In this document: positions 1 to 64,000 of the stretch, one piece after another
How the letters are laid out: each line of letters starts with the position of its first letter
How positions within the stretch are numbered: the stretch's first letter is position 1
Source: an uncultured Eubacteriales bacterium
GTDB lineage: Bacteria; Bacillota; Clostridia; Christensenellales; CAG-314
DNA length: 64,000 nt
Assembly (NCBI GenBank): GCA_949289125.1
Contig: CASEME010000018.1
Coordinates: 62,001 to 126,000, forward strand
Reading direction: 5' to 3'
Notes under the pieces: model-generated
The model's database searches: none
The model's input: the letters and a program-made list of their open reading frames with translations, nothing else
What the model was told of the DNA's origin: nothing
Position numbers and translations under genes: made by a program

Positions 1-2630
1 CTGTTGCCTGCCGCTACCAATCGTTGCAAAATGTAGATAAGTTTTTCCACGTCGGCAGTATGCAGACCTGTGGTTGGCTCGTCCAAAATATAGATTGTGC
101 GCCCCGTACTGCGTTTGGATAGTTCGGTAGCAAGTTTGACGCGCTGCGCCTCACCGCCCGACAATGTGGTTGCCGATTGCCCCAACTTGATATAGCCAAG
201 CCCTACGTCGTACAATGTCTTTATTTTGTTGCTGATAGAAGTGATATTGGCAAAAAAGCCCACTGCTTCTTCCACCGTCATATCGAGTATATCGGCTATT
301 GACTTTCCTTTATACTTAACTTCCAATGTCTCTCTGTTGTATCTCTTGCCGTGACACACTTCGCAAGGCACATACACATCGGGAAGAAAGTTCATCTCTA
401 TGCGCAAAATACCGTCACCACTACAGTTTTCACATCTGCCGCCTTTGACATTGAAAGAAAACCTGCCTGCTTTGTATCCGTGTTCTTTGGCGTCGGGTGT
501 TGCCGCAAACAACTCACGTATTGCCGTAAATACACCCGTATATGTGGCAGGATTGCTACGAGGCGTGCGACCTATTGCGCTTTGATCTATGTTAATTACC
601 TTATCAAGGTGCTCGCAACCCAATATTTCGTCACAACACACCTTTTGGTAGCGTGCCTTGTTGAGATTGTGCGAGAGGTAGGGCAACAATACTTCGTTGA
701 TAAGGCTGGACTTACCGCTACCCGATACGCCTGTCACTACCACAAATTCGCCAAGAGGTATGGTGACGTCGAGATGTTTGAGATTGTTTTTGTACGCGTT
801 TTTTATTACAAGGCTGTATCCGTTGCCCGTGCGACGTTGAGCAGGTATGCCTATATACCGTTTGCCCGACAAAAATTGTCCTGTTATTGACTGCGGACAA
901 TCCATAATATCCTGCACAGTGCCTTGCGCCACCACTTCACCGCCATGCACGCCTGCGCCTACGCCTATATCCACAATGTGGTCTGCCGCACGCATAGTGT
1001 CCTCGTCGTGCTCTACCACAATGAGAGTATTGCCCAAGTCGCGCAGTTTGGTAAGCGTAGCAATCAGCTTGTTGTTGTCACGTTGGTGAAGTCCTATGCT
1101 GGGCTCGTCCAAGATATACAACACACCTGTAAGTCCGCTACCAATCTGAGTTGCAAGACGTATGCGCTGAGCTTCACCGCCCGACAGAGTGCCTGACGCA
1201 CGGTTGAGCGTAAGATAGTCCAACCCTACATCTATCAAAAATTGCAGACGAGCCTTTATTTCTTTTAGCACCATATCGGCAATTTTTTGTTTGGTGTCGT
1301 CCAACTGCAAGTTGTTGAAAAACTGCAATGTCTTGCCGATGGACAACTCGCACAAGTCATAAATATTAAGTCCGCCCACTTTGACAGACAACACTTCGGG
1401 CTTGAGACGTTTGCCGTGACACACGTTGCAGGGCGTTTCTACCATATACTTTTCGTATTCGGTACGCGTCCAATCGCTTGTAGACTCACGGTGTCTGCGC
1501 GTCATCATTGGGATAATGCCTTCCCAAGCGGTACGGTAGACATGACCGTTTTTGCTTACTATGTCTATCATCTCACCGCCGTTGCCGTACATAATGATGT
1601 CGTATTGTGCTTTGGATAACTGTTCAACAGGCGTATCGCACGAAAAGCCATAACGCTTGGCAAGTGCCTGAAAGTAGCTGTTCATCCAACTTTCTGCACC
1701 GATGTTAAAGCCCAACAGACGTATGGCGTCATTGTTGAGTGACTTGGATTTGTCGGGGATAATAAGACTTTCGTCAAACTCTTGCTTAAAGCCCAAACCT
1801 GTACACTCGGGGCATGCGCCAAAGGGTGAGTTGAAACTGAACGCACGAGGTTCCAACTCTTCTATTACAAAACCGCACTCGGGGCACGCATATTTGTCCG
1901 AATACAATGTTTCTTGGTCGTTGTGCAATATTACTACAAGGCCGTCTGCCAATTTGAGCGCAGTTTCTATACTATCAGACAGACGTTGATGCATCTCGGG
2001 TTTTACTACCAATCTGTCTACAACTACAGATATACTGTGTTTGATATTTTTTTCCAATTTGATGTTTTCGTCCAACGTATGCGCTACGCCGTCTACGATA
2101 ACACGCACAAAACCGCTCTTTTTGAGCTGTTCAAACTGCTTTGCAAACTCGCCCTTTCTGCCACGCACAATGGGCGCAAGCACCTGTATGCGCTCGCCTT
2201 CGGGCAACTCTGCCACTCTGTCCGATATTTGGTCAACAGTGGTACGTTTTATCTCTATACCACAATGCGGACAATAGGGCGTGCCTGCCCTTGCATACAA
2301 TAGACGCAAGTAGTCGTATATCTCGGTAACTGTACCCACTGTAGAACGCGGATTGCTACTTGTGGTCTTTTGGTCTATGCTGATTGCAGGGGACAGACCT
2401 TCGATAGATTCCACATCGGGCTTGTCCATCTGTCCCAAAAACTGCCTTGCGTATGCAGACAAACTTTCCACATAGCGCCGTTGACCTTCCGCAAAAATTG
2501 TATCAAATGCCAAACTACTTTTGCCACTGCCCGACAAACCGGTAAACACCACAAGTTTGTCACGTGGGATAGTAAGGTCAATATTTTTCAGATTATTTTC
2601 TCTTGCTTTTTTGATTATTATGTCTTTCAT
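1..2630 (-). CDS. uvrA: UvrABC excinuclease subunit A (3' end cut off by window edge)
   Basis: UvrA is the ATP-dependent damage-recognition subunit of nucleotide excision repair and loads UvrB on lesions. About 876 codons are visible of a family length near 940, so only the extreme C-terminus lies outside. The first Walker A (GLSGSGKS, residues 31-38) and a second (GVSGSGKS), two LSGGEAQR signature motifs, CxxC zinc-binding pairs and the terminal [10 protein letters not shown] Walker B are all readable. The ATG at 2630 lies inside the end of uvrB, so the two reading frames overlap by 38 nt, which points to translational coupling. Identity is secure. Confidence 0.97.
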
Positions 2631-4593
2631 TCTGTTTGTTTAGTTTCTCCATAGTTTTTACCAACTGCGACACCTTTTCACGCAAAGTGATGGCACGCTC
2701 AAAGTCCAACTGAGCGGCTGCACTTTTCATCTGTGCGGTGAGGTGGGTAATTTCTTTGGCAATCTGCTGAGGCGTCATAGCCTGACTTTGCTTTTGAGTA
2801 ATTTCCAACGTGTTGGCAACATTGTGAGTAATAGTCTTTGGGGTAATGCCGTGCTCAACATTATATTGATGCTGTACAGTGCGGCGGCGTTCGGTTTCGT
2901 CCAAAGCACGGCGCATACTGTCCGTCACGACGTCGGCATACATTATTACCCTACCTTCTGCGTTGCGGGCGGCTCTGCCTATGGTCTGAATAAGCGACGT
3001 GTCGCTACGCAAAAAGCCTTCCTTATCAGCGTCCAAAATGGCAACAAGCCGCACTTGGGGCAAGTCCAAACCTTCTCTTAACAGGTTGATACCTACCAGC
3101 ACGTCAAATTCGCCGTTTTTAAGACCAGACACAATTTCTATACGTTCGAGCGTGTCTATATCGGAGTGCATATACCGCACCTTTACATTGCGCTTTTGCA
3201 AATAATCGGTAAGACTCTCTGCCATACGCTTGGTAAGCGTAGTTACAAGCACTCTGCCGTTGTCTTTGGTAACAACATCTATCTCGCTCATAAGGTCGTC
3301 TATCTGACCTTCTGTCTTGCGCACCTGTACAATAGGATCGAGCAGACCTGTAGGACGAATAAGCTGTTCCACCACCTTATCGGCCTGCGACAGTTCGTAT
3401 TCGGCAGGCGTTGCAGATACGCATATAAGCTGTCCCACACGTGCGTCAAACTCGTCAAACTTAAGCGGACGATTGTCGTATGCGCTTTTGAGGCGAAAAC
3501 CGTAGTCCACAAGGTTGATTTTGCGCGCACGGTCTCCGTTGTACATACCGCGTATTTGTGGCAAAGTGATGTGACTTTCATCCACAAAAGTAACAAAATC
3601 TTCGGGAAAATAGTCGAGCAAAGTATAGGGCGGTTGACCTACCTGTCTGCCGTCAAAGTATCTTGAGTAGTTTTCGATACCGCTGCAGTAGCCCATCTCA
3701 CGCATCATCTCCATATCATAGTTGACGCGTTGGCGCAGGCGTTGTGTCTCCAAAGCCTTGCCGTTGTCCTCCAACTCTTTGCTCTCCACCTCAAGGTCAC
3801 GCGCAATGTTGTTAAGCGCACTTTCCATAGTAACGCCTTCTACAACATAGTGGCTTGCAGGAAAAACTATTGTGTGCAAAAGATTGGACACCACGTTGCC
3901 CGATACCACTTCTATCTCGCTCAGTTTTTCCACCTCGTCGCCCCAAAACTCTACACGTATAGCAAGGTCGGAGTAGCTGGCAGGATAGATATCCAATATA
4001 TCGCCGTTGACTCGGAAAGTACCGCGCTGAAAGTCGGTATCGTTGCGCTGATACTGAATACTGATAAGTTTTCTGATAACGTCCTCTCGTGACACATTGT
4101 CACCGGGGCGCAAAGATAAACTCATCTTGTAGTACTCGCCCGGTGCACCCAAACCGTATATGCACGATACGCTCGCCACTACTATGGTGTCACGCCTTTC
4201 AAACAGCGAACAGGTTGCGCTATGGCGCAGTTTGTCTATCTCGTCGTTGATGTCAATTTCCTTTTCAATGTACAAATCTCTCGAAGGTATGTAACTTTCG
4301 GGCATATAGTAATCGTAGTATGACACAAAAAACTCTACTCTGTTTTCTGGGAAAAACTCTCTAAACTCGTTGCAAAGCTGTGCGGCAAGCGTCTTGTTGT
4401 GACAAACTACAAGTGCAGGACGGTTGACGTTGGCAATGACGTTTGCCATAGTGAAAGTTTTGCCACTGCCTGTTACGCCTCGCAAAACTTGCGTGCGCAA
4501 GCCGTCGTTCAATCCCTCTGTAAGTTGACGTATAGCATTGGGTTGATCACCGCAAGGTTTGTATTGAGAATGAAGTTTGAATAACTGTTCCAT
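2593..4593 (-). CDS. uvrB: UvrABC excinuclease subunit B
   Basis: UvrB is the helicase-like damage-verification subunit that hands the lesion to UvrC. The 666-residue protein has the usual length. Walker A GVTGSGKT sits near residue 40. The tyrosine-rich beta-hairpin ([11 protein letters not shown]) is near residue 90, TFVDESH gives the DExH-like box, and a UVR coiled-coil domain that binds UvrA/UvrC is at the C-terminus. The start is the ATG at 4593, preceded by an AGGTAA-like site. It sits directly upstream of uvrA with overlapping ends, the common uvrB-uvrA order in Bacillota. No anomalies were seen. Confidence 0.98.
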
Positions 4594-4619
4594 ATTGCTT
4601 ATTTACCTGTAAGATGTAT

Positions 4620-4650
4620 CGAAAAGGCAAATCAAACGTGTGACTTGCCC
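4620..4650 (-). terminator. Imperfect hairpin terminator after coaX
   Basis: On the minus strand GGCAAGTCA pairs with TGATTTGCC (one mismatch) and is followed by TTTTC. It lies between the coaX stop (4713) and the uvrB start (4593). The U-tract is short, so read-through into uvrBA is likely. Confidence 0.45.
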
Positions 4651-4712
4651 GTGTTTTTGTGCTTTTGTCAAAGAAGGCCGTTCACTTGCGCCCGATAACA
4701 ATAGTATTGTCT

Positions 4713-5531
4713 TCACTCTTCGAGGGTATTCATTTTGTATATATAATACAAGCCCCACAACGACAATTCTCTGTCTATGTGGTCAAATATAGGCTCCACG
4801 TCGGCTACAAGCTGAGACAGACCGCCTGTGGCAATTATCTTGGCATTGCTAAGTCCTGTTTCCTCTTTGATACGCTGTATCATATATTTTACCTGTCCCA
4901 CTGCGCCATACAGCACACCGCTTTGTATAGCTTTTGCAGTGGACTGCGCCACTACTTTGTCGGGTATGCGCAGTTCTACATCGGGCAATTTGCTTGTGTA
5001 GTTGGCAAGGCCGGCACTGCTGCTGCGTATGCCCAAAGTGATAGCACCGCCCAAAAACTCCTTTTTGTCGTTGACAACGTTGTATGTAGTTGCCGTACCA
5101 AAGTCCACAAGTACAAAAGGCGCACCATATTTTTTGACTGTTGCAACAGCCGTAATAATGCGGTCGCTACCAAGCTCGCGCGGAAAATCGTATTTGATGG
5201 CAAGCCCTGTTTTGACGCCTACGCCCACAATAAGCGGCTTGACGCCAAAGCAGTATTCCAATACATGCACAAAGGTATAGTCCAACTGTGGTATGACGCT
5301 GGACATAATTGCGCCTTTGACGCTATCAACTGCTATGTTGTTGTGTTGCAACATTTGCAACAACAGCGCCATATATTCGTCCGATGTGCGTTTGACGTCA
5401 CTGCTCATCTTAAAGGAGCGCACCAACTGTTTGTCGTCAAACAAACCAATTTTTACATTAGTGTTGCCAATATCTACAGTAATAACATAACGAGGTGATT
5501 TGTCGTTATTGTGTTGTGTACTATTGTGCAT
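4713..5531 (-). CDS. coaX: Type III pantothenate kinase
   Basis: CoaX phosphorylates pantothenate, the first step of CoA synthesis, and is a cytoplasmic dimer of the ASKHA fold. The 272-residue protein shows the phosphate-binding DIGNT (residues 20-24), GSDR (121-124) and the DFGTATT loop (143-149) expected of the family. The ATG at 5531 has an excellent GGAGG seven bases upstream and overlaps the end of the preceding S-component gene by 11 nt, so the two are co-translated. The ~10-residue N-terminal extension before the first beta strand is a little longer than usual. Pairing with a transporter gene suggests pantothenate uptake and activation in one operon. Confidence 0.95.
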   Translation of the reverse strand: MHNSTQHNNDKSPRYVITVDIGNTNVKIGLFDDKQLVRSFKMSSDVKRTSDEYMALLLQMLQHNNIAVDSVKGAIMSSVIPQLDYTFVHVLEYCFGVKPLIVGVGVKTGLAIKYDFPRELGSDRIITAVATVKKYGAPFVLVDFGTATTYNVVNDKKEFLGGAITLGIRSSSAGLANYTSKLPDVELRIPDKVVAQSTAKAIQSGVLYGAVGQVKYMIQRIKEETGLSNAKIIATGGLSQLVADVEPIFDHIDRELSLWGLYYIYKMNTLEE

Positions 5532-6180
5532 TGTTTCCTCCGTTGTCAGTTTCGGGCAAGATATTGTCCGACTTCCACAAATTGCCGTCTATGCCCAACT
5601 TCAGTCCGCGTCTTACTCCCAATACAAGGTGGGGCACAAGTATCAAGGACACCAAGTATTCGGGCAAAATGTTGACAATAACCAACGCTTTGATAACATC
5701 AATAAGCGTTTGGTCTGTTTGTCCCAATATCACCTGATAGGTATTGAGTGCAAACAAATACAGCACTGTATTGGTCAGCAAACCCACCAACACAGCAACG
5801 GTCATACACAGTGTCTGCCTGCCGTAAGCTGAGCGCATTTTTTTTGTTGCCAACAGCATCAGCCTATAAATGCCAAACAACGTTATGCCCATAATTACTC
5901 TTGGCAACACCGAAACAAGTGGATTGAGATTGTATTGCGCCGTAGCATTGGGAAAAATAAATACTTTGAGCAAAGAAGCAAGTCCAAAAAACGTGCCTGC
6001 AAGTATTGCACTTATCCACCTGTTGTCCAACATTGCCAACGAATTGGTGACAAGCAATACAAATATTGCCATAGACACGGGCAAAGCCAAGCTCATAAGC
6101 CTATCAAGCGACATTGCCACCGTTATGACGGCAAACATCAGCGCATACTGCGCCACTACTTTTGCTTTGTTGTCGTTCAC
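5521..6180 (-). CDS. ECF transporter S component, probably pantothenate-type
   Basis: This is a 219-residue, highly hydrophobic protein with about six predicted membrane helices. It carries an N-P-L-V-S-V-L-P-R stretch followed by a glycine-rich helix, as seen in the membrane substrate-binding (S) subunits of energy-coupling-factor transporters. The start is a GTG at 6180 with GAGG about 11 nt upstream. The shared ecfA1-ecfA2-ecfT energizing module occurs at 37.6-40.2 kb. The substrate is inferred only from the 11-nt overlap with coaX, which suggests pantothenate (PanT-like). A promoter-like TTTACA-17-TATAAT lies upstream. The S-component assignment is firmer than the substrate. Confidence 0.75.
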   Translation of the reverse strand: MNDNKAKVVAQYALMFAVITVAMSLDRLMSLALPVSMAIFVLLVTNSLAMLDNRWISAILAGTFFGLASLLKVFIFPNATAQYNLNPLVSVLPRVIMGITLFGIYRLMLLATKKMRSAYGRQTLCMTVAVLVGLLTNTVLYLFALNTYQVILGQTDQTLIDVIKALVIVNILPEYLVSLILVPHLVLGVRRGLKLGIDGNLWKSDNILPETDNGGNNAQ

Positions 6181-6282
6181 TATAAAAAAACCTCAATTTC
6201 GCCCACGTGGGTACAAATATCTTTTTCACAGTAAAAAATATAAAACTGTAAGTATCGCTCGTTGCCGATACGACCCGTTGTC

Positions 6283-6311
6283 ATTATACACACAATTAAT
6301 TTTTTTGTAAA
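6283..6311 (-). promoter_or_regulatory. Sigma-A-type promoter for the S component-coaX operon
   Basis: TTTACA (6306-6311) and TATAAT (6283-6288) on the minus strand, separated by exactly 17 bp and about 100 nt upstream of the GTG start. Confidence 0.6.
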
Positions 6312-6431
6312 CGCTTTACTGCAAAGTAACACAATTTTTGACAAAACCATATTGTAATACTGAGTAAGCAAAAAGTACTCATATCAAACTACAACGTCCG
6401 TGCAAAACGGGCGTAAAACGGAGGTAAAAAT

Positions 6432-6647
6432 ATGTTTAACGGATTGTTCAATAACGATACTTGCGGCAATACAGGCGGCTGCTTTGGTGGTTGCAACTGC
6501 ACATGGATATTGCTCATACTCCTGTTCTTGTGCTGCTGCGGCAAGATGGGTAACATCAGCATGACCATCAACCCCACTTGCCTTATCCTCATCATTGCCT
6601 TGCTGTTCTGCTGCGGCGGATTGACAGTTGGCAAAGAGTGCCGCTAA
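6432..6647 (+). CDS. Small cysteine-rich membrane protein, function unknown
   Basis: A 71-residue protein with ATG at 6432 preceded by a strong CGGAGG site nine bases upstream, so translation is credible. It has a Gly/Asn/Cys-rich N-terminus (CGNTGGCFGGCNC), a hydrophobic helix ending in LCCCG, a short polar turn and a second hydrophobic helix ending in CCGG. Eleven of 71 residues are cysteine. No family is recognised with confidence. Similar short Gly/Cys-rich two-helix proteins are common in Clostridia. It is transcribed opposite to its neighbours and bounded by a strong hairpin, so it is probably monocistronic. Metal binding or thiol cross-linking at the membrane is speculation. Confidence 0.7.
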   Translation: MFNGLFNNDTCGNTGGCFGGCNCTWILLILLFLCCCGKMGNISMTINPTCLILIIALLFCCGGLTVGKECR

Positions 6648-6721
6648 GTAAAATCGGACAGCGGTACATAAACCGCACTAAAGTGTTTGCGAAATATTGC
6701 AAACTATTGTACAAAAGCACA

Positions 6722-6749
6722 AGAGCGAACGGCATTTGCCGTTCGCTCT
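6722..6749. terminator. Perfect hairpin between convergent genes
   Basis: 13-bp perfect arms (6722-6734 and 6737-6749) with a TT loop, between the stop codons of the plus-strand small protein and the minus-strand YitT gene. It probably serves both directions. The U-runs are weak on either side. Confidence 0.7.
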
Positions 6750-6773
6750 CAACTTTTGACAGTTTGTTAACTT

Positions 6774-7844
6774 CTAAGATTGTTTGTCAGTAGAGTTGTC
6801 TACTGTATTTTGCGTTTCCACCGTCTGTTGCTGACGTGCTTTTTGCGCTTTTTGCAACTTTTGCACTTTCTTTTGACTAACGTTTTCTTCCTGCAATTCG
6901 TGCTCTTTGTTCATAAAGCCTTTGCCTATTACTTCACGCACGCTTTCAACATAGGCAAACGCTTTGTCGTCCACCTGACGTATTATTCGTCTTGCACGAG
7001 TCAACTGACGTTTGTTGATGACGCACACCACCATTGTCTTTATTTGGTGCGAATACCCGCCTTCAATTTTTACAAAGCTGATACCGTGTTTGAGATTTTT
7101 TTTCAGTTCTTCTGCCATTTCTTGCGGATAGTCGGTAGTAATTTCCAACTCGATTGCCGCAGAAAAACCGCGAAAAACCGTTTCTTGCACTATTTCTTGC
7201 ACAAACAGTGCAGCTACCGAATACACTGCCAACTCCAACGCTTTGTCAATGTTGTTGTTTGAGAAGAAAAACATAGCTACAGCCGAACACAGCACCACAA
7301 TGAGGTTGGATATTAGTATGGCACGCATACTTTCGCTGCTGTTTGCCTTTTCGCGCTGTTGCATAATAAGTCCCACAACGTCGCTTCCTCCTGTAGATGC
7401 ATTGACAGAGAGCATCATAGGCAGGCACAAACCTTGCAATCCACCACCAATAATAGCGTACATAACTTTATCATTGACGTCCTCTTGCGCATTAATAGCG
7501 GTATGCATTATTTCTGCAAGATTGGTAATGCGCAGTATGAGCAAAAATGCCGAAAACAAAACTACATATATAGTTGTTTTGAGTGCAAAACGTCTACGAT
7601 AACGCACAAAGCAGTATATAAATATAGGGATATCAATAGCCAATATCCAAACGCCTGCCGAAAAATACCACTTGTTGTCCGTTGCAAACAGTATGTCCAA
7701 TATGGACGCTATACCGCTGACGCCGCCTACCACTATTTCGGAAGAGATAAGAAATACTTCCATTGAAAAAGCAGAAAGAAACGCAGCCAACACTATTGTT
7801 GACCACTGTTTCAACTCAAACTTCAACCTACTTTTGTTTATCAT
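6774..7844 (-). CDS. YitT family membrane protein (DUF161 plus DUF2179)
   Basis: About 356 residues from the ATG at 7844. This start is preferred because TAGGAG lies about nine bases upstream, whereas an in-frame start at 7883 has no such site. The N-terminal part has five or six membrane helices with the glycine-rich VVGGVSGIASI and NASTGGSDVVG segments typical of YitT proteins. It is followed by a cytoplasmic DUF2179-like ferredoxin-fold domain (about 230-310) and a charged Gln/Lys-rich tail peculiar to this copy. The biochemical role of the family is unsettled. The start overlaps the end of its paralogue by 17 nt, so the two may function together. Confidence 0.88.
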   Translation of the reverse strand: MINKSRLKFELKQWSTIVLAAFLSAFSMEVFLISSEIVVGGVSGIASILDILFATDNKWYFSAGVWILAIDIPIFIYCFVRYRRRFALKTTIYVVLFSAFLLILRITNLAEIMHTAINAQEDVNDKVMYAIIGGGLQGLCLPMMLSVNASTGGSDVVGLIMQQREKANSSESMRAILISNLIVVLCSAVAMFFFSNNNIDKALELAVYSVAALFVQEIVQETVFRGFSAAIELEITTDYPQEMAEELKKNLKHGISFVKIEGGYSHQIKTMVVCVINKRQLTRARRIIRQVDDKAFAYVESVREVIGKGFMNKEHELQEENVSQKKVQKLQKAQKARQQQTVETQNTVDNSTDKQS

Positions 7845-8724
7845 AACGATAGCTCCTATTAAAAGTAGGCCGTGAGAAAACATCGCCTACGTCTTTGATA
7901 ATTACAAACGCTTCCGAATCGTATTTTTTGATAATCTGTCGCAATGCCGCAGCCTGTCTGTATTGACAAAGCACCATTACCATTTTGACATCACGTATGT
8001 TGCCTTTTTCGTCAAACATATCCATCAAGGTTACGCCCCTATGAAAACGACAGGTGATAACCTCAGACAGCTCTTTGTATTTGTCTGTGACAATCAAAAA
8101 CTTTTGTACATGGTCAAAGCCTCTGTCAAACATACCCATAAACTTTGCACCGCACAAAATGTAAATAAACGAATAAACTATTACCCAAATACTTTGTCCC
8201 TCAAGAATCATAAGCAATGCGCCGCCTATTATCAATACGCACAAATTGGCAACAAAAACTACTTTGGATAAGTCTATCTCCGGACGTTTTTTTGCAACTA
8301 TTTTTGCTATTACTTCGGTACCGCCGTTGCTTCCGCCATATGCCGCAGCCAAGTGCATAGCAAAGCCTACGCACACACCGCCAAAAATGACAGCAATAAG
8401 CATGGAATTGGTAAATATAAAATTTTCGGGTATGTATCTTAATAGAATTGTACATACGACAGTTGCCCAAATTGTTTTGAAGGTAAAATGCCCTTTGACA
8501 AATATCAACGAACAAATAAGCAACGGTATGTTGATAGCAATATATATGTAAGAAATATTGATACTTGGAATGATGTAATAAATAACTGACGCAAGTCCGG
8601 AAAAACCGCCTGGCACAAGTTTGTTGGGGTTGACAAAGACGTGCATCGACACTGCGTTGCACGCCCCGGCTATAGTCACCATAAAATATTCAAAAATAAT
8701 GCGCCAAACGTTATTCTTTTTCAC
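7828..8724 (-). CDS. YitT family membrane protein, second paralogue
   Basis: A 298-residue YitT protein: N-terminal helices with VPGGFSGLASV and AYGGSNGGTEVIA, then a soluble DUF2179-like domain from about residue 215. It begins with GTG at 8724, preceded by TTGAGGCG. It lacks the long charged tail of the downstream copy. The overlapping stop and start of the two genes indicate one transcript. Function is not established for the family, and transport or membrane sensing is a guess. Confidence 0.88.
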   Translation of the reverse strand: MKKNNVWRIIFEYFMVTIAGACNAVSMHVFVNPNKLVPGGFSGLASVIYYIIPSINISYIYIAINIPLLICSLIFVKGHFTFKTIWATVVCTILLRYIPENFIFTNSMLIAVIFGGVCVGFAMHLAAAYGGSNGGTEVIAKIVAKKRPEIDLSKVVFVANLCVLIIGGALLMILEGQSIWVIVYSFIYILCGAKFMGMFDRGFDHVQKFLIVTDKYKELSEVITCRFHRGVTLMDMFDEKGNIRDVKMVMVLCQYRQAAALRQIIKKYDSEAFVIIKDVGDVFSRPTFNRSYRYDKQK

Positions 8725-8830
8725 GACAAACGCCTCAAGAAAAATTTCATATACAATCTACCACCCACGACAAAATCTGTCAATGCTTTTGTGCAAATTG
8801 GGTAAATTTTGATGACACTACACACTGTTA

Positions 8831-8868
8831 CAAAAAAAAACGGCACCGCATACGCAGTGCCGCAAAAA
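8831..8868 (-). terminator. Rho-independent terminator
   Basis: On the minus strand CGGCAC pairs with GTGCCG (8841-8862, with a short inner stem) and is followed by a run of nine T. It lies just past the stop of the unknown membrane protein gene. Confidence 0.85.
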
Positions 8869-8883
8869 AGTTGTAAAAGCGCT

Positions 8884-9531
8884 TTATTTGGTAGTATTTT
8901 CCGTTGTGGTAGGTTGCACGTTGGCAAACAACGCTTTGTGTATAACAGACACCACGGAAGAAATGTTTTCGGTAGATATCAGTCCGCTAAGCAACTCGGT
9001 AAGTTGCTGACGTTTGACAGACTCGGAGGAAGTAGTCTGATAAATGCTCTTTGCATTGCTTGCCACAACTTTTACTTGTGCAAGAAAGTCAGTCAACTTC
9101 AATTCGCCGCTTTGCAGTTGGTCTTTTACCGTACCAAAGTACACCAACTGATTGTAAAATATGCCAAACACATCGTCTTTTAACAACTGAGTAAGACTGT
9201 TGCCAGACAGAGTGTGCACAAAGCGGTAAATAACAGACGCCATCGCGCCTATACCTGTAGCCTCAATAAGTACTGAATACACTGCCTCCCACGTAAACGC
9301 CGATTGGGACAAAACCCACTTATCCAAACTTGCAAATACAACACCCCACACAAAGGGCAGTATTACTGCAAGGTTGAACTTGTGAAAAATCTCCACCTTT
9401 ACTCTGTTGACCAATATCTTTTTGACAAGTTGAGTCAACAACAGCGACAACACAGAATAAACGACAAATACCAAATTGTTGCTGTTTTTTACAAAGTTGA
9501 AGATTGTCTGCAAAAATGTTTCTATGTCCAT
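8884..9531 (-). CDS. Membrane protein of unknown function
   Basis: A 215-residue protein from the ATG at 9531, chosen because AAAGGAGA lies eight bases upstream. An in-frame codon at 9561 has no such site. Three hydrophobic segments are seen at about residues 15-33, 44-62 and 75-100, followed by a polar, probably helical C-terminal half rich in Ser, Gln and Leu. No family is recognised. It has its own terminator and follows a hairpin downstream of rsmI, so it is probably expressed separately. A holin-like role is conceivable from size and topology, but nothing nearby supports it. Confidence 0.75.
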   Translation of the reverse strand: MDIETFLQTIFNFVKNSNNLVFVVYSVLSLLLTQLVKKILVNRVKVEIFHKFNLAVILPFVWGVVFASLDKWVLSQSAFTWEAVYSVLIEATGIGAMASVIYRFVHTLSGNSLTQLLKDDVFGIFYNQLVYFGTVKDQLQSGELKLTDFLAQVKVVASNAKSIYQTTSSESVKRQQLTELLSGLISTENISSVVSVIHKALFANVQPTTTENTTK

Positions 9532-9604
9532 TGCTTGTTCTCCTTTATCCATATTCAACAAGCCGAACCCCGAAAAGCGCTTTGCGCGTTACTAACAACG
9601 CAAA

Positions 9605-9634
9605 CGTTCCGCACACACCCGTATGTGCGGAACG
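9605..9634. terminator. Strong hairpin downstream of rsmI
   Basis: Eleven-base perfect arms (9605-9615 and 9624-9634) in the gap between rsmI and the next minus-strand gene. There is little U-tract (TTTG), so it is either a weak terminator or an mRNA 3' end stabiliser. Confidence 0.5.
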
Positions 9635-9754
9635 CTGTTATTGTATCATACATAGTCAGATATGCTTATGCTTGTGCCAAAATTGTGCAAAGTGCTTTGC
9701 ACAACTGTACTGCAAACAGTTGCAATACATATCTTCAACTTCGATATTTGTCAA

Positions 9755-10561
9755 TTACTTGTCTTTGTTGTCGTTGACAAACAACTTATAAATTTCGTTT
9801 TTGTTGACGTTTAGCTGTTTGGCAACAGTTTTGATTGCATCGTTTTTGGACATACCGCTCTCTATCAACTGCTGTACCAATTTTTGTGCATCGCGACCAT
9901 CCGTTGGCTGTTGTTTACTGTCCGCCCTATCCACAACAAGTACAAATTCTCCACGACTATCCTCAAAAGGAGTACTTAGCGTTGTGTGAAACACTTGTTC
10001 GTGCAGTTTGGATATTTCTTTTACAAGGCAACACCGTCTATCCCCCAACTGTTGCAACAAATAGTTGCGCACTTCTTCAAGGTCGTGCACCGATACATAA
10101 AATATCAATACACTTTCAAGAGGCAACTGTGCCATAAGCAACTTTCTATCTTTGTTTTTGTCGGGCAAAAAGCCTGCATAGGTAAAGGGCGGTTGATATC
10201 CCGACAAGACAAAGGCATTGATACACGCATTGGCACCCGACACCACCGTATAAGGCTTGTTTAGCTCAATAAGTCTGTTGACCAATATATTGCCCGGATC
10301 ATTGATACAAGGCATACCTGCATCGCTTACTAAGGCAATATTTTTGTCCTCATTGAGCAATTTTTCCACCATAGGTAGCATAGACTTTTCGTTAAACTTG
10401 TGATAGCTGTACAGTGGTTTGGATATTCCGTATTCTTTTAGCAAAATAAGCGTATGACGGGTATCCTCACACAAAATAACGTCTACAGCATTAAGTACCT
10501 CTACTGCCCTATAAGTCATCTCCTTAAGGTTGCCTATAGGTGTAGCTACAAAATAAACCAT
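9755..10561 (-). CDS. rsmI: 16S rRNA (cytidine1402-2'-O)-methyltransferase
   Basis: RsmI 2'-O-methylates C1402 in the ribosomal P site using SAM. The 268-residue protein begins with the diagnostic VATPIGNLKEMT and has CEDTRHT and SDAGMPCINDPG (SAM pocket) as in the tetrapyrrole-methylase superfamily. The C-terminal ~50 residues form the small helical domain usual in RsmI. The ATG at 10561 has AAGGAG upstream, inside the end of the TrmN6-like gene, and the gap is five bases. In Bacillus the same two functions neighbour each other (yabB...rsmI). Confidence 0.95.
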   Translation of the reverse strand: MVYFVATPIGNLKEMTYRAVEVLNAVDVILCEDTRHTLILLKEYGISKPLYSYHKFNEKSMLPMVEKLLNEDKNIALVSDAGMPCINDPGNILVNRLIELNKPYTVVSGANACINAFVLSGYQPPFTYAGFLPDKNKDRKLLMAQLPLESVLIFYVSVHDLEEVRNYLLQQLGDRRCCLVKEISKLHEQVFHTTLSTPFEDSRGEFVLVVDRADSKQQPTDGRDAQKLVQQLIESGMSKNDAIKTVAKQLNVNKNEIYKLFVNDNKDK

Positions 10562-10566
10562 TGTTG

Positions 10567-11307
10567 TTACTCCTTATCGTCGGGCAACGAATAGTACGAC
10601 TTGGCCTGCGCGGTATAATTGCCCTGTTGGTCGTACAGCACAAGCGCATTGTGCAACTGACATTGCACGTTGCCTCCCTTTACCATACGTACAAGCACAA
10701 TGTTGGGTTCAACTTCCTGTCGTGGGGATACGGGCAAAATTTCTTTGGGCTCTAAGCCCGCTTGTTTGGCAAGATAGCATGTCTCGGCTATACGTTGACT
10801 TTGATGAACAACGTACATACTGCCCTTAGCATTGAGCATCATTGCACCGCACTGCAACACTTCTTGCAAAGTCAAAGCTATTTCGTGACGGCACAGTGCA
10901 AAACGCTGTTCAATCTGCTGTTCGCCACTGCCTATTTTGCGATAAGGCGGATTGCACACCGCTATGTCGTACTCTGCTCTATGCAATGTTGCAAAGTGCT
11001 GTATATTGTCGTTGTAAATGTTAATCGTATCAGACAGATTGTTGAGCGCCACACTGCGTGTTGCCATATCTGCAAGTTGCGGCTGAAGTTCTACAGCGTC
11101 CACTGCTTTTGCATACTTTTTGCCTGCCAATAGTATGGCTATTATGCCACTGCCCGTACCTATATCCACCACTCGTTTGCCTTTGGCATTGGATACAAAG
11201 TTGGCAAGCAATACGGCGTCTGTAGTAAACTTATACTCGTTGTCACTCTGAATAATGTTAAGTCCGTTGATACCTAAACTTTCTATACGTTCGTGCTCTT
11301 TCAACAT
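10567..11307 (-). CDS. TrmN6-like tRNA (adenine37-N6)-methyltransferase
   Basis: A 246-residue Rossmann-fold methyltransferase with SAM motif VVDIGTGSGIIAILLA (about residues 45-60), acidic VELQPQ, and catalytic motif IV NPPY, which indicates N6-adenine or other exocyclic amine methylation. The opening pattern (ERIESLGINGL...FTTDAVLLANF) is that of the YabB/TrmN6 family, which modifies tRNA1(Val) A37 in E. coli. Its place immediately upstream of rsmI is conserved in Bacillota. The exact tRNA target is not determinable here. Confidence 0.88.
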   Translation of the reverse strand: MLKEHERIESLGINGLNIIQSDNEYKFTTDAVLLANFVSNAKGKRVVDIGTGSGIIAILLAGKKYAKAVDAVELQPQLADMATRSVALNNLSDTINIYNDNIQHFATLHRAEYDIAVCNPPYRKIGSGEQQIEQRFALCRHEIALTLQEVLQCGAMMLNAKGSMYVVHQSQRIAETCYLAKQAGLEPKEILPVSPRQEVEPNIVLVRMVKGGNVQCQLHNALVLYDQQGNYTAQAKSYYSLPDDKE

Positions 11308-11425
11308 ACATCAATTTTAATCAATGACTGTCAAATAGTCAATCGTTTTTTGTAGTTACCATATAAGCCAACAAATAACGGTACATATATTTTCAAAAAA
11401 CAGCCAAGTTATGCAAGTAAAATTG

Positions 11426-11454
11426 TAGACAAAAAACTAACGTTGATTTATAAT
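11426..11454 (+). promoter_or_regulatory. Sigma-A-type promoter for ferredoxin
   Basis: TAGACA (11426-11431) and a perfect TATAAT (11449-11454) with 17-bp spacing, 30 nt before the ferredoxin ATG. Confidence 0.7.
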
Positions 11455-11484
11455 ATTATTACCCTAAAATAAGGAGAGAGAACC

Positions 11485-11652
11485 ATGGCTCACAAAATTA
11501 CAGACGAATGCATTGCATGCGGCGGTTGCCAAAGTGTTTGCCCCGTTGAGGCTATTTCCGAAGGCGACGGCAAGTACGAGATTGATCCCGATACCTGCAT
11601 TGATTGTGGTGCTTGCGCAGCACAATGCCCTGTCAGCGCTATCGAAGCGTAA
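11485..11652 (+). CDS. 2[4Fe-4S] clostridial-type ferredoxin
   Basis: A 55-residue protein with two CxxCxxCxxxCP motifs (CIACGGCQSVCP and CIDCGACAAQCP), each ligating a [4Fe-4S] cluster: a small soluble low-potential electron carrier. AAGGAGAGAG lies just upstream of the ATG. It is flanked by its own promoter and an intrinsic terminator, so it is monocistronic. It is the likely electron shuttle between PFOR (40.5 kb) and the [FeFe]-hydrogenase (20.2 kb); that pairing is inferred from general clostridial metabolism. Confidence 0.97.
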   Translation: MAHKITDECIACGGCQSVCPVEAISEGDGKYEIDPDTCIDCGACAAQCPVSAIEA

Positions 11653-11666
11653 CCAAACTGTTGTTG

Positions 11667-11698
11667 CCCGCACTACCATTTAGTGCGGGTATTTTTTT
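11667..11698 (+). terminator. Intrinsic terminator of ferredoxin
   Basis: CCCGCACTA / TAGTGCGGG hairpin (11667-11675 and 11681-11689) followed by TATTTTTTT on the plus strand. Confidence 0.93.
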
Positions 11699-11707
11699 GC
11701 AAAATAA

Positions 11708-11763
11708 TAGGACAAGCACTTTGCATCAACTTTGAGTTGGTACAACTGCTTGTCCTCTTTTTT
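11708..11763. terminator. Second hairpin terminator, probably bidirectional
   Basis: AGGACAAGCA (11709-11718) pairs with TGCTTGTCCT (11748-11757), with an inner GTTG/CAAC. It is followed by a T-rich run on the plus strand and TATTATTTT on the minus strand. It separates ferredoxin from the convergent CLC gene. Confidence 0.75.
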
Positions 11764-11776
11764 ATTATGTTAGTTA

Positions 11777-13366
11777 TTAGTTGACGTACACGTCTTCGCT
11801 CTGCTGTCCCAAAATGTCGGACAACTGTGCAAGAGTATGATTGGCGTCGTAAGTCTGCACCTGTATATACAGCGTGTCCCCTGCGTCAATGCGCTTTTCG
11901 CCGTCATTGTCCATACTGCATACGTTGTCTTTGCACTGCACAACTTGCGTTATGTGTGTATTGTGTGGCCACAAAATGTCGCGCACACTTTTGCCCACGG
12001 CAAACGCTCCTGCTTGCGCAACAAACTTCAAGTGCAATATACTGCTTGTTTTGCCGTGATTTTGTTTTTCTACCATGCGTTCCAACAACACGTCGTACAA
12101 AGGCTCTACGCGCAACAACTCGCACATTGTATAAGACACAAACACAGTTATGCCCACATAGATAAGATTGTTAAACTGCCAAGTGCTTTCCAACACAAAC
12201 ACCATAGCAGTAAGAGGAGCACGCGTACTTGCGCCCATAAATGCCGACATGGATATTATTACTACAGTGGGCACAAGTTCTTGCGACATACCCATTGCCA
12301 CAAAGAGATTGCCGCACAATCCGCCAAGCAAAGCACCTACTGTCAACATAGGTATAAACATACCGCCCGTTGCGCCTGCCGACGTGCATAGCGATATGAG
12401 TACAAACTTTACTGCAAACAGCAACAAAATGCTGTACCACATATATTTTTGCTGAGCCACACCGCTAATTACCGAAGCACCGCCGTTCAGTGCGTCCGTA
12501 AGAAAGATACCTACAATGCCCACAACAAAAAATATTGCAATAAGACGCACAAGGTATGGTATTTTGCGCAAAACACTTTCGTCCCACAGCTTGCCGAGCT
12601 TTAATATAAACAAATTGAACAGGCAAGCCACACCGCCCACAAACAAGCCTAACAACAATGGCACCCATATGTCGGACAACTGCAACTGTTGTAGCTGAGG
12701 CAACACAAACAAAGGTTGCAAGTTGTGTCCCAACAGTACCGTCCACAAATTGGCTATACTACCTGCCACAACTACTGCGCACATAGCCATCATAAGTATC
12801 ATAGGTGTAAAACGCTTGTGCGCTTCTTCGAGCGCAAATATTATGCCTGTCAAAGGTGCGTTGGTAGCCACTGCAAAACCTGCGCATGCGCCGCCTGTCA
12901 TAATGTATCTGCTCCAACAGTCGTGCGACAACGGTAGCTTGCTTGTGCCTGCTCCAAGTGCCGTGCCCAACAGTACCGAAGGTCCTTCGCTACCCAAAGG
13001 CAAGCCTGCAAAAAAAGCTACAAAACTGTTGACCACAACAGCTATTGACGTTCGCAACCATCTGATAGTGAGTATACCGCGCAAAACGCCCTCTGCTCTC
13101 GGTATGCCACCGCCCTTAGTTTCGTTTGCCCACCGCTGCATAAGCCACATAATTGTTGCCAATGCCGCAAGCACAACAAACAGCAAGGGGATATATGCTG
13201 GGTTGGCGTACAACAAGGTATATAGGTGTGCGCATTGTTCTACCAGCCACTCTGCACCCAACTTGAACAAAAACACAATACTACCCACAAACACACCTGT
13301 AAGTATGCCGTATACAATGCAGGGTATTACTACGTTTTTGAGATAATTAAGGTATTTACTTTTCAT
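11777..13366 (-). CDS. CLC-family chloride channel/antiporter with TrkA-C-like domain
   Basis: A membrane anion transporter with about ten or more helices. The selectivity/gating motif LPLGSEGPS retains the gating glutamate typical of H+/Cl- exchangers. A GG(M)FIPM segment and a final ~80-residue soluble TrkA-C (RCK_C)-like domain, starting near FAVGKSVRDI, are also visible; this domain is often a ligand-binding regulator. The ATG at 13366 is preferred (GTGAGG seven bases upstream) over a TTG at 13387 that lies against the previous stop. It follows the HAD gene closely and may be co-transcribed. Confidence 0.92.
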   Translation of the reverse strand: MKSKYLNYLKNVVIPCIVYGILTGVFVGSIVFLFKLGAEWLVEQCAHLYTLLYANPAYIPLLFVVLAALATIMWLMQRWANETKGGGIPRAEGVLRGILTIRWLRTSIAVVVNSFVAFFAGLPLGSEGPSVLLGTALGAGTSKLPLSHDCWSRYIMTGGACAGFAVATNAPLTGIIFALEEAHKRFTPMILMMAMCAVVVAGSIANLWTVLLGHNLQPLFVLPQLQQLQLSDIWVPLLLGLFVGGVACLFNLFILKLGKLWDESVLRKIPYLVRLIAIFFVVGIVGIFLTDALNGGASVISGVAQQKYMWYSILLLFAVKFVLISLCTSAGATGGMFIPMLTVGALLGGLCGNLFVAMGMSQELVPTVVIISMSAFMGASTRAPLTAMVFVLESTWQFNNLIYVGITVFVSYTMCELLRVEPLYDVLLERMVEKQNHGKTSSILHLKFVAQAGAFAVGKSVRDILWPHNTHITQVVQCKDNVCSMDNDGEKRIDAGDTLYIQVQTYDANHTLAQLSDILGQQSEDVYVN

Positions 13367-13387
13367 AACTGCCTCACAAAACTTCAA

Positions 13388-14059
13388 TCAACCTTTGCGG
13401 TCTATCAACAGTTGCAACAACTCGCTTGTGCTGTCCACTATGGCTTCGGGAGCATGTTGTGCAAGCACTCCCCTACTTTCAAAGCCATAACTTACCGCCA
13501 CTACGTCTATGTTGTTGTCTCTTGCTCCGTCCACGTCAAAGCAGGTATCGCCAATCATCAAGCAACTATCCTTTTCCCACTTATTGTCCGAGATAAGTTG
13601 ACTCAAAATTTCGTTTTTGAAGCCACGACGCTCGTTTTGACCGTACACGCAGTCAAACAGGTTGTACAGTTTGAGATGTTGCAAAGACTGTATAGCAAAA
13701 GGCTCGTACTTGCTGGTCGCAACAGACAGCACAAAGCCTGCTTTTTTGAGCTCTTGCATCGTATGCTCTATACCATCGTAAGGCTTGCTTTTGAGCCCTG
13801 CTTTGTCCTCCTCAAATATGCGTCTGTAGTCCTTCAATGCCTGTTGCCAATTATCACCGCCCACAAGGTGCTGAAAGCTGTATTCGAGGGGCGGACCTAT
13901 ATGCTTTTTGAAGTCTACATTGCTGTAGTCTATACCGTATATATCGAGCACTTTTTTGAACGTATCCGTTATGCCTTGTTCGGTGTTGTTGATTGTGCCG
14001 TCAAAGTCAAAAATTAGATATTTGTATTTGTCTTTCAAACCTTTGTTGATAGTTATCAT
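13388..14059 (-). CDS. HAD-superfamily phosphatase (Gph/PGP-like)
   Basis: A 223-residue HAD hydrolase with motif I DFDGTINNT (nucleophile and acid Asp), motif II in SVATSK, motif III lysine and motif IV GDTCFDVDGA. The helical cap after motif I is that of the phosphoglycolate-phosphatase-like C1 group. It hydrolyses a small phosphate ester in the cytoplasm. The real substrate (phosphoglycolate, pyrophosphate or sugar phosphate) cannot be fixed from sequence. ATG at 14059 with GGAGAAC upstream; the neighbours are a CYTH triphosphatase and the CLC transporter. Confidence 0.9.
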   Translation of the reverse strand: MITINKGLKDKYKYLIFDFDGTINNTEQGITDTFKKVLDIYGIDYSNVDFKKHIGPPLEYSFQHLVGGDNWQQALKDYRRIFEEDKAGLKSKPYDGIEHTMQELKKAGFVLSVATSKYEPFAIQSLQHLKLYNLFDCVYGQNERRGFKNEILSQLISDNKWEKDSCLMIGDTCFDVDGARDNNIDVVAVSYGFESRGVLAQHAPEAIVDSTSELLQLLIDRKG

Positions 14060-14075
14060 TGATGTTCTCCAATAT

Positions 14076-14669
14076 TTACAGTGGCATTGGGATGCCTGCT
14101 AATCTTTCAAAAAAGCGCTCGCTTTTGGCTACAGAACTTTGGATAGTTATGCCTTGCTTTTGCAATGTGTCCTTTAGTTGTTGCAACTTAGCTATATTGT
14201 CACTTTCGCACTCCAACTCGTAGTCGCACGTGCCTAAGTAGTAGTTTTTGTCCAACTCGACATTAAGCCCATCCGCAGTTGTCCAAACTGTGCGCAAAGT
14301 TGTTAGTGTTCCGCAACAACGGAAAGTTGTGTTGGCGCACCCTATTGCCTTAGTGTCTACACCAAGCAACGAACGCAGTTGTCTGTCGTTGATGCCACAG
14401 TCGATAAGTGCGTTTGCCAGCGCACTGCTAAGCTCTGCACTATACTCCTCTGCACGCATAATGTCTTTGCTGTAGTCGCAACGCACCTTAAGCGTAAGGC
14501 AATATTTGTCGTGCTTTTTGCGCACACGCAACATATAGTCCTTATCCATGCCGTCACGGTAAAAGTAGTAATTGACCTGTTCAACACCCTTTGTACCGCT
14601 TTTAGCAACAAGCTCGTTGTACTGTTTGGAGGTAAGTTCCAATTTCAGTTCCTGTTCCAAAGTTTTCAT
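14076..14669 (-). CDS. CYTH domain (triphosphate tunnel) protein
   Basis: A 197-residue protein beginning with the ExExK-type signature (EQELKLEL) and continuing with MLRVRKKHDKYCLTLK, ELDKNYY, YELECES and KSERFF. These are the charged strands lining the metal and triphosphate tunnel of CYTH enzymes. Family members hydrolyse inorganic triphosphate or thiamine triphosphate, or act as class IV adenylate cyclases, and the sequence does not settle which. GGAGAG lies about 12 bases before the ATG. It is adjacent to the HAD phosphatase, so polyphosphate or nucleotide cleaning is a reasonable guess. Confidence 0.85.
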   Translation of the reverse strand: MKTLEQELKLELTSKQYNELVAKSGTKGVEQVNYYFYRDGMDKDYMLRVRKKHDKYCLTLKVRCDYSKDIMRAEEYSAELSSALANALIDCGINDRQLRSLLGVDTKAIGCANTTFRCCGTLTTLRTVWTTADGLNVELDKNYYLGTCDYELECESDNIAKLQQLKDTLQKQGITIQSSVAKSERFFERLAGIPMPL

Positions 14670-14758
14670 AACAAAAAATTGCTCTCCGCAAAATAAAATG
14701 TCTGTGGTTTGTACCCTTCAATATGATAGCTAATCTGCCACCACAAAAACTATCACAA

Positions 14759-15898
14759 CTATTTATCTTGTTGTGTTACAAGTTGCAACAGTTTTTGTTC
14801 AAAGCCATATTTGTCGGCAAGTTGCAACAGTTGAGCGGGCAATGGCTTGCGTTTGGACACAAGTGTTGCACGTATCATAATGTTTTTGGGGGAGTGTTGC
14901 ATATCCACAAACTCCACTACGTCTGTTTTATAACCGCAACTTTGCAATATTGCCGCCCTTATTGCGTCTGTTAGCAAAGCGCAAGTGCGCTCCTTTATCA
15001 GACCGTGTTGTAGCAATATATCGAGGTCGCCGCCCTTTTTGATAGAAAGGTTGATTTGGTGTTGACAACAGGGCACGGAAAATACATATGGTATGTTGTT
15101 GGATATGGAGTGGTACAATGCATAGTCCGTAGCCGTATCGCAAGCGTGCAAAGTTACCATAATGTCGGCATCAGTTGTATAACGTATATCGCCCACGTCC
15201 CCTACTACAAACTTCAGCCCGTCCGAATATCCATACTTTGCAGCAATCTCGTTGCAGTGTTGCACCACATCGCTTTTAAGGTCGTAGCCCACAATGCTTA
15301 CATTTTTGTTGCGCAACACTTTGAGGTAATAATACAAAACAAAGGTCAAGTACGATTTGCCACAACCAAAGTCGAGCACTTTGACGCTCTCTTTGTCTAT
15401 GTTGCGCAAAGCGTCGTCCACAATCTCTACAAAGCGATTGATTTGTTTGTACTTGTCGTATTTGGATTTGATTATTTTGTAATTGCTATCAAATACGCCC
15501 AAATCCACCAAAGCAGGTATTGCCATACCTTCGGCAATAATATATTGTTTGCTTCTGTTGTGCGCAAGGTCGGCAGTTTTGAAAGTTGCATTGTCCTTTT
15601 GTTTGCAACGCACCTTGCCATTGGGCAAACGATAAAAGTCGTATGTCTGCTTAGCACACACTATATTTGCCTGATCGTACTCCAACAGTAGTTGCTCTGC
15701 CTTTTGCTTCCAACTATCCATAGACACATTGAGATGAAACACTTTGTCTGCCGTGTACTGTTCCAGCTGAATACACTGCTGACCTTTGACTGTTACAGGT
15801 CGTGCCACTATCTTTTTGTATTGAGTGTTGTGCTGAGGCTGACTGAGTACGGCTTTTACCAACTCGCACCCCGTAAGTAACGACAATGCTCTATGCAT
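14759..15898 (-). CDS. SAM-dependent methyltransferase (Methyltransf_32/METTL25-like)
   Basis: A 379-residue protein. Residues ~1-150 carry an unrecognised N-terminal domain. A Rossmann SAM-binding core follows with VLDFGCGKSYLTF (motif I), VGYDLKSDV, VVGDVGD and the characteristic LHACDTATDYAL, then PCCQHQ. The LHACD and PCCQ elements are hallmarks of the METTL25/RRNAD1-like class, suspected to act on RNA or protein. The substrate is unknown. It has its own TTGTCA-17-TATAAT promoter, and GGAG precedes the ATG. Confidence 0.8.
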   Translation of the reverse strand: MHRALSLLTGCELVKAVLSQPQHNTQYKKIVARPVTVKGQQCIQLEQYTADKVFHLNVSMDSWKQKAEQLLLEYDQANIVCAKQTYDFYRLPNGKVRCKQKDNATFKTADLAHNRSKQYIIAEGMAIPALVDLGVFDSNYKIIKSKYDKYKQINRFVEIVDDALRNIDKESVKVLDFGCGKSYLTFVLYYYLKVLRNKNVSIVGYDLKSDVVQHCNEIAAKYGYSDGLKFVVGDVGDIRYTTDADIMVTLHACDTATDYALYHSISNNIPYVFSVPCCQHQINLSIKKGGDLDILLQHGLIKERTCALLTDAIRAAILQSCGYKTDVVEFVDMQHSPKNIMIRATLVSKRKPLPAQLLQLADKYGFEQKLLQLVTQQDK

Positions 15899-16352
15899 AC
15901 TCCAATCCTTTTTTTAGGCATATTTCAAAAAAGTATTTTGTGCCAAAATTACCTACTTATTATAACATACATACATTTTACTGACAACGATTTATCCCAT
16001 TACATATATTGACAAATATTGCAAATGCCAACCAAATATACTTATTTTGCACGTAATATAGTTTGCACAAGGTAAAGTACATTTAGTCGATGACAAAACA
16101 CTTAATACTATTTTCAATTACAGTGTTTTTGCATATCTACTAAATAGTGAGCGTAAGTTTTGATAGAAAAAAATTTTGACAAACTACAAATACGAGGTAA
16201 AAGGGTGCTAAATTTGTAAAATTACATAGTACAAAAGTTTGACACTACAAAAAGCACACCATTGTTGAACAAAGCATAATTGCAGCTCCTACAGTCAAAC
16301 ATTGCCCATTGAACCATAACAACAAAAACTTTTTGGCAAAACAAATTTATAC
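15899..16352. other. AT-rich intergenic region without recognisable gene
   Basis: Apart from the promoter of the methyltransferase, no credible reading frame with a ribosome-binding site, RNA gene or repeat was found here. Confidence 0.6.
15959..15987 (-). promoter_or_regulatory. Sigma-A-type promoter of the methyltransferase gene
   Basis: TTGTCA (15982-15987) and TATAAT (15959-15964) on the minus strand with 17-bp spacing. Confidence 0.7.
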
Positions 16353-16390
16353 AAAAAAATAGTCCGCTACACTTTGCGTATAGCGGACTT
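16353..16390 (-). terminator. Intrinsic terminator of rubrerythrin
   Basis: AGTCCGCTA / TAGCGGACT hairpin (16361-16369 and 16381-16389) followed on the minus strand by ATTTTTTT. Confidence 0.93.
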
Positions 16391-16455
16391 TTAGTTTGAT
16401 ACAATGTGCAATACTTAATGCAAGTATTGAGCTTTCAAAAACACAACAACGCCAA

Positions 16456-16989
16456 TCAATAATTAGCTGCTCTGCGTTCAAAGTAAGCCTGAGGATGGTC
16501 GCATACAGGGCAAACTTGGGGAGCTGTTTTGCCTACATGCATGTGACCGCAGTTGCGGCATACCCACACTGTTTCTGCGCTCTCAGCAAACACTTTGCCT
16601 TGCTTTACGTTGTCAAAAAGTTTGAGATAACGTTCTTCGTGTGTTTTCTCAATAGCGGCAACAGCACGGAATTTTGCAGCAATATCCTTAAAGCCTTCTT
16701 TTTCTGCAACTTCAGCAAACTCTTTGTACATTTCTGTCCATTCGTAGTTTTCGCCTGTTGCAGCGTCCTTGAGGTTGTCCAAAGTGGTATTGATGCCGTG
16801 GCACAACTTAAACCACATTTTAGCGTGTTCCTTTTCGTTGTTGGCTGTTTCTTGGAAGATAGCTGCTATTTGCTCATAGCCTTCTTTCTTAGCCTTACTT
16901 GCGTAATAGTCGTATTTGTTGCGAGCCTGACTTTCTCCGGCAAATGCTGCAAGAAGATTTTGCTCGGTTTTGCTTCCTTTAAGTTCCAT
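16456..16989 (-). CDS. rbr: Rubrerythrin
   Basis: A non-haem diiron peroxidase that removes H2O2 in anaerobes. The 177-residue protein has an N-terminal ferritin-like four-helix domain with the ExxARxxY and NEKEHAK (ExxH) ligands and a second EKTHEERY, followed by a rubredoxin-type domain with CxxC pairs (CRNCG and CPVCD). Start ATG at 16989 with CGGAGG upstream; own TTGCGT-17-TATAAT promoter and terminator, so it is monocistronic. Complete and normal. Confidence 0.97.
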
Positions 16990-17030
16990 ATTTTTTACCT
17001 CCGTTTTATTCGTTGACCGAATGTGGGCAT

Positions 17031-17059
17031 ATTATACCACAACGCACGCACAAACGCAA
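17031..17059 (-). promoter_or_regulatory. Sigma-A-type promoter of rubrerythrin
   Basis: TTGCGT (17054-17059) and TATAAT (17031-17036), minus strand, 17-bp spacer. No operator was recognised. Confidence 0.75.
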
Positions 17060-17149
17060 CTGCAAAATAAAATAGCAAATAAATTAACTTTAGTTTTATT
17101 TTTGACAAATTTGGTACTATTTATATCGTCTTTTAATTATTTGCGTTTG

Positions 17150-19642
17150 TTACTTTTTGCGGCGCTTGAGTACAAGATATACTGCCACACTCACCCCTAC
17201 TACTCCCACAACGCCTGCAACGCTTGCTATCACTATTGTTGCAGTATTGTCTGACTGCGATGTCTCGGGCTTTTCTGGCGGTTGAGGTTCGGGCTCTGGT
17301 TCGGGCTCTGGTGCTTGTTGCTTAGGTGCGTTTATAATTTCAATTACCGTTTGCTCGTTTGTAGCCCACACCTCTTGCACACTTTGCGCACTTTCCACTG
17401 CTTTTACTCCGTTGTTGTAAAGTTGAGTTACGTTGTCCCAACACGTTGGACAATACTCTTGCATATCAAGATGCGTGTAGCTACTCAAAAGTTGCAACAC
17501 GGCGTCAAATTTGGCTTGGGAAAGTTGCATTGCATCATCAAGCCTTTGTAACGTAGTTGACGCCACATAACTTTGTGCGACATCTGACAGACTATCATAG
17601 TTGTCCAACACAACTTGCAAAGTGTGCACGCTGTCCGACGTTATGTCACTGTTATTTAACGTCAACAATATGTCTGCATTGCTTTGCCACAACGCCGCGT
17701 CACGATACAACACAAGTGCTTCTTTTTGCTCGTTGATAACTTGCAAAGCAAGCGTTGACACGTCCAACAAACTGTCATAATTGGTAAGACTGCTGTACTG
17801 TTGCAAATACTGCACATCGGCTTTTGTTATTGCATCTACGCTTTGCGCATAAGCAATATTGCCTTGTCCCAACTGTATAGCAATGTTGTTGGACACCGCA
17901 TTGAGTATCGCTAAATATTGTGTGCGCCAGCCCTCTACTACCTCTCTGATACGTTGAGTGCGGTTGCTTACCTTTTGCATACTGCTCAAACAACTATCCA
18001 CATACTTTCGCATAAGCGAAGTGTTTTTGTTGCTATTGTATATTTGTTGTATTATTTCAAAGTCTTGCTGTATTTGCTCTTGTGTACGAGTAGCAGACAA
18101 CATTTCGGCTGTGGTATTTTTGATTTCACCGTCCAAAACATCTGACATTACAAAGTCACTTGCACCTAATATACCGTCAAACATAGTTGTGCGTTTGTAC
18201 ATAAGTTCGTACAGTCTGACATCGGCAAAGTTTTCTCTATTGATAAAACTCAAAACATACACATCGTTGTCTTGCCCTATTCGCTGACATCTGCCTATGC
18301 GTTGCTCTACCTTTTGGATATTCCACGGCAAGTCATAGTTGATTACAAAAGAACAAAACTGCATATTAAAGCTCTCACTTGCATTGTCTGTTGCAAGCAA
18401 TATGTTGGCACTCTTTTGCCACTCAGTAATACTGTCCTCGTTGCTAAAGACTACTACTTTGTAATTTGTATGCAATGCAAGTTGTTTATATAGGTACTCT
18501 TGTGTTTGTCTGTTTTCGGTAAAAATAATAGCTTTGGGTTTGCCTTTGGATTTTAGGTTAGCAAAGCCTTGTTTTAGTGCTACAAGCAAAGCATTACACT
18601 TACTTGTATCTGTAATAGAAGTTGCAAGGTCTAGCATTGCCTTTATTTGTTCGGCTTCTGCTAGTGCTTGTTGTGTTGCATTTTTGGTCAAACGAAAATA
18701 TATACCTGACAAAGTTTTACTTAATGCGTATATGCTAGAAGAAAAAAGTTTGCACAACATTAGGTTGAGTTCGTACTCGTCCATTTGTGGGAAAGCAATT
18801 TTATTGCCTTTGCCCGTATATTGTGTTAGCATTTGCAAAAGCTTGTTTTCTTGCTCGGTAAGTTTGTACTCCTGAGTGTGCAATATTCTGTCGGGCAATT
18901 TTACATCGCCTCTTACTTGATTGCGTAAAGTTCGAAAAGCAAAAGGGGCAATAATATCTTTAAGTTCTTGATAATTTTGTGGTTTTTTGTAATAGCGTTT
19001 GTAAAAAGATTGTTCGTCACCAAAGACAGAAGTATCAATAAACTTGATTAAGCCGTACAAGTCCATTACATTTATTTGCATTGGTGTTGCAGTGAGTAAC
19101 AACTTTTGTACATTTTGAAAAGCATTGTAGAGATTGCTTGCTGTTTGGTTTTCGCCTGTATAAAACTTTCTTAGTCTGTGAGCTTCTTCAAATACTGCCA
19201 AGTCCCATTTGACTGTGGATAGCTCTTTGTGCAATTCGTTGGCTTTGGGGTAACTTATTATTTTGACTGTTGTGTCTGTAACAATATCTGTGTTGCTTTC
19301 AATAACCTTGCAAGGCAAGTCAAATTGCTCGGCAATTATTCTTTGCCATTGTTTTGCAAGCAATGTAGGCACAACAACAATTATCTTGTCTTTACCACTA
19401 TAAAAATATTGTGATATAACTAGCATAGCTTCTGTTGCTTTGCCTAGTCCTACTTCGTCACATAAAATATAACCTCGTGACAAAGGGTTGGCTACTGCAA
19501 AATATGCGGCAGCCACCTGATGAGGATATATATCTATACCTGACTTTAAGTATATTGGTATCAATTTGTCAACACTACCATATTTACTCTCGTGTGACAA
19601 TTTGTACGCCAAATATCTTGCCTGACTATCCGTCTGCACCAT
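17150..19642 (-). CDS. SNF2-family helicase fused to a surface-protein-like, membrane-anchored C-terminal region
   Basis: About 830 residues from the ATG at 19642 (GAGGT nine bases upstream; an in-frame TTG at 19657 is less likely). Residues ~40-490 form a two-lobed SNF2/RapA-type ATPase: DEVGLGKA (motif I, the usual GKT is GKA), FEEAHRL (motif II, DEAH replaced by EEAH), LLTATPMQ (III) and QRIGRCQRIGQ (VI). Residues ~515-560 resemble the usual helical extension. From ~575 the protein is unlike helicases: Ala/Ser/Gln/Tyr-rich helical repeats (YDSL recurs), a CPTC pair, a Pro-Glu linker (EPEPEPEP), a ~26-residue hydrophobic helix and a KRRKK end, as in cell-wall-surface proteins. There is no N-terminal signal peptide. 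Monocistronic; role unknown. Confidence 0.8.
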   Translation of the reverse strand: MVQTDSQARYLAYKLSHESKYGSVDKLIPIYLKSGIDIYPHQVAAAYFAVANPLSRGYILCDEVGLGKATEAMLVISQYFYSGKDKIIVVVPTLLAKQWQRIIAEQFDLPCKVIESNTDIVTDTTVKIISYPKANELHKELSTVKWDLAVFEEAHRLRKFYTGENQTASNLYNAFQNVQKLLLTATPMQINVMDLYGLIKFIDTSVFGDEQSFYKRYYKKPQNYQELKDIIAPFAFRTLRNQVRGDVKLPDRILHTQEYKLTEQENKLLQMLTQYTGKGNKIAFPQMDEYELNLMLCKLFSSSIYALSKTLSGIYFRLTKNATQQALAEAEQIKAMLDLATSITDTSKCNALLVALKQGFANLKSKGKPKAIIFTENRQTQEYLYKQLALHTNYKVVVFSNEDSITEWQKSANILLATDNASESFNMQFCSFVINYDLPWNIQKVEQRIGRCQRIGQDNDVYVLSFINRENFADVRLYELMYKRTTMFDGILGASDFVMSDVLDGEIKNTTAEMLSATRTQEQIQQDFEIIQQIYNSNKNTSLMRKYVDSCLSSMQKVSNRTQRIREVVEGWRTQYLAILNAVSNNIAIQLGQGNIAYAQSVDAITKADVQYLQQYSSLTNYDSLLDVSTLALQVINEQKEALVLYRDAALWQSNADILLTLNNSDITSDSVHTLQVVLDNYDSLSDVAQSYVASTTLQRLDDAMQLSQAKFDAVLQLLSSYTHLDMQEYCPTCWDNVTQLYNNGVKAVESAQSVQEVWATNEQTVIEIINAPKQQAPEPEPEPEPQPPEKPETSQSDNTATIVIASVAGVVGVVGVSVAVYLVLKRRKK

Positions 19643-19671
19643 CTCTACATACCTCAATAAACTACCTACAA

Positions 19672-19700
19672 ATTATATCAAAATATTTGCTTATTTGCAA
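19672..19700 (-). promoter_or_regulatory. Sigma-A-type promoter of the SNF2 gene
   Basis: TTGCAA (19695-19700) and TATAAT (19672-19677) on the minus strand, 17-bp spacing, about 30 nt before the start. Confidence 0.7.
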
Positions 19701-19940
19701 TGCTTATATGGGACGTGTATGTTATTTTTAATAAAAAGTTCATTTGATAAGTTGATAGATAATTTGTTTTCAAAATTATATGACAATTAGATATTTTCGG
19801 TTAAGAATAATAACTGCAAATACAAAAATTTATAAGATTGCTAGTTCATACCCTATACATTAAGAGAAAAAACAAATTTACATCCCTAAAAATTAAATAT
19901 ATTTTCACTACCAACAAAATGTTCAAAAACACAATATATA

Positions 19941-19985
19941 GTAAAAAAAAACCACAAGATACTCACTGTATCTTGTGGTTTTTGT
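19941..19985 (-). terminator. Intrinsic terminator downstream of tRNA-Arg
   Basis: ACCACAAGATA / TATCTTGTGGT hairpin (19951-19961 and 19969-19979) with a run of about nine T on the minus strand. T-rich on the plus side too. Confidence 0.92.
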
Positions 19986-20013
19986 TGTTGACATCCTTTT
20001 CGTCAACTAAATA

Positions 20014-20089
20014 TGGCGCACCCGTCGGGACTCGAACCCGAAACAATGCCGTCGGAGGGCATGATTTTATCCAATTAGACTACGAGTGC
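20014..20089 (-). tRNA. tRNA-Arg (anticodon CCG)
   Basis: A 76-nt cloverleaf with CCA encoded. The acceptor stem is GCACTCG / CGGGTGC with one G-U pair, the anticodon stem ATGCC / GGCAT encloses CTCCGAC (anticodon CCG, codon CGG), and the T arm contains GGTTCGAGTCC. Discriminator base G. Confidence 0.93.
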
Positions 20090-20096
20090 ATACTGC

Positions 20097-20123
20097 GTGG
20101 CTGCGTCCAAAAGATGCAGCCAC
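20097..20123. terminator. Hairpin between hydrogenase and tRNA-Arg genes
   Basis: GTGGCTGCGTC pairs with GATGCAGCCAC (one G-U) around a five-base loop. There is no U-tract, so it may be an mRNA 3' end or processing structure rather than a classical terminator. Confidence 0.5.
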
Positions 20124-20198
20124 CACTAATACAATTATTCTATATGTTAACAACCATACTATGTATCTAACAATACACCGACATTATCAACAGTTATA

Positions 20199-21644
20199 TC
20201 AGTCGTCTAACTTGCCTTTGTTATACTGTTCTACGCTGTCGTCCACTGTCTTGCGTGTAGCAAGTCTGCCATACTTATCAACCATAGCCGCATTGCCCAT
20301 ACCTTGATGCAAGCACAATGGTCCGTTGATACAGCCGCCGTCACACGCCATACCTTCAAAGAAGTTTTCCAAACTTTTGCCTGCACGAAGTTTGAGCAAA
20401 TTGACGCGACACTCGTCCAAGCCGTTCATAGCTACAGGTTTGATACCCTCTATGCCCTTTGCCTTTGCAACATCGGTGATGCCCTGTTTGATACCGCCCG
20501 ACTTAGCAAAAATTCTGCCATAGAAAGATGCGTCATCAAGTTTTGTAGGTGGCAACTGTTTGATGTCCACATTGCGTGCGTCAAAAAATGCCTGTAATTC
20601 TTCAAAGGACAGCGACGTATCTATAAGTCCGTGTGTGCGTTCGGCACGGCACTCCATCTTTTTGGAAGCGCAAGGTCCTATAAACACGCACTTTGCTTTG
20701 GGATCGTGCGCTTTGATTGTCTTTGCTGTCTCCACCATTGGGCTCAAAGACGAACTGACGTATTTGGCAAGGTCGGGGAAGTTTTTGTTGACGAAGTCCA
20801 CAAATGACGGACAGCAACTTGTGGTAAGCACACCGTTGTGTTGCCACTCTTCTGCCTCATGTGCAAGACAGACGTCTGCACCAAAAGCCGCCTCTACTAC
20901 TCTGCAAAAGCCCAACTGCATTATGCCCGATACTACCTGTTCCACATTGGCGTACTCAAACTGCGCAGCAATACTTGGTGCAACAATGGCATATACGTTT
21001 ATCTTTTTGGCTTTGGCATCGCGCAAGATGTCCAACGTTTCCATAATCATGGACTTATCTTGTATTGCTCCAAAGGGGCACTGTCTTACGCATGCACCGC
21101 AGGAGATACATTTGTTTTCGTCCACCACGGCTTTTTTGTCCTCGGGGCGAATACTTATTGCTTTTACCTTGCAGCTTGTGACGCAAGGCCGTTGTTGTTT
21201 GATAATAGCGCCGTAAGGACAAGCAGATACGCACTTGCCGCACTCAATACACTTGTCTTTGTCTATCACCGAATGTTTGTCCACAATGGAAATAGCATCT
21301 CTCGGACACACTTCCTGACACTTGTGTGACAAACAACCACGACATGCCGTTGTTACCAATATACCGTCCGCGGGACATTCGTCGCAAGCTATGTCAATAA
21401 CGGTCACTACCGACTTGTCACCCTTTTTGATGCCGCGTTGCACTACGCTAAGTCTTTCTTGAAAGATTGCACGTTCTTTATAAACGCAACAGCGCAAAGT
21501 GCCTTTGGGACCGGGCAAAGCAGACTTGGGTATGTCGATAAGCGCAGTGTCCATTCTGCCTTCGTCATAGGCTTTTATCATCTCGCGTACAGCTTTGTAC
21601 TTGAGTCCTTGTACGTGTGTATCAAAAATTCTGTTCTCTATCAT
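20199..21644 (-). CDS. Monomeric [FeFe]-hydrogenase, group B type
   Basis: Cytoplasmic enzyme interconverting H+ and H2 with ferredoxin electrons. About 481 residues from the ATG at 21644 (AAAGGGG seven bases upstream; an in-frame codon at 21674 lacks a site). The N-terminal half holds several CxxCxxCxxxCP [4Fe-4S] motifs (CIECGKCVSACP, CISCGACVRQCP). The C-terminal H-cluster domain has TTSCCPSF (L1), GPCASKKME (L2) and EGMACDGGCINGP (L3). The L1 and L3 variants match the monomeric B-type group rather than classical group A. A TTGACG-18-TATTAT promoter precedes it. Maturases HydEFG are not in the window. Confidence 0.93.
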   Translation of the reverse strand: MIENRIFDTHVQGLKYKAVREMIKAYDEGRMDTALIDIPKSALPGPKGTLRCCVYKERAIFQERLSVVQRGIKKGDKSVVTVIDIACDECPADGILVTTACRGCLSHKCQEVCPRDAISIVDKHSVIDKDKCIECGKCVSACPYGAIIKQQRPCVTSCKVKAISIRPEDKKAVVDENKCISCGACVRQCPFGAIQDKSMIMETLDILRDAKAKKINVYAIVAPSIAAQFEYANVEQVVSGIMQLGFCRVVEAAFGADVCLAHEAEEWQHNGVLTTSCCPSFVDFVNKNFPDLAKYVSSSLSPMVETAKTIKAHDPKAKCVFIGPCASKKMECRAERTHGLIDTSLSFEELQAFFDARNVDIKQLPPTKLDDASFYGRIFAKSGGIKQGITDVAKAKGIEGIKPVAMNGLDECRVNLLKLRAGKSLENFFEGMACDGGCINGPLCLHQGMGNAAMVDKYGRLATRKTVDDSVEQYNKGKLDD

Positions 21645-21693
21645 AGTTTTCCCCTTTGTAACTGTGACGAACAAGCGTCCTTTTGTAATTATT

Positions 21694-21723
21694 ATAATAC
21701 CCGAATACCTGTACTTACGTCAA
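21694..21723 (-). promoter_or_regulatory. Promoter candidate of the hydrogenase gene
   Basis: TTGACG (21718-21723) and TATTAT (21694-21699), 18-bp spacer, minus strand. An overlapping TATAAT is spaced too far from this -35. Confidence 0.5.
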
Positions 21724-21868
21724 CAAAATATGGCAATTTTGGCAAAATTTGCAAAAATTGCAATGCAAACTTTACAATGCACATATCCATTTGTGACGCA
21801 CGGCAATTATTCACCTTGACAAATTGTCAACAGTAGTATCAACTTTCAACAATTAGTTGCAACAACAA

Positions 21869-21899
21869 AGCCGTTGTATGCACAAAGCACACAACGGCT
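21869..21899 (-). terminator. Hairpin downstream of hpf
   Basis: AGCCGTTGT (21869-21877) pairs with ACAACGGCT (21891-21899), followed on the minus strand by the weak T-rich TTGTTGTTGC. Confidence 0.6.
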
Positions 21900-21941
21900 G
21901 TATTGTATAGTTTGACCAAGCAACTTGCACTATGTGCAATA

Positions 21942-22472
21942 TTACTCCTCGTACGGTTGAAGATGTCCTATTGTACCGTTCTTTCTGCGATATACGGCTT
22001 CCACTCTGCCGTTGTCGTTGTTTACAAACAAGTAGAAATCGTGCCCTACCATTTCCAAATTTTCTGCCGCTTCAATAGCTGTCATAGACTCTATGGGGAA
22101 ACGCTTAACTTTAGCAATTTCTACAGGAGCCAACTCTACATCGGACACAAACTGATAGTCTGTATCGGGAGCGGGCATCTTCTTTCTACGATTGAGCTTG
22201 TCGCGGTATTTTACTATCTGACGCTCTATTTTGGGCAAGCATTCGTCAATATTGTAGTACATTGTGTTACCAATAACTTCCGAACGCAACTGCGTGCCGT
22301 GATAATTGATGGACAATTCCATTTTGCACAGTCTGCCAAGATCGGTCATCACCACTTTGGCAACTGTGTCGCTATCGGGAAAATATTTGTCAAGTTTTTT
22401 TATCTTGTTTTGCAATATCTGATTGAGCCTGTCCGACACATGGTAGTTTTTTGCTACAATTTCTAACTTCAT
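21942..22472 (-). CDS. hpf: Ribosome hibernation promoting factor, long form
   Basis: HPF binds the 30S subunit and promotes dimerisation of idle ribosomes into 100S particles. The 176-residue length and the C-terminal domain (FPIESMTAIEAAENLEMVGHDFYLF...) identify the long, self-dimerising form of Gram-positives. The N-terminal domain is of the S30AE/YfiA type. The ATG at 22472 is preceded by AAGGAGGAAG; an upstream in-frame extension to 22535 would run over the promoter and is rejected. Promoter TTGAAA-17-TATAAT. Confidence 0.96.
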   Translation of the reverse strand: MKLEIVAKNYHVSDRLNQILQNKIKKLDKYFPDSDTVAKVVMTDLGRLCKMELSINYHGTQLRSEVIGNTMYYNIDECLPKIERQIVKYRDKLNRRKKMPAPDTDYQFVSDVELAPVEIAKVKRFPIESMTAIEAAENLEMVGHDFYLFVNNDNGRVEAVYRRKNGTIGHLQPYEE

Positions 22473-22514
22473 AATTCTTCCTCCTTCCGTGTGTTGTCGG
22501 TTTTTTACATCTGT

Positions 22515-22543
22515 ATTATACCACATCAAAAACACCTTTTCAA
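22515..22543 (-). promoter_or_regulatory. Sigma-A-type promoter of hpf
   Basis: TTGAAA (22538-22543) and TATAAT (22515-22520), 17-bp spacer, minus strand. Confidence 0.78.
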
Positions 22544-22656
22544 CACTTTCCAGAAAATACCTTTGTTTTTTTCATTATTTTATAAACTGACATACAACAT
22601 ATCACACTATGTAGTGTGCTCAAGGTATTGTGGTGTACGTTGTTGGGTATTGAACA

Positions 22657-25119
22657 CTATTCCATATAGAATACCAGCTTACCTCTATCGTGTTGCACGG
22701 TGATAATTTGCCCTTCCTGTATTTCGCCGTTAAGCAATTTTTCTGCCAACACATCTTCCACTCTGCGTTGAATAAGTCGCTTAAGCGGACGTGCACCGTA
22801 TTCCATATCGTACCCTTCCATAGCAAGATACTCTATTGCACTTTCGGTAAAGCGCAACTCTATCTTACCTTTTAACCTGTTGACAAGGGACAAACACAGC
22901 AACTTGGTAATTTGCTTGGCTTCCTCGGCGTTGAGGTGTCTGAACAACACAATCTCGTCTATACGGTTGAGAAACTCGGGACGAAACCGTCTGCGCAAAG
23001 CCGTATTGACGCTTTGTTCCAATTCTTCTGGACGCACAGCACCGCCTGAACCACTGCTTGCGCCCACGTTGCTTGTAAGAATAATGACCGTATTGCGAAA
23101 ATCCACTACTTTGCCGTGCGAGTCGGTAAGTCTGCCTTCGTCCAATATCTGCAACATAAGGTTGAATACATCGGGGTGCGCCTTTTCTATCTCGTCAAAC
23201 AGCACTACCGAATAGGGGTGACGGCGCACTTTTTCGCACAATATGCCACTTTCCTCAAAGCCAACGTACCCTGGAGGTGCTCCAATCAGTTTGGACACAG
23301 ATTGCTTTTCCATATATTCGCTCATATCCAAACGAATAACTTGGTTGGCATCTCCAAACATACATTCGGCAACGGCTTTGGTAAGTTCGGTCTTACCTAC
23401 GCCCGTTGGTCCTACAAAAATAAAACTACCTATAGGACGATTGGGATCTTTGAGCCCTGCACGTGCACGGCGTATAGCTCTCGACACGGCCTGCACGGCT
23501 TGTTGCTGACCTACTACGCGCTTGGATAGTATTTCCTCAAGGTGCAACAGCTTGTCCCGTTCGGTACGGCTTATCTGCGTAACAGGTATTCCCGTCCACT
23601 GTGCCACCACTTGTGCAATATGTTCGGAAGTCACGTGCACTTTGTAGCTTTGCTGTTGTCTGTTGTACTGCATAAGCTGTACTTCATATGTGCGATACAT
23701 CTGTTCGTACTGAGTGTTTAGCTGTCCCAACAAATTGAGGTCGCCACTCTTTAGCGCCTGTTGTCTGCGCACTTTGAGTGATTGCAACTGTTTGACTAAC
23801 TGTGACAAACCGTCGGGCACAGCATTGACATTGACCTTTACCCTACTGCATGCTTCGTCCAAAAGGTCAAATGCCTTGTCGGGCAAAAATCTGTCGTTGA
23901 CATAACGCACAGACAGTTTGACTGCGCTGTCCAACGCACTGTCGTCTATTATTACGCCGTGATGTTGCTCGTACTTGCCTCTTACGCCGCGCAGTATGGC
24001 TATTGCCTGCTCTACAGTAGGCTGCTCGATAAGCACAGGTTGAAAACGTCTTTCCAATGCAGGATCTTTTTCGATATACTTGTGGTACTCGTCCAAAGTA
24101 GTAGCGCCCATCACTTGCAGTTTGCCACGTGCAAGCACAGGTTTGATTATCTCTGCGGCGTCCATACTGCCTTCTGTGCCGCCGCCTGCGCCCACTATAT
24201 TGTGTATTTCGTTAATAAACAGTATTACGTTACCCGCCTTTTTGACAGCGTCCAAAGCGTTTTTGAGGCGTTCTTCAAAGTCGCCTCTGTAACGTGTGCC
24301 TGCCACCATACCAGCCACGTCAAGCTCCACCAACCGCTTGTCTGCCAAAGCAAGAGGCACATTGCCGTCCACTATTGCCTGCGCCAATCCTTCGGCAACG
24401 GCAGACTTGCCTACGCCTGCCTCCCCCACAAGCACAGGGTTGTTTTTGTTGCGACGTGAAAATATCTGAATAATGCGCTCTATTTCCTTTTCTCTGCCAA
24501 TCAACGGATCGTATTTGCCTTCGCGCGCACGTTCGGTCATATCTGTGCCGTAAGGAATATCCACTTTGTATTCTTCCACACTGCCGTTGTCAGCATAAGC
24601 TGTCTGCTTGGCATAAGGTGTTGCAGAATAGGCAGAGGTGTCTGCTGCCTCAGCGCTTTCCTCTTTGCGGTAGCCGTTCTCCGAATACGCATCGTAAAAG
24701 TTTTGCTTGTTGGGGCTTTTGTCCAATATGTATCTCAACAAATTGAGCGGTTCCAACTTGCGTTGTTTCAATCTATAAGCAATAGTACCGTATGCATAAC
24801 AGTTTTGCAAAGACAATATAGCCAACAGCATGTGTACACAATCGACATCGGCATCGCGAAAATTGTTGCAAATGGTAGCCATTACGTTTAGCATCTCGCC
24901 CACTTCTTTTTTGACTGTCAATGTGCCGTATCCCATACCGTCACTTGGATAGGACAAATTGTCTTTGGTAATACCAAACTCTTCCAAATAATGTTTGGCA
25001 TCACTTTCCACATTGACCAAAGCAACAAGATAGTGCCGCGTATCTTTTTCTCTGAATTTGTTATCCCGCGCATATTTGTCTGCATACGCAAGAACTTCTT
25101 GCAACTGTTCTGTATACAT
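22657..25119 (-). CDS. ClpC/ClpA-like AAA+ chaperone ATPase, divergent
   Basis: An 820-residue Hsp100 protein from the ATG at 25119 (CAGGAG upstream; longer in-frame forms to 25308 are rejected). Divergent N-domain repeats (1-140), a low-complexity linker, D1 with Walker A GEAGVGKS (232-239), a short middle domain (~437-490), and D2 with Walker A GPTGVGKT (570-577) and FDEIEKAHPD. Two oddities are seen. The D1 Walker B reads LFINEIH with Asn303 for the usual Asp. The D2 loop after TSNVGAS (about 685-703) is short and Ser/Gly-rich, without the (I/L/V)GF tripeptide that docks ClpP. It may therefore be a protease-independent disaggregase. No ctsR or mcsAB is adjacent. Confidence 0.88.
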   Translation of the reverse strand: MYTEQLQEVLAYADKYARDNKFREKDTRHYLVALVNVESDAKHYLEEFGITKDNLSYPSDGMGYGTLTVKKEVGEMLNVMATICNNFRDADVDCVHMLLAILSLQNCYAYGTIAYRLKQRKLEPLNLLRYILDKSPNKQNFYDAYSENGYRKEESAEAADTSAYSATPYAKQTAYADNGSVEEYKVDIPYGTDMTERAREGKYDPLIGREKEIERIIQIFSRRNKNNPVLVGEAGVGKSAVAEGLAQAIVDGNVPLALADKRLVELDVAGMVAGTRYRGDFEERLKNALDAVKKAGNVILFINEIHNIVGAGGGTEGSMDAAEIIKPVLARGKLQVMGATTLDEYHKYIEKDPALERRFQPVLIEQPTVEQAIAILRGVRGKYEQHHGVIIDDSALDSAVKLSVRYVNDRFLPDKAFDLLDEACSRVKVNVNAVPDGLSQLVKQLQSLKVRRQQALKSGDLNLLGQLNTQYEQMYRTYEVQLMQYNRQQQSYKVHVTSEHIAQVVAQWTGIPVTQISRTERDKLLHLEEILSKRVVGQQQAVQAVSRAIRRARAGLKDPNRPIGSFIFVGPTGVGKTELTKAVAECMFGDANQVIRLDMSEYMEKQSVSKLIGAPPGYVGFEESGILCEKVRRHPYSVVLFDEIEKAHPDVFNLMLQILDEGRLTDSHGKVVDFRNTVIILTSNVGASSGSGGAVRPEELEQSVNTALRRRFRPEFLNRIDEIVLFRHLNAEEAKQITKLLCLSLVNRLKGKIELRFTESAIEYLAMEGYDMEYGARPLKRLIQRRVEDVLAEKLLNGEIQEGQIITVQHDRGKLVFYME

Positions 25120-25214
25120 ATCTGCTCCTGTCAGCGACAAAAAAATGCCGCAACATTGAATTAACAACATTGTAGCATTTTTGTAGGTCTTTGACAACAC
25201 TTTTGGTGTTTTCT

Positions 25215-27809
25215 TTATTTTACAGGTTGCAATTTGCGCACTCTCAACCCTTGCAACGGGTAGTACATCTCGGTTATCGCCAAGGGCACAAGTGCCAACG
25301 CTATGCAAGCGCCAAACTGCACTGCAGACAACGACGTCATACCAAACAGCGTTGCAAGCGGACGTATATAGATAACCGCCAACACAAGCAACAACGATAC
25401 CAACAGACTAATTACCATAAACGCAGATGGTTTTTGCAACAATGCAGACTGTTTAACACGCGTTTCGTAAGCAAAAAACAACTGAGATATAGCCAACACT
25501 GCAAAGCACATTGTGGTAGCAGTAACGGCATCTGTAGCGTTGCCTACAGCGTAAGCTGCTATTGCCAAAAGCGACATCAGCACGCCATAAATACACACAA
25601 GCCACCATTGCCGTTTGGACAACAGACCTTCGTTGAGTTTTTGTGGCGGTCTGTTCATAACATCTTGCTCGCGTTGTTGCATACCCAACGCAACTGCGGG
25701 CAAACCGTCTGTAGCAAGATTGATCCACAACAACTGCATAGAGCACAAAGGTGACACGTCAAAAATAAGCAAGGACAAAAATACCGTCAACACTTCGCCC
25801 ACATTGCAACTCAACAAATAAAACACTGCTTTGCGTATATTGTCAAATACGTTGCGCCCTGTGGCTACCGCTTCTACTATAGTTGCAAAATTGTCATCGG
25901 TAAGCACCATATCGGCTGTGCTTTTGGCTACTTCCGTACCCGTCTTGCCCATAGCGCAACCTATATCTGCACGCTTCAATGCCGGTGCATCGTTGACACC
26001 GTCTCCCGTCATAGCCACAACTTCGCCTTGGCGTTGCAACGCCTCTACAATGCGCAACTTGTCCGCTGGCGTTGTGCGCGCATATACTGCAACTTTATCT
26101 ACGCATTTGTCCAGCTGGCTGTCCGTCATTGTTGACAAGTCCATACCGCTAAGCACAATATCGTCTGTACGCAAAATGCCCAACTGACGTGCTATCTCTG
26201 TTGCTGTGTCCACGCTGTCGCCCGTTATCATAACAGGACGTATGCCTGCACTGCGACAGGTTGCTACTGCTTGTTTTACTTCAGGACGGGGCGGATCTAT
26301 CATAGCTATCAGCCCAACAAGCGTCATGCCACTTTCTGCCTTTTGTTGAGTAACAGATTGGTCCACACGCTTTACTGCCACAGCAAGCACACGATACCCT
26401 CTTGCAGAGAGTTGAGCGCACTGCTTAACAAACTTACCTCCGTTGACGCAATCACGTGCCATAATGTCGGGCGCGCCTTTGGTGACAGACAGCAAGCCCT
26501 TTTGGTCACGAGTGATTACCGTCATTTTTTTGCGATCGCTGTCAAAGGGATACTCTGCTATGCGTTCACCGCCGTAGTCTATGCCCAAAGTTTGTGCACA
26601 TTCTATTATTGCCGCTTCTGTGGCGTCAGACGAAGTTGTGCCTTGTTCGGTAAGTTCGCAACACAATGCACTAAGGCGCAACACGTGTTTTGCACTGTCG
26701 GACAGTTTGGTATTGCTGTCTATGTCGTACAACTTGCCGTCATACACGTACTGAAGGTGCATAGCGTTCATGGTAAGCGTGCCCGTCTTGTCACTGCATA
26801 TCACCGTTGCGCTGCCCAAAGTTTCCACTGCGGGCAAACGACGTACTACTGCACGGTTTTGTGCCAATGTCTGCACGCCACGCGCCATAACTATTGTTAC
26901 TATTGCCAACAAACCTTCGGGGATTGCCGCAACCGCCAAAGAAATACTATCGAGCAATATTCTTATCAGTACAGTAGTAATATGCTCATCAGGCTTCATA
27001 GTAGATATGCCTTTGACAAGCGCCACTATCATGACCGCGGCACATACGGCAAGGCACAATGCGCCAATCAATGCAGACAACTTTTTGAGGCGTTGTTGCA
27101 TAGGTGTTGCTCTGTCTGCCGTATCGCGCAACAATGAGGCTATTTTGCCCATCTCCGTTTGTGCGCCTATAGCATACACTACGGCTTTGCAGTTACCCTT
27201 TTGCAAAAATGTACCGCAATACAAAATGTTGCTTCGTTGAGCAAGCGGAGTATCGGCTTTCAACTTTGCGTTGGCGTTTTTGGTGACGTTGAGCGATTCG
27301 CCTGTCAAAGCTGCCTCGTTGACAGTGACGCCTGCCCCCTCTACAAGTCTGCAATCGGCAGGCACAATATCGCCTGCACTCAGCAAAATTATATCCCCAA
27401 ACGTCAGTTCCTCACTGTCAATAATGGTTACCACACCATCACGCAATACACGCACCTTGCGTGCAGACAGTTGCTTTAGTGCTTGTAACGATTTTTGCGC
27501 CTTATGCTCCTGCGCAGTACCCAATGCGGCGTTGAGTATAACTATTGCCACTATTATTATGCAGTCCCATACATCCTCGCCCTGCCACAATGCCATTGCA
27601 AAGGAAATTGCCGCGGCAACCAACAAAATTATTGTCATCATATCGGCAAACTGCGAAAAAAACCTGCGCACTATACCTATTGGTCGTTTGGACGGTAGCA
27701 TATTGTCGCCGTGCTTTGTACGACGTAGTCGGGCTTCTGTATCGGTAAGCCCTGCCGTGCTGTCCGTATCCAAACTTTGCAAAACTTCAGTTAAATTTTT
27801 ATCGTGCAA
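25215..27809 (-). CDS. Cation-transporting P-type ATPase, Ca2+ type (P2)
   Basis: An 864-residue membrane pump. The N-terminal cation-ATPase domain is followed by the actuator TGES, phosphorylation motif DKTGTLT, hinge TGDGVNDAPAL and about ten membrane helices. The AAIPEGL motif in M4 and the NLATDGLPA segment in M6 are typical of Ca2+-ATPases of the SERCA/PMR1 type, pointing to Ca2+ (or Mn2+) export. The start is a TTG at 27809 with GGGGTGGGG upstream; no better in-frame ATG is seen. It has no close operon partner. Substrate is inferred from the membrane motifs. Confidence 0.93.
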   Translation of the reverse strand: MHDKNLTEVLQSLDTDSTAGLTDTEARLRRTKHGDNMLPSKRPIGIVRRFFSQFADMMTIILLVAAAISFAMALWQGEDVWDCIIIVAIVILNAALGTAQEHKAQKSLQALKQLSARKVRVLRDGVVTIIDSEELTFGDIILLSAGDIVPADCRLVEGAGVTVNEAALTGESLNVTKNANAKLKADTPLAQRSNILYCGTFLQKGNCKAVVYAIGAQTEMGKIASLLRDTADRATPMQQRLKKLSALIGALCLAVCAAVMIVALVKGISTMKPDEHITTVLIRILLDSISLAVAAIPEGLLAIVTIVMARGVQTLAQNRAVVRRLPAVETLGSATVICSDKTGTLTMNAMHLQYVYDGKLYDIDSNTKLSDSAKHVLRLSALCCELTEQGTTSSDATEAAIIECAQTLGIDYGGERIAEYPFDSDRKKMTVITRDQKGLLSVTKGAPDIMARDCVNGGKFVKQCAQLSARGYRVLAVAVKRVDQSVTQQKAESGMTLVGLIAMIDPPRPEVKQAVATCRSAGIRPVMITGDSVDTATEIARQLGILRTDDIVLSGMDLSTMTDSQLDKCVDKVAVYARTTPADKLRIVEALQRQGEVVAMTGDGVNDAPALKRADIGCAMGKTGTEVAKSTADMVLTDDNFATIVEAVATGRNVFDNIRKAVFYLLSCNVGEVLTVFLSLLIFDVSPLCSMQLLWINLATDGLPAVALGMQQREQDVMNRPPQKLNEGLLSKRQWWLVCIYGVLMSLLAIAAYAVGNATDAVTATTMCFAVLAISQLFFAYETRVKQSALLQKPSAFMVISLLVSLLLVLAVIYIRPLATLFGMTSLSAVQFGACIALALVPLAITEMYYPLQGLRVRKLQPVK

Positions 27810-27911
27810 AATACCCCACCCCTTGTCCGATGTTTCTCTACTAACTTATGAAAGTTGATGCGCACTTATGAGAACAACAAAGGCTTAGCGTGCATGCAAA
27901 TAACTTAGCAA

Positions 27912-27985
27912 CAAAAAAACGACTGCCTATATAAAGCGTTGCTTACAAAGTTAGCTTGTAAGATAGCTCAACTAACAGTCGTTTG
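27912..27985 (-). terminator. Branched terminator downstream of nitroreductase
   Basis: AACGACTG (27918-27925) pairs with CAGTCGTT (27976-27983), enclosing a second stem CTTACAA / TTGTAAG. On the minus strand it is followed by GTTTTTTTG. Confidence 0.85.
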
Positions 27986-28035
27986 TTTGCAGTAACAATA
28001 TTACAACTTTACTTAGTGATGTTTAGCAATGTGTA

Positions 28036-28566
28036 TTAGTCTTCTATTATTTTCACAGTATCGTCAAAAGCACGACGGTTTTTGGGACGAAGCACGTCGT
28101 CCGATGCCGCATATCCAAGAGCCAATACCAATGCAGGTTGATTGTTTTGTCCAATAACCTCGTTGATACGCTTAAAGTTGAGTCTACCAATGATGCAAGA
28201 GGAAAGTCCCAATTCGCAAGCCACAAGACACATCTGCATAATGCACATACCTATGTCCATAGGGCGGAAGTCCTGCATATCCAAACCTTCAACATGCACG
28301 GGTTGTCCCTGAGGCAACATACTGACCACTATATATGTATTGCAGTTTTGCAAAAAGGCATTGCCACCACCTGTACGGCAGATATCGGCAATTTGTTGTG
28401 CCTTAGTGCCCACTACTGCAGTAAGTTGCCAAGGCTGAGCGTTGCGTGCTGAGGGAGAACATACGCCTGCTTGCAATACTTTTACAAGTTTGTCGCGTTC
28501 TACTTGGCGAGTTTTGTCAAAGTTGCGGCAACTCTGACGTTGTATTATTGCTTGACTAACATTCAT
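28036..28566 (-). CDS. Nitroreductase-family flavoprotein
   Basis: A 176-residue FMN-dependent NAD(P)H oxidoreductase, short like other minimal clostridial members. The RQSCRNFD start (phosphate-binding Arg/Ser), SPSARNAQPW and the DIGMCIMQMCLVACELGLSSC helix are family hallmarks. The start ATG at 28566 has GGGAGG upstream. Likely reduces nitroaromatics or quinones; the physiological substrate is unknown. Followed by a terminator, so it ends its transcript. Confidence 0.92.
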   Translation of the reverse strand: MNVSQAIIQRQSCRNFDKTRQVERDKLVKVLQAGVCSPSARNAQPWQLTAVVGTKAQQIADICRTGGGNAFLQNCNTYIVVSMLPQGQPVHVEGLDMQDFRPMDIGMCIMQMCLVACELGLSSCIIGRLNFKRINEVIGQNNQPALVLALGYAASDDVLRPKNRRAFDDTVKIIED

Positions 28567-28658
28567 AACAATTACCTCCCTTTAGATGTATGAAGTTGAT
28601 TTGCTTGATATGCAATCTGCAACATACAGACTACCTATTGTTGCATATTGTCGGTAAG

Positions 28659-30104
28659 TTATTGTTTGAGGCGGTCGGCTTCTCTTTTTTTGTACTCAAA
28701 CTGTCTACGATAGTCTCTTACAACAACAGGAATAAATGCCACTACAGACACAATCTCTGCTATAGGATAACAAAACCATATACCGGTAAGTCCCCAAAGA
28801 TAGTTGAACAAGTACGCTACAGGCAACAGTATGATAAGTTGACGTGACAAGGACATCAGTAGCGACGCTATGCCACGGTTGATAGACTGCAACATATTGA
28901 TAAGCACTATGGACAGAGCCGCAGGGACAAAGGATATACTTATTATTCTAAAAGCATATACGCCATCATCGATTATCGGTTTATCCTGAGTGAGTATCTG
29001 CATGATATACTGCGGAATGGTCTGGAATAGCACCGTGCCTACCACCATAATTGCCAACGACACATACAAACTCAGTCGGAAAGTATGGTCAAAACGTTTT
29101 TTCTCGTTGGCGCCATAGTTGTAACTAAGTATAGGCATAGCGCCTTGCATAAGTCCGAATATAGGCATAAAGATGAAAGACTGTACTTTGAAGTAGGCAG
29201 ATAGGACAAACAAGCCGTTGCCGTCACGCAACATACCGTTGAGCAATATAGTAATTACCGAACTCATAGCGTTCATCAAAAATGCAGGCAAACCTATGCG
29301 GATAATGTTGCTGAAGTATTCTCCTTTGAAACGAAAACCCTTAAAGCTAATGCTCACGTCCTGCTTGCGGAAAATAAATACGCACAGTACAAATGCGGCT
29401 GCACACCATTGTCCTATGACGGTTGCAAGTATTGCTCCAAATACGCCCCAATTAAAGCTCAAAATAAACAATGCGTCCAAGCCGATATTGACAAGCGCAC
29501 CTATAAGCTGACTTGTCATAGGCACTTTCATATTGCCTGTGGACTGCAATATTCTTTCGCAAGTAATCTCTATCAGCAAACCTATACTGCATGCAAGATA
29601 CATTGTTGTGTACAACGATGCTTGTTCTACAACATAGTCTATATCTGTTGCGTTGCCTGAGGTTACAAACAGACTACAAAACGGTCTACTTACCGTAAAG
29701 GCAAGTATCAGTAGTACCAACCAAACGCATATTGCCAAAAATATTGCCGTACGTGCAGCCTGATTGGCTTTGTCGCGCTGACCTTCGCCAAGTTTGCGTG
29801 CAATGTATGCATTGACACCTACACCTATACCTATAGCAAGTGCAGTGACCAAAAAAGTCATTGGGAAAGCTACGCTTACCGCAGTAAAACTGTCATCTCC
29901 CAATTTTGTACCGTTATACTCTGTTAGTATAGTAGTGATATTGGACACGAATATACTGTCCACAATGTTGTACAATGCCTGCACAAACATAGAGATAATT
30001 GCAGGCAAAGACATCTGAAACAACAACTTACCTGTAGGCGTATTGCGCATTTTGTCCGAACGCAAGCCTTCGGTAGGTTGTTGCACTGTTATTTCTTCTG
30101 ACAT
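28659..30104 (-). CDS. MATE-family multidrug/Na+ efflux transporter
   Basis: A 481-residue inner-membrane protein with twelve predicted helices arranged as two MatE repeats. The opening MSLPAIISMFVQALYNIVDS is typical of the NorM/DinF-like bacterial MATE transporters, and the second half repeats the pattern (GLPAFLMNAMSSVITILLNG). Start ATG at 30104, GAGGAG upstream. It probably exports cationic compounds coupled to Na+ or H+. No regulator gene is adjacent. Confidence 0.93.
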   Translation of the reverse strand: MSEEITVQQPTEGLRSDKMRNTPTGKLLFQMSLPAIISMFVQALYNIVDSIFVSNITTILTEYNGTKLGDDSFTAVSVAFPMTFLVTALAIGIGVGVNAYIARKLGEGQRDKANQAARTAIFLAICVWLVLLILAFTVSRPFCSLFVTSGNATDIDYVVEQASLYTTMYLACSIGLLIEITCERILQSTGNMKVPMTSQLIGALVNIGLDALFILSFNWGVFGAILATVIGQWCAAAFVLCVFIFRKQDVSISFKGFRFKGEYFSNIIRIGLPAFLMNAMSSVITILLNGMLRDGNGLFVLSAYFKVQSFIFMPIFGLMQGAMPILSYNYGANEKKRFDHTFRLSLYVSLAIMVVGTVLFQTIPQYIMQILTQDKPIIDDGVYAFRIISISFVPAALSIVLINMLQSINRGIASLLMSLSRQLIILLPVAYLFNYLWGLTGIWFCYPIAEIVSVVAFIPVVVRDYRRQFEYKKREADRLKQ

Positions 30105-30151
30105 AATATATAGTTACTCCTCATTTTGTATGTTATTGGCACAATAAGCCA

Positions 30152-30652
30152 CTATTGCTCTGTCAACGCATTGTTGACATACACACTTACAGCTGTATTG
30201 TAGCCGTTATCTATTACTGTTGGCAAAGTACTGACACATTGCCAATCTTTGTTGTCGTCGAGATTGGGAAAAAACACTGTTCCGTTGCCCACAGCGTCCA
30301 CTTTAGTTACATACGCTTTGTGACAATAAGGCAAAAGCAGCTTGTACACCACACCGCCTCCGCACACAAACACATCGTCTGTTGAGTATTGCGAAACATA
30401 TTGCAACAACTCGTCCAACGATGTCACCGTCACTGCGTTGTCGTACTGCGTGCCTTTGGAATCCAATACAATGTTGATACGCTTAGGCAATGCGCCGTTG
30501 GGCAAACTTTTGAAAGTGTTTGCACCCATAATCACCACTTTATTGAGCGTCATTTTGCGAAAATTGTCTTTGAGATCGAGCGGCAAGCTGAACAGCAAAT
30601 TGTTGTCCTTGCCTATTGCCCACTCTTTGTCTACAGCCACAATAGCATTCAT
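30152..30652 (-). CDS. folA: Dihydrofolate reductase
   Basis: Reduces dihydrofolate to tetrahydrofolate with NADPH, regenerating the cofactor oxidised by ThyA. The 166-residue protein has IVAVDKEWAIGKDNNLLF (Met20-loop region), LDLKDNF (catalytic Asp helix), VIMGANTFKSLP and the CGGG nucleotide loop. The start ATG at 30652 shares one base with the thyA stop (TAATG), so the two are translationally coupled. Confidence 0.95.
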   Translation of the reverse strand: MNAIVAVDKEWAIGKDNNLLFSLPLDLKDNFRKMTLNKVVIMGANTFKSLPNGALPKRINIVLDSKGTQYDNAVTVTSLDELLQYVSQYSTDDVFVCGGGVVYKLLLPYCHKAYVTKVDAVGNGTVFFPNLDDNKDWQCVSTLPTVIDNGYNTAVSVYVNNALTEQ

Positions 30653-31482
30653 TATACAGCCACCTCCAAAGTATCCTTAAAGGGCGTGTATTGATAGTTT
30701 TCAAGTTGGAAGTCGTCTACAGTAAACTTGTAAAAGTCTTTTACGTCCTTGTTGATTGTCAACTTGGGTGCAGGATACAGCGGATTAGTAAGCATTTTTT
30801 GGACGATAGGTATGTGACGGTCGTAGATGTGTGCGTCTGCAATGACGTGCACAAGTTCGCCTACTTTAAGACCGCTCACCTGCGCCAACATATGCACCAA
30901 CACTGCGTACTGCATCACATTCCAGTTGTTGGCAACAGCCATATCGTTGCTACGCTGATTGAGTATTGCATTGAGCTTGTCCCCTGTCACATTGAAAGTC
31001 ATCGAATATGCGCAAGGGTAAAGATTCATTTCGTTGAGGTCTTGGTGCACATAAATATTGGTAATTATGCGTCTGCTTTGCGGATTGTGCTTGAGGTCGT
31101 ACAACACTCTGTCCACTTGGTCAAACATACCTTCTTTGTACTTATGTTTTACCGACAACTGATAACCATATGCCTTGCCTATACTGCCACTTTGGTCTGC
31201 CCAACTGTCCCATATGTGACTTTTGAGGTCATGTACGTTGTTGGACTTTTTTTGCCAAATCCACAACAATTCGTCTATTGCAGACTTAAATGCCGTGCGA
31301 CGTAAAGTTAGTATAGGAAACTCCTGACTAAGGTCATAACGGTTGACTATACCAAACTTTTTGACTGTGTGCGCAGGCGTGCCGTCTGCCCAATGCGGGC
31401 GCACTTCCAAACTTTCGTCAGAAAAGCCGTTGGTCAATATATCGTTGATATTGTCTATAAATATTTGGTCTGCTTTACTCAT
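30652..31482 (-). CDS. thyA: Thymidylate synthase
   Basis: Methylates dUMP to dTMP using methylene-THF. The 276-residue protein contains the active-site cysteine in LYPCAYSMTF (a PCxxxxxF variant found in clostridial ThyA), NQRSNDMAVANNWN, and AHIYDRHIP for the His/Tyr deoxyribose contacts. CGGAG precedes the ATG. Promoter TTGACT-17-TAGAAT. In operon with folA, the classical pairing. Confidence 0.96.
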   Translation of the reverse strand: MSKADQIFIDNINDILTNGFSDESLEVRPHWADGTPAHTVKKFGIVNRYDLSQEFPILTLRRTAFKSAIDELLWIWQKKSNNVHDLKSHIWDSWADQSGSIGKAYGYQLSVKHKYKEGMFDQVDRVLYDLKHNPQSRRIITNIYVHQDLNEMNLYPCAYSMTFNVTGDKLNAILNQRSNDMAVANNWNVMQYAVLVHMLAQVSGLKVGELVHVIADAHIYDRHIPIVQKMLTNPLYPAPKLTINKDVKDFYKFTVDDFQLENYQYTPFKDTLEVAV

Positions 31483-31518
31483 AACTTACTCCGTTGATAT
31501 GCCAATTTTTTACAAGTT

Positions 31519-31547
31519 ATTCTATCAAAAATTGCGCGGCAAGTCAA
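31519..31547 (-). promoter_or_regulatory. Sigma-A-type promoter of thyA-folA
   Basis: TTGACT (31542-31547) and TAGAAT (31519-31524), 17-bp spacing, minus strand. Confidence 0.68.
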
Positions 31548-31589
31548 CTTACTTGTAGCTTGTGCACTGCAAAAAAGTTGAACACCACA

Positions 31590-31620
31590 CAACAAAAACC
31601 GCCGCAAAATGCGACGGTTG
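31590..31620 (-). terminator. Terminator of the CDF gene
   Basis: ACCG-C-CGC / GCG-A-CGGT hairpin (31598-31618) followed by TTTTTG on the minus strand. Confidence 0.8.
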
Positions 31621-31639
31621 AAGATTGCAAATTGTTGTT

Positions 31640-32806
31640 TTACTGCACTTGTTTTTCTATGTTTGCTACCACAAACAGATTGGGATCTGTTGCCTGCAAC
31701 TTGGCTGTTAGTTGTTCGAGTATCTGCGCTTCGCTAAGTTTTGTATCAAAAGGTATTGCCACGTCAAATACAAGATTGCTGTGCGTAACACCCTTTACAA
31801 GGCGAAAATCGTGCACGCTGAACCGTTGGTCTATTGTGTTGACAACTTCGCACACCAACTGTTGATACTTGTCAACTTCGGGATCGTCCAACACCACAGG
31901 ATCAATGTGCACAATGAGGTTGATATCTGTATTTTGTGCAAAGTCACGCTCTATTCTGTCTGCTAAGTCGTGCGTAGCCATAACAGATACATTGCTGTCC
32001 ACTTCCACATGTACAGACGCATAAAACTTGCTATGACCATAGCTATGCACAGTGAGGTCGTGCATAGAATGAACGCCTTCAAAGCTCATGATGCGCTGTT
32101 TGATACTATCTATCATATCTTTGTCGGGCGCTTGTCCGACAAGTTTACTGATAGTACTGCGCAATATTCCTATACCTGCAACAGCTATAAAGATTGCAAC
32201 GGCAATACCCATATATCCGTCCAAATTGACGCCTGTATAGTACGAGATAACAAGTGCGATAGTAACAGAAGCTGTAGCAATGCTGTCACTTATGCTGTCC
32301 ACCGAAGTGGCTTTGAGCACTTCGGAGTTTATCATTTTGCCCAACTTACGATTGAACAAAAACATCCACAGTTTTACAAGTATAGAAGCACACAACACGC
32401 CCACCGTTATCCACGAAAAGTCCGATTGCTCGGGGCTTATTATTTTGTTGAAAGACTCCGAACCCAATTCAAATGCCAACACCAAAACAATGATACCCAC
32501 TATCATGGCAGATACATACTCTACACGTTGATGTCCGAATGGGTGCTCTTTGTCGGCAGGCTTGGAAGCCATTTTGAAACTTATCAAAGATACGATATTG
32601 CTACCGCAATCGGTAAGGTTGTTGAGTCCGTCTGCCAATACCGATATTGCACCAAACAAAAGACCTACGGCTATTTTGCCGCCTGCGAGCATAATGTTGA
32701 GCAAAATGCAGGTAATACCGCTCAATTTGCCATATCTGTCACGCACTGCTTCGGACTGCGTATTTTTGTAATCTTTTACAAACAACCGCAACAGCAACTT
32801 AGTCAC
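31640..32806 (-). CDS. Cation diffusion facilitator (CDF) metal exporter
   Basis: A 388-residue protein: six membrane helices and a C-terminal metal-sensing ferredoxin-like domain (from ~215). The TM2 site reads ADGLNNLTD and the TM5 site VDSISD, so the ligands are Asn/Asp-Asp-Asp rather than the His-containing sets of Zn2+ CDFs. HPFGHQR in the loop is the usual family motif. This pattern suggests Mn2+ (or Fe2+) export, which is inference. Start GTG at 32806 with CAGGAG upstream. An unusual 5'-UTR hairpin lies between promoter and start. The C-terminal extension (~100 residues) is longer than minimal CDFs. Confidence 0.9.
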   Translation of the reverse strand: MTKLLLRLFVKDYKNTQSEAVRDRYGKLSGITCILLNIMLAGGKIAVGLLFGAISVLADGLNNLTDCGSNIVSLISFKMASKPADKEHPFGHQRVEYVSAMIVGIIVLVLAFELGSESFNKIISPEQSDFSWITVGVLCASILVKLWMFLFNRKLGKMINSEVLKATSVDSISDSIATASVTIALVISYYTGVNLDGYMGIAVAIFIAVAGIGILRSTISKLVGQAPDKDMIDSIKQRIMSFEGVHSMHDLTVHSYGHSKFYASVHVEVDSNVSVMATHDLADRIERDFAQNTDINLIVHIDPVVLDDPEVDKYQQLVCEVVNTIDQRFSVHDFRLVKGVTHSNLVFDVAIPFDTKLSEAQILEQLTAKLQATDPNLFVVANIEKQVQ

Positions 32807-32829
32807 AATTCTATCTCCTGTAAATCATA

Positions 32830-32870
32830 AAGCGCACAATCAAAGCATGCTGCTTTCCGTATGTGCGCTT
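32830..32870 (-). promoter_or_regulatory. Stable hairpin in the 5' UTR of the CDF gene
   Basis: AAGCGCAC pairs with GTGCGCTT (outer arms 32830-32837 and 32863-32870), with an inner AAAGCA / TGCTTT stem. It lies downstream of the promoter at 32888-32916 and 24 nt before the GTG. It has no U-tract in the CDF direction, so it is more likely a regulatory or stability element than a terminator, although it could also end glmM transcripts. Confidence 0.5.
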
Positions 32871-32887
32871 GTTGTAATTATTGTATT

Positions 32888-32916
32888 ATTTTACCACTCA
32901 ATGTGTTCACTGTCAA
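32888..32916 (-). promoter_or_regulatory. Sigma-A-type promoter of the CDF gene
   Basis: TTGACA (32911-32916) and TAAAAT (32888-32893), 17-bp spacer, minus strand. Confidence 0.75.
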
Positions 32917-32946
32917 CGTTAGAGGAGATTAACGTACAAATTTTTG

Positions 32947-34239
32947 TTAACTTGGCTTCTTAATTGGTGCCAATGTTGCCACCACAAGTTTTTGCACCTC
33001 GTGACAGTTGTCGCCCTCTACATACAGTCTCAGCTTGTTTTCCGTGCCGCTTTTGCGCAACACCACTCTGCAATCGGGATACAGTGTTTGCATACGCTGC
33101 TTTACTGCATTAAGGTCTGGCAATTTGTCCAACGTCCACTCTATGTCCGTTTTCACGCCTTCAACCGCATGATAGGGTAAAGAATATTGCAATATACTAC
33201 CCTTTTCCTTATAAATCTTTGCAACGATGAGCGCACTTATCAATGCGTCACTACCCGTAGCATAATCGGCAAACAAATAGTGTCCGCTATCCTCTGCGCC
33301 TACATTTAAGCCACATTCTGTCATTTTGTTGTACACGTTGGTATCGCCTACGTCACTGCGAACAAGCTGTATGCCCAACTCTGCAAGTGCGTTTTGCAAG
33401 CCGCTATTGGTAAGCACAGTGCCCACTACGGCACTGCCACGAAGCAAATTTTGTTCTTTCATATATCTTATTATGGCATAAAACACTGCAGTGTTGTCCA
33501 CCACAACGCCATTTTCCACAACAGCAAGGCGATCGCAATCTCCGTCAAAAGCAAAGCCCAAAGGAATATCGGTACCTTTTATTTTGTCCGCCAAAAATTG
33601 TGCATGCGTTGCACCGCAGTCCACATTGATTAGCTCGCCCTTATTGCTGTTGCAAAATGCCCGCACAGTTGCTCCGCAAGAGGTAAACAACATTTTTGCC
33701 ACTTTGAAGCTTGCCCCATAACAGCAATCGAGCGCAATATGTATGCCGTCCAATCTTACAGGTACTTTGGACAGTATATCCTCGCAGTATATGGCGTCTA
33801 TGTCATAAAAAACAGGCTCAAAAATTCTGCCCTTGGGCATAGCGCGCATAAGGCTGTTCATAGTGTTGGATATTATTTGTTGCTGTGCCTGGCACAACTT
33901 AAGTCCTGTGCGGTCAAATACTTTTAGCCCGTTGTCCTGAGGAGGATTGTGCGACGCGCTTATCATAACGCCGTAATCACTGCCTAATTTTCGCACAAAG
34001 TGCCCTACTGCGTTGGTAGGCAATATACCCAAGTTGATAGCAGAGCCACCTCCGCTATACACGCCTTGTACAAGCGCATTGAACAATGCGTCACCCGACA
34101 CGCGCGTATCTCTTGCAATAACAACGATAGGCTGACAGCCTCCGTGCAATGCCAAACTTTTGCCAAGTAAAAAGGCAGTACCTTCTGTTATGGTACTGCC
34201 GTAAGTGCCTCTTATGCCGTCCGTACCGAACAAATTCAT
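32947..34239 (-). CDS. glmM: Phosphoglucosamine mutase
   Basis: Converts glucosamine-6-P to glucosamine-1-P for peptidoglycan precursor synthesis. The 430-residue protein starts NLFGTDGIRG. It has the phosphoserine loop SASHNP, the Mg2+ loop DGDCDR, the sugar-specificity loop GAEDSGH and the phosphate-binding RKSGTE, in order along the four domains. GlmM is the best fit from the FGTDGIRG opening and length, although a phosphomannomutase/phosphoglucomutase role is not excluded. ATG at 34239 with GGAGACG upstream. Confidence 0.9.
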   Translation of the reverse strand: MNLFGTDGIRGTYGSTITEGTAFLLGKSLALHGGCQPIVVIARDTRVSGDALFNALVQGVYSGGGSAINLGILPTNAVGHFVRKLGSDYGVMISASHNPPQDNGLKVFDRTGLKLCQAQQQIISNTMNSLMRAMPKGRIFEPVFYDIDAIYCEDILSKVPVRLDGIHIALDCCYGASFKVAKMLFTSCGATVRAFCNSNKGELINVDCGATHAQFLADKIKGTDIPLGFAFDGDCDRLAVVENGVVVDNTAVFYAIIRYMKEQNLLRGSAVVGTVLTNSGLQNALAELGIQLVRSDVGDTNVYNKMTECGLNVGAEDSGHYLFADYATGSDALISALIVAKIYKEKGSILQYSLPYHAVEGVKTDIEWTLDKLPDLNAVKQRMQTLYPDCRVVLRKSGTENKLRLYVEGDNCHEVQKLVVATLAPIKKPS

Positions 34240-34263
34240 ATAGCGTCTCCTTTAACAACGATA

Positions 34264-34291
34264 GTTATACCATATAAAGCTGTGTGCGCAA
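34264..34291 (-). promoter_or_regulatory. Promoter candidate of glmM
   Basis: TTGCGC (34286-34291) and TATAAC (34264-34269), 16-bp spacer, minus strand. Confidence 0.5.
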
Positions 34292-34372
34292 CTCTATATT
34301 TTGTCTGTGAGATGTGCTTTGTACAAATTGTCTTTGGTAACTGAACAGAATAAACTGATATTGGTAGCTAAA

Positions 34373-35353
34373 TTATTTTTTTGTTTTGGCTTTAGTTTTT
34401 GGTGCAGGCTTAGTTGCCGCTTTGCTTTGTTTGTGTTGCAAAGCCTTGCAGTACGCCACTGCAAAATTGCCCGCCTTTGCACCGTCTGCGCAAGCCGTTA
34501 CTATTTGTTTGAGCTTGCCGTTGGATACGTCCCCCACAGCAAACATACCTTGCACGCTTGTCATCATGGTGTCATCGGTCACCAAAAAGCCGTTGGACGT
34601 CACTACTCCCGTTGTGGAAAGAAAGTCTGTAGCAGGCTTGCTACCCACAGCCACAAACAATGCCTCAACGGCAAGTTGACTTTTTTGATGAGTAACATTG
34701 TCCACAAGCGTCAATTCATGAAGTTTGTCTTCACCCGAAAGTGCGCTTATTGTCTTGTTGTACAATATTTCCACATTGGCAGAGTTTTGCAATCTCGCCA
34801 CAAGCGCATCGTCTGCCGTAAAGCTGTCCGTTGGATTGACAACATACACTTTGCCCACTACGCCATCGAGATACAGTGCCTCTTTTACTGCTATAGCCGT
34901 GTTGCCCACAACAGCGACAGCCTGACCTCTATAAAAACTACCGTCGCACGTTGCGCAGTAACTAACGCCACGTCCCACATAATTGTCTTCTATACCCAAC
35001 TTGTTGTGTTTGGTACCCGTTGCCACTACTACGCTGTTATATGTGTATGCGCCGTGGTCGGTTGTTATTACAAAAGTATCGTCCTCTTGTTTGGTGACAG
35101 ACACAACTTGTTCATACTTTATCTCAACGCCCAAACTTTCCACATGGTTGAACATATTTTCGGCAAGTTGCCAGCCTTCTATCTTGCTGTAAGAGGGATA
35201 ATTTTCTATCCAATCTATAGTTGCCGTCAGTCCTCCCATAACATATTGCTCAAATATAGTTACGTCAGCGTTGGCACGTTTTGCATACACAGCGCAAGAC
35301 ATACCACCCACACCACCGCCAATAATTGCAACTTTTACATTGCTTTCGCTCAT
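34373..35353 (-). CDS. trxB: Thioredoxin reductase-like FAD/NAD(P) oxidoreductase
   Basis: A 326-residue flavoprotein from the ATG at 35353 (AAAGGAGAA upstream; the longer in-frame version to 35467 is rejected). N-terminal FAD-binding GGGVGGMSCAVYAKR, redox-active CATCDG, NAD(P)-binding VVGNTAIAVKEA and the C-terminal MFAVGDV, as in TrxB. The pyridine-nucleotide motif (GNTAIA) departs from the canonical GGGxSA. The last ~20 residues are a Lys/Ala/Pro/Thr-rich basic tail not typical of TrxB. A ferredoxin- or NADH-dependent variant is possible. Confidence 0.85.
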   Translation of the reverse strand: MSESNVKVAIIGGGVGGMSCAVYAKRANADVTIFEQYVMGGLTATIDWIENYPSYSKIEGWQLAENMFNHVESLGVEIKYEQVVSVTKQEDDTFVITTDHGAYTYNSVVVATGTKHNKLGIEDNYVGRGVSYCATCDGSFYRGQAVAVVGNTAIAVKEALYLDGVVGKVYVVNPTDSFTADDALVARLQNSANVEILYNKTISALSGEDKLHELTLVDNVTHQKSQLAVEALFVAVGSKPATDFLSTTGVVTSNGFLVTDDTMMTSVQGMFAVGDVSNGKLKQIVTACADGAKAGNFAVAYCKALQHKQSKAATKPAPKTKAKTKK

Positions 35354-35647
35354 ATCGTTTTCTCCTTTGCAAATTGTTAGTTTAGCACAGCTATATGTCA
35401 TTATTTTGTCTGATATTGTCGCTTGCAATACAGTTTTGCAACTACGCAATTTAGCAATAAGACACACAGCGCATTATTGCGTATATTATACACCAATGTG
35501 TACACCTTGTCCATAGTTAGCAAGTGACCTTTGTCACAATTATACTTACAACTGTGTCGACAATCTACCGTCACACAGCTTTGTATTGTTAGTTTAATAC
35601 AAGCTAATTTGTGTTTTGCATTGCAAAATACACTGCACGCAAAAACA
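35354..35647. other. Intergenic region without recognisable gene
   Basis: Between the trxB start and the rpsI terminator. It should hold the trxB promoter, but no convincing -35/-10 pair was found, and no open frame with a ribosome-binding site. Confidence 0.5.
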
Positions 35648-35690
35648 CAAAAAAAACCGTCCCTCGGTAGTTGTACCAAAGGACGGTTTG
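35648..35690 (-). terminator. Intrinsic terminator of rplM-rpsI
   Basis: AAACCGTCC (35654-35662) pairs with GGACGGTTT (35681-35689), followed on the minus strand by TTTTTTTG. Confidence 0.93.
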
Positions 35691-35753
35691 TAGTTGTATT
35701 GTTGGTTTGCAACTGTGCATACACTGTCGTGTATGACAACTCCGCAAACAAGA

Positions 35754-36167
35754 TTATCTCTTGCTGAACTGAGGAGCTTTGCGCGCTTTCTTCAAGCCGT
35801 ACTTCTTTCTCTCCTTCATACGAGGATCACGAGTAAGGAAGCCTGCTGCTTTGAGCACTGATTTGTCTTCGCCTGCAACTACCAACGCACGTGCAATGCC
35901 GTGGCGGATTGCGCCTGCCTGACCTGTAAAGCCACCGCCATAAACGTTGACTGCTACGTCATACTTGTTGAGTGTCTCGGTAGCGTTGAGCGGTTGACGT
36001 ACAATGTACTTCAATGTATCAAGACCAAAATAGTCGTCGATGCTACGTTTGTTGATGATGATTGTTCCGTTGCCGTTGGGGATAAGTCTGACGCGTGCAA
36101 TGGACTTCTTTCTTCTGCCTGTACCCCAGAATTGCACTTTTTTCTTTGCTGTCAATTTTGTAGCCAT
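35754..36167 (-). CDS. rpsI: 30S ribosomal protein S9 (uS9)
   Basis: A small-subunit head protein whose C-terminal tail reaches the P-site tRNA. 137 residues with [38 protein letters not shown] and the conserved end [12 protein letters not shown]. It lies 10 nt downstream of rplM in the usual pair. Confidence 0.98.
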
Positions 36168-36177
36168 ACCTTACCTC

Positions 36178-36612
36178 CTACTTAACCAAAGTCAACGCTT
36201 CGGGTTGTTGAGCAGCATGATTGTGTTCGCCACCCTTGTATACGCGCAACTTAGTCAACATTTTTCTGCCCAAGCTGTTTTTGGGAAGCATACCCTTAAC
36301 AGCACGCATAACGGCAAAATCACTCTTTTCTGCCATAAGTTTGCCGTATTTTACTTCTTTAAGATGACCGGGCATACCAGCATGACGGCGATATACCTTT
36401 TGGTCGTACTTGTTACCTGTCAACACCACTTTGTCCGTGTTCAGCACTATTACGAAGTCGCCTGTATCAACGTGCGGAGTAAAAGTAGGTTTATTTTTAC
36501 CGCGCAAGATAGCGGCTACCTGACTTGCAAGTCTGCCAAGAGGCATACCTGTTGCGTCTACAACGTACCACTTTCTTTCAACGGCTTCTTTTTTAGCCAT
36601 AAAAGTTTTCAT
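36178..36612 (-). CDS. rplM: 50S ribosomal protein L13 (uL13)
   Basis: An early-assembling large-subunit protein. 144 residues from the ATG at 36612 (CAGGAGAAC upstream; a longer in-frame reading to 36717 would cover the leader and is rejected). Contains [34 protein letters not shown] and [17 protein letters not shown]. First gene of the rplM-rpsI operon. Confidence 0.98.
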
Positions 36613-36730
36613 TTTTTGTTCTCCTGAAATTTTAAGATTGCTGTTCACGGTTGAACGATTACCGCCAGTGGAAAAGCAGTTTTGACGTACAGAGCTTAAA
36701 AATATACGTCTAATCATTCACAGCCTTTCT
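36613..36730 (-). promoter_or_regulatory. Structured 5' leader of rplM-rpsI, candidate autoregulatory RNA
   Basis: About 110 nt between promoter and rplM contain small stems (GACGTA / TACGTC, CGGT / ACCG and GTTCA / TGAAC). Many Bacillota carry an L13-binding leader in this place. I could not match its consensus from memory, so this is positional inference. Confidence 0.35.
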
Positions 36731-36759
36731 ATTATACAGACAAGCCATATGCTTGTCAA
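36731..36759 (-). promoter_or_regulatory. Consensus promoter of rplM-rpsI
   Basis: Perfect TTGACA (36754-36759) and TATAAT (36731-36736) with 17-bp spacing, minus strand. A GACAAGC / GCTTGTC inverted repeat (36739-36757) fills the spacer and overlaps the -35 box. Confidence 0.88.
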
Positions 36760-36851
36760 GTTTTTTTTTACTATTTTGTCACTGTATCAACTTATTTGTA
36801 TTATCTATTTTGTCTGTGCCTTTTTGCGCACCGTTAGCACTATTCTATCTG

Positions 36852-37613
36852 TTAACAAGTGCGTTTGCCATCTTTTGCATAATACACCTTTTCTAACGTC
36901 AGTCCACGTGCAGGCAATGTGCGTATGCCCTTTTTGCGAGTATGTTTGTCCAACATATCCTGCACATCGGACAATTCTATTTTGCCACTACCCACAGCCA
37001 CCAAAGTGCCTGCAATTATGCGTACCATATTGTACAAAAAGGCGTTGCCATTGACTACAATCTCTATGATGTCGCCTTCTTTTTGTAACACTTCCACACT
37101 GTTTAGCGTACGCACAGTACCCACAAGGTTGCTACCGCTGTTTTGAAACGCGGCAAAATCATGCGTACCTACAAGTAGCTTTGCCGCCTTTTGCACAGCG
37201 TCAACGTTCAACGGACGGTACACTTGCGCATGGTTGACATCAAGCGTTGGCTTGCGTGTTGCACTTGCATATATGCGATAGCGGTAGGTTTTGCTATCCG
37301 CCCAAAAACGTGCATCGAAGTCTTCTTGCACCACACTTGCCGATGTTACTGCAATGTCTTGCGGCAAGTAAAGATTGACTCCCAAACATAGCTTGTACGG
37401 ATTGACCTGCTCTTGCGTATCAAAATGTGCCACCTGACCTGTAGCGTGCACGCCCACGTCTGTACGACCTGCGCCATAAATACGTATTTTTTTACCGCCA
37501 AAATACATACTCAGCGCCTGTTCTACCTTGTCTTGCACGGTATTTCCGTTGGCTTGCGATTGCCAACCGTTGTATGCCGTACCTATATATTCGATAGTAA
37601 GTTTAATTCTCAT
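36852..37613 (-). CDS. truA: tRNA pseudouridine(38-40) synthase
   Basis: TruA isomerises uridines 38-40 in the anticodon arm. 253 residues from the ATG at 37613 (TAAGGAAAA upstream, eight nt after ecfT). Contains YIGTAYNGWQ, the catalytic aspartate in GAGRTDVGVHA, YRYRIY and FLYNMVRIIAG. Last gene of the ecfA1-ecfA2-ecfT-truA run, the conserved Bacillota order that precedes rplM-rpsI. Confidence 0.97.
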   Translation of the reverse strand: MRIKLTIEYIGTAYNGWQSQANGNTVQDKVEQALSMYFGGKKIRIYGAGRTDVGVHATGQVAHFDTQEQVNPYKLCLGVNLYLPQDIAVTSASVVQEDFDARFWADSKTYRYRIYASATRKPTLDVNHAQVYRPLNVDAVQKAAKLLVGTHDFAAFQNSGSNLVGTVRTLNSVEVLQKEGDIIEIVVNGNAFLYNMVRIIAGTLVAVGSGKIELSDVQDMLDKHTRKKGIRTLPARGLTLEKVYYAKDGKRTC

Positions 37614-37621
37614 ATTTTTCC

Positions 37622-38461
37622 TTAGAAATACAGCCAAGGCACCATCGGGCTCAATGTGCCCGACATAGCATAGAGTGTGATTACTCCGCCCCAAAAAATT
37701 AGCATAACAAGCGTTGCCACCACATCACGCCAACCTATACGCATAACACGCATACTTGTGCGTTTTACCGGTCCGCCATAGCAACGACTGCTCATGGCGT
37801 TGGCAAGTTCTTCCGCTCTTCTGAAGCTGGACACCAACAGCGGAATAAGTATAGGCACAAAGGCCTTTGCACGCTTTATCAGTCCGCCTGTATCGAAGTT
37901 GGCGCCTCTTGCCTTTTGCGCACGGATAATGCGGTCGGTCTCCTCCATAAGACTGGGGATAAATGACAACGTAAGGCTCATAATAAGTGCCAATTCGTGT
38001 ACGGGTACTCTGATAAGTTTTAATGGTTTCAACAAACTTTCTATAGCGTGCGTAAGGTCTACGGGCGTTGTGGTAAGCGTCAACAAACTTGCACCCATCA
38101 CCAAATACACCAAGCGCAAAAACAACTTTGCCGCACTGTACAGACCTTGGTCATAAATACTGAATATCCACCATTGCCACAGCAGTTTGCCCGACGTATT
38201 GAGAAAAATGTTGAGTATAACTGTAAGCAGCAACAAGAACAATATTCCTCTCAATGAGCGCAAAATGCTTTTAAGCGGCACACGCGAGCACGCTATCATA
38301 ACCACAAGCAACACGGTAAGAAAACCGTACACAGCAAACGAAGTTATGAAAAATATGCCCACAAGGTACAGTATATTGAGCAATATTTTTACCCTTGCAT
38401 CCATAGAGTGCATAAAGGAGCGAGTGGGATAGTACTGACCAAAAGTAACGTCTCTAAACAT
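37622..38461 (-). CDS. ecfT: ECF transporter transmembrane (T) component
   Basis: EcfT couples the two ATPases to exchangeable S components. About 279 residues from the ATG at 38461 (GGAGGTTGGAG upstream), overlapping the ecfA2 stop by eight nt. Four to six membrane helices and the two coupling-helix motifs RAQKARGA and SSRCYGG (ARG motif, slightly altered in the second). It serves S components encoded elsewhere, such as those at 5.5 and 52.2 kb. Confidence 0.95.
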   Translation of the reverse strand: MFRDVTFGQYYPTRSFMHSMDARVKILLNILYLVGIFFITSFAVYGFLTVLLVVMIACSRVPLKSILRSLRGILFLLLLTVILNIFLNTSGKLLWQWWIFSIYDQGLYSAAKLFLRLVYLVMGASLLTLTTTPVDLTHAIESLLKPLKLIRVPVHELALIMSLTLSFIPSLMEETDRIIRAQKARGANFDTGGLIKRAKAFVPILIPLLVSSFRRAEELANAMSSRCYGGPVKRTSMRVMRIGWRDVVATLVMLIFWGGVITLYAMSGTLSPMVPWLYF

Positions 38462-39320
38462 CTCCAACCTCCTTGTTGCGCAACTCAACTACTGCTTGGC
38501 ACACCTGTTCGGGGGTAAGTAGCTCACTATCTGCCTCCATGCCGTGCTGACGCAAAACATTAACAAACTGCGCCATATAGGGTACTTCGAGGTTCAATTC
38601 CTGTATTTCTTGCTCTTTGGCAAACAACTGTTGCGGAGGCAAATCGTACCTAATCTCTCCCTCTTTCAATACGAGAATACGTCTTGCATTTTCGTACACT
38701 TCGTTCATATCGTGCGATACCATTATTACCGTTATGCCGTTGTCCTTGTTGAGAGTGTTGACAAGTTGCAATATTTCTTTTTTGCCCTGCGGATCAAGCC
38801 CTGCAGTAGGCTCGTCCAATACAAGTACTTTGGGGTGCATAGCCAATACACCTGCCAAAGCCACACGGCGTTTTTCACCGCCTGACAATTCAAAAGGCGA
38901 CTTGTGCGCCACCTTGTCGTACTGCATACCCACCTGTTGCAAAGCAAACTTCACACGGTCGGCAATTTCCGTTTTGGGAACGCCAATATTTTTGGGGCCA
39001 AAAGCAACGTCCTGCTCCACTGTGTCGGCGAACAGTTGGTACTCGGGGTACTGAAACACCATACCCACCTCTCCACGCAATTTTTTCAAATCCACTTTGC
39101 GTGCGGCAAGGTCTATGCCGTTGACAGTCAACTGTCCGCTCTGCACACGTATTAGCGCATTGAGGTGTTGCACAAAGGTAGTTTTGCCACTACCCGTATG
39201 TCCTACGATAGCCACAAACTCCCCGTCCTCTATATTGACGCTTATTTTGTTGAGCGCCTGTTTTTGAAAAGCTGCTCCTTTGTTGTACACAAAGCTCAGT
39301 TCTTTTGCAATAATTGACAT
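38454..39320 (-). CDS. ecfA2: ECF transporter ATPase A2
   Basis: An ABC ATPase of about 288 residues from the ATG at 39320 (GGGAGAAA upstream), overlapping the ecfA1 stop by 25 nt. Walker A GHTGSGKTT, Q-loop FQYPEYQLF (typical of EcfA2), signature LSGGEKRRVALAG, Walker B VLVLDEPTAGLDP and switch SHDM. Pairs with EcfA1. Confidence 0.96.
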   Translation of the reverse strand: MSIIAKELSFVYNKGAAFQKQALNKISVNIEDGEFVAIVGHTGSGKTTFVQHLNALIRVQSGQLTVNGIDLAARKVDLKKLRGEVGMVFQYPEYQLFADTVEQDVAFGPKNIGVPKTEIADRVKFALQQVGMQYDKVAHKSPFELSGGEKRRVALAGVLAMHPKVLVLDEPTAGLDPQGKKEILQLVNTLNKDNGITVIMVSHDMNEVYENARRILVLKEGEIRYDLPPQQLFAKEQEIQELNLEVPYMAQFVNVLRQHGMEADSELLTPEQVCQAVVELRNKEVGDV

Positions 39321-40159
39321 ATTTTTTCTCCCAATAGACGTGCGTCCGTACAATGTCTGTCCACGTCAAAACCTTGTGCGTGCAGTCTTGCCGCAAGTTC
39401 CACTGTGCGTGGCAAGCGCAAACCCACTTTGTCCACCACGTCGGCGTTGTCAAATATCTGCATTGGCGTACCTTTGGCAACAATCTCGCCATTGTTCATA
39501 ACAACAACTACGTCGGCATCCAACACTTCTTCCATAAAGTGTGTGATAAGCACTACCGTCATACCCTCTTTGTTGAGCTGGTGCGCTACGTTCAATACTT
39601 CCTTTCTGCCCATAGGATCGAGCATTGCGGTAGATTCGTCCAACACCAACACTTGCGGCTGTATAGCCAACGCTCCTGCTATTGCAATGCGCTGTTTTTG
39701 TCCACCCGACAGTCTTGTGGGCGTGCGTTTGGCATACTCAAGCATACCCACCTTTTGCAAAGACTTTGTAACGCGCTCCACAATTTCCTTTTGCGGTATG
39801 CCCAAGTTTTCCGGACCGAAAGCAACGTCCTCTTCCACTATACTTGCCACCATCTGATTGTCGGGATTTTGAAACACCATACCCACCGTTTTGCGCACTT
39901 CAAACAAATTTTTGTCGTCTGCGGTATCAAGTCCGTTGACCAACACTTTGCCTTTGCCTTGCTGAGGTATCAATAGCCCGTTGAGTAGCTTTGCAAGCGT
40001 ACTCTTGCCACAACCGTTGTGTCCGACAAGAGCAACAAAGCTACCTTTTTGTATATCGAGCGTTACGTTTTTGACGCCTGCATGAAATGTGCGCTTGCCC
40101 GATTCGTCATACACCTTGTAGTAATATGATACATTGTCCAAGCTGATAATATTTTCCAT
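39296..40159 (-). CDS. ecfA1: ECF transporter ATPase A1
   Basis: A 287-residue ABC ATPase. Walker A GHNGCGKST, Q-loop FQNPDNQMVASIVEEDVAFG (EcfA1 type), LSGGQKQRIAIAG, VLDESTAMLDP and switch THFM. The Walker B region carries DEST instead of DEPT, as is common in EcfA1. First gene of the ECF operon, with a TTGGCA-17-TATAAT promoter. A CGCTCT / AGAGCG hairpin in the leader places the AAAGGAG site in its loop and stem. Confidence 0.96.
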   Translation of the reverse strand: MENIISLDNVSYYYKVYDESGKRTFHAGVKNVTLDIQKGSFVALVGHNGCGKSTLAKLLNGLLIPQQGKGKVLVNGLDTADDKNLFEVRKTVGMVFQNPDNQMVASIVEEDVAFGPENLGIPQKEIVERVTKSLQKVGMLEYAKRTPTRLSGGQKQRIAIAGALAIQPQVLVLDESTAMLDPMGRKEVLNVAHQLNKEGMTVVLITHFMEEVLDADVVVVMNNGEIVAKGTPMQIFDNADVVDKVGLRLPRTVELAARLHAQGFDVDRHCTDARLLGEKICQLLQKN

Positions 40160-40208
40160 ATATACTCCGCGCTCTCCTTTGGTAGAGCGTTTTCACAAAA
40201 TTGTCAAA

Positions 40209-40237
40209 ATTATACCACAAACCTATTGGATTGCCAA
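40209..40237 (-). promoter_or_regulatory. Sigma-A-type promoter of the ecfA1 operon
   Basis: TTGGCA (40232-40237) and TATAAT (40209-40214), 17-bp spacing, minus strand. Confidence 0.75.
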
Positions 40238-40372
40238 CTATTTTGCCACCTGCCTTGCTGTCGTTGTGTCAAGCTCAAACAGCAAAAAATTGTGCCCGTT
40301 GACCACTCGACCTGCTACGCTCAAAACGCCTTCCAATGAGTGTATCTACACAATGTAAATTTGCCAAAAACA

Positions 40373-40401
40373 TTGACAAAGATAACTTAAAAAGATATAA
40401 T
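40373..40401 (+). promoter_or_regulatory. Consensus promoter of the PFOR gene
   Basis: Perfect TTGACA (40373-40378) and perfect TATAAT (40396-40401), 17-bp spacer. Confidence 0.9.
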
Positions 40402-40403
40402 AA

Positions 40404-43979
<3,576 letters not shown>

Positions 43980-44019
43980 GTGTTGACATTAGTTGACATC
44001 AACTATTAACAAAACAAAC

Positions 44020-44057
44020 ACGAGGTTGCAACTTTTGTTGCAGCCTCGTATATTTTT
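44020..44057 (+). terminator. Intrinsic terminator of PFOR
   Basis: ACGAGG-T-TGCAAC pairs with GTTGCA-G-CCTCGT around a TTTT loop, followed by ATATTTTTA on the plus strand. Confidence 0.9.
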
Positions 44058-44229
44058 ACCTGCCATTGACAATACATACCACAATATCAATACACAAACA
44101 TTCCAATATTACTACCCCAATAAGCATACGTGTACGGACAAGTAAAGCGGTCAATTTTTCAACAATTTACCAATTATTATAAAAATATAAATAACATATA
44201 AAGTATTGGCAAAAAACACCTTACTGTGA

Positions 44230-44258
44230 TTGTCAAAATTGTTTGTAAGCGTGATAAT
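44230..44258 (+). promoter_or_regulatory. Sigma-A-type promoter of the lipoprotein gene
   Basis: TTGTCA (44230-44235) and GATAAT (44253-44258) with 17-bp spacing. Confidence 0.65.
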
Positions 44259-44290
44259 AGTTTGCGGTACGAAATTATAAGGAGAATAAT

Positions 44291-44713
44291 ATGAAAAGAA
44301 TAACCAAAATAATGTTTATTGCAATGACACTTGCTTTGGCTGTATGCATGTTAGCAGTAATGGCTGCTTGCAATCAACCTGCAGCACCCGCAACAAAAGA
44401 CGGTTCGGCAACAACAAATTACAAAGGCACAGATATCACAATCTCTGTAAAAGTAACTGTTGAAAACAGCACTATCACTGCTATAGAAATTGTAGACGGC
44501 ACAAAAGCTGCTACAGGAGAAAAATGGCAGACAAAGTTTGACGCAGAAAGCGCAAACGTTATCAACAGCCTTGTAGGCAAAACTGTAGATGCAGTCAATG
44601 CTTTGACAACATCTTTCGTTGCAGAGGAAAACACTCTCGAAGTAGTTGCTACAGGTGCAACAATATCTTCCAACATTTTGGTAAAAGCTGTACAAGACGC
44701 TTTGTCCAAATAA
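44291..44713 (+). CDS. Putative lipoprotein with FMN-binding-like domain
   Basis: A 140-residue exported protein: basic N-terminus, hydrophobic stretch and a lipobox-like VMAAC (Cys27), so probably membrane-attached by lipid. The remaining ~100 residues resemble the small FMN_bind (RnfG/NqrC-like) domain: ISVKVTVENSTITAIEI, then TGATISSN near the C-terminus, where the Thr in (S/T)GAT(x)(S/T) would carry covalent FMN in flavinylated members. The match is by pattern, not by search. AAGGAG precedes the ATG; own promoter and terminator. An extracytoplasmic electron-transfer role is possible. Confidence 0.7.
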   Translation: MKRITKIMFIAMTLALAVCMLAVMAACNQPAAPATKDGSATTNYKGTDITISVKVTVENSTITAIEIVDGTKAATGEKWQTKFDAESANVINSLVGKTVDAVNALTTSFVAEENTLEVVATGATISSNILVKAVQDALSK

Positions 44714-44770
44714 GTTACTACTAACAATTCAAAACAAAAATCACAACAAATAATTTCGTATAAAAAACAA

Positions 44771-44808
44771 GTAGCCCCGACCGCTTTACGGTCGGGGTTA
44801 CTTTTATT
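44771..44808. terminator. Strong bidirectional terminator
   Basis: A 13-base stem with one mismatch (44771-44783 and 44789-44801, GTAGCCCCGACCG type) with a T-rich tail on the plus side (CTTTTATTA) and TTGTTTTTTA on the minus side, between convergent genes. Confidence 0.92.
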
Positions 44809-44816
44809 ATCAACAC

Positions 44817-46019
44817 TTATACATTTTGCTCTATTGCATCTTCGTCAATCTTTGCGTATTGCTCTACACCTATATTGAATACTGTGGTAAGTCCCGTATC
44901 GGGGAACAACAATTTGTAAACAGTATTTTCTGACGGCAGATATATCGCGTTACCGTCAAAAGATAACGTATAAAACATACCGCGCTTATAAACAACCTTT
45001 TGGTCGTTGTAGCTAAGCGTCAAACCACTATCGTCAAGTGTAAGTATGCCTTTGCCACAAGTCACAAACTTATTGTTTTTGAGAACGGTGACCGCGCACT
45101 GCGCACTATGACAAAAACTGCCTTGTTTTACCTTTTGATACAATTCCGCACACTGCCACTCGTACCATTGCGGTACACTGTCAAATTTGTTGCCGTGCAA
45201 CTTGCCGTATTCGTCCATTTGGCAAGTAGTTCCGCATGCTGCGCAACTCAATGTATTGCCGTGCGAACGCATAACGTATTTTGTCCCGCACACAGGGCAA
45301 GTGTACAACAGGCTATGCAGTCCTTCCACCAACGTAGGGCTTGTTACTTTTATTTTGTTGTCACGCTGGTACTTGTAGTCATCGTAGCTAAGGTTTTCCA
45401 AAATACGCTTGTAGATATCGTCCACGCTCAATGCGGCTATTTCATCAAGCTCCACAGCACGCTTTACAGTAACAGTAATAGGCACAGAGCGTTTGTCCTT
45501 TGCCCAACGCGGCTGATACAAATAGCTTCCGTCAAATCTAACGGTAACAAGGGGCGCTTTGAGCAGCTTTACAAGTTTGGCAATGCCCTTTTTGATAGGG
45601 TTGGGCTTGCCCGTCACAGACAGCTTAGCTTCGGGATACAGCACAAGCGGACGTCCTTTTTCCAAAACATATTTGATGTCTCTTACAAGCGAAGTGTCCA
45701 CAGTAAACTGCTTTTTGGGCAATACTCCCAACTTGTTGAGCACATTGCCAAAGTGTGCGTACTGCGTTTGGCTTGCAATAAAAGAGGGCGCAACAGGCGT
45801 ATTGCGCATTTGAAAGAGCATTGCAACACCACCTACGTCCGCAAATGACGCGTGATTAGCCACCACAATACAGGGTATGGGCAAGTTGTTGATGTCGCCA
45901 ACAATATTTAGCTGCGCCACTTTGGAAAAGTGTCTTTTGCCGTAAACATTGTACAACATACGCAGCAACTTTGCCGAACACAAATTGGGCGCTTTGCGTT
46001 TTGTCTTGCGTGTACTCAT
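44817..46019 (-). CDS. PlsC-like acyltransferase with C-terminal zinc ribbon
   Basis: A 400-residue protein. Residues ~40-220 are a 1-acyl-glycerol-3-phosphate acyltransferase-like domain with the catalytic HX4D box intact (NHASFAD, His56 and Asp61) and YPEAKLS at the usual FPEG-RS position. Residues ~235-265 form a zinc ribbon (CPVCG ... CAACG), and the last ~120 residues are beta-rich, perhaps PH/GRAM-like. AGGAG precedes the ATG. It follows mntP by 14 nt and is probably co-transcribed. The domain combination is unusual; the acyl acceptor is unknown. Confidence 0.85.
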   Translation of the reverse strand: MSTRKTKRKAPNLCSAKLLRMLYNVYGKRHFSKVAQLNIVGDINNLPIPCIVVANHASFADVGGVAMLFQMRNTPVAPSFIASQTQYAHFGNVLNKLGVLPKKQFTVDTSLVRDIKYVLEKGRPLVLYPEAKLSVTGKPNPIKKGIAKLVKLLKAPLVTVRFDGSYLYQPRWAKDKRSVPITVTVKRAVELDEIAALSVDDIYKRILENLSYDDYKYQRDNKIKVTSPTLVEGLHSLLYTCPVCGTKYVMRSHGNTLSCAACGTTCQMDEYGKLHGNKFDSVPQWYEWQCAELYQKVKQGSFCHSAQCAVTVLKNNKFVTCGKGILTLDDSGLTLSYNDQKVVYKRGMFYTLSFDGNAIYLPSENTVYKLLFPDTGLTTVFNIGVEQYAKIDEDAIEQNV

Positions 46020-46033
46020 ATATTTTTCTCCTA

Positions 46034-46618
46034 TTAACCGAGAATATGCTCAAGAAAAATTTTGACTCCTATAGCAATAAGTATAACACCGCCTATGTAG
46101 CCGGCATATCCTTTGAGATATTTGCCAATTTTGCCTACTAACAAACCTACCGTGCGCATAGCAAAAGTGACGGCACAAATTACAGCGGCACTGACAAACA
46201 CATTGATATCCACAGCCACAGCTAAAGTAATACCTACAGCCATAGCGTCTATACTTGTAGCAACAGCCTGTGTTGCCACAAGAGATAGTTTCATCTGCTT
46301 GGGTGCGTTCACTTCTTGTTGGTCGTCTTTCTCGTCGTCTTCTCTGTTTTCCTTGTATGTCTCCACTATTGTTTTGATACCCAATGCACACAGCAATACA
46401 AGGGCTACCCAATGGTCTATTGCTTCTATGTACTGCCCAAGTAGCGCACCAAGCGCAAAGCCTATTAGCGGCATCACACCCTGAAAAACGCCAAAAAATG
46501 TAGGTAGCAGCCACTTACGCCTACCGAGGTCGGGATATGTAAGCGTGTCCGATATGGTAACTGCCAATGCATCTGCCGACAATCCCAATGCAATAAGTAT
46601 TAACGATAAGTATTCCAT
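46034..46618 (-). CDS. mntP: Manganese efflux pump MntP
   Basis: A 194-residue membrane protein of six helices in two three-helix repeats. The repeat signatures ALGLSADALAVTISD and ATSIDAMAVGITLAV carry the conserved Asp of MntP, and a Glu/Asp/Lys-rich loop separates the halves. It exports Mn2+. GGAG lies 11 nt before the ATG. No yybP-ykoY-type leader was seen in the short upstream gap, which instead holds a hairpin. Confidence 0.93.
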   Translation of the reverse strand: MEYLSLILIALGLSADALAVTISDTLTYPDLGRRKWLLPTFFGVFQGVMPLIGFALGALLGQYIEAIDHWVALVLLCALGIKTIVETYKENREDDEKDDQQEVNAPKQMKLSLVATQAVATSIDAMAVGITLAVAVDINVFVSAAVICAVTFAMRTVGLLVGKIGKYLKGYAGYIGGVILIAIGVKIFLEHILG

Positions 46619-46671
46619 TGCAAACTTTTCTCCAAATTAAAAGCAAGCACTTTGCTCAATACAAAATTAAA

Positions 46672-46692
46672 GGGCAACCTCAAAGGTTGTCC
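46672..46692 (-). terminator. Hairpin between divIC and mntP
   Basis: GGACAACCT / AGGTTGCCC arms with a three-base loop (nine pairs, one of them G-U), then TTTAATTTT on the minus strand. Probably ends or attenuates transcription after divIC. Confidence 0.7.
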
Positions 46693-46716
46693 TCCAAAAT
46701 GCGGCAGTATTCGCCG

Positions 46717-46995
46717 TTATTTTTTTATCCAACTGTCAGCGCCTTCGGGAAGCAAGTTGTGTTCTATTGCCCATTGCATTATGTACTCGTTGGACTCCAA
46801 ATACTCCAAAAGCTCTGTTGTCTGTTGTATTTCGTTATCTTTGTACTCAATCAGCGACTTTAGGTGTTCTACTCTGTCATTGAGACTTGCCATCTGAGAT
46901 AACTGCGTCATAAGTATAAACACCAATAACAGCACTACAAGTGCCAAAGCAACTATCACATAAGCCAATTTTTTACTGAGAAATATGTTGCGCAT
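46717..46995 (-). CDS. divIC: Septum formation initiator DivIC/FtsB-like protein
   Basis: A bitopic cell-division protein of about 92 residues: short basic cytoplasmic start, one hydrophobic helix (~12-32), then a leucine-zipper-like coiled coil (LNDRVEHLKSLIEYKDNEI) outside. It acts in the divisome with FtsL and DivIB. The ATG at 46995 (AAGGTG upstream) is preferred over a GTG three codons earlier. Overlaps yabQ by 23 nt; position after yabP-yabQ is the standard clostridial order. Confidence 0.9.
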   Translation of the reverse strand: MRNIFLSKKLAYVIVALALVVLLLVFILMTQLSQMASLNDRVEHLKSLIEYKDNEIQQTTELLEYLESNEYIMQWAIEHNLLPEGADSWIKK

Positions 46996-47335
46996 TGTCT
47001 TCACCTTTTTGTTTAGTTACAAGGTGATTATACAATGCTTTGTACAACTTGTCAAGTATCGATCGACAAATATACAAATACAACGCTATTCCCACAAAAA
47101 ACGCAACTACAATAAAAAATCTAAATTGACCGTCATTGAATGCTATATTGAACAGCCACACGGCGCACGCCAACACTGCACCCACTATTGCCTCTACAAT
47201 GTTGACTATCCAACGCTTTTTTACAAAATTGTTGACGGGATAGCAAAACATATGATACAGTGCGGCGCACACAATACCCACCGCCACATAGCACACGAAC
47301 AACGCCAACTGACTGCTTTCTGCTTCCAAATTCAT
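46973..47335 (-). CDS. yabQ: Spore cortex biosynthesis protein YabQ
   Basis: A 120-residue protein with four predicted membrane helices and a basic end. YabQ sits in the outer forespore membrane and is needed for cortex formation in Bacillus. Identification rests on size, topology and its place between yabP and divIC; sequence identity is low in this family. The ribosome-binding site is weak (GGGGAT about 13 nt before the ATG). Confidence 0.8.
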   Translation of the reverse strand: MNLEAESSQLALFVCYVAVGIVCAALYHMFCYPVNNFVKKRWIVNIVEAIVGAVLACAVWLFNIAFNDGQFRFFIVVAFFVGIALYLYICRSILDKLYKALYNHLVTKQKGEDNAQHISQ

Positions 47336-47355
47336 AGTACATTGTTATCCCCACA

Positions 47356-47616
47356 TCAACTGAATAAGGACTTCAGTCCACTGCGTCTTTGTCCGCCATA
47401 AGTGACAGAGGACACACCTTCACTTGTCATAGACAATCTGCCCTGCTCTTTGTCCAATTTGCTGAGGCTCAATTTGCTACCCTTTACTACAGTTTTGCCC
47501 CTGTCTGTCATAATGACGGCTTCGCTATCGGTAAGGCTAACTATTTCCGTTACTCCGCTCAAAGTGATAGTGCCGTCTTTGTCAATATTCAATGTATGTC
47601 TGTATTCCTCTGCCAT
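47356..47616 (-). CDS. yabP: Sporulation protein YabP
   Basis: About 86 residues from the ATG at 47616, preceded by GGAGGTGTCC. The beta-rich LNIDKDGTITLSGVTEIVSL, ...GSKLSLSKLDKEQGRLSM... pattern is typical of the YabP/YqfC family, involved in spore coat/cortex assembly. First gene of yabP-yabQ-divIC. No sigma-E promoter could be assigned with confidence. Confidence 0.9.
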   Translation of the reverse strand: MAEEYRHTLNIDKDGTITLSGVTEIVSLTDSEAVIMTDRGKTVVKGSKLSLSKLDKEQGRLSMTSEGVSSVTYGGQRRSGLKSLFS

Positions 47617-47663
47617 AAGGACACCTCCGCTATACAATATGCGTGTGTCCGCCCGATAATAAC

Positions 47664-47712
47664 AAAAAAAACGCTTACCCTTGCCCTGTTTGAGGTAAAT
47701 AAGTAAGCGTAT
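47664..47712 (-). terminator. Intrinsic terminator of cysS
   Basis: ACGCTTAC (47671-47678) pairs with GTAAGCGT (47703-47710), with a run of eight T following on the minus strand. Confidence 0.9.
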
Positions 47713-47806
47713 TTGTATAATAAAAACAATATCAACTAAAGGTCAAATTGCAAAGTGAAAACCAACCTTACTGCACTCAATCAACAATTTGTCTTTGACC
47801 GCAATA

Positions 47807-49246
47807 TCATTTTTGATGTTTCAACACGTCAAAGTTGACGTTCCACGTTGTGCCTTGCGCACTGTCCATCAACGATATGCCTTGCCGAAACAACTCGTTG
47901 CGTATGCTGTCTGCAAGCGCATAATTTTTGTCCTTTTTTGCCTGTTGACGTTGGTCAATTTTGTTTTGCACTTGCTGTTCGGTCACACCAAATACTTTGA
48001 GATATTTAGCTTTGATACTATTGACAAAACTACCAACGGGACGGCACAACATACCGCATGCAGGATAAACATAGTTGAGCACTGCCAAAAGTCTTGTGGC
48101 TTTGGTTGTTTTGTCCTGTCCTTTGCTCTTGGATATGTCGGCAAATATACCGTGCAACTCTGCCAAAAACAACGATATATTGAAGTCGTTGTCCATACTC
48201 TGCTCAAACAACTTGTAATACTCATCGTCAGCAACTACTACGCTGTCTACAAGTTCTTGCGGCACACTGCTTCTGTATTCGTCAAGTTGTGTATAAAAGT
48301 GATACAAATGTTTCTCCGCAGTAAGCAACAAATCTTTGTTGACTTCGAGCGGTGAAGCATAGTGATTGGACAGTATCAAAAAGCGCAACACTTCGGGATC
48401 GTATTGGTCGAGCAAGCCTTGTATTGTTACAAAGTTGTTCATAGACTTACTCATCTTTGTGCCGTTGACCGTTATCAGTCCGTTGTGCACCCAAAAATTT
48501 GCCAAAGGTTTGCCTGTAAGACACTCGGACTGCGCAATCTCATTTTCGTGGTGGGGAAAAATGAGGTCTTTGCCACCGCCGTGAATATCGATAGTATCGC
48601 CAAGCAGGCTATGAATCATAGTTGAACACTCTATGTGCCAACCCGGTCTGCCTTTACCCCACGGGCTGTCCCAACCAAACTCGTCCTTGCCTACACCCTT
48701 CCATAGCGCAAAATCAAGTCCATCGGCTTTAGTTTCGTTGTCCTCTATGCGCACCGCCTTCAACAGTTCTTTGGTGTTGCGATTGGACAGTTTGCCGTAG
48801 CTGTTGTCCTTGCTTACAGTAAAGTACACATCTCCGCCCGATGCGTATGCGTAGCCCTTGTCAATAAGCTGACTTACAAAACTTATAATGTCTTCTATAT
48901 AACAGCTTACGCGCGGTTTGACGTCTGCGTCACGCGTCAACAGACGTTGCATAACGCTGTCTGTAGCTTTGATGCGTTGGTCGGACAACTGAAGTGGACC
49001 GATACCAAGCTCTTTTGCCTGAGCAATAATTTTGTCGTCCACGTCCGTGTAGTTGCGCACATATTTTACGTTGTATCCTTTGAGGCGCAGATACTCGGTA
49101 ATCATATTGAATACGATGGCTTGACGTGCGTGTCCTAAGTGTGCGTCACCGTTGACGGTAATACCGCACGCGTATATTTTGACGTTGTTGCCGTCAATAG
49201 GCTCAAAAGTTTGTTTTTTTCGTGTCATTACGTTGTAAATAATCAT
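47807..49246 (-). CDS. cysS: Cysteinyl-tRNA synthetase
   Basis: A class I synthetase charging tRNA-Cys. 479 residues from the ATG at 49246, chosen because homologues begin at the equivalent of YNVMTRKKQTFEPI. HIGH-type motif CGITVNGDAHLGHAR (HLGH; the family's CGPTVYD is altered), zinc ligands including HGGGKDLIFPHHENE, and GTKMSKSMNNF (KMSKS). The ribosome-binding site is poor. Divergent from serS; promoter GTGACA-17-TAAAAT; no T-box leader fits in the ~55-nt UTR. Confidence 0.96.
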   Translation of the reverse strand: MIIYNVMTRKKQTFEPIDGNNVKIYACGITVNGDAHLGHARQAIVFNMITEYLRLKGYNVKYVRNYTDVDDKIIAQAKELGIGPLQLSDQRIKATDSVMQRLLTRDADVKPRVSCYIEDIISFVSQLIDKGYAYASGGDVYFTVSKDNSYGKLSNRNTKELLKAVRIEDNETKADGLDFALWKGVGKDEFGWDSPWGKGRPGWHIECSTMIHSLLGDTIDIHGGGKDLIFPHHENEIAQSECLTGKPLANFWVHNGLITVNGTKMSKSMNNFVTIQGLLDQYDPEVLRFLILSNHYASPLEVNKDLLLTAEKHLYHFYTQLDEYRSSVPQELVDSVVVADDEYYKLFEQSMDNDFNISLFLAELHGIFADISKSKGQDKTTKATRLLAVLNYVYPACGMLCRPVGSFVNSIKAKYLKVFGVTEQQVQNKIDQRQQAKKDKNYALADSIRNELFRQGISLMDSAQGTTWNVNFDVLKHQK

Positions 49247-49306
49247 ATAGCACCATAAATGCGACGTACGCAAATTGTTGACGTACAGCCGCTTATCTTT
49301 GAGCAC

Positions 49307-49335
49307 ATTTTACCACATTTTGCCCGTTGTGTCAC
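49307..49335 (-). promoter_or_regulatory. Promoter of cysS
   Basis: GTGACA (49330-49335) and TAAAAT (49307-49312) on the minus strand, 17-bp spacing. Confidence 0.6.
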
Positions 49336-49354
49336 CTAACGACAAATAAATTGT

Positions 49355-49383
49355 TTGCAATTATTTGGCGACTGTGGTAAAAT
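49355..49383 (+). promoter_or_regulatory. Promoter of serS
   Basis: TTGCAA (49355-49360) and TAAAAT (49378-49383), 17-bp spacing. The UTR of about 40 nt is too short for a T-box. Confidence 0.65.
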
Positions 49384-49428
49384 ATTACAAAATGCAGACG
49401 AAAGTCTTGCACCATATCGGAGGACATT

Positions 49429-50715
49429 ATGATTGACATCAATCTTATACGTCAAGACGCACAAGCAGTAAGAGCACGTTATCTCAAACGTGGCAAGGAC
49501 ATACATTTTGAACAACTTTTGAAGTTGGACGAACAGCGCAAAACGCTTATTAAACAAACAGAAACAATGAAAGCCGAACGCAACAAAGTATCGGCACTTG
49601 TACCCCAACTCAAAAAGCAAGGCAAGGACGTAACAGCGACCATTGCTGAGATGAAAAAGTTGGGCAACGAGATAGCAGATTTGGACAAACAACTGAACGA
49701 CACAGAGGCACAAATTAACGACTTTATGCTAAGACTTCCCAATCTTCCCGATGAAGACTTGGCAGAAGGTGGCAAAGAGAACAACGTACCTATAAAAGTT
49801 TTTGGCAAAAAGCCTCAATTTGATTTTACTCCCAAAAACCACGTTGAGCTGTGCCAATCGTTGGGACTGATCGACTACGAACGTGTCGTAAAACTTGCAG
49901 TCAACGGCAGTTGGATATACACAGGTATGGGTGCAAGATTGGAATGGGCATTGCTCAACTATTTTATCGACACACACATAAAAGACGGCTACACCTTTAT
50001 GTTGCCGCCCTATATGCTAAACTACGAGTGTGGACTTACCGCAGGACAGTTTCCCAAGTTTGAAGACGACGTGTACCAAATAGCCAACGGCGAAGGAAAC
50101 AAGTTTATGTTGCCCACGGCAGAAACTGCACTTGTCAACCTCTATCGCAACGAAATTCTGCCCGAAAGTCAACTGCCCAAAAAGTTTTTTGGTTATTCGG
50201 CATGTTTCCGCAGAGAGGCAGGCAGTTACCGTAGTGAAGAACGCGGTATGATAAGAGGACACCAATTCAACAAAGTGGAACTATTCCAATACACCACAGC
50301 CGAACAAGACCAAGCGGCATTTGAAGAAATGGTAGACAAAGCGTGCAAACTTGTAGAAGGCTTGGGATTGCACTATCGTCTGTCCAAATTGGCAGCAGGC
50401 GATTGCTCGGACAGCATGGCACGCACATACGATATCGAGATATATATACCGAGTATGGGTATATACAAAGAAGTATCGAGCGCAAGCACGGCGCACGACT
50501 ATCAGGCACGCAGAGGCAATATGAAGTATCGCCGTGAAAGCGACAAAAAGACTGAGTACCTGCACACGCTGAACGCAAGCGGACTTGCAACAAGCAGAGT
50601 TTTCCCCGCACTACTCGAACAGTGCCAAAACAAAGATGGCTCTGTAACTATTCCCGAAGCATTGCGCAAATATATGGGCGGCATAGACAAGTTGGTACCT
50701 GTAGACAAAAAATAA
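49429..50715 (+). CDS. serS: Seryl-tRNA synthetase
   Basis: A class II synthetase charging tRNA-Ser and tRNA-Sec. 428 residues: N-terminal antiparallel coiled-coil arm that grips the tRNA long arm (~25-105), then the catalytic core with motif 2 (FRREAGSYRSEERGMIRGHQF) and motif 3 near LNASGLATSRVFPALLE. CGGAGG precedes the ATG. Monocistronic, with a very strong hairpin behind it. Confidence 0.97.
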   Translation: MIDINLIRQDAQAVRARYLKRGKDIHFEQLLKLDEQRKTLIKQTETMKAERNKVSALVPQLKKQGKDVTATIAEMKKLGNEIADLDKQLNDTEAQINDFMLRLPNLPDEDLAEGGKENNVPIKVFGKKPQFDFTPKNHVELCQSLGLIDYERVVKLAVNGSWIYTGMGARLEWALLNYFIDTHIKDGYTFMLPPYMLNYECGLTAGQFPKFEDDVYQIANGEGNKFMLPTAETALVNLYRNEILPESQLPKKFFGYSACFRREAGSYRSEERGMIRGHQFNKVELFQYTTAEQDQAAFEEMVDKACKLVEGLGLHYRLSKLAAGDCSDSMARTYDIEIYIPSMGIYKEVSSASTAHDYQARRGNMKYRRESDKKTEYLHTLNASGLATSRVFPALLEQCQNKDGSVTIPEALRKYMGGIDKLVPVDKK

Positions 50716-50732
50716 TTACTAAACACAATAAA

Positions 50733-50773
50733 CACAACAAAGAGACGAGTACAATACTCGTCTCTTTGTTGTG
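50733..50773. terminator. Long perfect hairpin between serS and the DUF4363 gene
   Basis: 19-base perfect arms (50733-50751 and 50755-50773) with a CAA loop. The 3' arm is T-rich itself (CTCTTTGTTGTG). Likely bidirectional terminator for convergent genes. Confidence 0.85.
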
Positions 50774-50796
50774 TTTGGCACAAACAATACTTATAC

Positions 50797-51174
50797 CTAA
50801 ACAATATGATGGAAGTCTGGCACAACGTTGTCGGGTATATATTCCAACAGCGTTTTGATAACTTTGAGTTGCGCTACAAGATCCTCATTCATACCGCCAA
50901 TAAGATAGCCTTCCGCCTCGGATATGCGCAAAGTAACTTCGTACACGTCCGTATGCGGCAACAACAGCTCACTAAGCGTGCGCAGTTTGCTCCAATCATC
51001 GGCAAACTGTTGGTATTCCTTTTGGGTAAGACTATTGTTTTCGGCAAGACTTATAAGCTCGTTGCACCTTTGTGACACAACTTTGTATCTGTTACTTACA
51101 ATTAGTACTTCTGTTATGCCTGCGCCCAAAATAAGTAGCAAAGCCAACAATCCTGCAATAACATTTTTGTTCAC
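50797..51174 (-). CDS. DUF4363 family protein
   Basis: A 125-residue protein with one N-terminal membrane helix (~4-26) and an extracytoplasmic helical domain, like the DUF4363 proteins that accompany YetF-type membrane proteins in Clostridia. The start is GTG at 51174, overlapping the yetF-like stop by four bases (GTGA), so translation is coupled. Function unknown. No signal-peptidase site is obvious, so it is probably anchored. Confidence 0.75.
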   Translation of the reverse strand: MNKNVIAGLLALLLILGAGITEVLIVSNRYKVVSQRCNELISLAENNSLTQKEYQQFADDWSKLRTLSELLLPHTDVYEVTLRISEAEGYLIGGMNEDLVAQLKVIKTLLEYIPDNVVPDFHHIV

Positions 51175-51851
51175 TTTATCAGTTTTTCCCCCTCTATATT
51201 TTCAAAAGAGATACTGCGGTTTTTTGTCTGCAAAGTCATTCGATTTTTTTCATCCACTGCCAAAAACACCACATGACTGAGCTTTATTTTGCGTTTTTTG
51301 AGCAACGCCTGTACTTTATTTTTATCTATGCCATTGCGTGATATGTCGTCCTCGTCCCACTTTCCCTGCATAATGACAGGCACAGGCAACGTTTGCTGTT
51401 TTTCGGTAATTTGTTTGTTTTCAACTACCGTCAGTTGTCCGTTAGTTTCCATAATGGCGTACAATATTTCTTCAAGTGAAAAGTGATTTGTGGTGCGCAA
51501 CGCCTGCAAAAGATCATTGACCTGCATATTGAGCCTGTGCAAAGCATAGGTATTGATGCCGCTCTTATCCACCACCATGACAGGCTTACCACTAAGGATA
51601 TTTTGCATACGCATATTTTTGGACAGCAACAATATTAGCTGATGAATAACAAACATAGTCAATATGCCAACTATACCAAATGTAAGCGGTACTGTGCGGT
51701 CGGATACGGGTATACACGCAAGGTCGGCAATAACAAGCGTTATTACCAATTCAAAAGGCTCCATTTCTCCTATTTGACGTTTACCCATAAGACGTATAAC
51801 TACAAGCAATACGGTAAACATTATCAAAGCACGCAAGAAAATAATTATCAT
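51171..51851 (-). CDS. YetF/DUF421 family membrane protein
   Basis: About 226 residues from the ATG at 51851: three membrane helices, the conserved RLMGKRQIGEMEPFELVITL segment and a soluble DUF421 domain (RMQNILSGKPVMVVDKSGI...). Bacillus homologues are spore- or envelope-associated, but the molecular role is not settled. A start eight codons upstream (TTG) is unlikely. No clear ribosome-binding site; a perfect palindrome lies 11 nt upstream. Confidence 0.85.
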   Translation of the reverse strand: MIIIFLRALIMFTVLLVVIRLMGKRQIGEMEPFELVITLVIADLACIPVSDRTVPLTFGIVGILTMFVIHQLILLLSKNMRMQNILSGKPVMVVDKSGINTYALHRLNMQVNDLLQALRTTNHFSLEEILYAIMETNGQLTVVENKQITEKQQTLPVPVIMQGKWDEDDISRNGIDKNKVQALLKKRKIKLSHVVFLAVDEKNRMTLQTKNRSISFENIEGEKLIK

Positions 51852-51861
51852 AGCATTATTA

Positions 51862-51877
51862 GTGTGTTGCAACACAC
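51862..51877. repeat. Perfect 16-bp palindrome upstream of the yetF-like gene
   Basis: GTGTGTTGCAACACAC reads the same on both strands, and ATTAGTGTGT / ACACACTAAT arms extend the inverted repeat to 51858-51883. It lies in the divergent region between the yetF-like gene and the folT leader: a candidate operator. Confidence 0.55.
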
Positions 51878-51934
51878 ACTAATTATACCAACAAATGTAA
51901 CAACAAACGCTTTACAAAAACACCTCTATGATGT

Positions 51935-52170
51935 AGACTTATGCTATCAATAGCAAAGTCTTCAATATGCGTCAAGTGTCGTATGTAAGGAAGTCACTGC
52001 GAACGAAAGAACGTACATTTTGTTGCTAAGTTGCAACAAATACACAATACGTTCTGCGGTATATTGTAGAGTCCGTTGCTATTTATTTGTAACAGTATCT
52101 TTACTGTCCAACACAATCACACACAACAAGACTTCCTTTGCTATCTATCAGTTGAGGAAGTCTTTTTTAT
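51935..52170 (+). promoter_or_regulatory. Structured attenuator leader (riboswitch-like) of the folate-type ECF S component
   Basis: A strong terminator (AAGACTTCCT 52128-52137 / AGGAAGTCTT 52155-52164, then TTTTTT) lies 48 nt before the coding start. AAGGAAGTC at 51987-51995 can pair instead with the terminator 5' arm (52130-52138), giving mutually exclusive folds. Between them is a long hairpin: ACTGC/GCGGT (51996-52000 with 52056-52060), a 7-nt bulge, AGAACGTA/TACGTTCT, and TGTTGC/GCAACA, then an ACAGTA/TACTGT stem. Another hairpin (51935-51961) precedes it. No T-box TGG-type bulge and no THF-riboswitch consensus were recognised. Confidence 0.6.
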
Positions 52171-52217
52171 GTCAGTACGCATTACTTGAGGCAAGCAATC
52201 TTACAGGAGAACAACCA

Positions 52218-52781
52218 ATGAACAACGTCAAAAAACTTACAATAACTGCAGTACTTACTGCTCTTGCACTACTTGCCAACACCTATTCCATACCACTGTT
52301 TGGCTCTTCCAACTATCTCAGTTTTACTTTTATACCATGCTTTATTGCAGGTATCTATCTTGGTTGGGCAAGCGGTCTTACCGTAGGACTTGCAGGCGAC
52401 ATATTGGGACATATTTTGCACCCTATGGGCGCATACAATCCGCTTATAGGCATAGCAACAGGACTATTGGGCGTTATACCCGCCATCGTGTACAAGTTTG
52501 TCAAAGCCAACGACATCGTCAAACTGATATTGAGCTTTGTACTGTGTATGATTATTTGCACTTCGGGACTCAACACTGTTGCGTTGTGGCTAATGTACGG
52601 CGTTGGCAAAAAGACCTTTTTTGTATATCTATGGGGACGTCTACCTTTCCAACTGCTTATGGTTGCCGTCAACTGTATAATAATGATTACGCTCAAACAA
52701 TCGCGCATATTGGACAAACTTTTTGCACGAATGTTGGACAACGACAATGTCGATGTGGTCAACACTGAGGACAACAAATAA
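52218..52781 (+). CDS. ECF transporter S component, folate-type (FolT-like)
   Basis: A 187-residue membrane protein from the ATG at 52218 (CAGGAGAAC upstream; an open frame running back to 52020 merely covers the leader). About six helices. The N-terminal KKLTITAVLTALALL, LSFTFIPCFIAGIYLG and GDILGHILHPMGAYNP segments resemble folate-family S components. It would associate with EcfA1/A2/T (37.6-40.2 kb). Folate uptake would fit thyA-folA, but the substrate is inferred from family resemblance only. Confidence 0.78.
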   Translation: MNNVKKLTITAVLTALALLANTYSIPLFGSSNYLSFTFIPCFIAGIYLGWASGLTVGLAGDILGHILHPMGAYNPLIGIATGLLGVIPAIVYKFVKANDIVKLILSFVLCMIICTSGLNTVALWLMYGVGKKTFFVYLWGRLPFQLLMVAVNCIIMITLKQSRILDKLFARMLDNDNVDVVNTEDNK

Positions 52782-52831
52782 TTTGCACAATGCAGTTGTT
52801 TGTAATAAGTTGCTTCTAATAATACAAACAC

Positions 52832-52864
52832 ACAAAAGCCTCGCTAAATTAGCGAGGCTTTTGT
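52832..52864. terminator. Perfect bidirectional terminator
   Basis: 15-bp perfect stem (52832-52846 and 52850-52864, AAAAGCCTCGCTA core) with A/T-rich ends that give U-tracts in both directions, between convergent folT-like and ricT genes. Confidence 0.94.
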
Positions 52865-52888
52865 TATACAATTATTCAAATATTTCAA

Positions 52889-53761
52889 TCAATCCTGCAA
52901 TTTGTCCAACTCGTCCATATACGAGTTGCCGCCACCTTCTTCTGCTGTTGCCGTTATTGCAGAAAGCTCTTTTAAGTGATACTTTTTTATCTCCACATCA
53001 CCGTTGCTGTTGGTAAGTCGGGCATTGACCGTCTGGCGCAAAATATCTGTAGACTCTACAACGGCTTTGCCATCTGCAGTAGTTATTTCCGAACCCACAC
53101 GGGGCATCAGTTTGATAGTTTCTGCATAATAGTCGTTTTCAAACTTTAAGCAACACATCAGTCTACCGCACAATCCCGATATTTTGGTGGGATTGATGGA
53201 CAAACCTTGATTTTTTGCCATTTTGATAGACACACGTTCGAAGTCTGCCATATAACTGTTGCAACAACACGGTCTACCGCACGGTCCAAGACCACCCTTC
53301 AACTTGCACTCGTCACGTATGCCTATTTGACGAAGATCTATACGTGTATGCAACATACTTGCAAGGTCCTTTACCAACTCGCGAAAGTCCACGCGTTCAT
53401 CGGCAGTAAAATAAAATGTAGCTTTGCTACCGTCAAAGGCAAACTCTGCGTCTACCAACTTCATATCCAATTTGTGCTTTTCGATACAGCGTTGAGCGTC
53501 TTTCATAGCACGCTGTTTGTTGGCAACAAGGGACAAATGTTGTGACTTATCTTTATCTGTTGCCTTGCGCACAACAGGTTTCAAAGTACCTACCACTTTG
53601 TCGTCGTCCATATCTGTATTGGCAAGAAATACAGTACCGTACTCCACTCCGCGAGAGGTCTCTACTATTACTCCGTCGCCTTTTTCAAACTGTATATTTT
53701 GCGATGCAAAGTAATAAACTTTGCCACCTTCTTTGAACTGTACACCTACTATATTCGGCAT
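52889..53761 (-). CDS. ricT: RicT/YaaT, PSP1-domain regulator
   Basis: Subunit of the RicAFT (YmcA-YlbF-YaaT) complex that carries [4Fe-4S] clusters and controls RNase Y activity and sporulation/biofilm decisions in Bacillus. 290 residues with an N-terminal PSP1 domain and the cysteine sets CGRPCCCN and CGRLMCCL. A Gly/Glu-rich tail follows. It overlaps the holB stop by 13 nt, in the conserved tmk-holB-ricT order. Confidence 0.93.
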   Translation of the reverse strand: MPNIVGVQFKEGGKVYYFASQNIQFEKGDGVIVETSRGVEYGTVFLANTDMDDDKVVGTLKPVVRKATDKDKSQHLSLVANKQRAMKDAQRCIEKHKLDMKLVDAEFAFDGSKATFYFTADERVDFRELVKDLASMLHTRIDLRQIGIRDECKLKGGLGPCGRPCCCNSYMADFERVSIKMAKNQGLSINPTKISGLCGRLMCCLKFENDYYAETIKLMPRVGSEITTADGKAVVESTDILRQTVNARLTNSNGDVEIKKYHLKELSAITATAEEGGGNSYMDELDKLQD

Positions 53762-54729
53762 CTGTATTTGACCTCCAACATCTCTGCTATCATGTTATCC
53801 AACTCGACAGTGTAGTTGCCGTTGTTGTCCAAACGTTTTTTTACTGTGCCCACCAACTCCGTCACGGCTATACACGCTTCGATAGAATAGTTGTCGCAAA
53901 TTTTTTGTATATCCTGTGGCGCTAATGGCAAAACGCACAGCTCTGGGCACACCCTATACACTACACTTTCTTTTAGCAATACCACTATAGACAGCAACAC
54001 TGTTTTGTAATTATCTCTCTGCGCCGACAATGTTGCAACATATGGCAAAGCCGTCTTGGTGGACGTCATTTCGCACAACATACGTTTGACAGCGTCAAAT
54101 ATGTCATAATAAGTGTTGTCTGCAACAATGCGCTTGGCATACTGCATATCGCCTTGCGACAATACAGCAGCTATGGCCAAAGACTTGCTGTCATAACCGT
54201 CCTCTATTAGCGCCCCCATTACTTCTTTGGTGGACACAACATTGTCTTTTAGCACCTGACAGCGCGACTGTATAGTTGCAAACAACGATTCGGGATTGTC
54301 CACACCGATAAAAATGTACGTATTGCCAACGGGCTCTTCCAAAGTTTTGAGTAACTTGTTTTGCCACACTGCACTGCCCGAACCGCTTACGCTGTCGGTG
54401 GCGTTGAGTGTAAACACACGTGCACTCACTCTATCCACAGGACGTTTGATACTCTCTTCTACAAGATACTCTATGTCGTCCACATTAAGTTTGCTTCTGC
54501 CCTCCATAGGCAAAGCAATTCTGTCCAAATGTTGCTCGGTATCTACCTTGCGACACATATCGCACACGCCACAGCCGTGTTGCGGACACAACACTATCTT
54601 GGCGCATTGCTTAAGTAGCTGGGGTATATTGGCTTTGCTACCCTGTATAATGTAAGCGTGCGAAGCTCTGCCGCTATCAAATTGTGCTTTCAACGTCTTA
54701 ACAACGTTGCTTTGTTGTCTGTCTGTCAC
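53749..54729 (-). CDS. holB: DNA polymerase III subunit delta'
   Basis: Clamp-loader stator subunit. 326 residues with the HAYIIQG opening, a degenerate P-loop (SKANIPQ, as usual for the non-ATP-binding delta'), zinc ligands CPQHGCGVCDMC, TLEEPVGNTYIFI and the SRC motif (IQSRCQ). The start is GTG at 54729, overlapping the tmk stop by four bases (GTGA). Confidence 0.94.
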   Translation of the reverse strand: MTDRQQSNVVKTLKAQFDSGRASHAYIIQGSKANIPQLLKQCAKIVLCPQHGCGVCDMCRKVDTEQHLDRIALPMEGRSKLNVDDIEYLVEESIKRPVDRVSARVFTLNATDSVSGSGSAVWQNKLLKTLEEPVGNTYIFIGVDNPESLFATIQSRCQVLKDNVVSTKEVMGALIEDGYDSKSLAIAAVLSQGDMQYAKRIVADNTYYDIFDAVKRMLCEMTSTKTALPYVATLSAQRDNYKTVLLSIVVLLKESVVYRVCPELCVLPLAPQDIQKICDNYSIEACIAVTELVGTVKKRLDNNGNYTVELDNMIAEMLEVKYRCRI

Positions 54730-55352
54730 TTAAGTACACCTTTTTTGATAAGGGCGTCAATCACCTTTTGATGCGTCTGCTCTGTGCTACCCGATGCGTC
54801 TATTACTACAAACTTATCGGTTGCTTCATCAATAAGCTGTTTGTAGCCACTGTACACTTTTTGGTGGAAATCTATATCTACATTTTCCAGTCTGTCCGTC
54901 ACATCCTTGCCGCCCTTGCGTTCAAAAGCCGCCTCGGGAGAAAGGTCGAGAAAGACAGTAAACTGCGGCATATACTCGCCTACGGCAATTTCGTTAATTG
55001 CACGCACTCTGCTGAGGCCTATTTGGCGCGCTACCCCCTGATAAGCATAAGAGGAATGCACAAAGCGGTCGCAGATAACAATTTTACCCTCTGCCAAAGC
55101 AGGTTTTACTATATCTTCAAGGTGCTGTATGCGTGAAGCCGCATACAAAAAGGCTTCGCACAGGTCACTCATCTCTGCATTGTTGGCGTCCAAAATTATT
55201 TTGCGTATTTGTTCGGCAATTTTGCTACCGCCTGGTTCTCTTGTGAATACAATATTGTCGTAGCCGTGCTGCAAGCAATACTCTTTTAGCAATGCCGTCT
55301 GACACGTTTTGCCAACGCCGTCACAGCCTTCTATAGTAATAAAGTTTTTCAT
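54726..55352 (-). CDS. tmk: Thymidylate kinase
   Basis: Phosphorylates dTMP to dTDP. 208 residues from the ATG at 55352 (TTAGGAAAA upstream; overlaps the end of the decarboxylase-like frame closely without longer extension). P-loop ITIEGCDGVGKT, TREPGG, DRFVHSSYAYQG (DRY-like loop) and a C-terminal lid. Feeds on ThyA product; cluster with holB and ricT is standard. Confidence 0.96.
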   Translation of the reverse strand: MKNFITIEGCDGVGKTCQTALLKEYCLQHGYDNIVFTREPGGSKIAEQIRKIILDANNAEMSDLCEAFLYAASRIQHLEDIVKPALAEGKIVICDRFVHSSYAYQGVARQIGLSRVRAINEIAVGEYMPQFTVFLDLSPEAAFERKGGKDVTDRLENVDIDFHQKVYSGYKQLIDEATDKFVVIDASGSTEQTHQKVIDALIKKGVLK

Positions 55353-55363
55353 CTTATATTTTC

Positions 55364-56485
55364 CTAATTGCTGATAATTTTGTCTGCATCGCCAAAGCAA
55401 GCGTCCGCATACATAGGCTCGTAGCTCTCAGACGTCACCACCATATCTTTTAGCGCAGTATAAAATGCGTCCAAAGACAGTCCGTTGTCGTACAAGGTGA
55501 CTATAGCTATTACGTACCTGCTGTCGGCATACTCGCAATACACGCCCTGACGTTGCAAAGCATTGTATACGGCAGTACCCGTCTCATTGTGCGGTTTGCA
55601 GTCCAACACAAGGCGTGTAAAGTCGTCGTTGTTGACAAACGTCCAACCCAACTCTCTGCAGTTGTTTTTGAAACGTACAACTTCGTTATACAGTGCCTGA
55701 TAATCTTTTTTTGCGTCACACGCACGCACCATTGCTTTTTCAATACTTTCAATAAGCAAGTAATTGGGGCTTGTGGTGGTAAAGATATTGACATACTGTT
55801 TTAGCTCGGCAGACAGTTTGGCGTCGTCTGTAAGCAATACCGCCGTCTGCGTCAATGCACCAAGCGTCTTGTGCGTAGATTCCACCGCCGCATCGCAAAA
55901 CTCGCACGCGTTGTAAGGCAACAGTTTGGACAAGCCTAAATGCGCACCGTGTGCACTATCCACAAACAACAATAGCTTTTTGCTGCGACAATACTTGTAT
56001 ATAGCCTTAAGGTCTGCACACTTACCATAGTAGTTGGGGCTGGTAATAATTACCGTGCCTATACTGCCGTCCTGCTCCACATATTGCGCTATATCGGCAA
56101 CAGTTGGCGGTTGAGGTATGCCCTCATTGTCTTTAGAAGGCATATACACAACCTGCTTATCTGCCAACTCCAAAGAATTTTTGAGAGAGACATGGCATTT
56201 TTCTTCGGTAAGTACTTTACCCGCACTACTGTACGCAAAGGCAAACAAGCCAACGGTAGAGCCGTTGACCAAGTAATGGCAAAATTTGACGTTCAACTCC
56301 TGCGCATAAGCACGTTGAGACTGCTGAATAACGCCACTTGGAGTGCGCAAGTTGTCCGAAAAAGTCAACTCCGTTATGTCTCTGCCGTAAAAGTCTTCGC
56401 CTTTGCCTTTGTGACCGGGCATATGTAATCTGATTGGGTGCGATTTGTCATAGTTGTTCAACATATCGCTAATAAATGTTTTCAT
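55364..56485 (-). CDS. Orn/Lys/Arg decarboxylase-family PLP enzyme, YaaO-like
   Basis: A 373-residue fold-type I PLP enzyme. LHMPGHKG at the N-terminus, DSAHGAHLGL, and the PLP lysine in ESTHKTLGALTQTA are group III decarboxylase motifs. It is shorter than the ~480-residue YaaO/SpeA-like enzymes, with a reduced C-terminal domain. It lies directly upstream of tmk as yaaO does in Bacillus. Substrate (lysine, arginine or ornithine) is not determinable. Confidence 0.88.
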   Translation of the reverse strand: MKTFISDMLNNYDKSHPIRLHMPGHKGKGEDFYGRDITELTFSDNLRTPSGVIQQSQRAYAQELNVKFCHYLVNGSTVGLFAFAYSSAGKVLTEEKCHVSLKNSLELADKQVVYMPSKDNEGIPQPPTVADIAQYVEQDGSIGTVIITSPNYYGKCADLKAIYKYCRSKKLLLFVDSAHGAHLGLSKLLPYNACEFCDAAVESTHKTLGALTQTAVLLTDDAKLSAELKQYVNIFTTTSPNYLLIESIEKAMVRACDAKKDYQALYNEVVRFKNNCRELGWTFVNNDDFTRLVLDCKPHNETGTAVYNALQRQGVYCEYADSRYVIAIVTLYDNGLSLDAFYTALKDMVVTSESYEPMYADACFGDADKIISN

Positions 56486-56595
56486 AGTCTAATTGTACCA
56501 CATAAACTGCAATTATTCAACCTAATTTTTTGCTCAAGGTAAAAAATGCTTTGTTGCTAAATTGTGTATTTAGCTACCCATACGATTTGTTGCGC

Positions 56596-56904
56596 CTACA
56601 TATCCCAAAGATATTTGGACAGGTCTACAGCACCGTTCACGACGTCAACTCCTTCGCTTACAAGCAGATTAGCCTGCACATCTTTACCGCCAAAAGCAAA
56701 CGCCCCAGACAGTTGCCCAAAGCGGTTGACCACTCTGTGACAAGGTATTTCTATAGGGCGCGGATTGACGTGCAATGCCCACCCCACCTGTCGGGACATA
56801 CGCACGTTGCCACACAATCGAGCAATTTGACCATACGTAGCAACTTTGCCGCACGGTATTTGGCATACCACTTTATACACTTTGTCAAAAAACTTATTTT
56901 CCAT
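56596..56904 (-). CDS. Single-domain MGMT-family protein (O6-alkylguanine-DNA alkyltransferase-like)
   Basis: 102 residues comprising only the C-terminal DNA-binding/active-site domain: VYKVVCQIPCGKVATYGQIARL (helix-turn-helix with Arg finger region) and IPCHRVVN, where the acceptor cysteine is present. Alkyltransferase-like proteins have Trp in that place, so repair activity remains possible. The usual N-terminal ribonuclease-like domain is missing. Ribosome-binding site weak. Confidence 0.85.
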   Translation of the reverse strand: MENKFFDKVYKVVCQIPCGKVATYGQIARLCGNVRMSRQVGWALHVNPRPIEIPCHRVVNRFGQLSGAFAFGGKDVQANLLVSEGVDVVNGAVDLSKYLWDM

Positions 56905-56992
56905 CTATACTATCTCGTACTTCTGCCGTATGTGCCTACAACACTTTGCTTAACCAAACTGTACCTTTGTGTTAAATACACAAGCAAGTTGC

Positions 56993-58687
56993 TTATTGCT
57001 CTGTTGTGTTGTCGTCTATTTTGTCACTTTGTGCTGTTTGAGTATTGTCTGCACATTGTTGCTCCACAACGGCGTCTTTTTTCTTTTTGTTTTTTGCGTG
57101 TTTACGCTGTTTTTGTTCCCACTTTTCACTTTGTTCGCGACGCATCAACTGCATACTTTCGTTTAGTTGTGACGCAATACGCTGTTTTTCAATTTTGTTA
57201 TCCTCAGTGGGCGTATACTGCACACCTTTGCCTATTATTATTTGTTTAGCTTGCTTGTCTACATATACAGGATAAAACGTTGTACACTTGCCTGTAGCAC
57301 GCCAATATCTTACCCCTATTTCTGCAAAGCCGGTATAAAACTGCTCCACGTCTCCTTCCTGCGAATAGTCCTTTTCGGGGAAAAGCAAAATATTATCACC
57401 CTGTTGCAGTGCTTCCACAGTGATTTTGAGCGTAGTGAGCACCTCGCGCGTATTGCCCCTATGCACCGGTATAGGATCTAACGCAGTCAGAACTTTGATT
57501 ATAAGCGGGTGTATCATTTTGCGCAACCTTGTGCGCATTTTTTTGGGCAACACGTGACAAACAGTATCCACACCGCTTTCCAACTGCTTTTCCACAAATT
57601 CGTTGTCTAACATAGAAGATATAATCCACGGTCTAAAGTGGAAAGGCAAACGCAATACCGTTACCAACGGACCGTAAATTTCATAGTGATTAGCTACAAA
57701 TATTACCGCGCCGTCATTGAGATTGACATTGTGTTTGCCAATAACTTTGGCAGGGAAAAACGGTCGCACTATTGAACGCAAAAAACTTAGTGTGATGCTA
57801 TTGTTGCCATTGTACAGTTTGCCTTTTAGTTGTTTTTCCAACAGCTCTTTGTTGACGTTAACGTCGTTTGTGTAATACTGTTCCAACTTGTGCGCATACT
57901 GCTTGTCTATTGGAAAGGCTACAGACAACACTATTGCCGCAATAATTGACGCTGCAGACAGCGAGGCCAATACAAGATAAGTAAGCCAACTTGATTGCAA
58001 CACTTTATAAAACAGCATAAGCACAGTGTAAAATGTAAGATGTGCAATCAGTTGCGCCTTCATATCTTTAGCTATATACAATGTATCCAGCGTCTTATCT
58101 TCTTCTACGTCTGTTAGCATTATTGTTTGTTTTACTTCCACCGAAAACATGGCAAGCGAAGTAAACATCAAACCTATTCCACAAGAGTACAAAGCATAAT
58201 AAATTGCATAGACTCTTACTACGCTTAGTTCGCCAAACAGATAAGCAGATAGGCACAACAACGCACCAACTACAAATACCGAACGTTTTACCCATCGTGT
58301 GCGTGCAAAGCGATAGCTTACTGCTGAGCATATAGTAACAAGCACGCCGGATGCAAATATGGCAATCAACGGCAACCACAGTGTACTTGCATAATCTTCA
58401 TTGCGAAAATAGCGCATGAAGAATATCCAAATATTGAGATAAACGGATACAGAAATCATTAACTGCATGCGCGTATAATATCTCAATGCAGCTGTACTTT
58501 GTGCCAAATAAAAAGGTTTCGGATTGTTTTTGTATGTCAAAGCCAATATTAGCGACGGCACTGACAAAACTACTGCCATGCTACCTACCAACGCCCAAAA
58601 TGAACTCCACACCGCATTGGTGAGGAATACAAAAACATATATCACAAGCACTGTATAGACAATACTTATTGGTACAAGTTTACGCAC
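56993..58687 (-). CDS. Multi-pass membrane protein with C-terminal PlsC-like acyltransferase domain
   Basis: A 564-residue protein, GTG start at 58687 with AAAGGAGAA upstream. Seven or so helices fill residues 5-260. The acyltransferase-like domain (~310-500) shows NHYEIYGP where NHxSxxD is expected: His334 is kept but the aspartate four residues on is Gly339. FPEKDYS is at the FPEG-RS position. A Lys-rich tail follows. A membrane lipid acyl-transfer or lipid-sensing role is plausible; the altered catalytic box makes activity uncertain. Confidence 0.78.
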   Translation of the reverse strand: MRKLVPISIVYTVLVIYVFVFLTNAVWSSFWALVGSMAVVLSVPSLILALTYKNNPKPFYLAQSTAALRYYTRMQLMISVSVYLNIWIFFMRYFRNEDYASTLWLPLIAIFASGVLVTICSAVSYRFARTRWVKRSVFVVGALLCLSAYLFGELSVVRVYAIYYALYSCGIGLMFTSLAMFSVEVKQTIMLTDVEEDKTLDTLYIAKDMKAQLIAHLTFYTVLMLFYKVLQSSWLTYLVLASLSAASIIAAIVLSVAFPIDKQYAHKLEQYYTNDVNVNKELLEKQLKGKLYNGNNSITLSFLRSIVRPFFPAKVIGKHNVNLNDGAVIFVANHYEIYGPLVTVLRLPFHFRPWIISSMLDNEFVEKQLESGVDTVCHVLPKKMRTRLRKMIHPLIIKVLTALDPIPVHRGNTREVLTTLKITVEALQQGDNILLFPEKDYSQEGDVEQFYTGFAEIGVRYWRATGKCTTFYPVYVDKQAKQIIIGKGVQYTPTEDNKIEKQRIASQLNESMQLMRREQSEKWEQKQRKHAKNKKKKDAVVEQQCADNTQTAQSDKIDDNTTEQ

Positions 58688-58894
58688 AGCAGTTCTCCTT
58701 TAATATTTTTGGGCAGTACGTTACGCACCACCTGCCACACTAATATACAATATTTTTAACAATTTGTCTTGTGTTTGCACGTCGCAAATGACATCAATTA
58801 AATAAAGTTGCACAAAACAAAACATTTTTTGCTACATCAATACCAAATAGTTGACAAAGCAAATGCTAGGTAATATAATATCTAAGCTAAATAT

Positions 58895-58969
58895 TGGGGT
58901 ATAGCCAAGCGGTAAGGCAACGGATTCTGACTCCGTCACTCGCAGGTTCAAATCCTGCTACCCTAGCCA
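58895..58969 (+). tRNA. tRNA-Gln (anticodon CTG)
   Basis: 75 nt with encoded CCA. Acceptor TGGGGTA / TACCCTA with one G-U pair, anticodon stem ACGGA / TCCGT around TTCTGAC (anticodon CTG, codon CAG), T arm GCAGG TTCAAAT CCTGC. Discriminator G. An accessory element starts directly after its 3' end. Confidence 0.95.
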
Positions 58970-58971
58970 TT

Positions 58972-59034
58972 GGACACTATATGTTGTGGTTTGATAATAC
59001 AAATTCACTATATATAGTGTCCTTATTTTTTACA
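58972..59034 (+). terminator. Terminator after tRNA-Gln
   Basis: GGACACTATAT (58972-58982) pairs with ATATAGTGTCC (59012-59022), followed by TTATTTTTTA. Confidence 0.85.
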
Positions 59035-59045
59035 TTTTCTAGGAT

Positions 59046-59178
59046 TTTCCCCAATTGGGGAAACGATTGGGGAGACTTTTCGGACTAAAAATTCCCCAAT
59101 TTTTTGTTTTTACGGCATTTTGTGGGGATTCTACGCCCTTATTTGATTGTCTTGTTTTTATCAATTTTTAATTTGGGG
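59046..59178. repeat. Cluster of CCCCAAT/ATTGGGG repeats between tRNA-Gln and the recombinase gene
   Basis: A perfect 18-bp palindrome TTTCCCCAATTGGGGAAA (59046-59063), ATTGGGG (59066-59072), CCCCAAT (59094-59100) and ATTTGGGG (59171-59178). Another TTCCCCAATT occurs at 60891-60900 beside a -35 box. Such spaced repeats next to an attachment site resemble arm-type or excisionase/repressor sites. Confidence 0.6.
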
Positions 59179-59184
59179 ATACTT

Positions 59185-60006
59185 TTACATATATTTTACT
59201 TTTTGTGCTTCTTTCAACTTAAATTGCTCCGAATAATGAGTATATACAGTTGCTGTTACTGTTGTGCCAAGTGAGTGCCCTGCCCACATACTTACTACTT
59301 CACTAGCTACACCACACTCTTTGCATCTAGTGATAAATGTGTGTCTAATTTCATGTGGGTGGTAATTTGGGAACAGTCTTTTCATACGGGTAGATATTGT
59401 ACAAAGGATGGTTATTCTTGCCCTGTCAAAGTCTATGTAATCTAGCACTTCTTTGACTTGTGGTGTGAAAGGTATCTTTCTCCACACTTCCACTTTGCCT
59501 AGTCTACCTTTACTTGTTTTGCATTTCAACCATTTGTCGTCCACTATCTCTATGCTTGCCAACTCCGACTTACGCAAACCAAAGTACAACAACACTAACA
59601 GTGCCGACGTGCCTTCTATATCTTTGTGTGACTTGCAATATTTAATCAGGCGTTCTTCCTCGTCTAGCGTCAATGCAGTACCACTCTTTGTTTGGTAGTT
59701 TGGTATTACTACTTTCTTAATAGGTGACGGTATTTGAAAATCATCTGCGGCAACATCAAAAATACAATTAAGCATCAACAATATCTTCTCTGCTTTTCTG
59801 TATTTGCTTTCGCCAACTATACCGAACAAATACTCTTGCACTTCCGTTCTTGTTATTTCGTCAAGATGCTTTTCGCCAAACACTGGTTGCAAGTCAACTT
59901 TGAAAGTACGCTCGTATTCTTTGTAAGTTGAAGGCTTGGTTGTCATTTGTTTTATTTTCAACCACTCCTGTGCATAGTCACTGAACTTTGGTGTTTTGCT
60001 TTGCAT
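59185..60006 (-). CDS. Tyrosine recombinase (phage-type integrase), catalytic and core-binding part
   Basis: 273 residues. Core-binding SAM-like domain (FSDYAQEWLKIK ... LDEITRTEVQEYL), then the catalytic domain with all key residues: Arg in FGLRKSE, HEIRHTF (HxxR), WAGHS (His) and the tyrosine nucleophile in TVYTHYS. The ATG at 60006 has no ribosome-binding site, and the frame continues upstream without a break, except for one TAA at 60085-60087, into the 117-residue frame at 60085-60438. The original gene was therefore probably about 418 codons, now interrupted. Confidence 0.88.
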   Translation of the reverse strand: MQSKTPKFSDYAQEWLKIKQMTTKPSTYKEYERTFKVDLQPVFGEKHLDEITRTEVQEYLFGIVGESKYRKAEKILLMLNCIFDVAADDFQIPSPIKKVVIPNYQTKSGTALTLDEEERLIKYCKSHKDIEGTSALLVLLYFGLRKSELASIEIVDDKWLKCKTSKGRLGKVEVWRKIPFTPQVKEVLDYIDFDRARITILCTISTRMKRLFPNYHPHEIRHTFITRCKECGVASEVVSMWAGHSLGTTVTATVYTHYSEQFKLKEAQKVKYM

Positions 60007-60084
60007 TGGTTGTGGCTTGTTATGGTTAACAACTGTTGTTACTTTTTCTACTGCTGTACTATTAGAGCTATTAGCACAAAAAGC

Positions 60085-60438
60085 TTATAGTCTATCTACA
60101 AACCGTCTACGCATTGTTTCGAAGTCTCGTCCCGACACCTCAATATACATATTCTTGCAACGAATACGAGCCTCAAAAAAGCCTTTAGTTGTTATGCGGT
60201 AACTTACTATAAAATTGTTTGCTATAAAAATTCTTCTAACATTTTCTGGCATGTTCTTAATCTCCTGTTTAGTTAATTTGAAACATCGCTTGCCATTGTC
60301 AGAAAAATCCCTTCTTTCCCTACTAACGACTACTTGGTCCATTGTCTTTTTGATGGACACAAGCTGTCCGTACAATGCTGTTAGCAAGTCAGTGTCACTA
60401 ACTCCAACAGCCAAATTGTTATTTTTATTATTTACCAA
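60085..60438 (-). CDS. N-terminal (arm-binding-like) fragment of the recombinase, ending at an in-frame TAA
   Basis: 117 residues. The C-terminal part (ITTKGFFEARIRCKNMYIEVSGRDFETMRRRF) resembles the beta-stranded AP2-like arm-binding domain at the N-terminus of element integrases. The preceding ~70 residues may add a helical extension. It is in the same frame as the downstream catalytic part (start codons 432 nt apart, divisible by three) with only one stop between them. A freestanding DNA-binding protein is possible; a nonsense-split integrase is the simplest reading. Confidence 0.65.
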   Translation of the reverse strand: MVNNKNNNLAVGVSDTDLLTALYGQLVSIKKTMDQVVVSRERRDFSDNGKRCFKLTKQEIKNMPENVRRIFIANNFIVSYRITTKGFFEARIRCKNMYIEVSGRDFETMRRRFVDRL

Positions 60439-60464
60439 TATGTAATTATTCGGGCTACCTGCGA

Positions 60465-60830
60465 TTATCTAATCTCGCCCTTATTATCTTGAATACTATG
60501 TTCTCTCTTCAATACATCTTCCTCCTTTTCCTTTATTCTTTCTTTTTTCATAGATTCTAGCTCGCTTGCAAAGAAATCGTCATATCCGTCCATTATCTTT
60601 GCAAATTGCAAATCATTTTTTGCAACCTCATCAAGCAAAGCCTTGTACCCTGCATAAATTAGTTGCACCTTTGTTAATCGATACTTTTTAAGAAAGCTGT
60701 TTATCTGTTCCAACTGCTCTCTTGGTATCATTGTTTGAAAGTTACCACACTTTGCTTTGCGTTCTTGCTTGTGTAGTTCTTCATACTTTCTGTAAGCCAC
60801 TCTCTGTGGTGTGTCCTCTTTTCGTGCCAT
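60465..60830 (-). CDS. Small element protein, helical, function unknown
   Basis: 121 residues with a very strong ribosome-binding site (AAGGAGG) before the ATG at 60830. Predicted mostly helical. Residues ~30-70 (FQTMIPREQLEQINSFLKK...) look like the DNA-binding-protein-type short helices seen in small plasmid or phage proteins, and the C-terminal third is a highly charged probable coiled coil. It is followed by the recombinase fragments. Its promoter region carries a CCCCAATT box, so it could be the element's regulator, but no family is recognised. Confidence 0.7.
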   Translation of the reverse strand: MARKEDTPQRVAYRKYEELHKQERKAKCGNFQTMIPREQLEQINSFLKKYRLTKVQLIYAGYKALLDEVAKNDLQFAKIMDGYDDFFASELESMKKERIKEKEEDVLKREHSIQDNKGEIR

Positions 60831-60883
60831 ATACTTTTTCCTCCTTGTTGCAATTACTTTGCACTGCTCGTATATGTACGATA

Positions 60884-60906
60884 ATATATTTTCCCCAATT
60901 TGTCAA
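60884..60906 (-). promoter_or_regulatory. Promoter with adjoining CCCCAATT box
   Basis: TTGACA (60901-60906) on the minus strand, with the TATCGT-like -10 17 bp on (60878-60883). The box TTCCCCAATT (60891-60900) fills the spacer next to the -35 and matches the repeats beside the recombinase gene, so it may be an operator. Confidence 0.5.
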
Positions 60907-61027
60907 TAGCTTTTACAAAACATTAGATACTCTTTAATTCTCTATACTGTAAATTGTTTCTTACCAATTATTTTTTTTGTTATTAAAATTTAATGTTTAT
61001 AAAGCCATTGTCATATAACTTTAACAA

Positions 61028-61044
61028 AATCGGGTATCCCGATT
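61028..61044 (-). terminator. Hairpin downstream of the DUF6291-like gene
   Basis: Seven-base perfect arms AATCGGG / CCCGATT with a three-base loop, followed on the minus strand by TTGTTAAAG. Confidence 0.55.
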
Positions 61045-61133
61045 GTTGCCACTCGAAATAGTCACTGCAAAGCTTGGTGTGGCTATTTCCTTATCCTGCT
61101 TCTAATTTTAATGACTTAGCAACAGTTTTTGCT

Positions 61134-61844
61134 TTACTTTTGCTCTACTATTTCATTGTAGTGTGTGAGTATCTGGTACAAACTTTTGCTATTAAAATAT
61201 CTGCTTGTTGGCAAATATTCATCTAGGCTTGTCCAGTCAATACCAACAGTTAAGTGTATGCTAGATTTGTAAATGTCGTTTACAATGTTTGGGTGTCTTG
61301 TTAAAAACTCTTGCATTGTAATGCTATTCAAACCTATTGGTTGTATGGCTTTCACTTGCTCAAATGTAACTGTCTTGCGTTCTGCACTGCCACCAATTTT
61401 GCCTACTCTCTTGCGTGTCTTTGAAAGGTCTATCTTTCGCTTTGCTAATGCAAAATATGTGTCTATCGGTGTTGGTAGCTCTGTTGGTGCTTGGTCGGTG
61501 AACATATATTTACATATTGCTTTTATGTACTGCCCGCCTTGCTTAGCGTCCATCAGTTGCATTGCTTGGTAAAAGTTTTCTATGAAGGCAAAGTATTGTG
61601 TACCTATATTTGCTTTACTCACTTTTCCCTTTAATTGCTGTTCTTTTTCTCTTGTAAGCTCATCAATAACATTACCCCACAAGAAGTTTTGCTTTTTGTC
61701 GTTAGATGGTTGGTCACCAATATCTTCGAACATATACTTGCACATACGCAAAACAAACTTGCCTGCTTCTTCATCTTTCATACTTCCAATTAGCTCGCCA
61801 TAAAACTCCGTAAATGTAAATTGCTTTATCTTGTTATCTATCAT
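61134..61844 (-). CDS. DUF6291-like element protein with internal duplication
   Basis: 236 residues, ATG at 61844 with AAGGAGG upstream. Two related blocks are visible: FTFTEFYGELIGSMKDEEAG...CKYMFED (~9-42) and FAFIENFYQAMQLMDAKQGG...CKYMFTD (~86-118). This is the pattern of the DUF6291-type proteins found on Bacillota phages and mobile elements, often near replication genes. A C-terminal ~100 residues is unlike both blocks. A role in element replication is suggested only by context. Confidence 0.65.
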   Translation of the reverse strand: MIDNKIKQFTFTEFYGELIGSMKDEEAGKFVLRMCKYMFEDIGDQPSNDKKQNFLWGNVIDELTREKEQQLKGKVSKANIGTQYFAFIENFYQAMQLMDAKQGGQYIKAICKYMFTDQAPTELPTPIDTYFALAKRKIDLSKTRKRVGKIGGSAERKTVTFEQVKAIQPIGLNSITMQEFLTRHPNIVNDIYKSSIHLTVGIDWTSLDEYLPTSRYFNSKSLYQILTHYNEIVEQK

Positions 61845-61931
61845 CTTTCCTCCTTATTTGTTTATCTTTGCTTATCTTATAAGACAGTTTACCGACTTGT
61901 CTAAGGTCATAATTTCTGCATCGGTCTTTAC

Positions 61932-62255
61932 CCCTCCTTTGTTAAAATTTAATTGACAAAATAAAAGTCCCTCTAATTAAATAGCCTGTTGAAAAGGCAA
62001 AAGTTGGTAGCGAAAATACAATAAAAAAATAAAATTTTATTGTTATACTTTTGAACATCAAATAAAAAACCCTCCAATATATAAGCCACGAGAATGACAA
62101 AAGTTGACGGTCTAATCGCAATAAAAAAATAAAAATTTCTGTATTTGCTTTTACCTATAAAAATTTACCCCTCTAATTAGTAGCCACGAAAAACGCAAAA
62201 GTACGTGCTAAAATTTAATAAAAAAATTAAAGTTTACAAATTGCACTTTTGAGCT
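61932..62255. repeat. Tandem ~100-bp AT-rich repeats (three copies plus a partial copy)
   Basis: CCCTC marks each unit at 61969, 62070 and 62169 (spacing 101 and 99). Each unit holds CCCTCtAAT, TAGCC or AAGCC, CAAAAGT (61999-62005, 62098-62104, 62196-62202), an ATAAAAAAAT block and a downstream ACTTTTG or close variant (62047, 62147, 62245), so each could fold back on itself. A truncated copy begins at 61932. Non-coding on both strands. Confidence 0.7.
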
Positions 62256-62407
62256 TGCAAATTTTTAACCTTATTACAGCCACAAGATTAAGTTACTCGA
62301 CACAATTTTATTTAGCATTTTGCCACCACTTTGCTTAGCTAAGTTTGACACTAATTTGTATAACATATTATTAAAAGCACCTTTACATATTTTGGTGTTA
62401 GAAAACA
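62256..62407. other. AT-rich intergenic DNA without recognisable feature
   Basis: No reading frame, promoter or repeat of note between the tandem repeats and the terminator of the right-hand genes. Confidence 0.5.
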
Positions 62408-62463
62408 AAAAAGCCACACAAGGACTAACCTTAATTTAATAAGGCTCATTCCTTGTGAGGCGT
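62408..62463 (-). terminator. Terminator of the SfsA/HEPN gene set
   Basis: GCC-A-CACAAGGA pairs with TCCTTGTG-A-GGC (62412-62463), enclosing CCTTA / TAAGG. Followed on the minus strand by TTTTTTG. Confidence 0.85.
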
Positions 62464-62670
62464 TGATAACTTCTTATTACAGATAGTTTCTGTTTCTACA
62501 CAACCTATATTACTCCGTGCGTTCGGTCTTATGCTTGATACTGCCTCTGTCCACTAAAAGTAATACGTATATATTTAATTTTGAAAATACACTACACTCA
62601 ATTTAGTTTGTACATACATATTAACACGGATTGAAAAGAATTTAAAACTTTGATGACAATTTTTATAAAT

Positions 62671-63192
62671 TTAGTTAATTAAAGATTCTATGCAATAACA
62701 ATTTAACTTACGAATAAATTGCGTTAAATCTTGAAATTCTATTTGAATTTCATATTCTTTATCCGTAAAAATAAAGTAGAATTCTTCCGTAACATCAACA
62801 TTACCATAAGCGATCGCATTACGCAGATGCCTAATAAAATCTTTCAATGTTAGCGTTTGATCATTTATATTTTTTAATCCCCACTCGCTTTCTAAACTGG
62901 CAACTTGAACTTGTGGAAAAGTTTTGTAAAATTCTTCTTTAGGATACATAATTAAGGCAGGCAAATATGATAAAAAAGAAAATTGATTATTGAATACTCC
63001 ACCAGCTTTATAAAAACCATTTTCTCTAAGTAACTCTTCCAAGATCTGATTCAATGTTATACTTTCATCATTTCTATATTTATCAACTAAAAATAGTAGT
63101 TGATTTGTCGTATGAACGTTTGCTAATAAATTACTTAAGGTTTTTTTCCATTTTACTTTCCCCTTTTTTATAAATTTAAGATAACAAAACAA
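62671..63192 (-). CDS. HEPN-like protein with out-of-frame ATG across an A7 run
   Basis: 173 residues in the open frame (nominal TTG at 63192, no ribosome-binding site). The C-terminal part, FIRHLRNAIAYGNVDV..., resembles the RNxxAHG motif of pEK499-type HEPN proteins with Tyr in place of His; many HEPN proteins are RNases or nucleotide-transferase partners in defence and toxin systems. The only ATG with a ribosome-binding site (GGGG, 63151) reads M-E-K-N and stops after six codons; skipping one base in the A7 run that follows gives M-E-K-T-L-S-N and joins the open frame. So this is a frameshifted gene, a recoding site or a slippage switch. Confidence 0.55.
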   Translation of the reverse strand: MFCYLKFIKKGKVKWKKTLSNLLANVHTTNQLLFLVDKYRNDESITLNQILEELLRENGFYKAGGVFNNQFSFLSYLPALIMYPKEEFYKTFPQVQVASLESEWGLKNINDQTLTLKDFIRHLRNAIAYGNVDVTEEFYFIFTDKEYEIQIEFQDLTQFIRKLNCYCIESLIN

Positions 63193-63197
63193 ATGTG

Positions 63198-63884
63198 TTA
63201 CAAAAGCTCAATCTCAGCATTCTCTACACCAGAAATTTTGATATTTTTAATCTCAACATAATTTTTTGTTAAATTTAGAGATACGGCAATTAATTTCATT
63301 CCTAATGCGATGCATTTTTCGAACTGTATATGTATGAGTGGCGATAAATTAATATCGAGCTCTTCTACAGAGGAACTGAGGGAAACAAAAATAAACTTTA
63401 CTATAAATCCTTGACCTAATAACACCTCAATATTTTTTAACTGTGTCAATATTCTTTTTGAAGGTATTTGCATAGGCGAAGCAATTTTGCCAGAAGAAAT
63501 AATGCTTTTAATTTCAACTATAGTTTTTTTCTCAGGCAAAAAAATATCTGATTTATATCCACAAATACTATATTCTCTCCTTATTCGTGTTGAAAGTTTA
63601 TTCTGATAATAATTGCTAATAACATAATTTGCATAAGATGAATTGACTATTATATGTTTCCCATCAATTTCAATCGCAAAAAGTGACCAGAAATAAATTG
63701 AATTTACGGATTTGGTTTTACTTAAAAGAACTTTTTGACCATATTTTACTGAAAGCACTGAGGATAATTTACAGGAAGAATGAACATAACATATTAATAT
63801 TTGCTGTTCGACCTCCACTTCTGCCAAGAATCTTGATTTGCATTCTTTTATAAATTTACCCTCAACAACATCCATTAACTTCAT
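63198..63884 (-). CDS. SfsA-like putative nuclease, divergent
   Basis: 228 residues. The opening VEGKFIKECKSRFLAEVEV, the middle FWSLFAIEIDGKHIIVNSSYAN, RIRREYSICGYKSDIF, VEIKS and KRILTQLKNIEVLLGQGF follow the SfsA pattern in order. SfsA has an OB-like N-terminal domain and a restriction-endonuclease-like core. The D...ExK triad (SDIF ... VEIK) is kept. E. coli SfsA has been described as a DNA/RNA nuclease. ATG at 63884 abuts the previous stop (TAAATG) and precedes the HEPN-like gene, so the three frames form one transcript. Divergent from housekeeping SfsA. Confidence 0.65.
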   Translation of the reverse strand: MKLMDVVEGKFIKECKSRFLAEVEVEQQILICYVHSSCKLSSVLSVKYGQKVLLSKTKSVNSIYFWSLFAIEIDGKHIIVNSSYANYVISNYYQNKLSTRIRREYSICGYKSDIFLPEKKTIVEIKSIISSGKIASPMQIPSKRILTQLKNIEVLLGQGFIVKFIFVSLSSSVEELDINLSPLIHIQFEKCIALGMKLIAVSLNLTKNYVEIKNIKISGVENAEIELL

Positions 63885-64000
63885 TTATACTACTTCATCC
63901 TGTAATGTAAAAAATAAGTCGTCTTGATCTAGTGCATATATATCTAGCAATTCTTTAATAAACTGTAATATATTTTTGGCACTAAGATTTGACTCATAAT
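63885..64000 (-). CDS. C-terminal end of an unidentified protein (5' part outside window)
   Basis: Only the last 37 codons are present: an acidic, helical end (AKNILQFIKELLDIYALDQD ...) ending in DEVV and a TAA that directly precedes the SfsA-like ATG. No family can be assigned. Zero spacing shows it belongs to the same operon. Confidence 0.7.
   Translation of the reverse strand, partial: YESNLSAKNILQFIKELLDIYALDQDDLFFTLQDEVV

Follow-up and report, generated by a model that had tools for sequence, protein, structure and literature searches.

The THF-I riboswitch has two ligand sites, and their roles are debated. In the reported structures, the pterin at the pseudoknot site is in contact with U7, U35, and U42, and that at the three-way junction is in contact with U25 and C53 (PMC9881143; PMC6614920). 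Work summarised in PMC9881143 holds that control requires the pseudoknot site and that the junction site helps the RNA to fold. In a tectoRNA study, the outer pairs of the pseudoknot tolerated mismatches (PMC6614920). A variant of this aptamer is a natural test of how the THF switch works. No description of a THF-I variant with a remodelled pocket was found in the literature searched, which lay outside the main THF-I structure papers.

The leader described here precedes folT in a stretch of 64,000 nucleotides from an uncultured Eubacteriales bacterium (the window; positions are counted from its first letter). When the leader was scanned against 4227 Rfam families, the full RF01831 model was matched at 42.4 bits, above the gathering score of 36 (Table 1). 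An earlier note on this DNA, made by eye, had described the leader as uncharacterised and without a match to the THF consensus, and had proposed an Rfam search; that search returned a known class, the outcome that the note itself had set as a refutation, so that neither description holds. Judged from the covariance model, the leader is a THF riboswitch, a lineage-specific variant of THF-I. It is the one riboswitch that Rfam found in the whole window, and the source genome has just one RF01831 element, which lies upstream of folT. The Rfam model of THF-II gave no match in the leader among the 4227 families. The only other match, to Yfr10 (52106-52177), was sub-threshold (21.9 bits; gathering score 43) and was rejected as chance. 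The aptamer score is modest, 42 bits compared with 54-94 for most of the listed RF01831 members of the order. The aptamer was presumably missed by eye because P4 is 48 nt long and because L3 and J2/1, the most recognisable stretches, are off consensus.

Table 1. Features of the folT leader in the window
Feature	Position	Strand	Basis and remarks
Putative sigma-70-type promoter, TTTACA-17-TAGACT	51911-51939	+	Consensus match; boxes 51911-51916 and 51934-51939, 17 nt spacer; similar placement in relatives
THF-I riboswitch aptamer	51952-52080	+	RF01831, 42.4 bits, gathering score 36, model 1-99/99
P1 5' strand, AGCAA	51952-51956	+	Pairs with UUGCU 52076-52080; Rfam alignment
AAGUG, carries U25 (51977) of the junction ligand site	51974-51978	+	Residue roles from PMC9881143; numbering inferred
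Loop L3, AAGGAAGUC	51987-51995	+	GGA 51989-51991 can pair with UCC 52072-52074 (pseudoknot); complementary to 52130-52138
ACGAA, carries C53 (52004), partner of U25 at the junction site	52003-52007	+	Numbering inferred
P4 hairpin, unusually long	52008-52055	+	39-nt insertion relative to the Rfam model
J2/1, UAGAGUCCG, pseudoknot receptor	52067-52075	+	GAGUCC in place of canonical GC(A/G)UCC
Antiterminator 5' strand, GAGUC-C-GUUG	52069-52078	+	Pairs with 52124-52134; duplex -8.1 kcal/mol
Antiterminator 3' strand, CAAC-AA-GACUU	52124-52134	+	Overlaps the terminator 5' arm
Intrinsic terminator	52128-52168	+	Stem 52128-52164, U-run 52163-52168
Shine-Dalgarno, AGGAG	52205-52209	+	Sequence; apart from the terminator
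folT, folate-family ECF transporter S component, 187 aa	52218-52781	+	TIGR04518 94.5 bits (cut-off 60); PF12822 64.9 bits

The leader region folds better than its shuffled sequences (z -4.7; 0/200). The terminator that the earlier note had placed 48 nt before the gene is real: the segment 52125-52168 folds at -16.8 kcal/mol, 48 nt 5' of the ATG at 52218. It is absent from the list of the consensus scanner, which has a loop limit of 8 nt, yet the fold is clear. The promoter rests on a weak consensus match (three such matches were found, with 3.4 expected by chance), and a -10-like box lies directly 5' of the aptamer in the relatives as well. The left edge that had been given to the leader (51935-51945) is thus probably promoter DNA, outside the transcript. 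A hairpin at 51935-51961 that overlaps P1 was rejected as a part of the switch, since it is probably untranscribed promoter DNA.

The complementarity reported between the nine-base segment and the terminator 5' arm is exact, with a duplex energy of -13.7 kcal/mol. This segment is the aptamer loop L3, normally the partner of J2/1 in the ligand-binding pseudoknot. The domain of about 135 nt with a long bulged hairpin, which was thought to be closed by this pairing, corresponds to the THF aptamer with its long P4 in an alternative pairing.

The window residues that correspond to U7, U25, U35, U42, and C53 were assigned through the Rfam alignment and the crystallised sequence, and their numbering is putative. 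It agrees with the description of the loop positions in PMC6614920. The window was compared with leaders of two sister genera in the same family, g6 (Candidatus Limihabitans stercoravium) and g2. Because the MAFFT alignment misaligned L3 in the variant leaders, this loop was read segment by segment; one irregular g2 leader (L050, genome G269) was left out of the segmented set. In the other leaders, the GG..GU signature of L3 is nearly universal (102/103) and A8 is found in 97/103; the J2/1 residues before UCC are GCG or GCA in 87/103 and CAC in 13. In the variant clade, L3 is UAAGGAAGU in the window, GAAGGAAGA in 2/2 g6 leaders, and UUAGGAAAA in 21/21 segmented g2 leaders, and C79 of J2/1 is missing in all 24 leaders. 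At position 35, U is replaced in the window (by A) and in g6; U42 is replaced in g2 and g6. Position 8 and G36 are also altered in the clade. The window retains U7 and U42; against the roughly five pairs of the THF-I pseudoknot, its only Watson-Crick pairs are those of GGA/UCC. The pseudoknot of the variant may have shrunk to this core together with possible purine mismatches. U7 is retained throughout the clade, and the inverted three-way junction, with its motifs AAGUG, ACGAA, and GCGGU, is present in the window, g6, and g2. A different pseudoknot variant occurs in f3, another family of the order (e.g. L156, L160, L167-L170), where L3 ACGGGGGGUG is accompanied by J2/1 CACUCCC; the change is apparently compensated.

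Alterations at the pterin tetrad (position 35 in the window and g6, position 42 in g6 and g2), at position 8, at G36, and at C79, and a new g2 loop that is invariant across 21 species, are what would be seen if the clade had switched its ligand, with a rebuilt pseudoknot pocket for a different pterin, a different form of folate, or some other compound. This seems improbable, as the downstream gene still belongs to the folate-family S components and the junction also binds pterin through U25 and C53, both of which are retained.

The earlier note had suggested that covariation be examined among relatives. A search for a further genome of the genus to which the window belongs found none; the covariation evidence comes from g2. 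Among 19 distinct g2 sequences, P2, P3, and P4 covary: over the entire structure, 15 pairs are changed on both sides, and none of 500 shuffles reached this number. In this set, neither the inner P1 pairs nor the pseudoknot shows any change, and both are hence uninformative. All 16 g2 leaders that were re-scanned scored above the Rfam threshold (41-49 bits), and therefore the g2 leaders are formally THF riboswitches.

These data bear on the idea that the window element is a decaying, unresponsive riboswitch from which a constitutive partial termination is left. Its low score, altered L3 and J2/1, and weaker J2/1 antiterminator would fit such decay, and in two g2 leaders (L075, L078) no THF aptamer can be recognised between folT and the gene before it, which is an apparent loss of the riboswitch. 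Decay of the window element is nevertheless very improbable: the four helices, the junction motifs, a strong terminator, and both exclusive pairings are intact, and the sister genera share the remodelled site with helices that still covary.

RF01831 is common in the order (167/297 genomes) and in the family (20/41). The RpoB tree unites the window genome with g6 and g2 in a group (support 100/98) that adjoins the genus g3, and the g3 member G311 has canonical L3 and J2/1; the variant is confined to this single group. Within the group, g6 and g2 are joined without the window lineage (88/86), which branches first. The pattern fits a site that arose once, with the window loop as an intermediate. 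Among named genomes, the closest relative found is Candidatus Limihabitans stercoravium, whose FolT is 61% identical. A FolT tree was replaced by RpoB as a guide to the history of the variant, as it was poorly resolved and scattered the variant; it gave five variant changes, at least two of them forced by well-supported branches, and it includes a divergent S-component pair. In 391 genomes sampled across the class, the g2-type loop gave one match elsewhere, no more than the reversed-pattern control.

The antiterminator was examined in 127 segmented leaders, almost all of them belonging to the order, and a hairpin with a U-run was located in 109. The terminator finder is crude and picked coding-region hairpins in some leaders, which weakens the J2/1 signal but does not create it. 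In the 109 leaders, pairing of J2/1 and the P1 3' strand with the terminator 5' arm had a mean energy of -10.2 kcal/mol, compared with -8.8 for swapped partners and -7.2 for shuffled arms. L3 showed no signal beyond chance with the same arms (-8.56 kcal/mol against -8.54 for shuffled arms). Since the J2/1-P1 pairing exceeds its controls and the L3 pairing equals shuffled arms, an ordinary P1-linked antiterminator is supported as the usual one across the order, and the pairing of L3 with the terminator was rejected as a general mechanism.

The P1-linked expression platform, that is, the terminator and the J2/1-P1 antiterminator, is present in the window, where the antiterminator duplex can form; the sister genera have stronger duplexes, of about -9 to -17 kcal/mol. 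For RNA up to 52144, antiterminated folds are favoured: -53.7 for the free fold and -52.2 with the J2/1-P1 antiterminator, compared with -46.3 with P1 closed. Once the 3' arm of the terminator has been added, the best fold combines P1 with the terminator (-63.1). The latter state was also given by the unforced fold; a forced-pair fold with an off-register terminator was left out. These energies, which ignore the pseudoknot and the ligand, give the balance expected for a ligand-tuned terminator.

The earlier note took the pairing between the nine-base segment and the terminator 5' arm as the switch. This pairing is feasible, but the order-wide data favour the J2/1-P1 antiterminator. In the window itself, free L3 might be the main antiterminator, with the ligand locking it in the pseudoknot so that the terminator forms. 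The pairing is a perfect 9-bp run, the sole run above 7 bp between a leader's own L3 and arm among the 109; in the partial transcript, this route (-53.5) is as stable as the J2/1 route (-52.2), and CGGAC, the partner of GUCCG in the sister genera, is missing in the window. We consider this route unlikely in view of the null result across the order. In addition, a canonical relative (L039, genome G315) has the same arm, GACUUCCUU, next to a CGGAC element of the ordinary kind; selection for complementarity to L3 is therefore not needed to explain the arm. Both L3 and the terminator 3' arms are purine-rich, pairing of the whole L3 requires opening of P3, and the complementarity may be a coincidence.

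The reading that we strongly favour is a THF-I riboswitch that controls folT by transcription termination, in a clade-specific variant with a remodelled L3-J2/1 site and a preserved three-way-junction site. It agrees with the suggestion of the earlier note that a riboswitch-type attenuator with mutually exclusive folds precedes a folate S component, a suggestion that is supported. When THF is plentiful, the aptamer would fold and P1 would hold the J2/1-P1 3' strand; the terminator 5' arm would then be free, its hairpin would form, and transcription would stop upstream of folT. When THF is scarce, the antiterminator strands would pair and block the terminator, so that FolT is made and folate is imported. 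We infer THF as the ligand, the OFF direction, and the sensing site of the variant from the sequence. The modest score, A at position 35, a pseudoknot of perhaps three Watson-Crick pairs, and the comparatively weak J2/1 antiterminator duplex of the window weigh against this reading.

The gene content is in line with folate import. No match to the pterin-binding/DHPS family was found in the genome, which is about 92% complete. Genes for DHFR (30206-30652, minus strand) and an ECF-T component (37760-38422, minus strand) are in the same window, apart from folT. From these observations, and from RF01831 before a FolT-family gene, it fits that the organism imports folate and turns FolT off at high THF; at this completeness, the absence of DHPS is suggestive. 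A divergent YetF/DUF421 gene (51171-51875, minus strand) adjoins folT, and this neighbour recurs upstream of folT in several of the family's genomes.

The claim of an uncharacterised riboswitch falls away, and the variant aptamer remains of interest. Tentatively, the clade might have replaced the pseudoknot site, with control either left to the junction site alone or taken over by a rebuilt pocket, and the window, as the earliest branch, would be an intermediate whose L3 is also capable of antitermination. A natural clade with the junction site kept, the pseudoknot site remodelled, and the helices under selection makes the roles of the two sites directly testable.

Compared with known systems, the THF-II riboswitch (folE motif) shares the ligand class with THF-I and differs by its two-helix architecture, Gram-negative hosts, and folE genes (PMC9881143). 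Canonical THF-I (RF01831) shares with the window the P1-P4 architecture, U7 in J1/2, the AAGUG, ACGAA, and GCGGU junction motifs, UCC in J2/1, folT downstream, and a terminator with a J2/1-P1 antiterminator. The window differs from it in L3, where AAGGAAGUC replaces (U/C)GGGA-N-GU, in J2/1, where GAGUCC replaces GC(A/G)UCC, in position 8, which is C instead of A, and in its 48-nt P4. The g6 and g2 leaders share with the window the remodelled L3 and J2/1, the GGA/UCC core, and the junction site. The g2 leaders differ from it by the loop UUAGGAAAA and by a conserved six-base P4 loop, YCAUNY, found in 20/21 leaders (e.g. L045, L063, L080, L199-L204) and absent in g6 and the window. Both genera differ from the window by CGGAC before the terminator and by a terminator that overlaps the Shine-Dalgarno sequence: its 3' arm AAAGGAG is the Shine-Dalgarno directly before the ATG (e.g. 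L054, L065, L080, L047), and the hairpin in g2 and g6 may block both transcription and translation.
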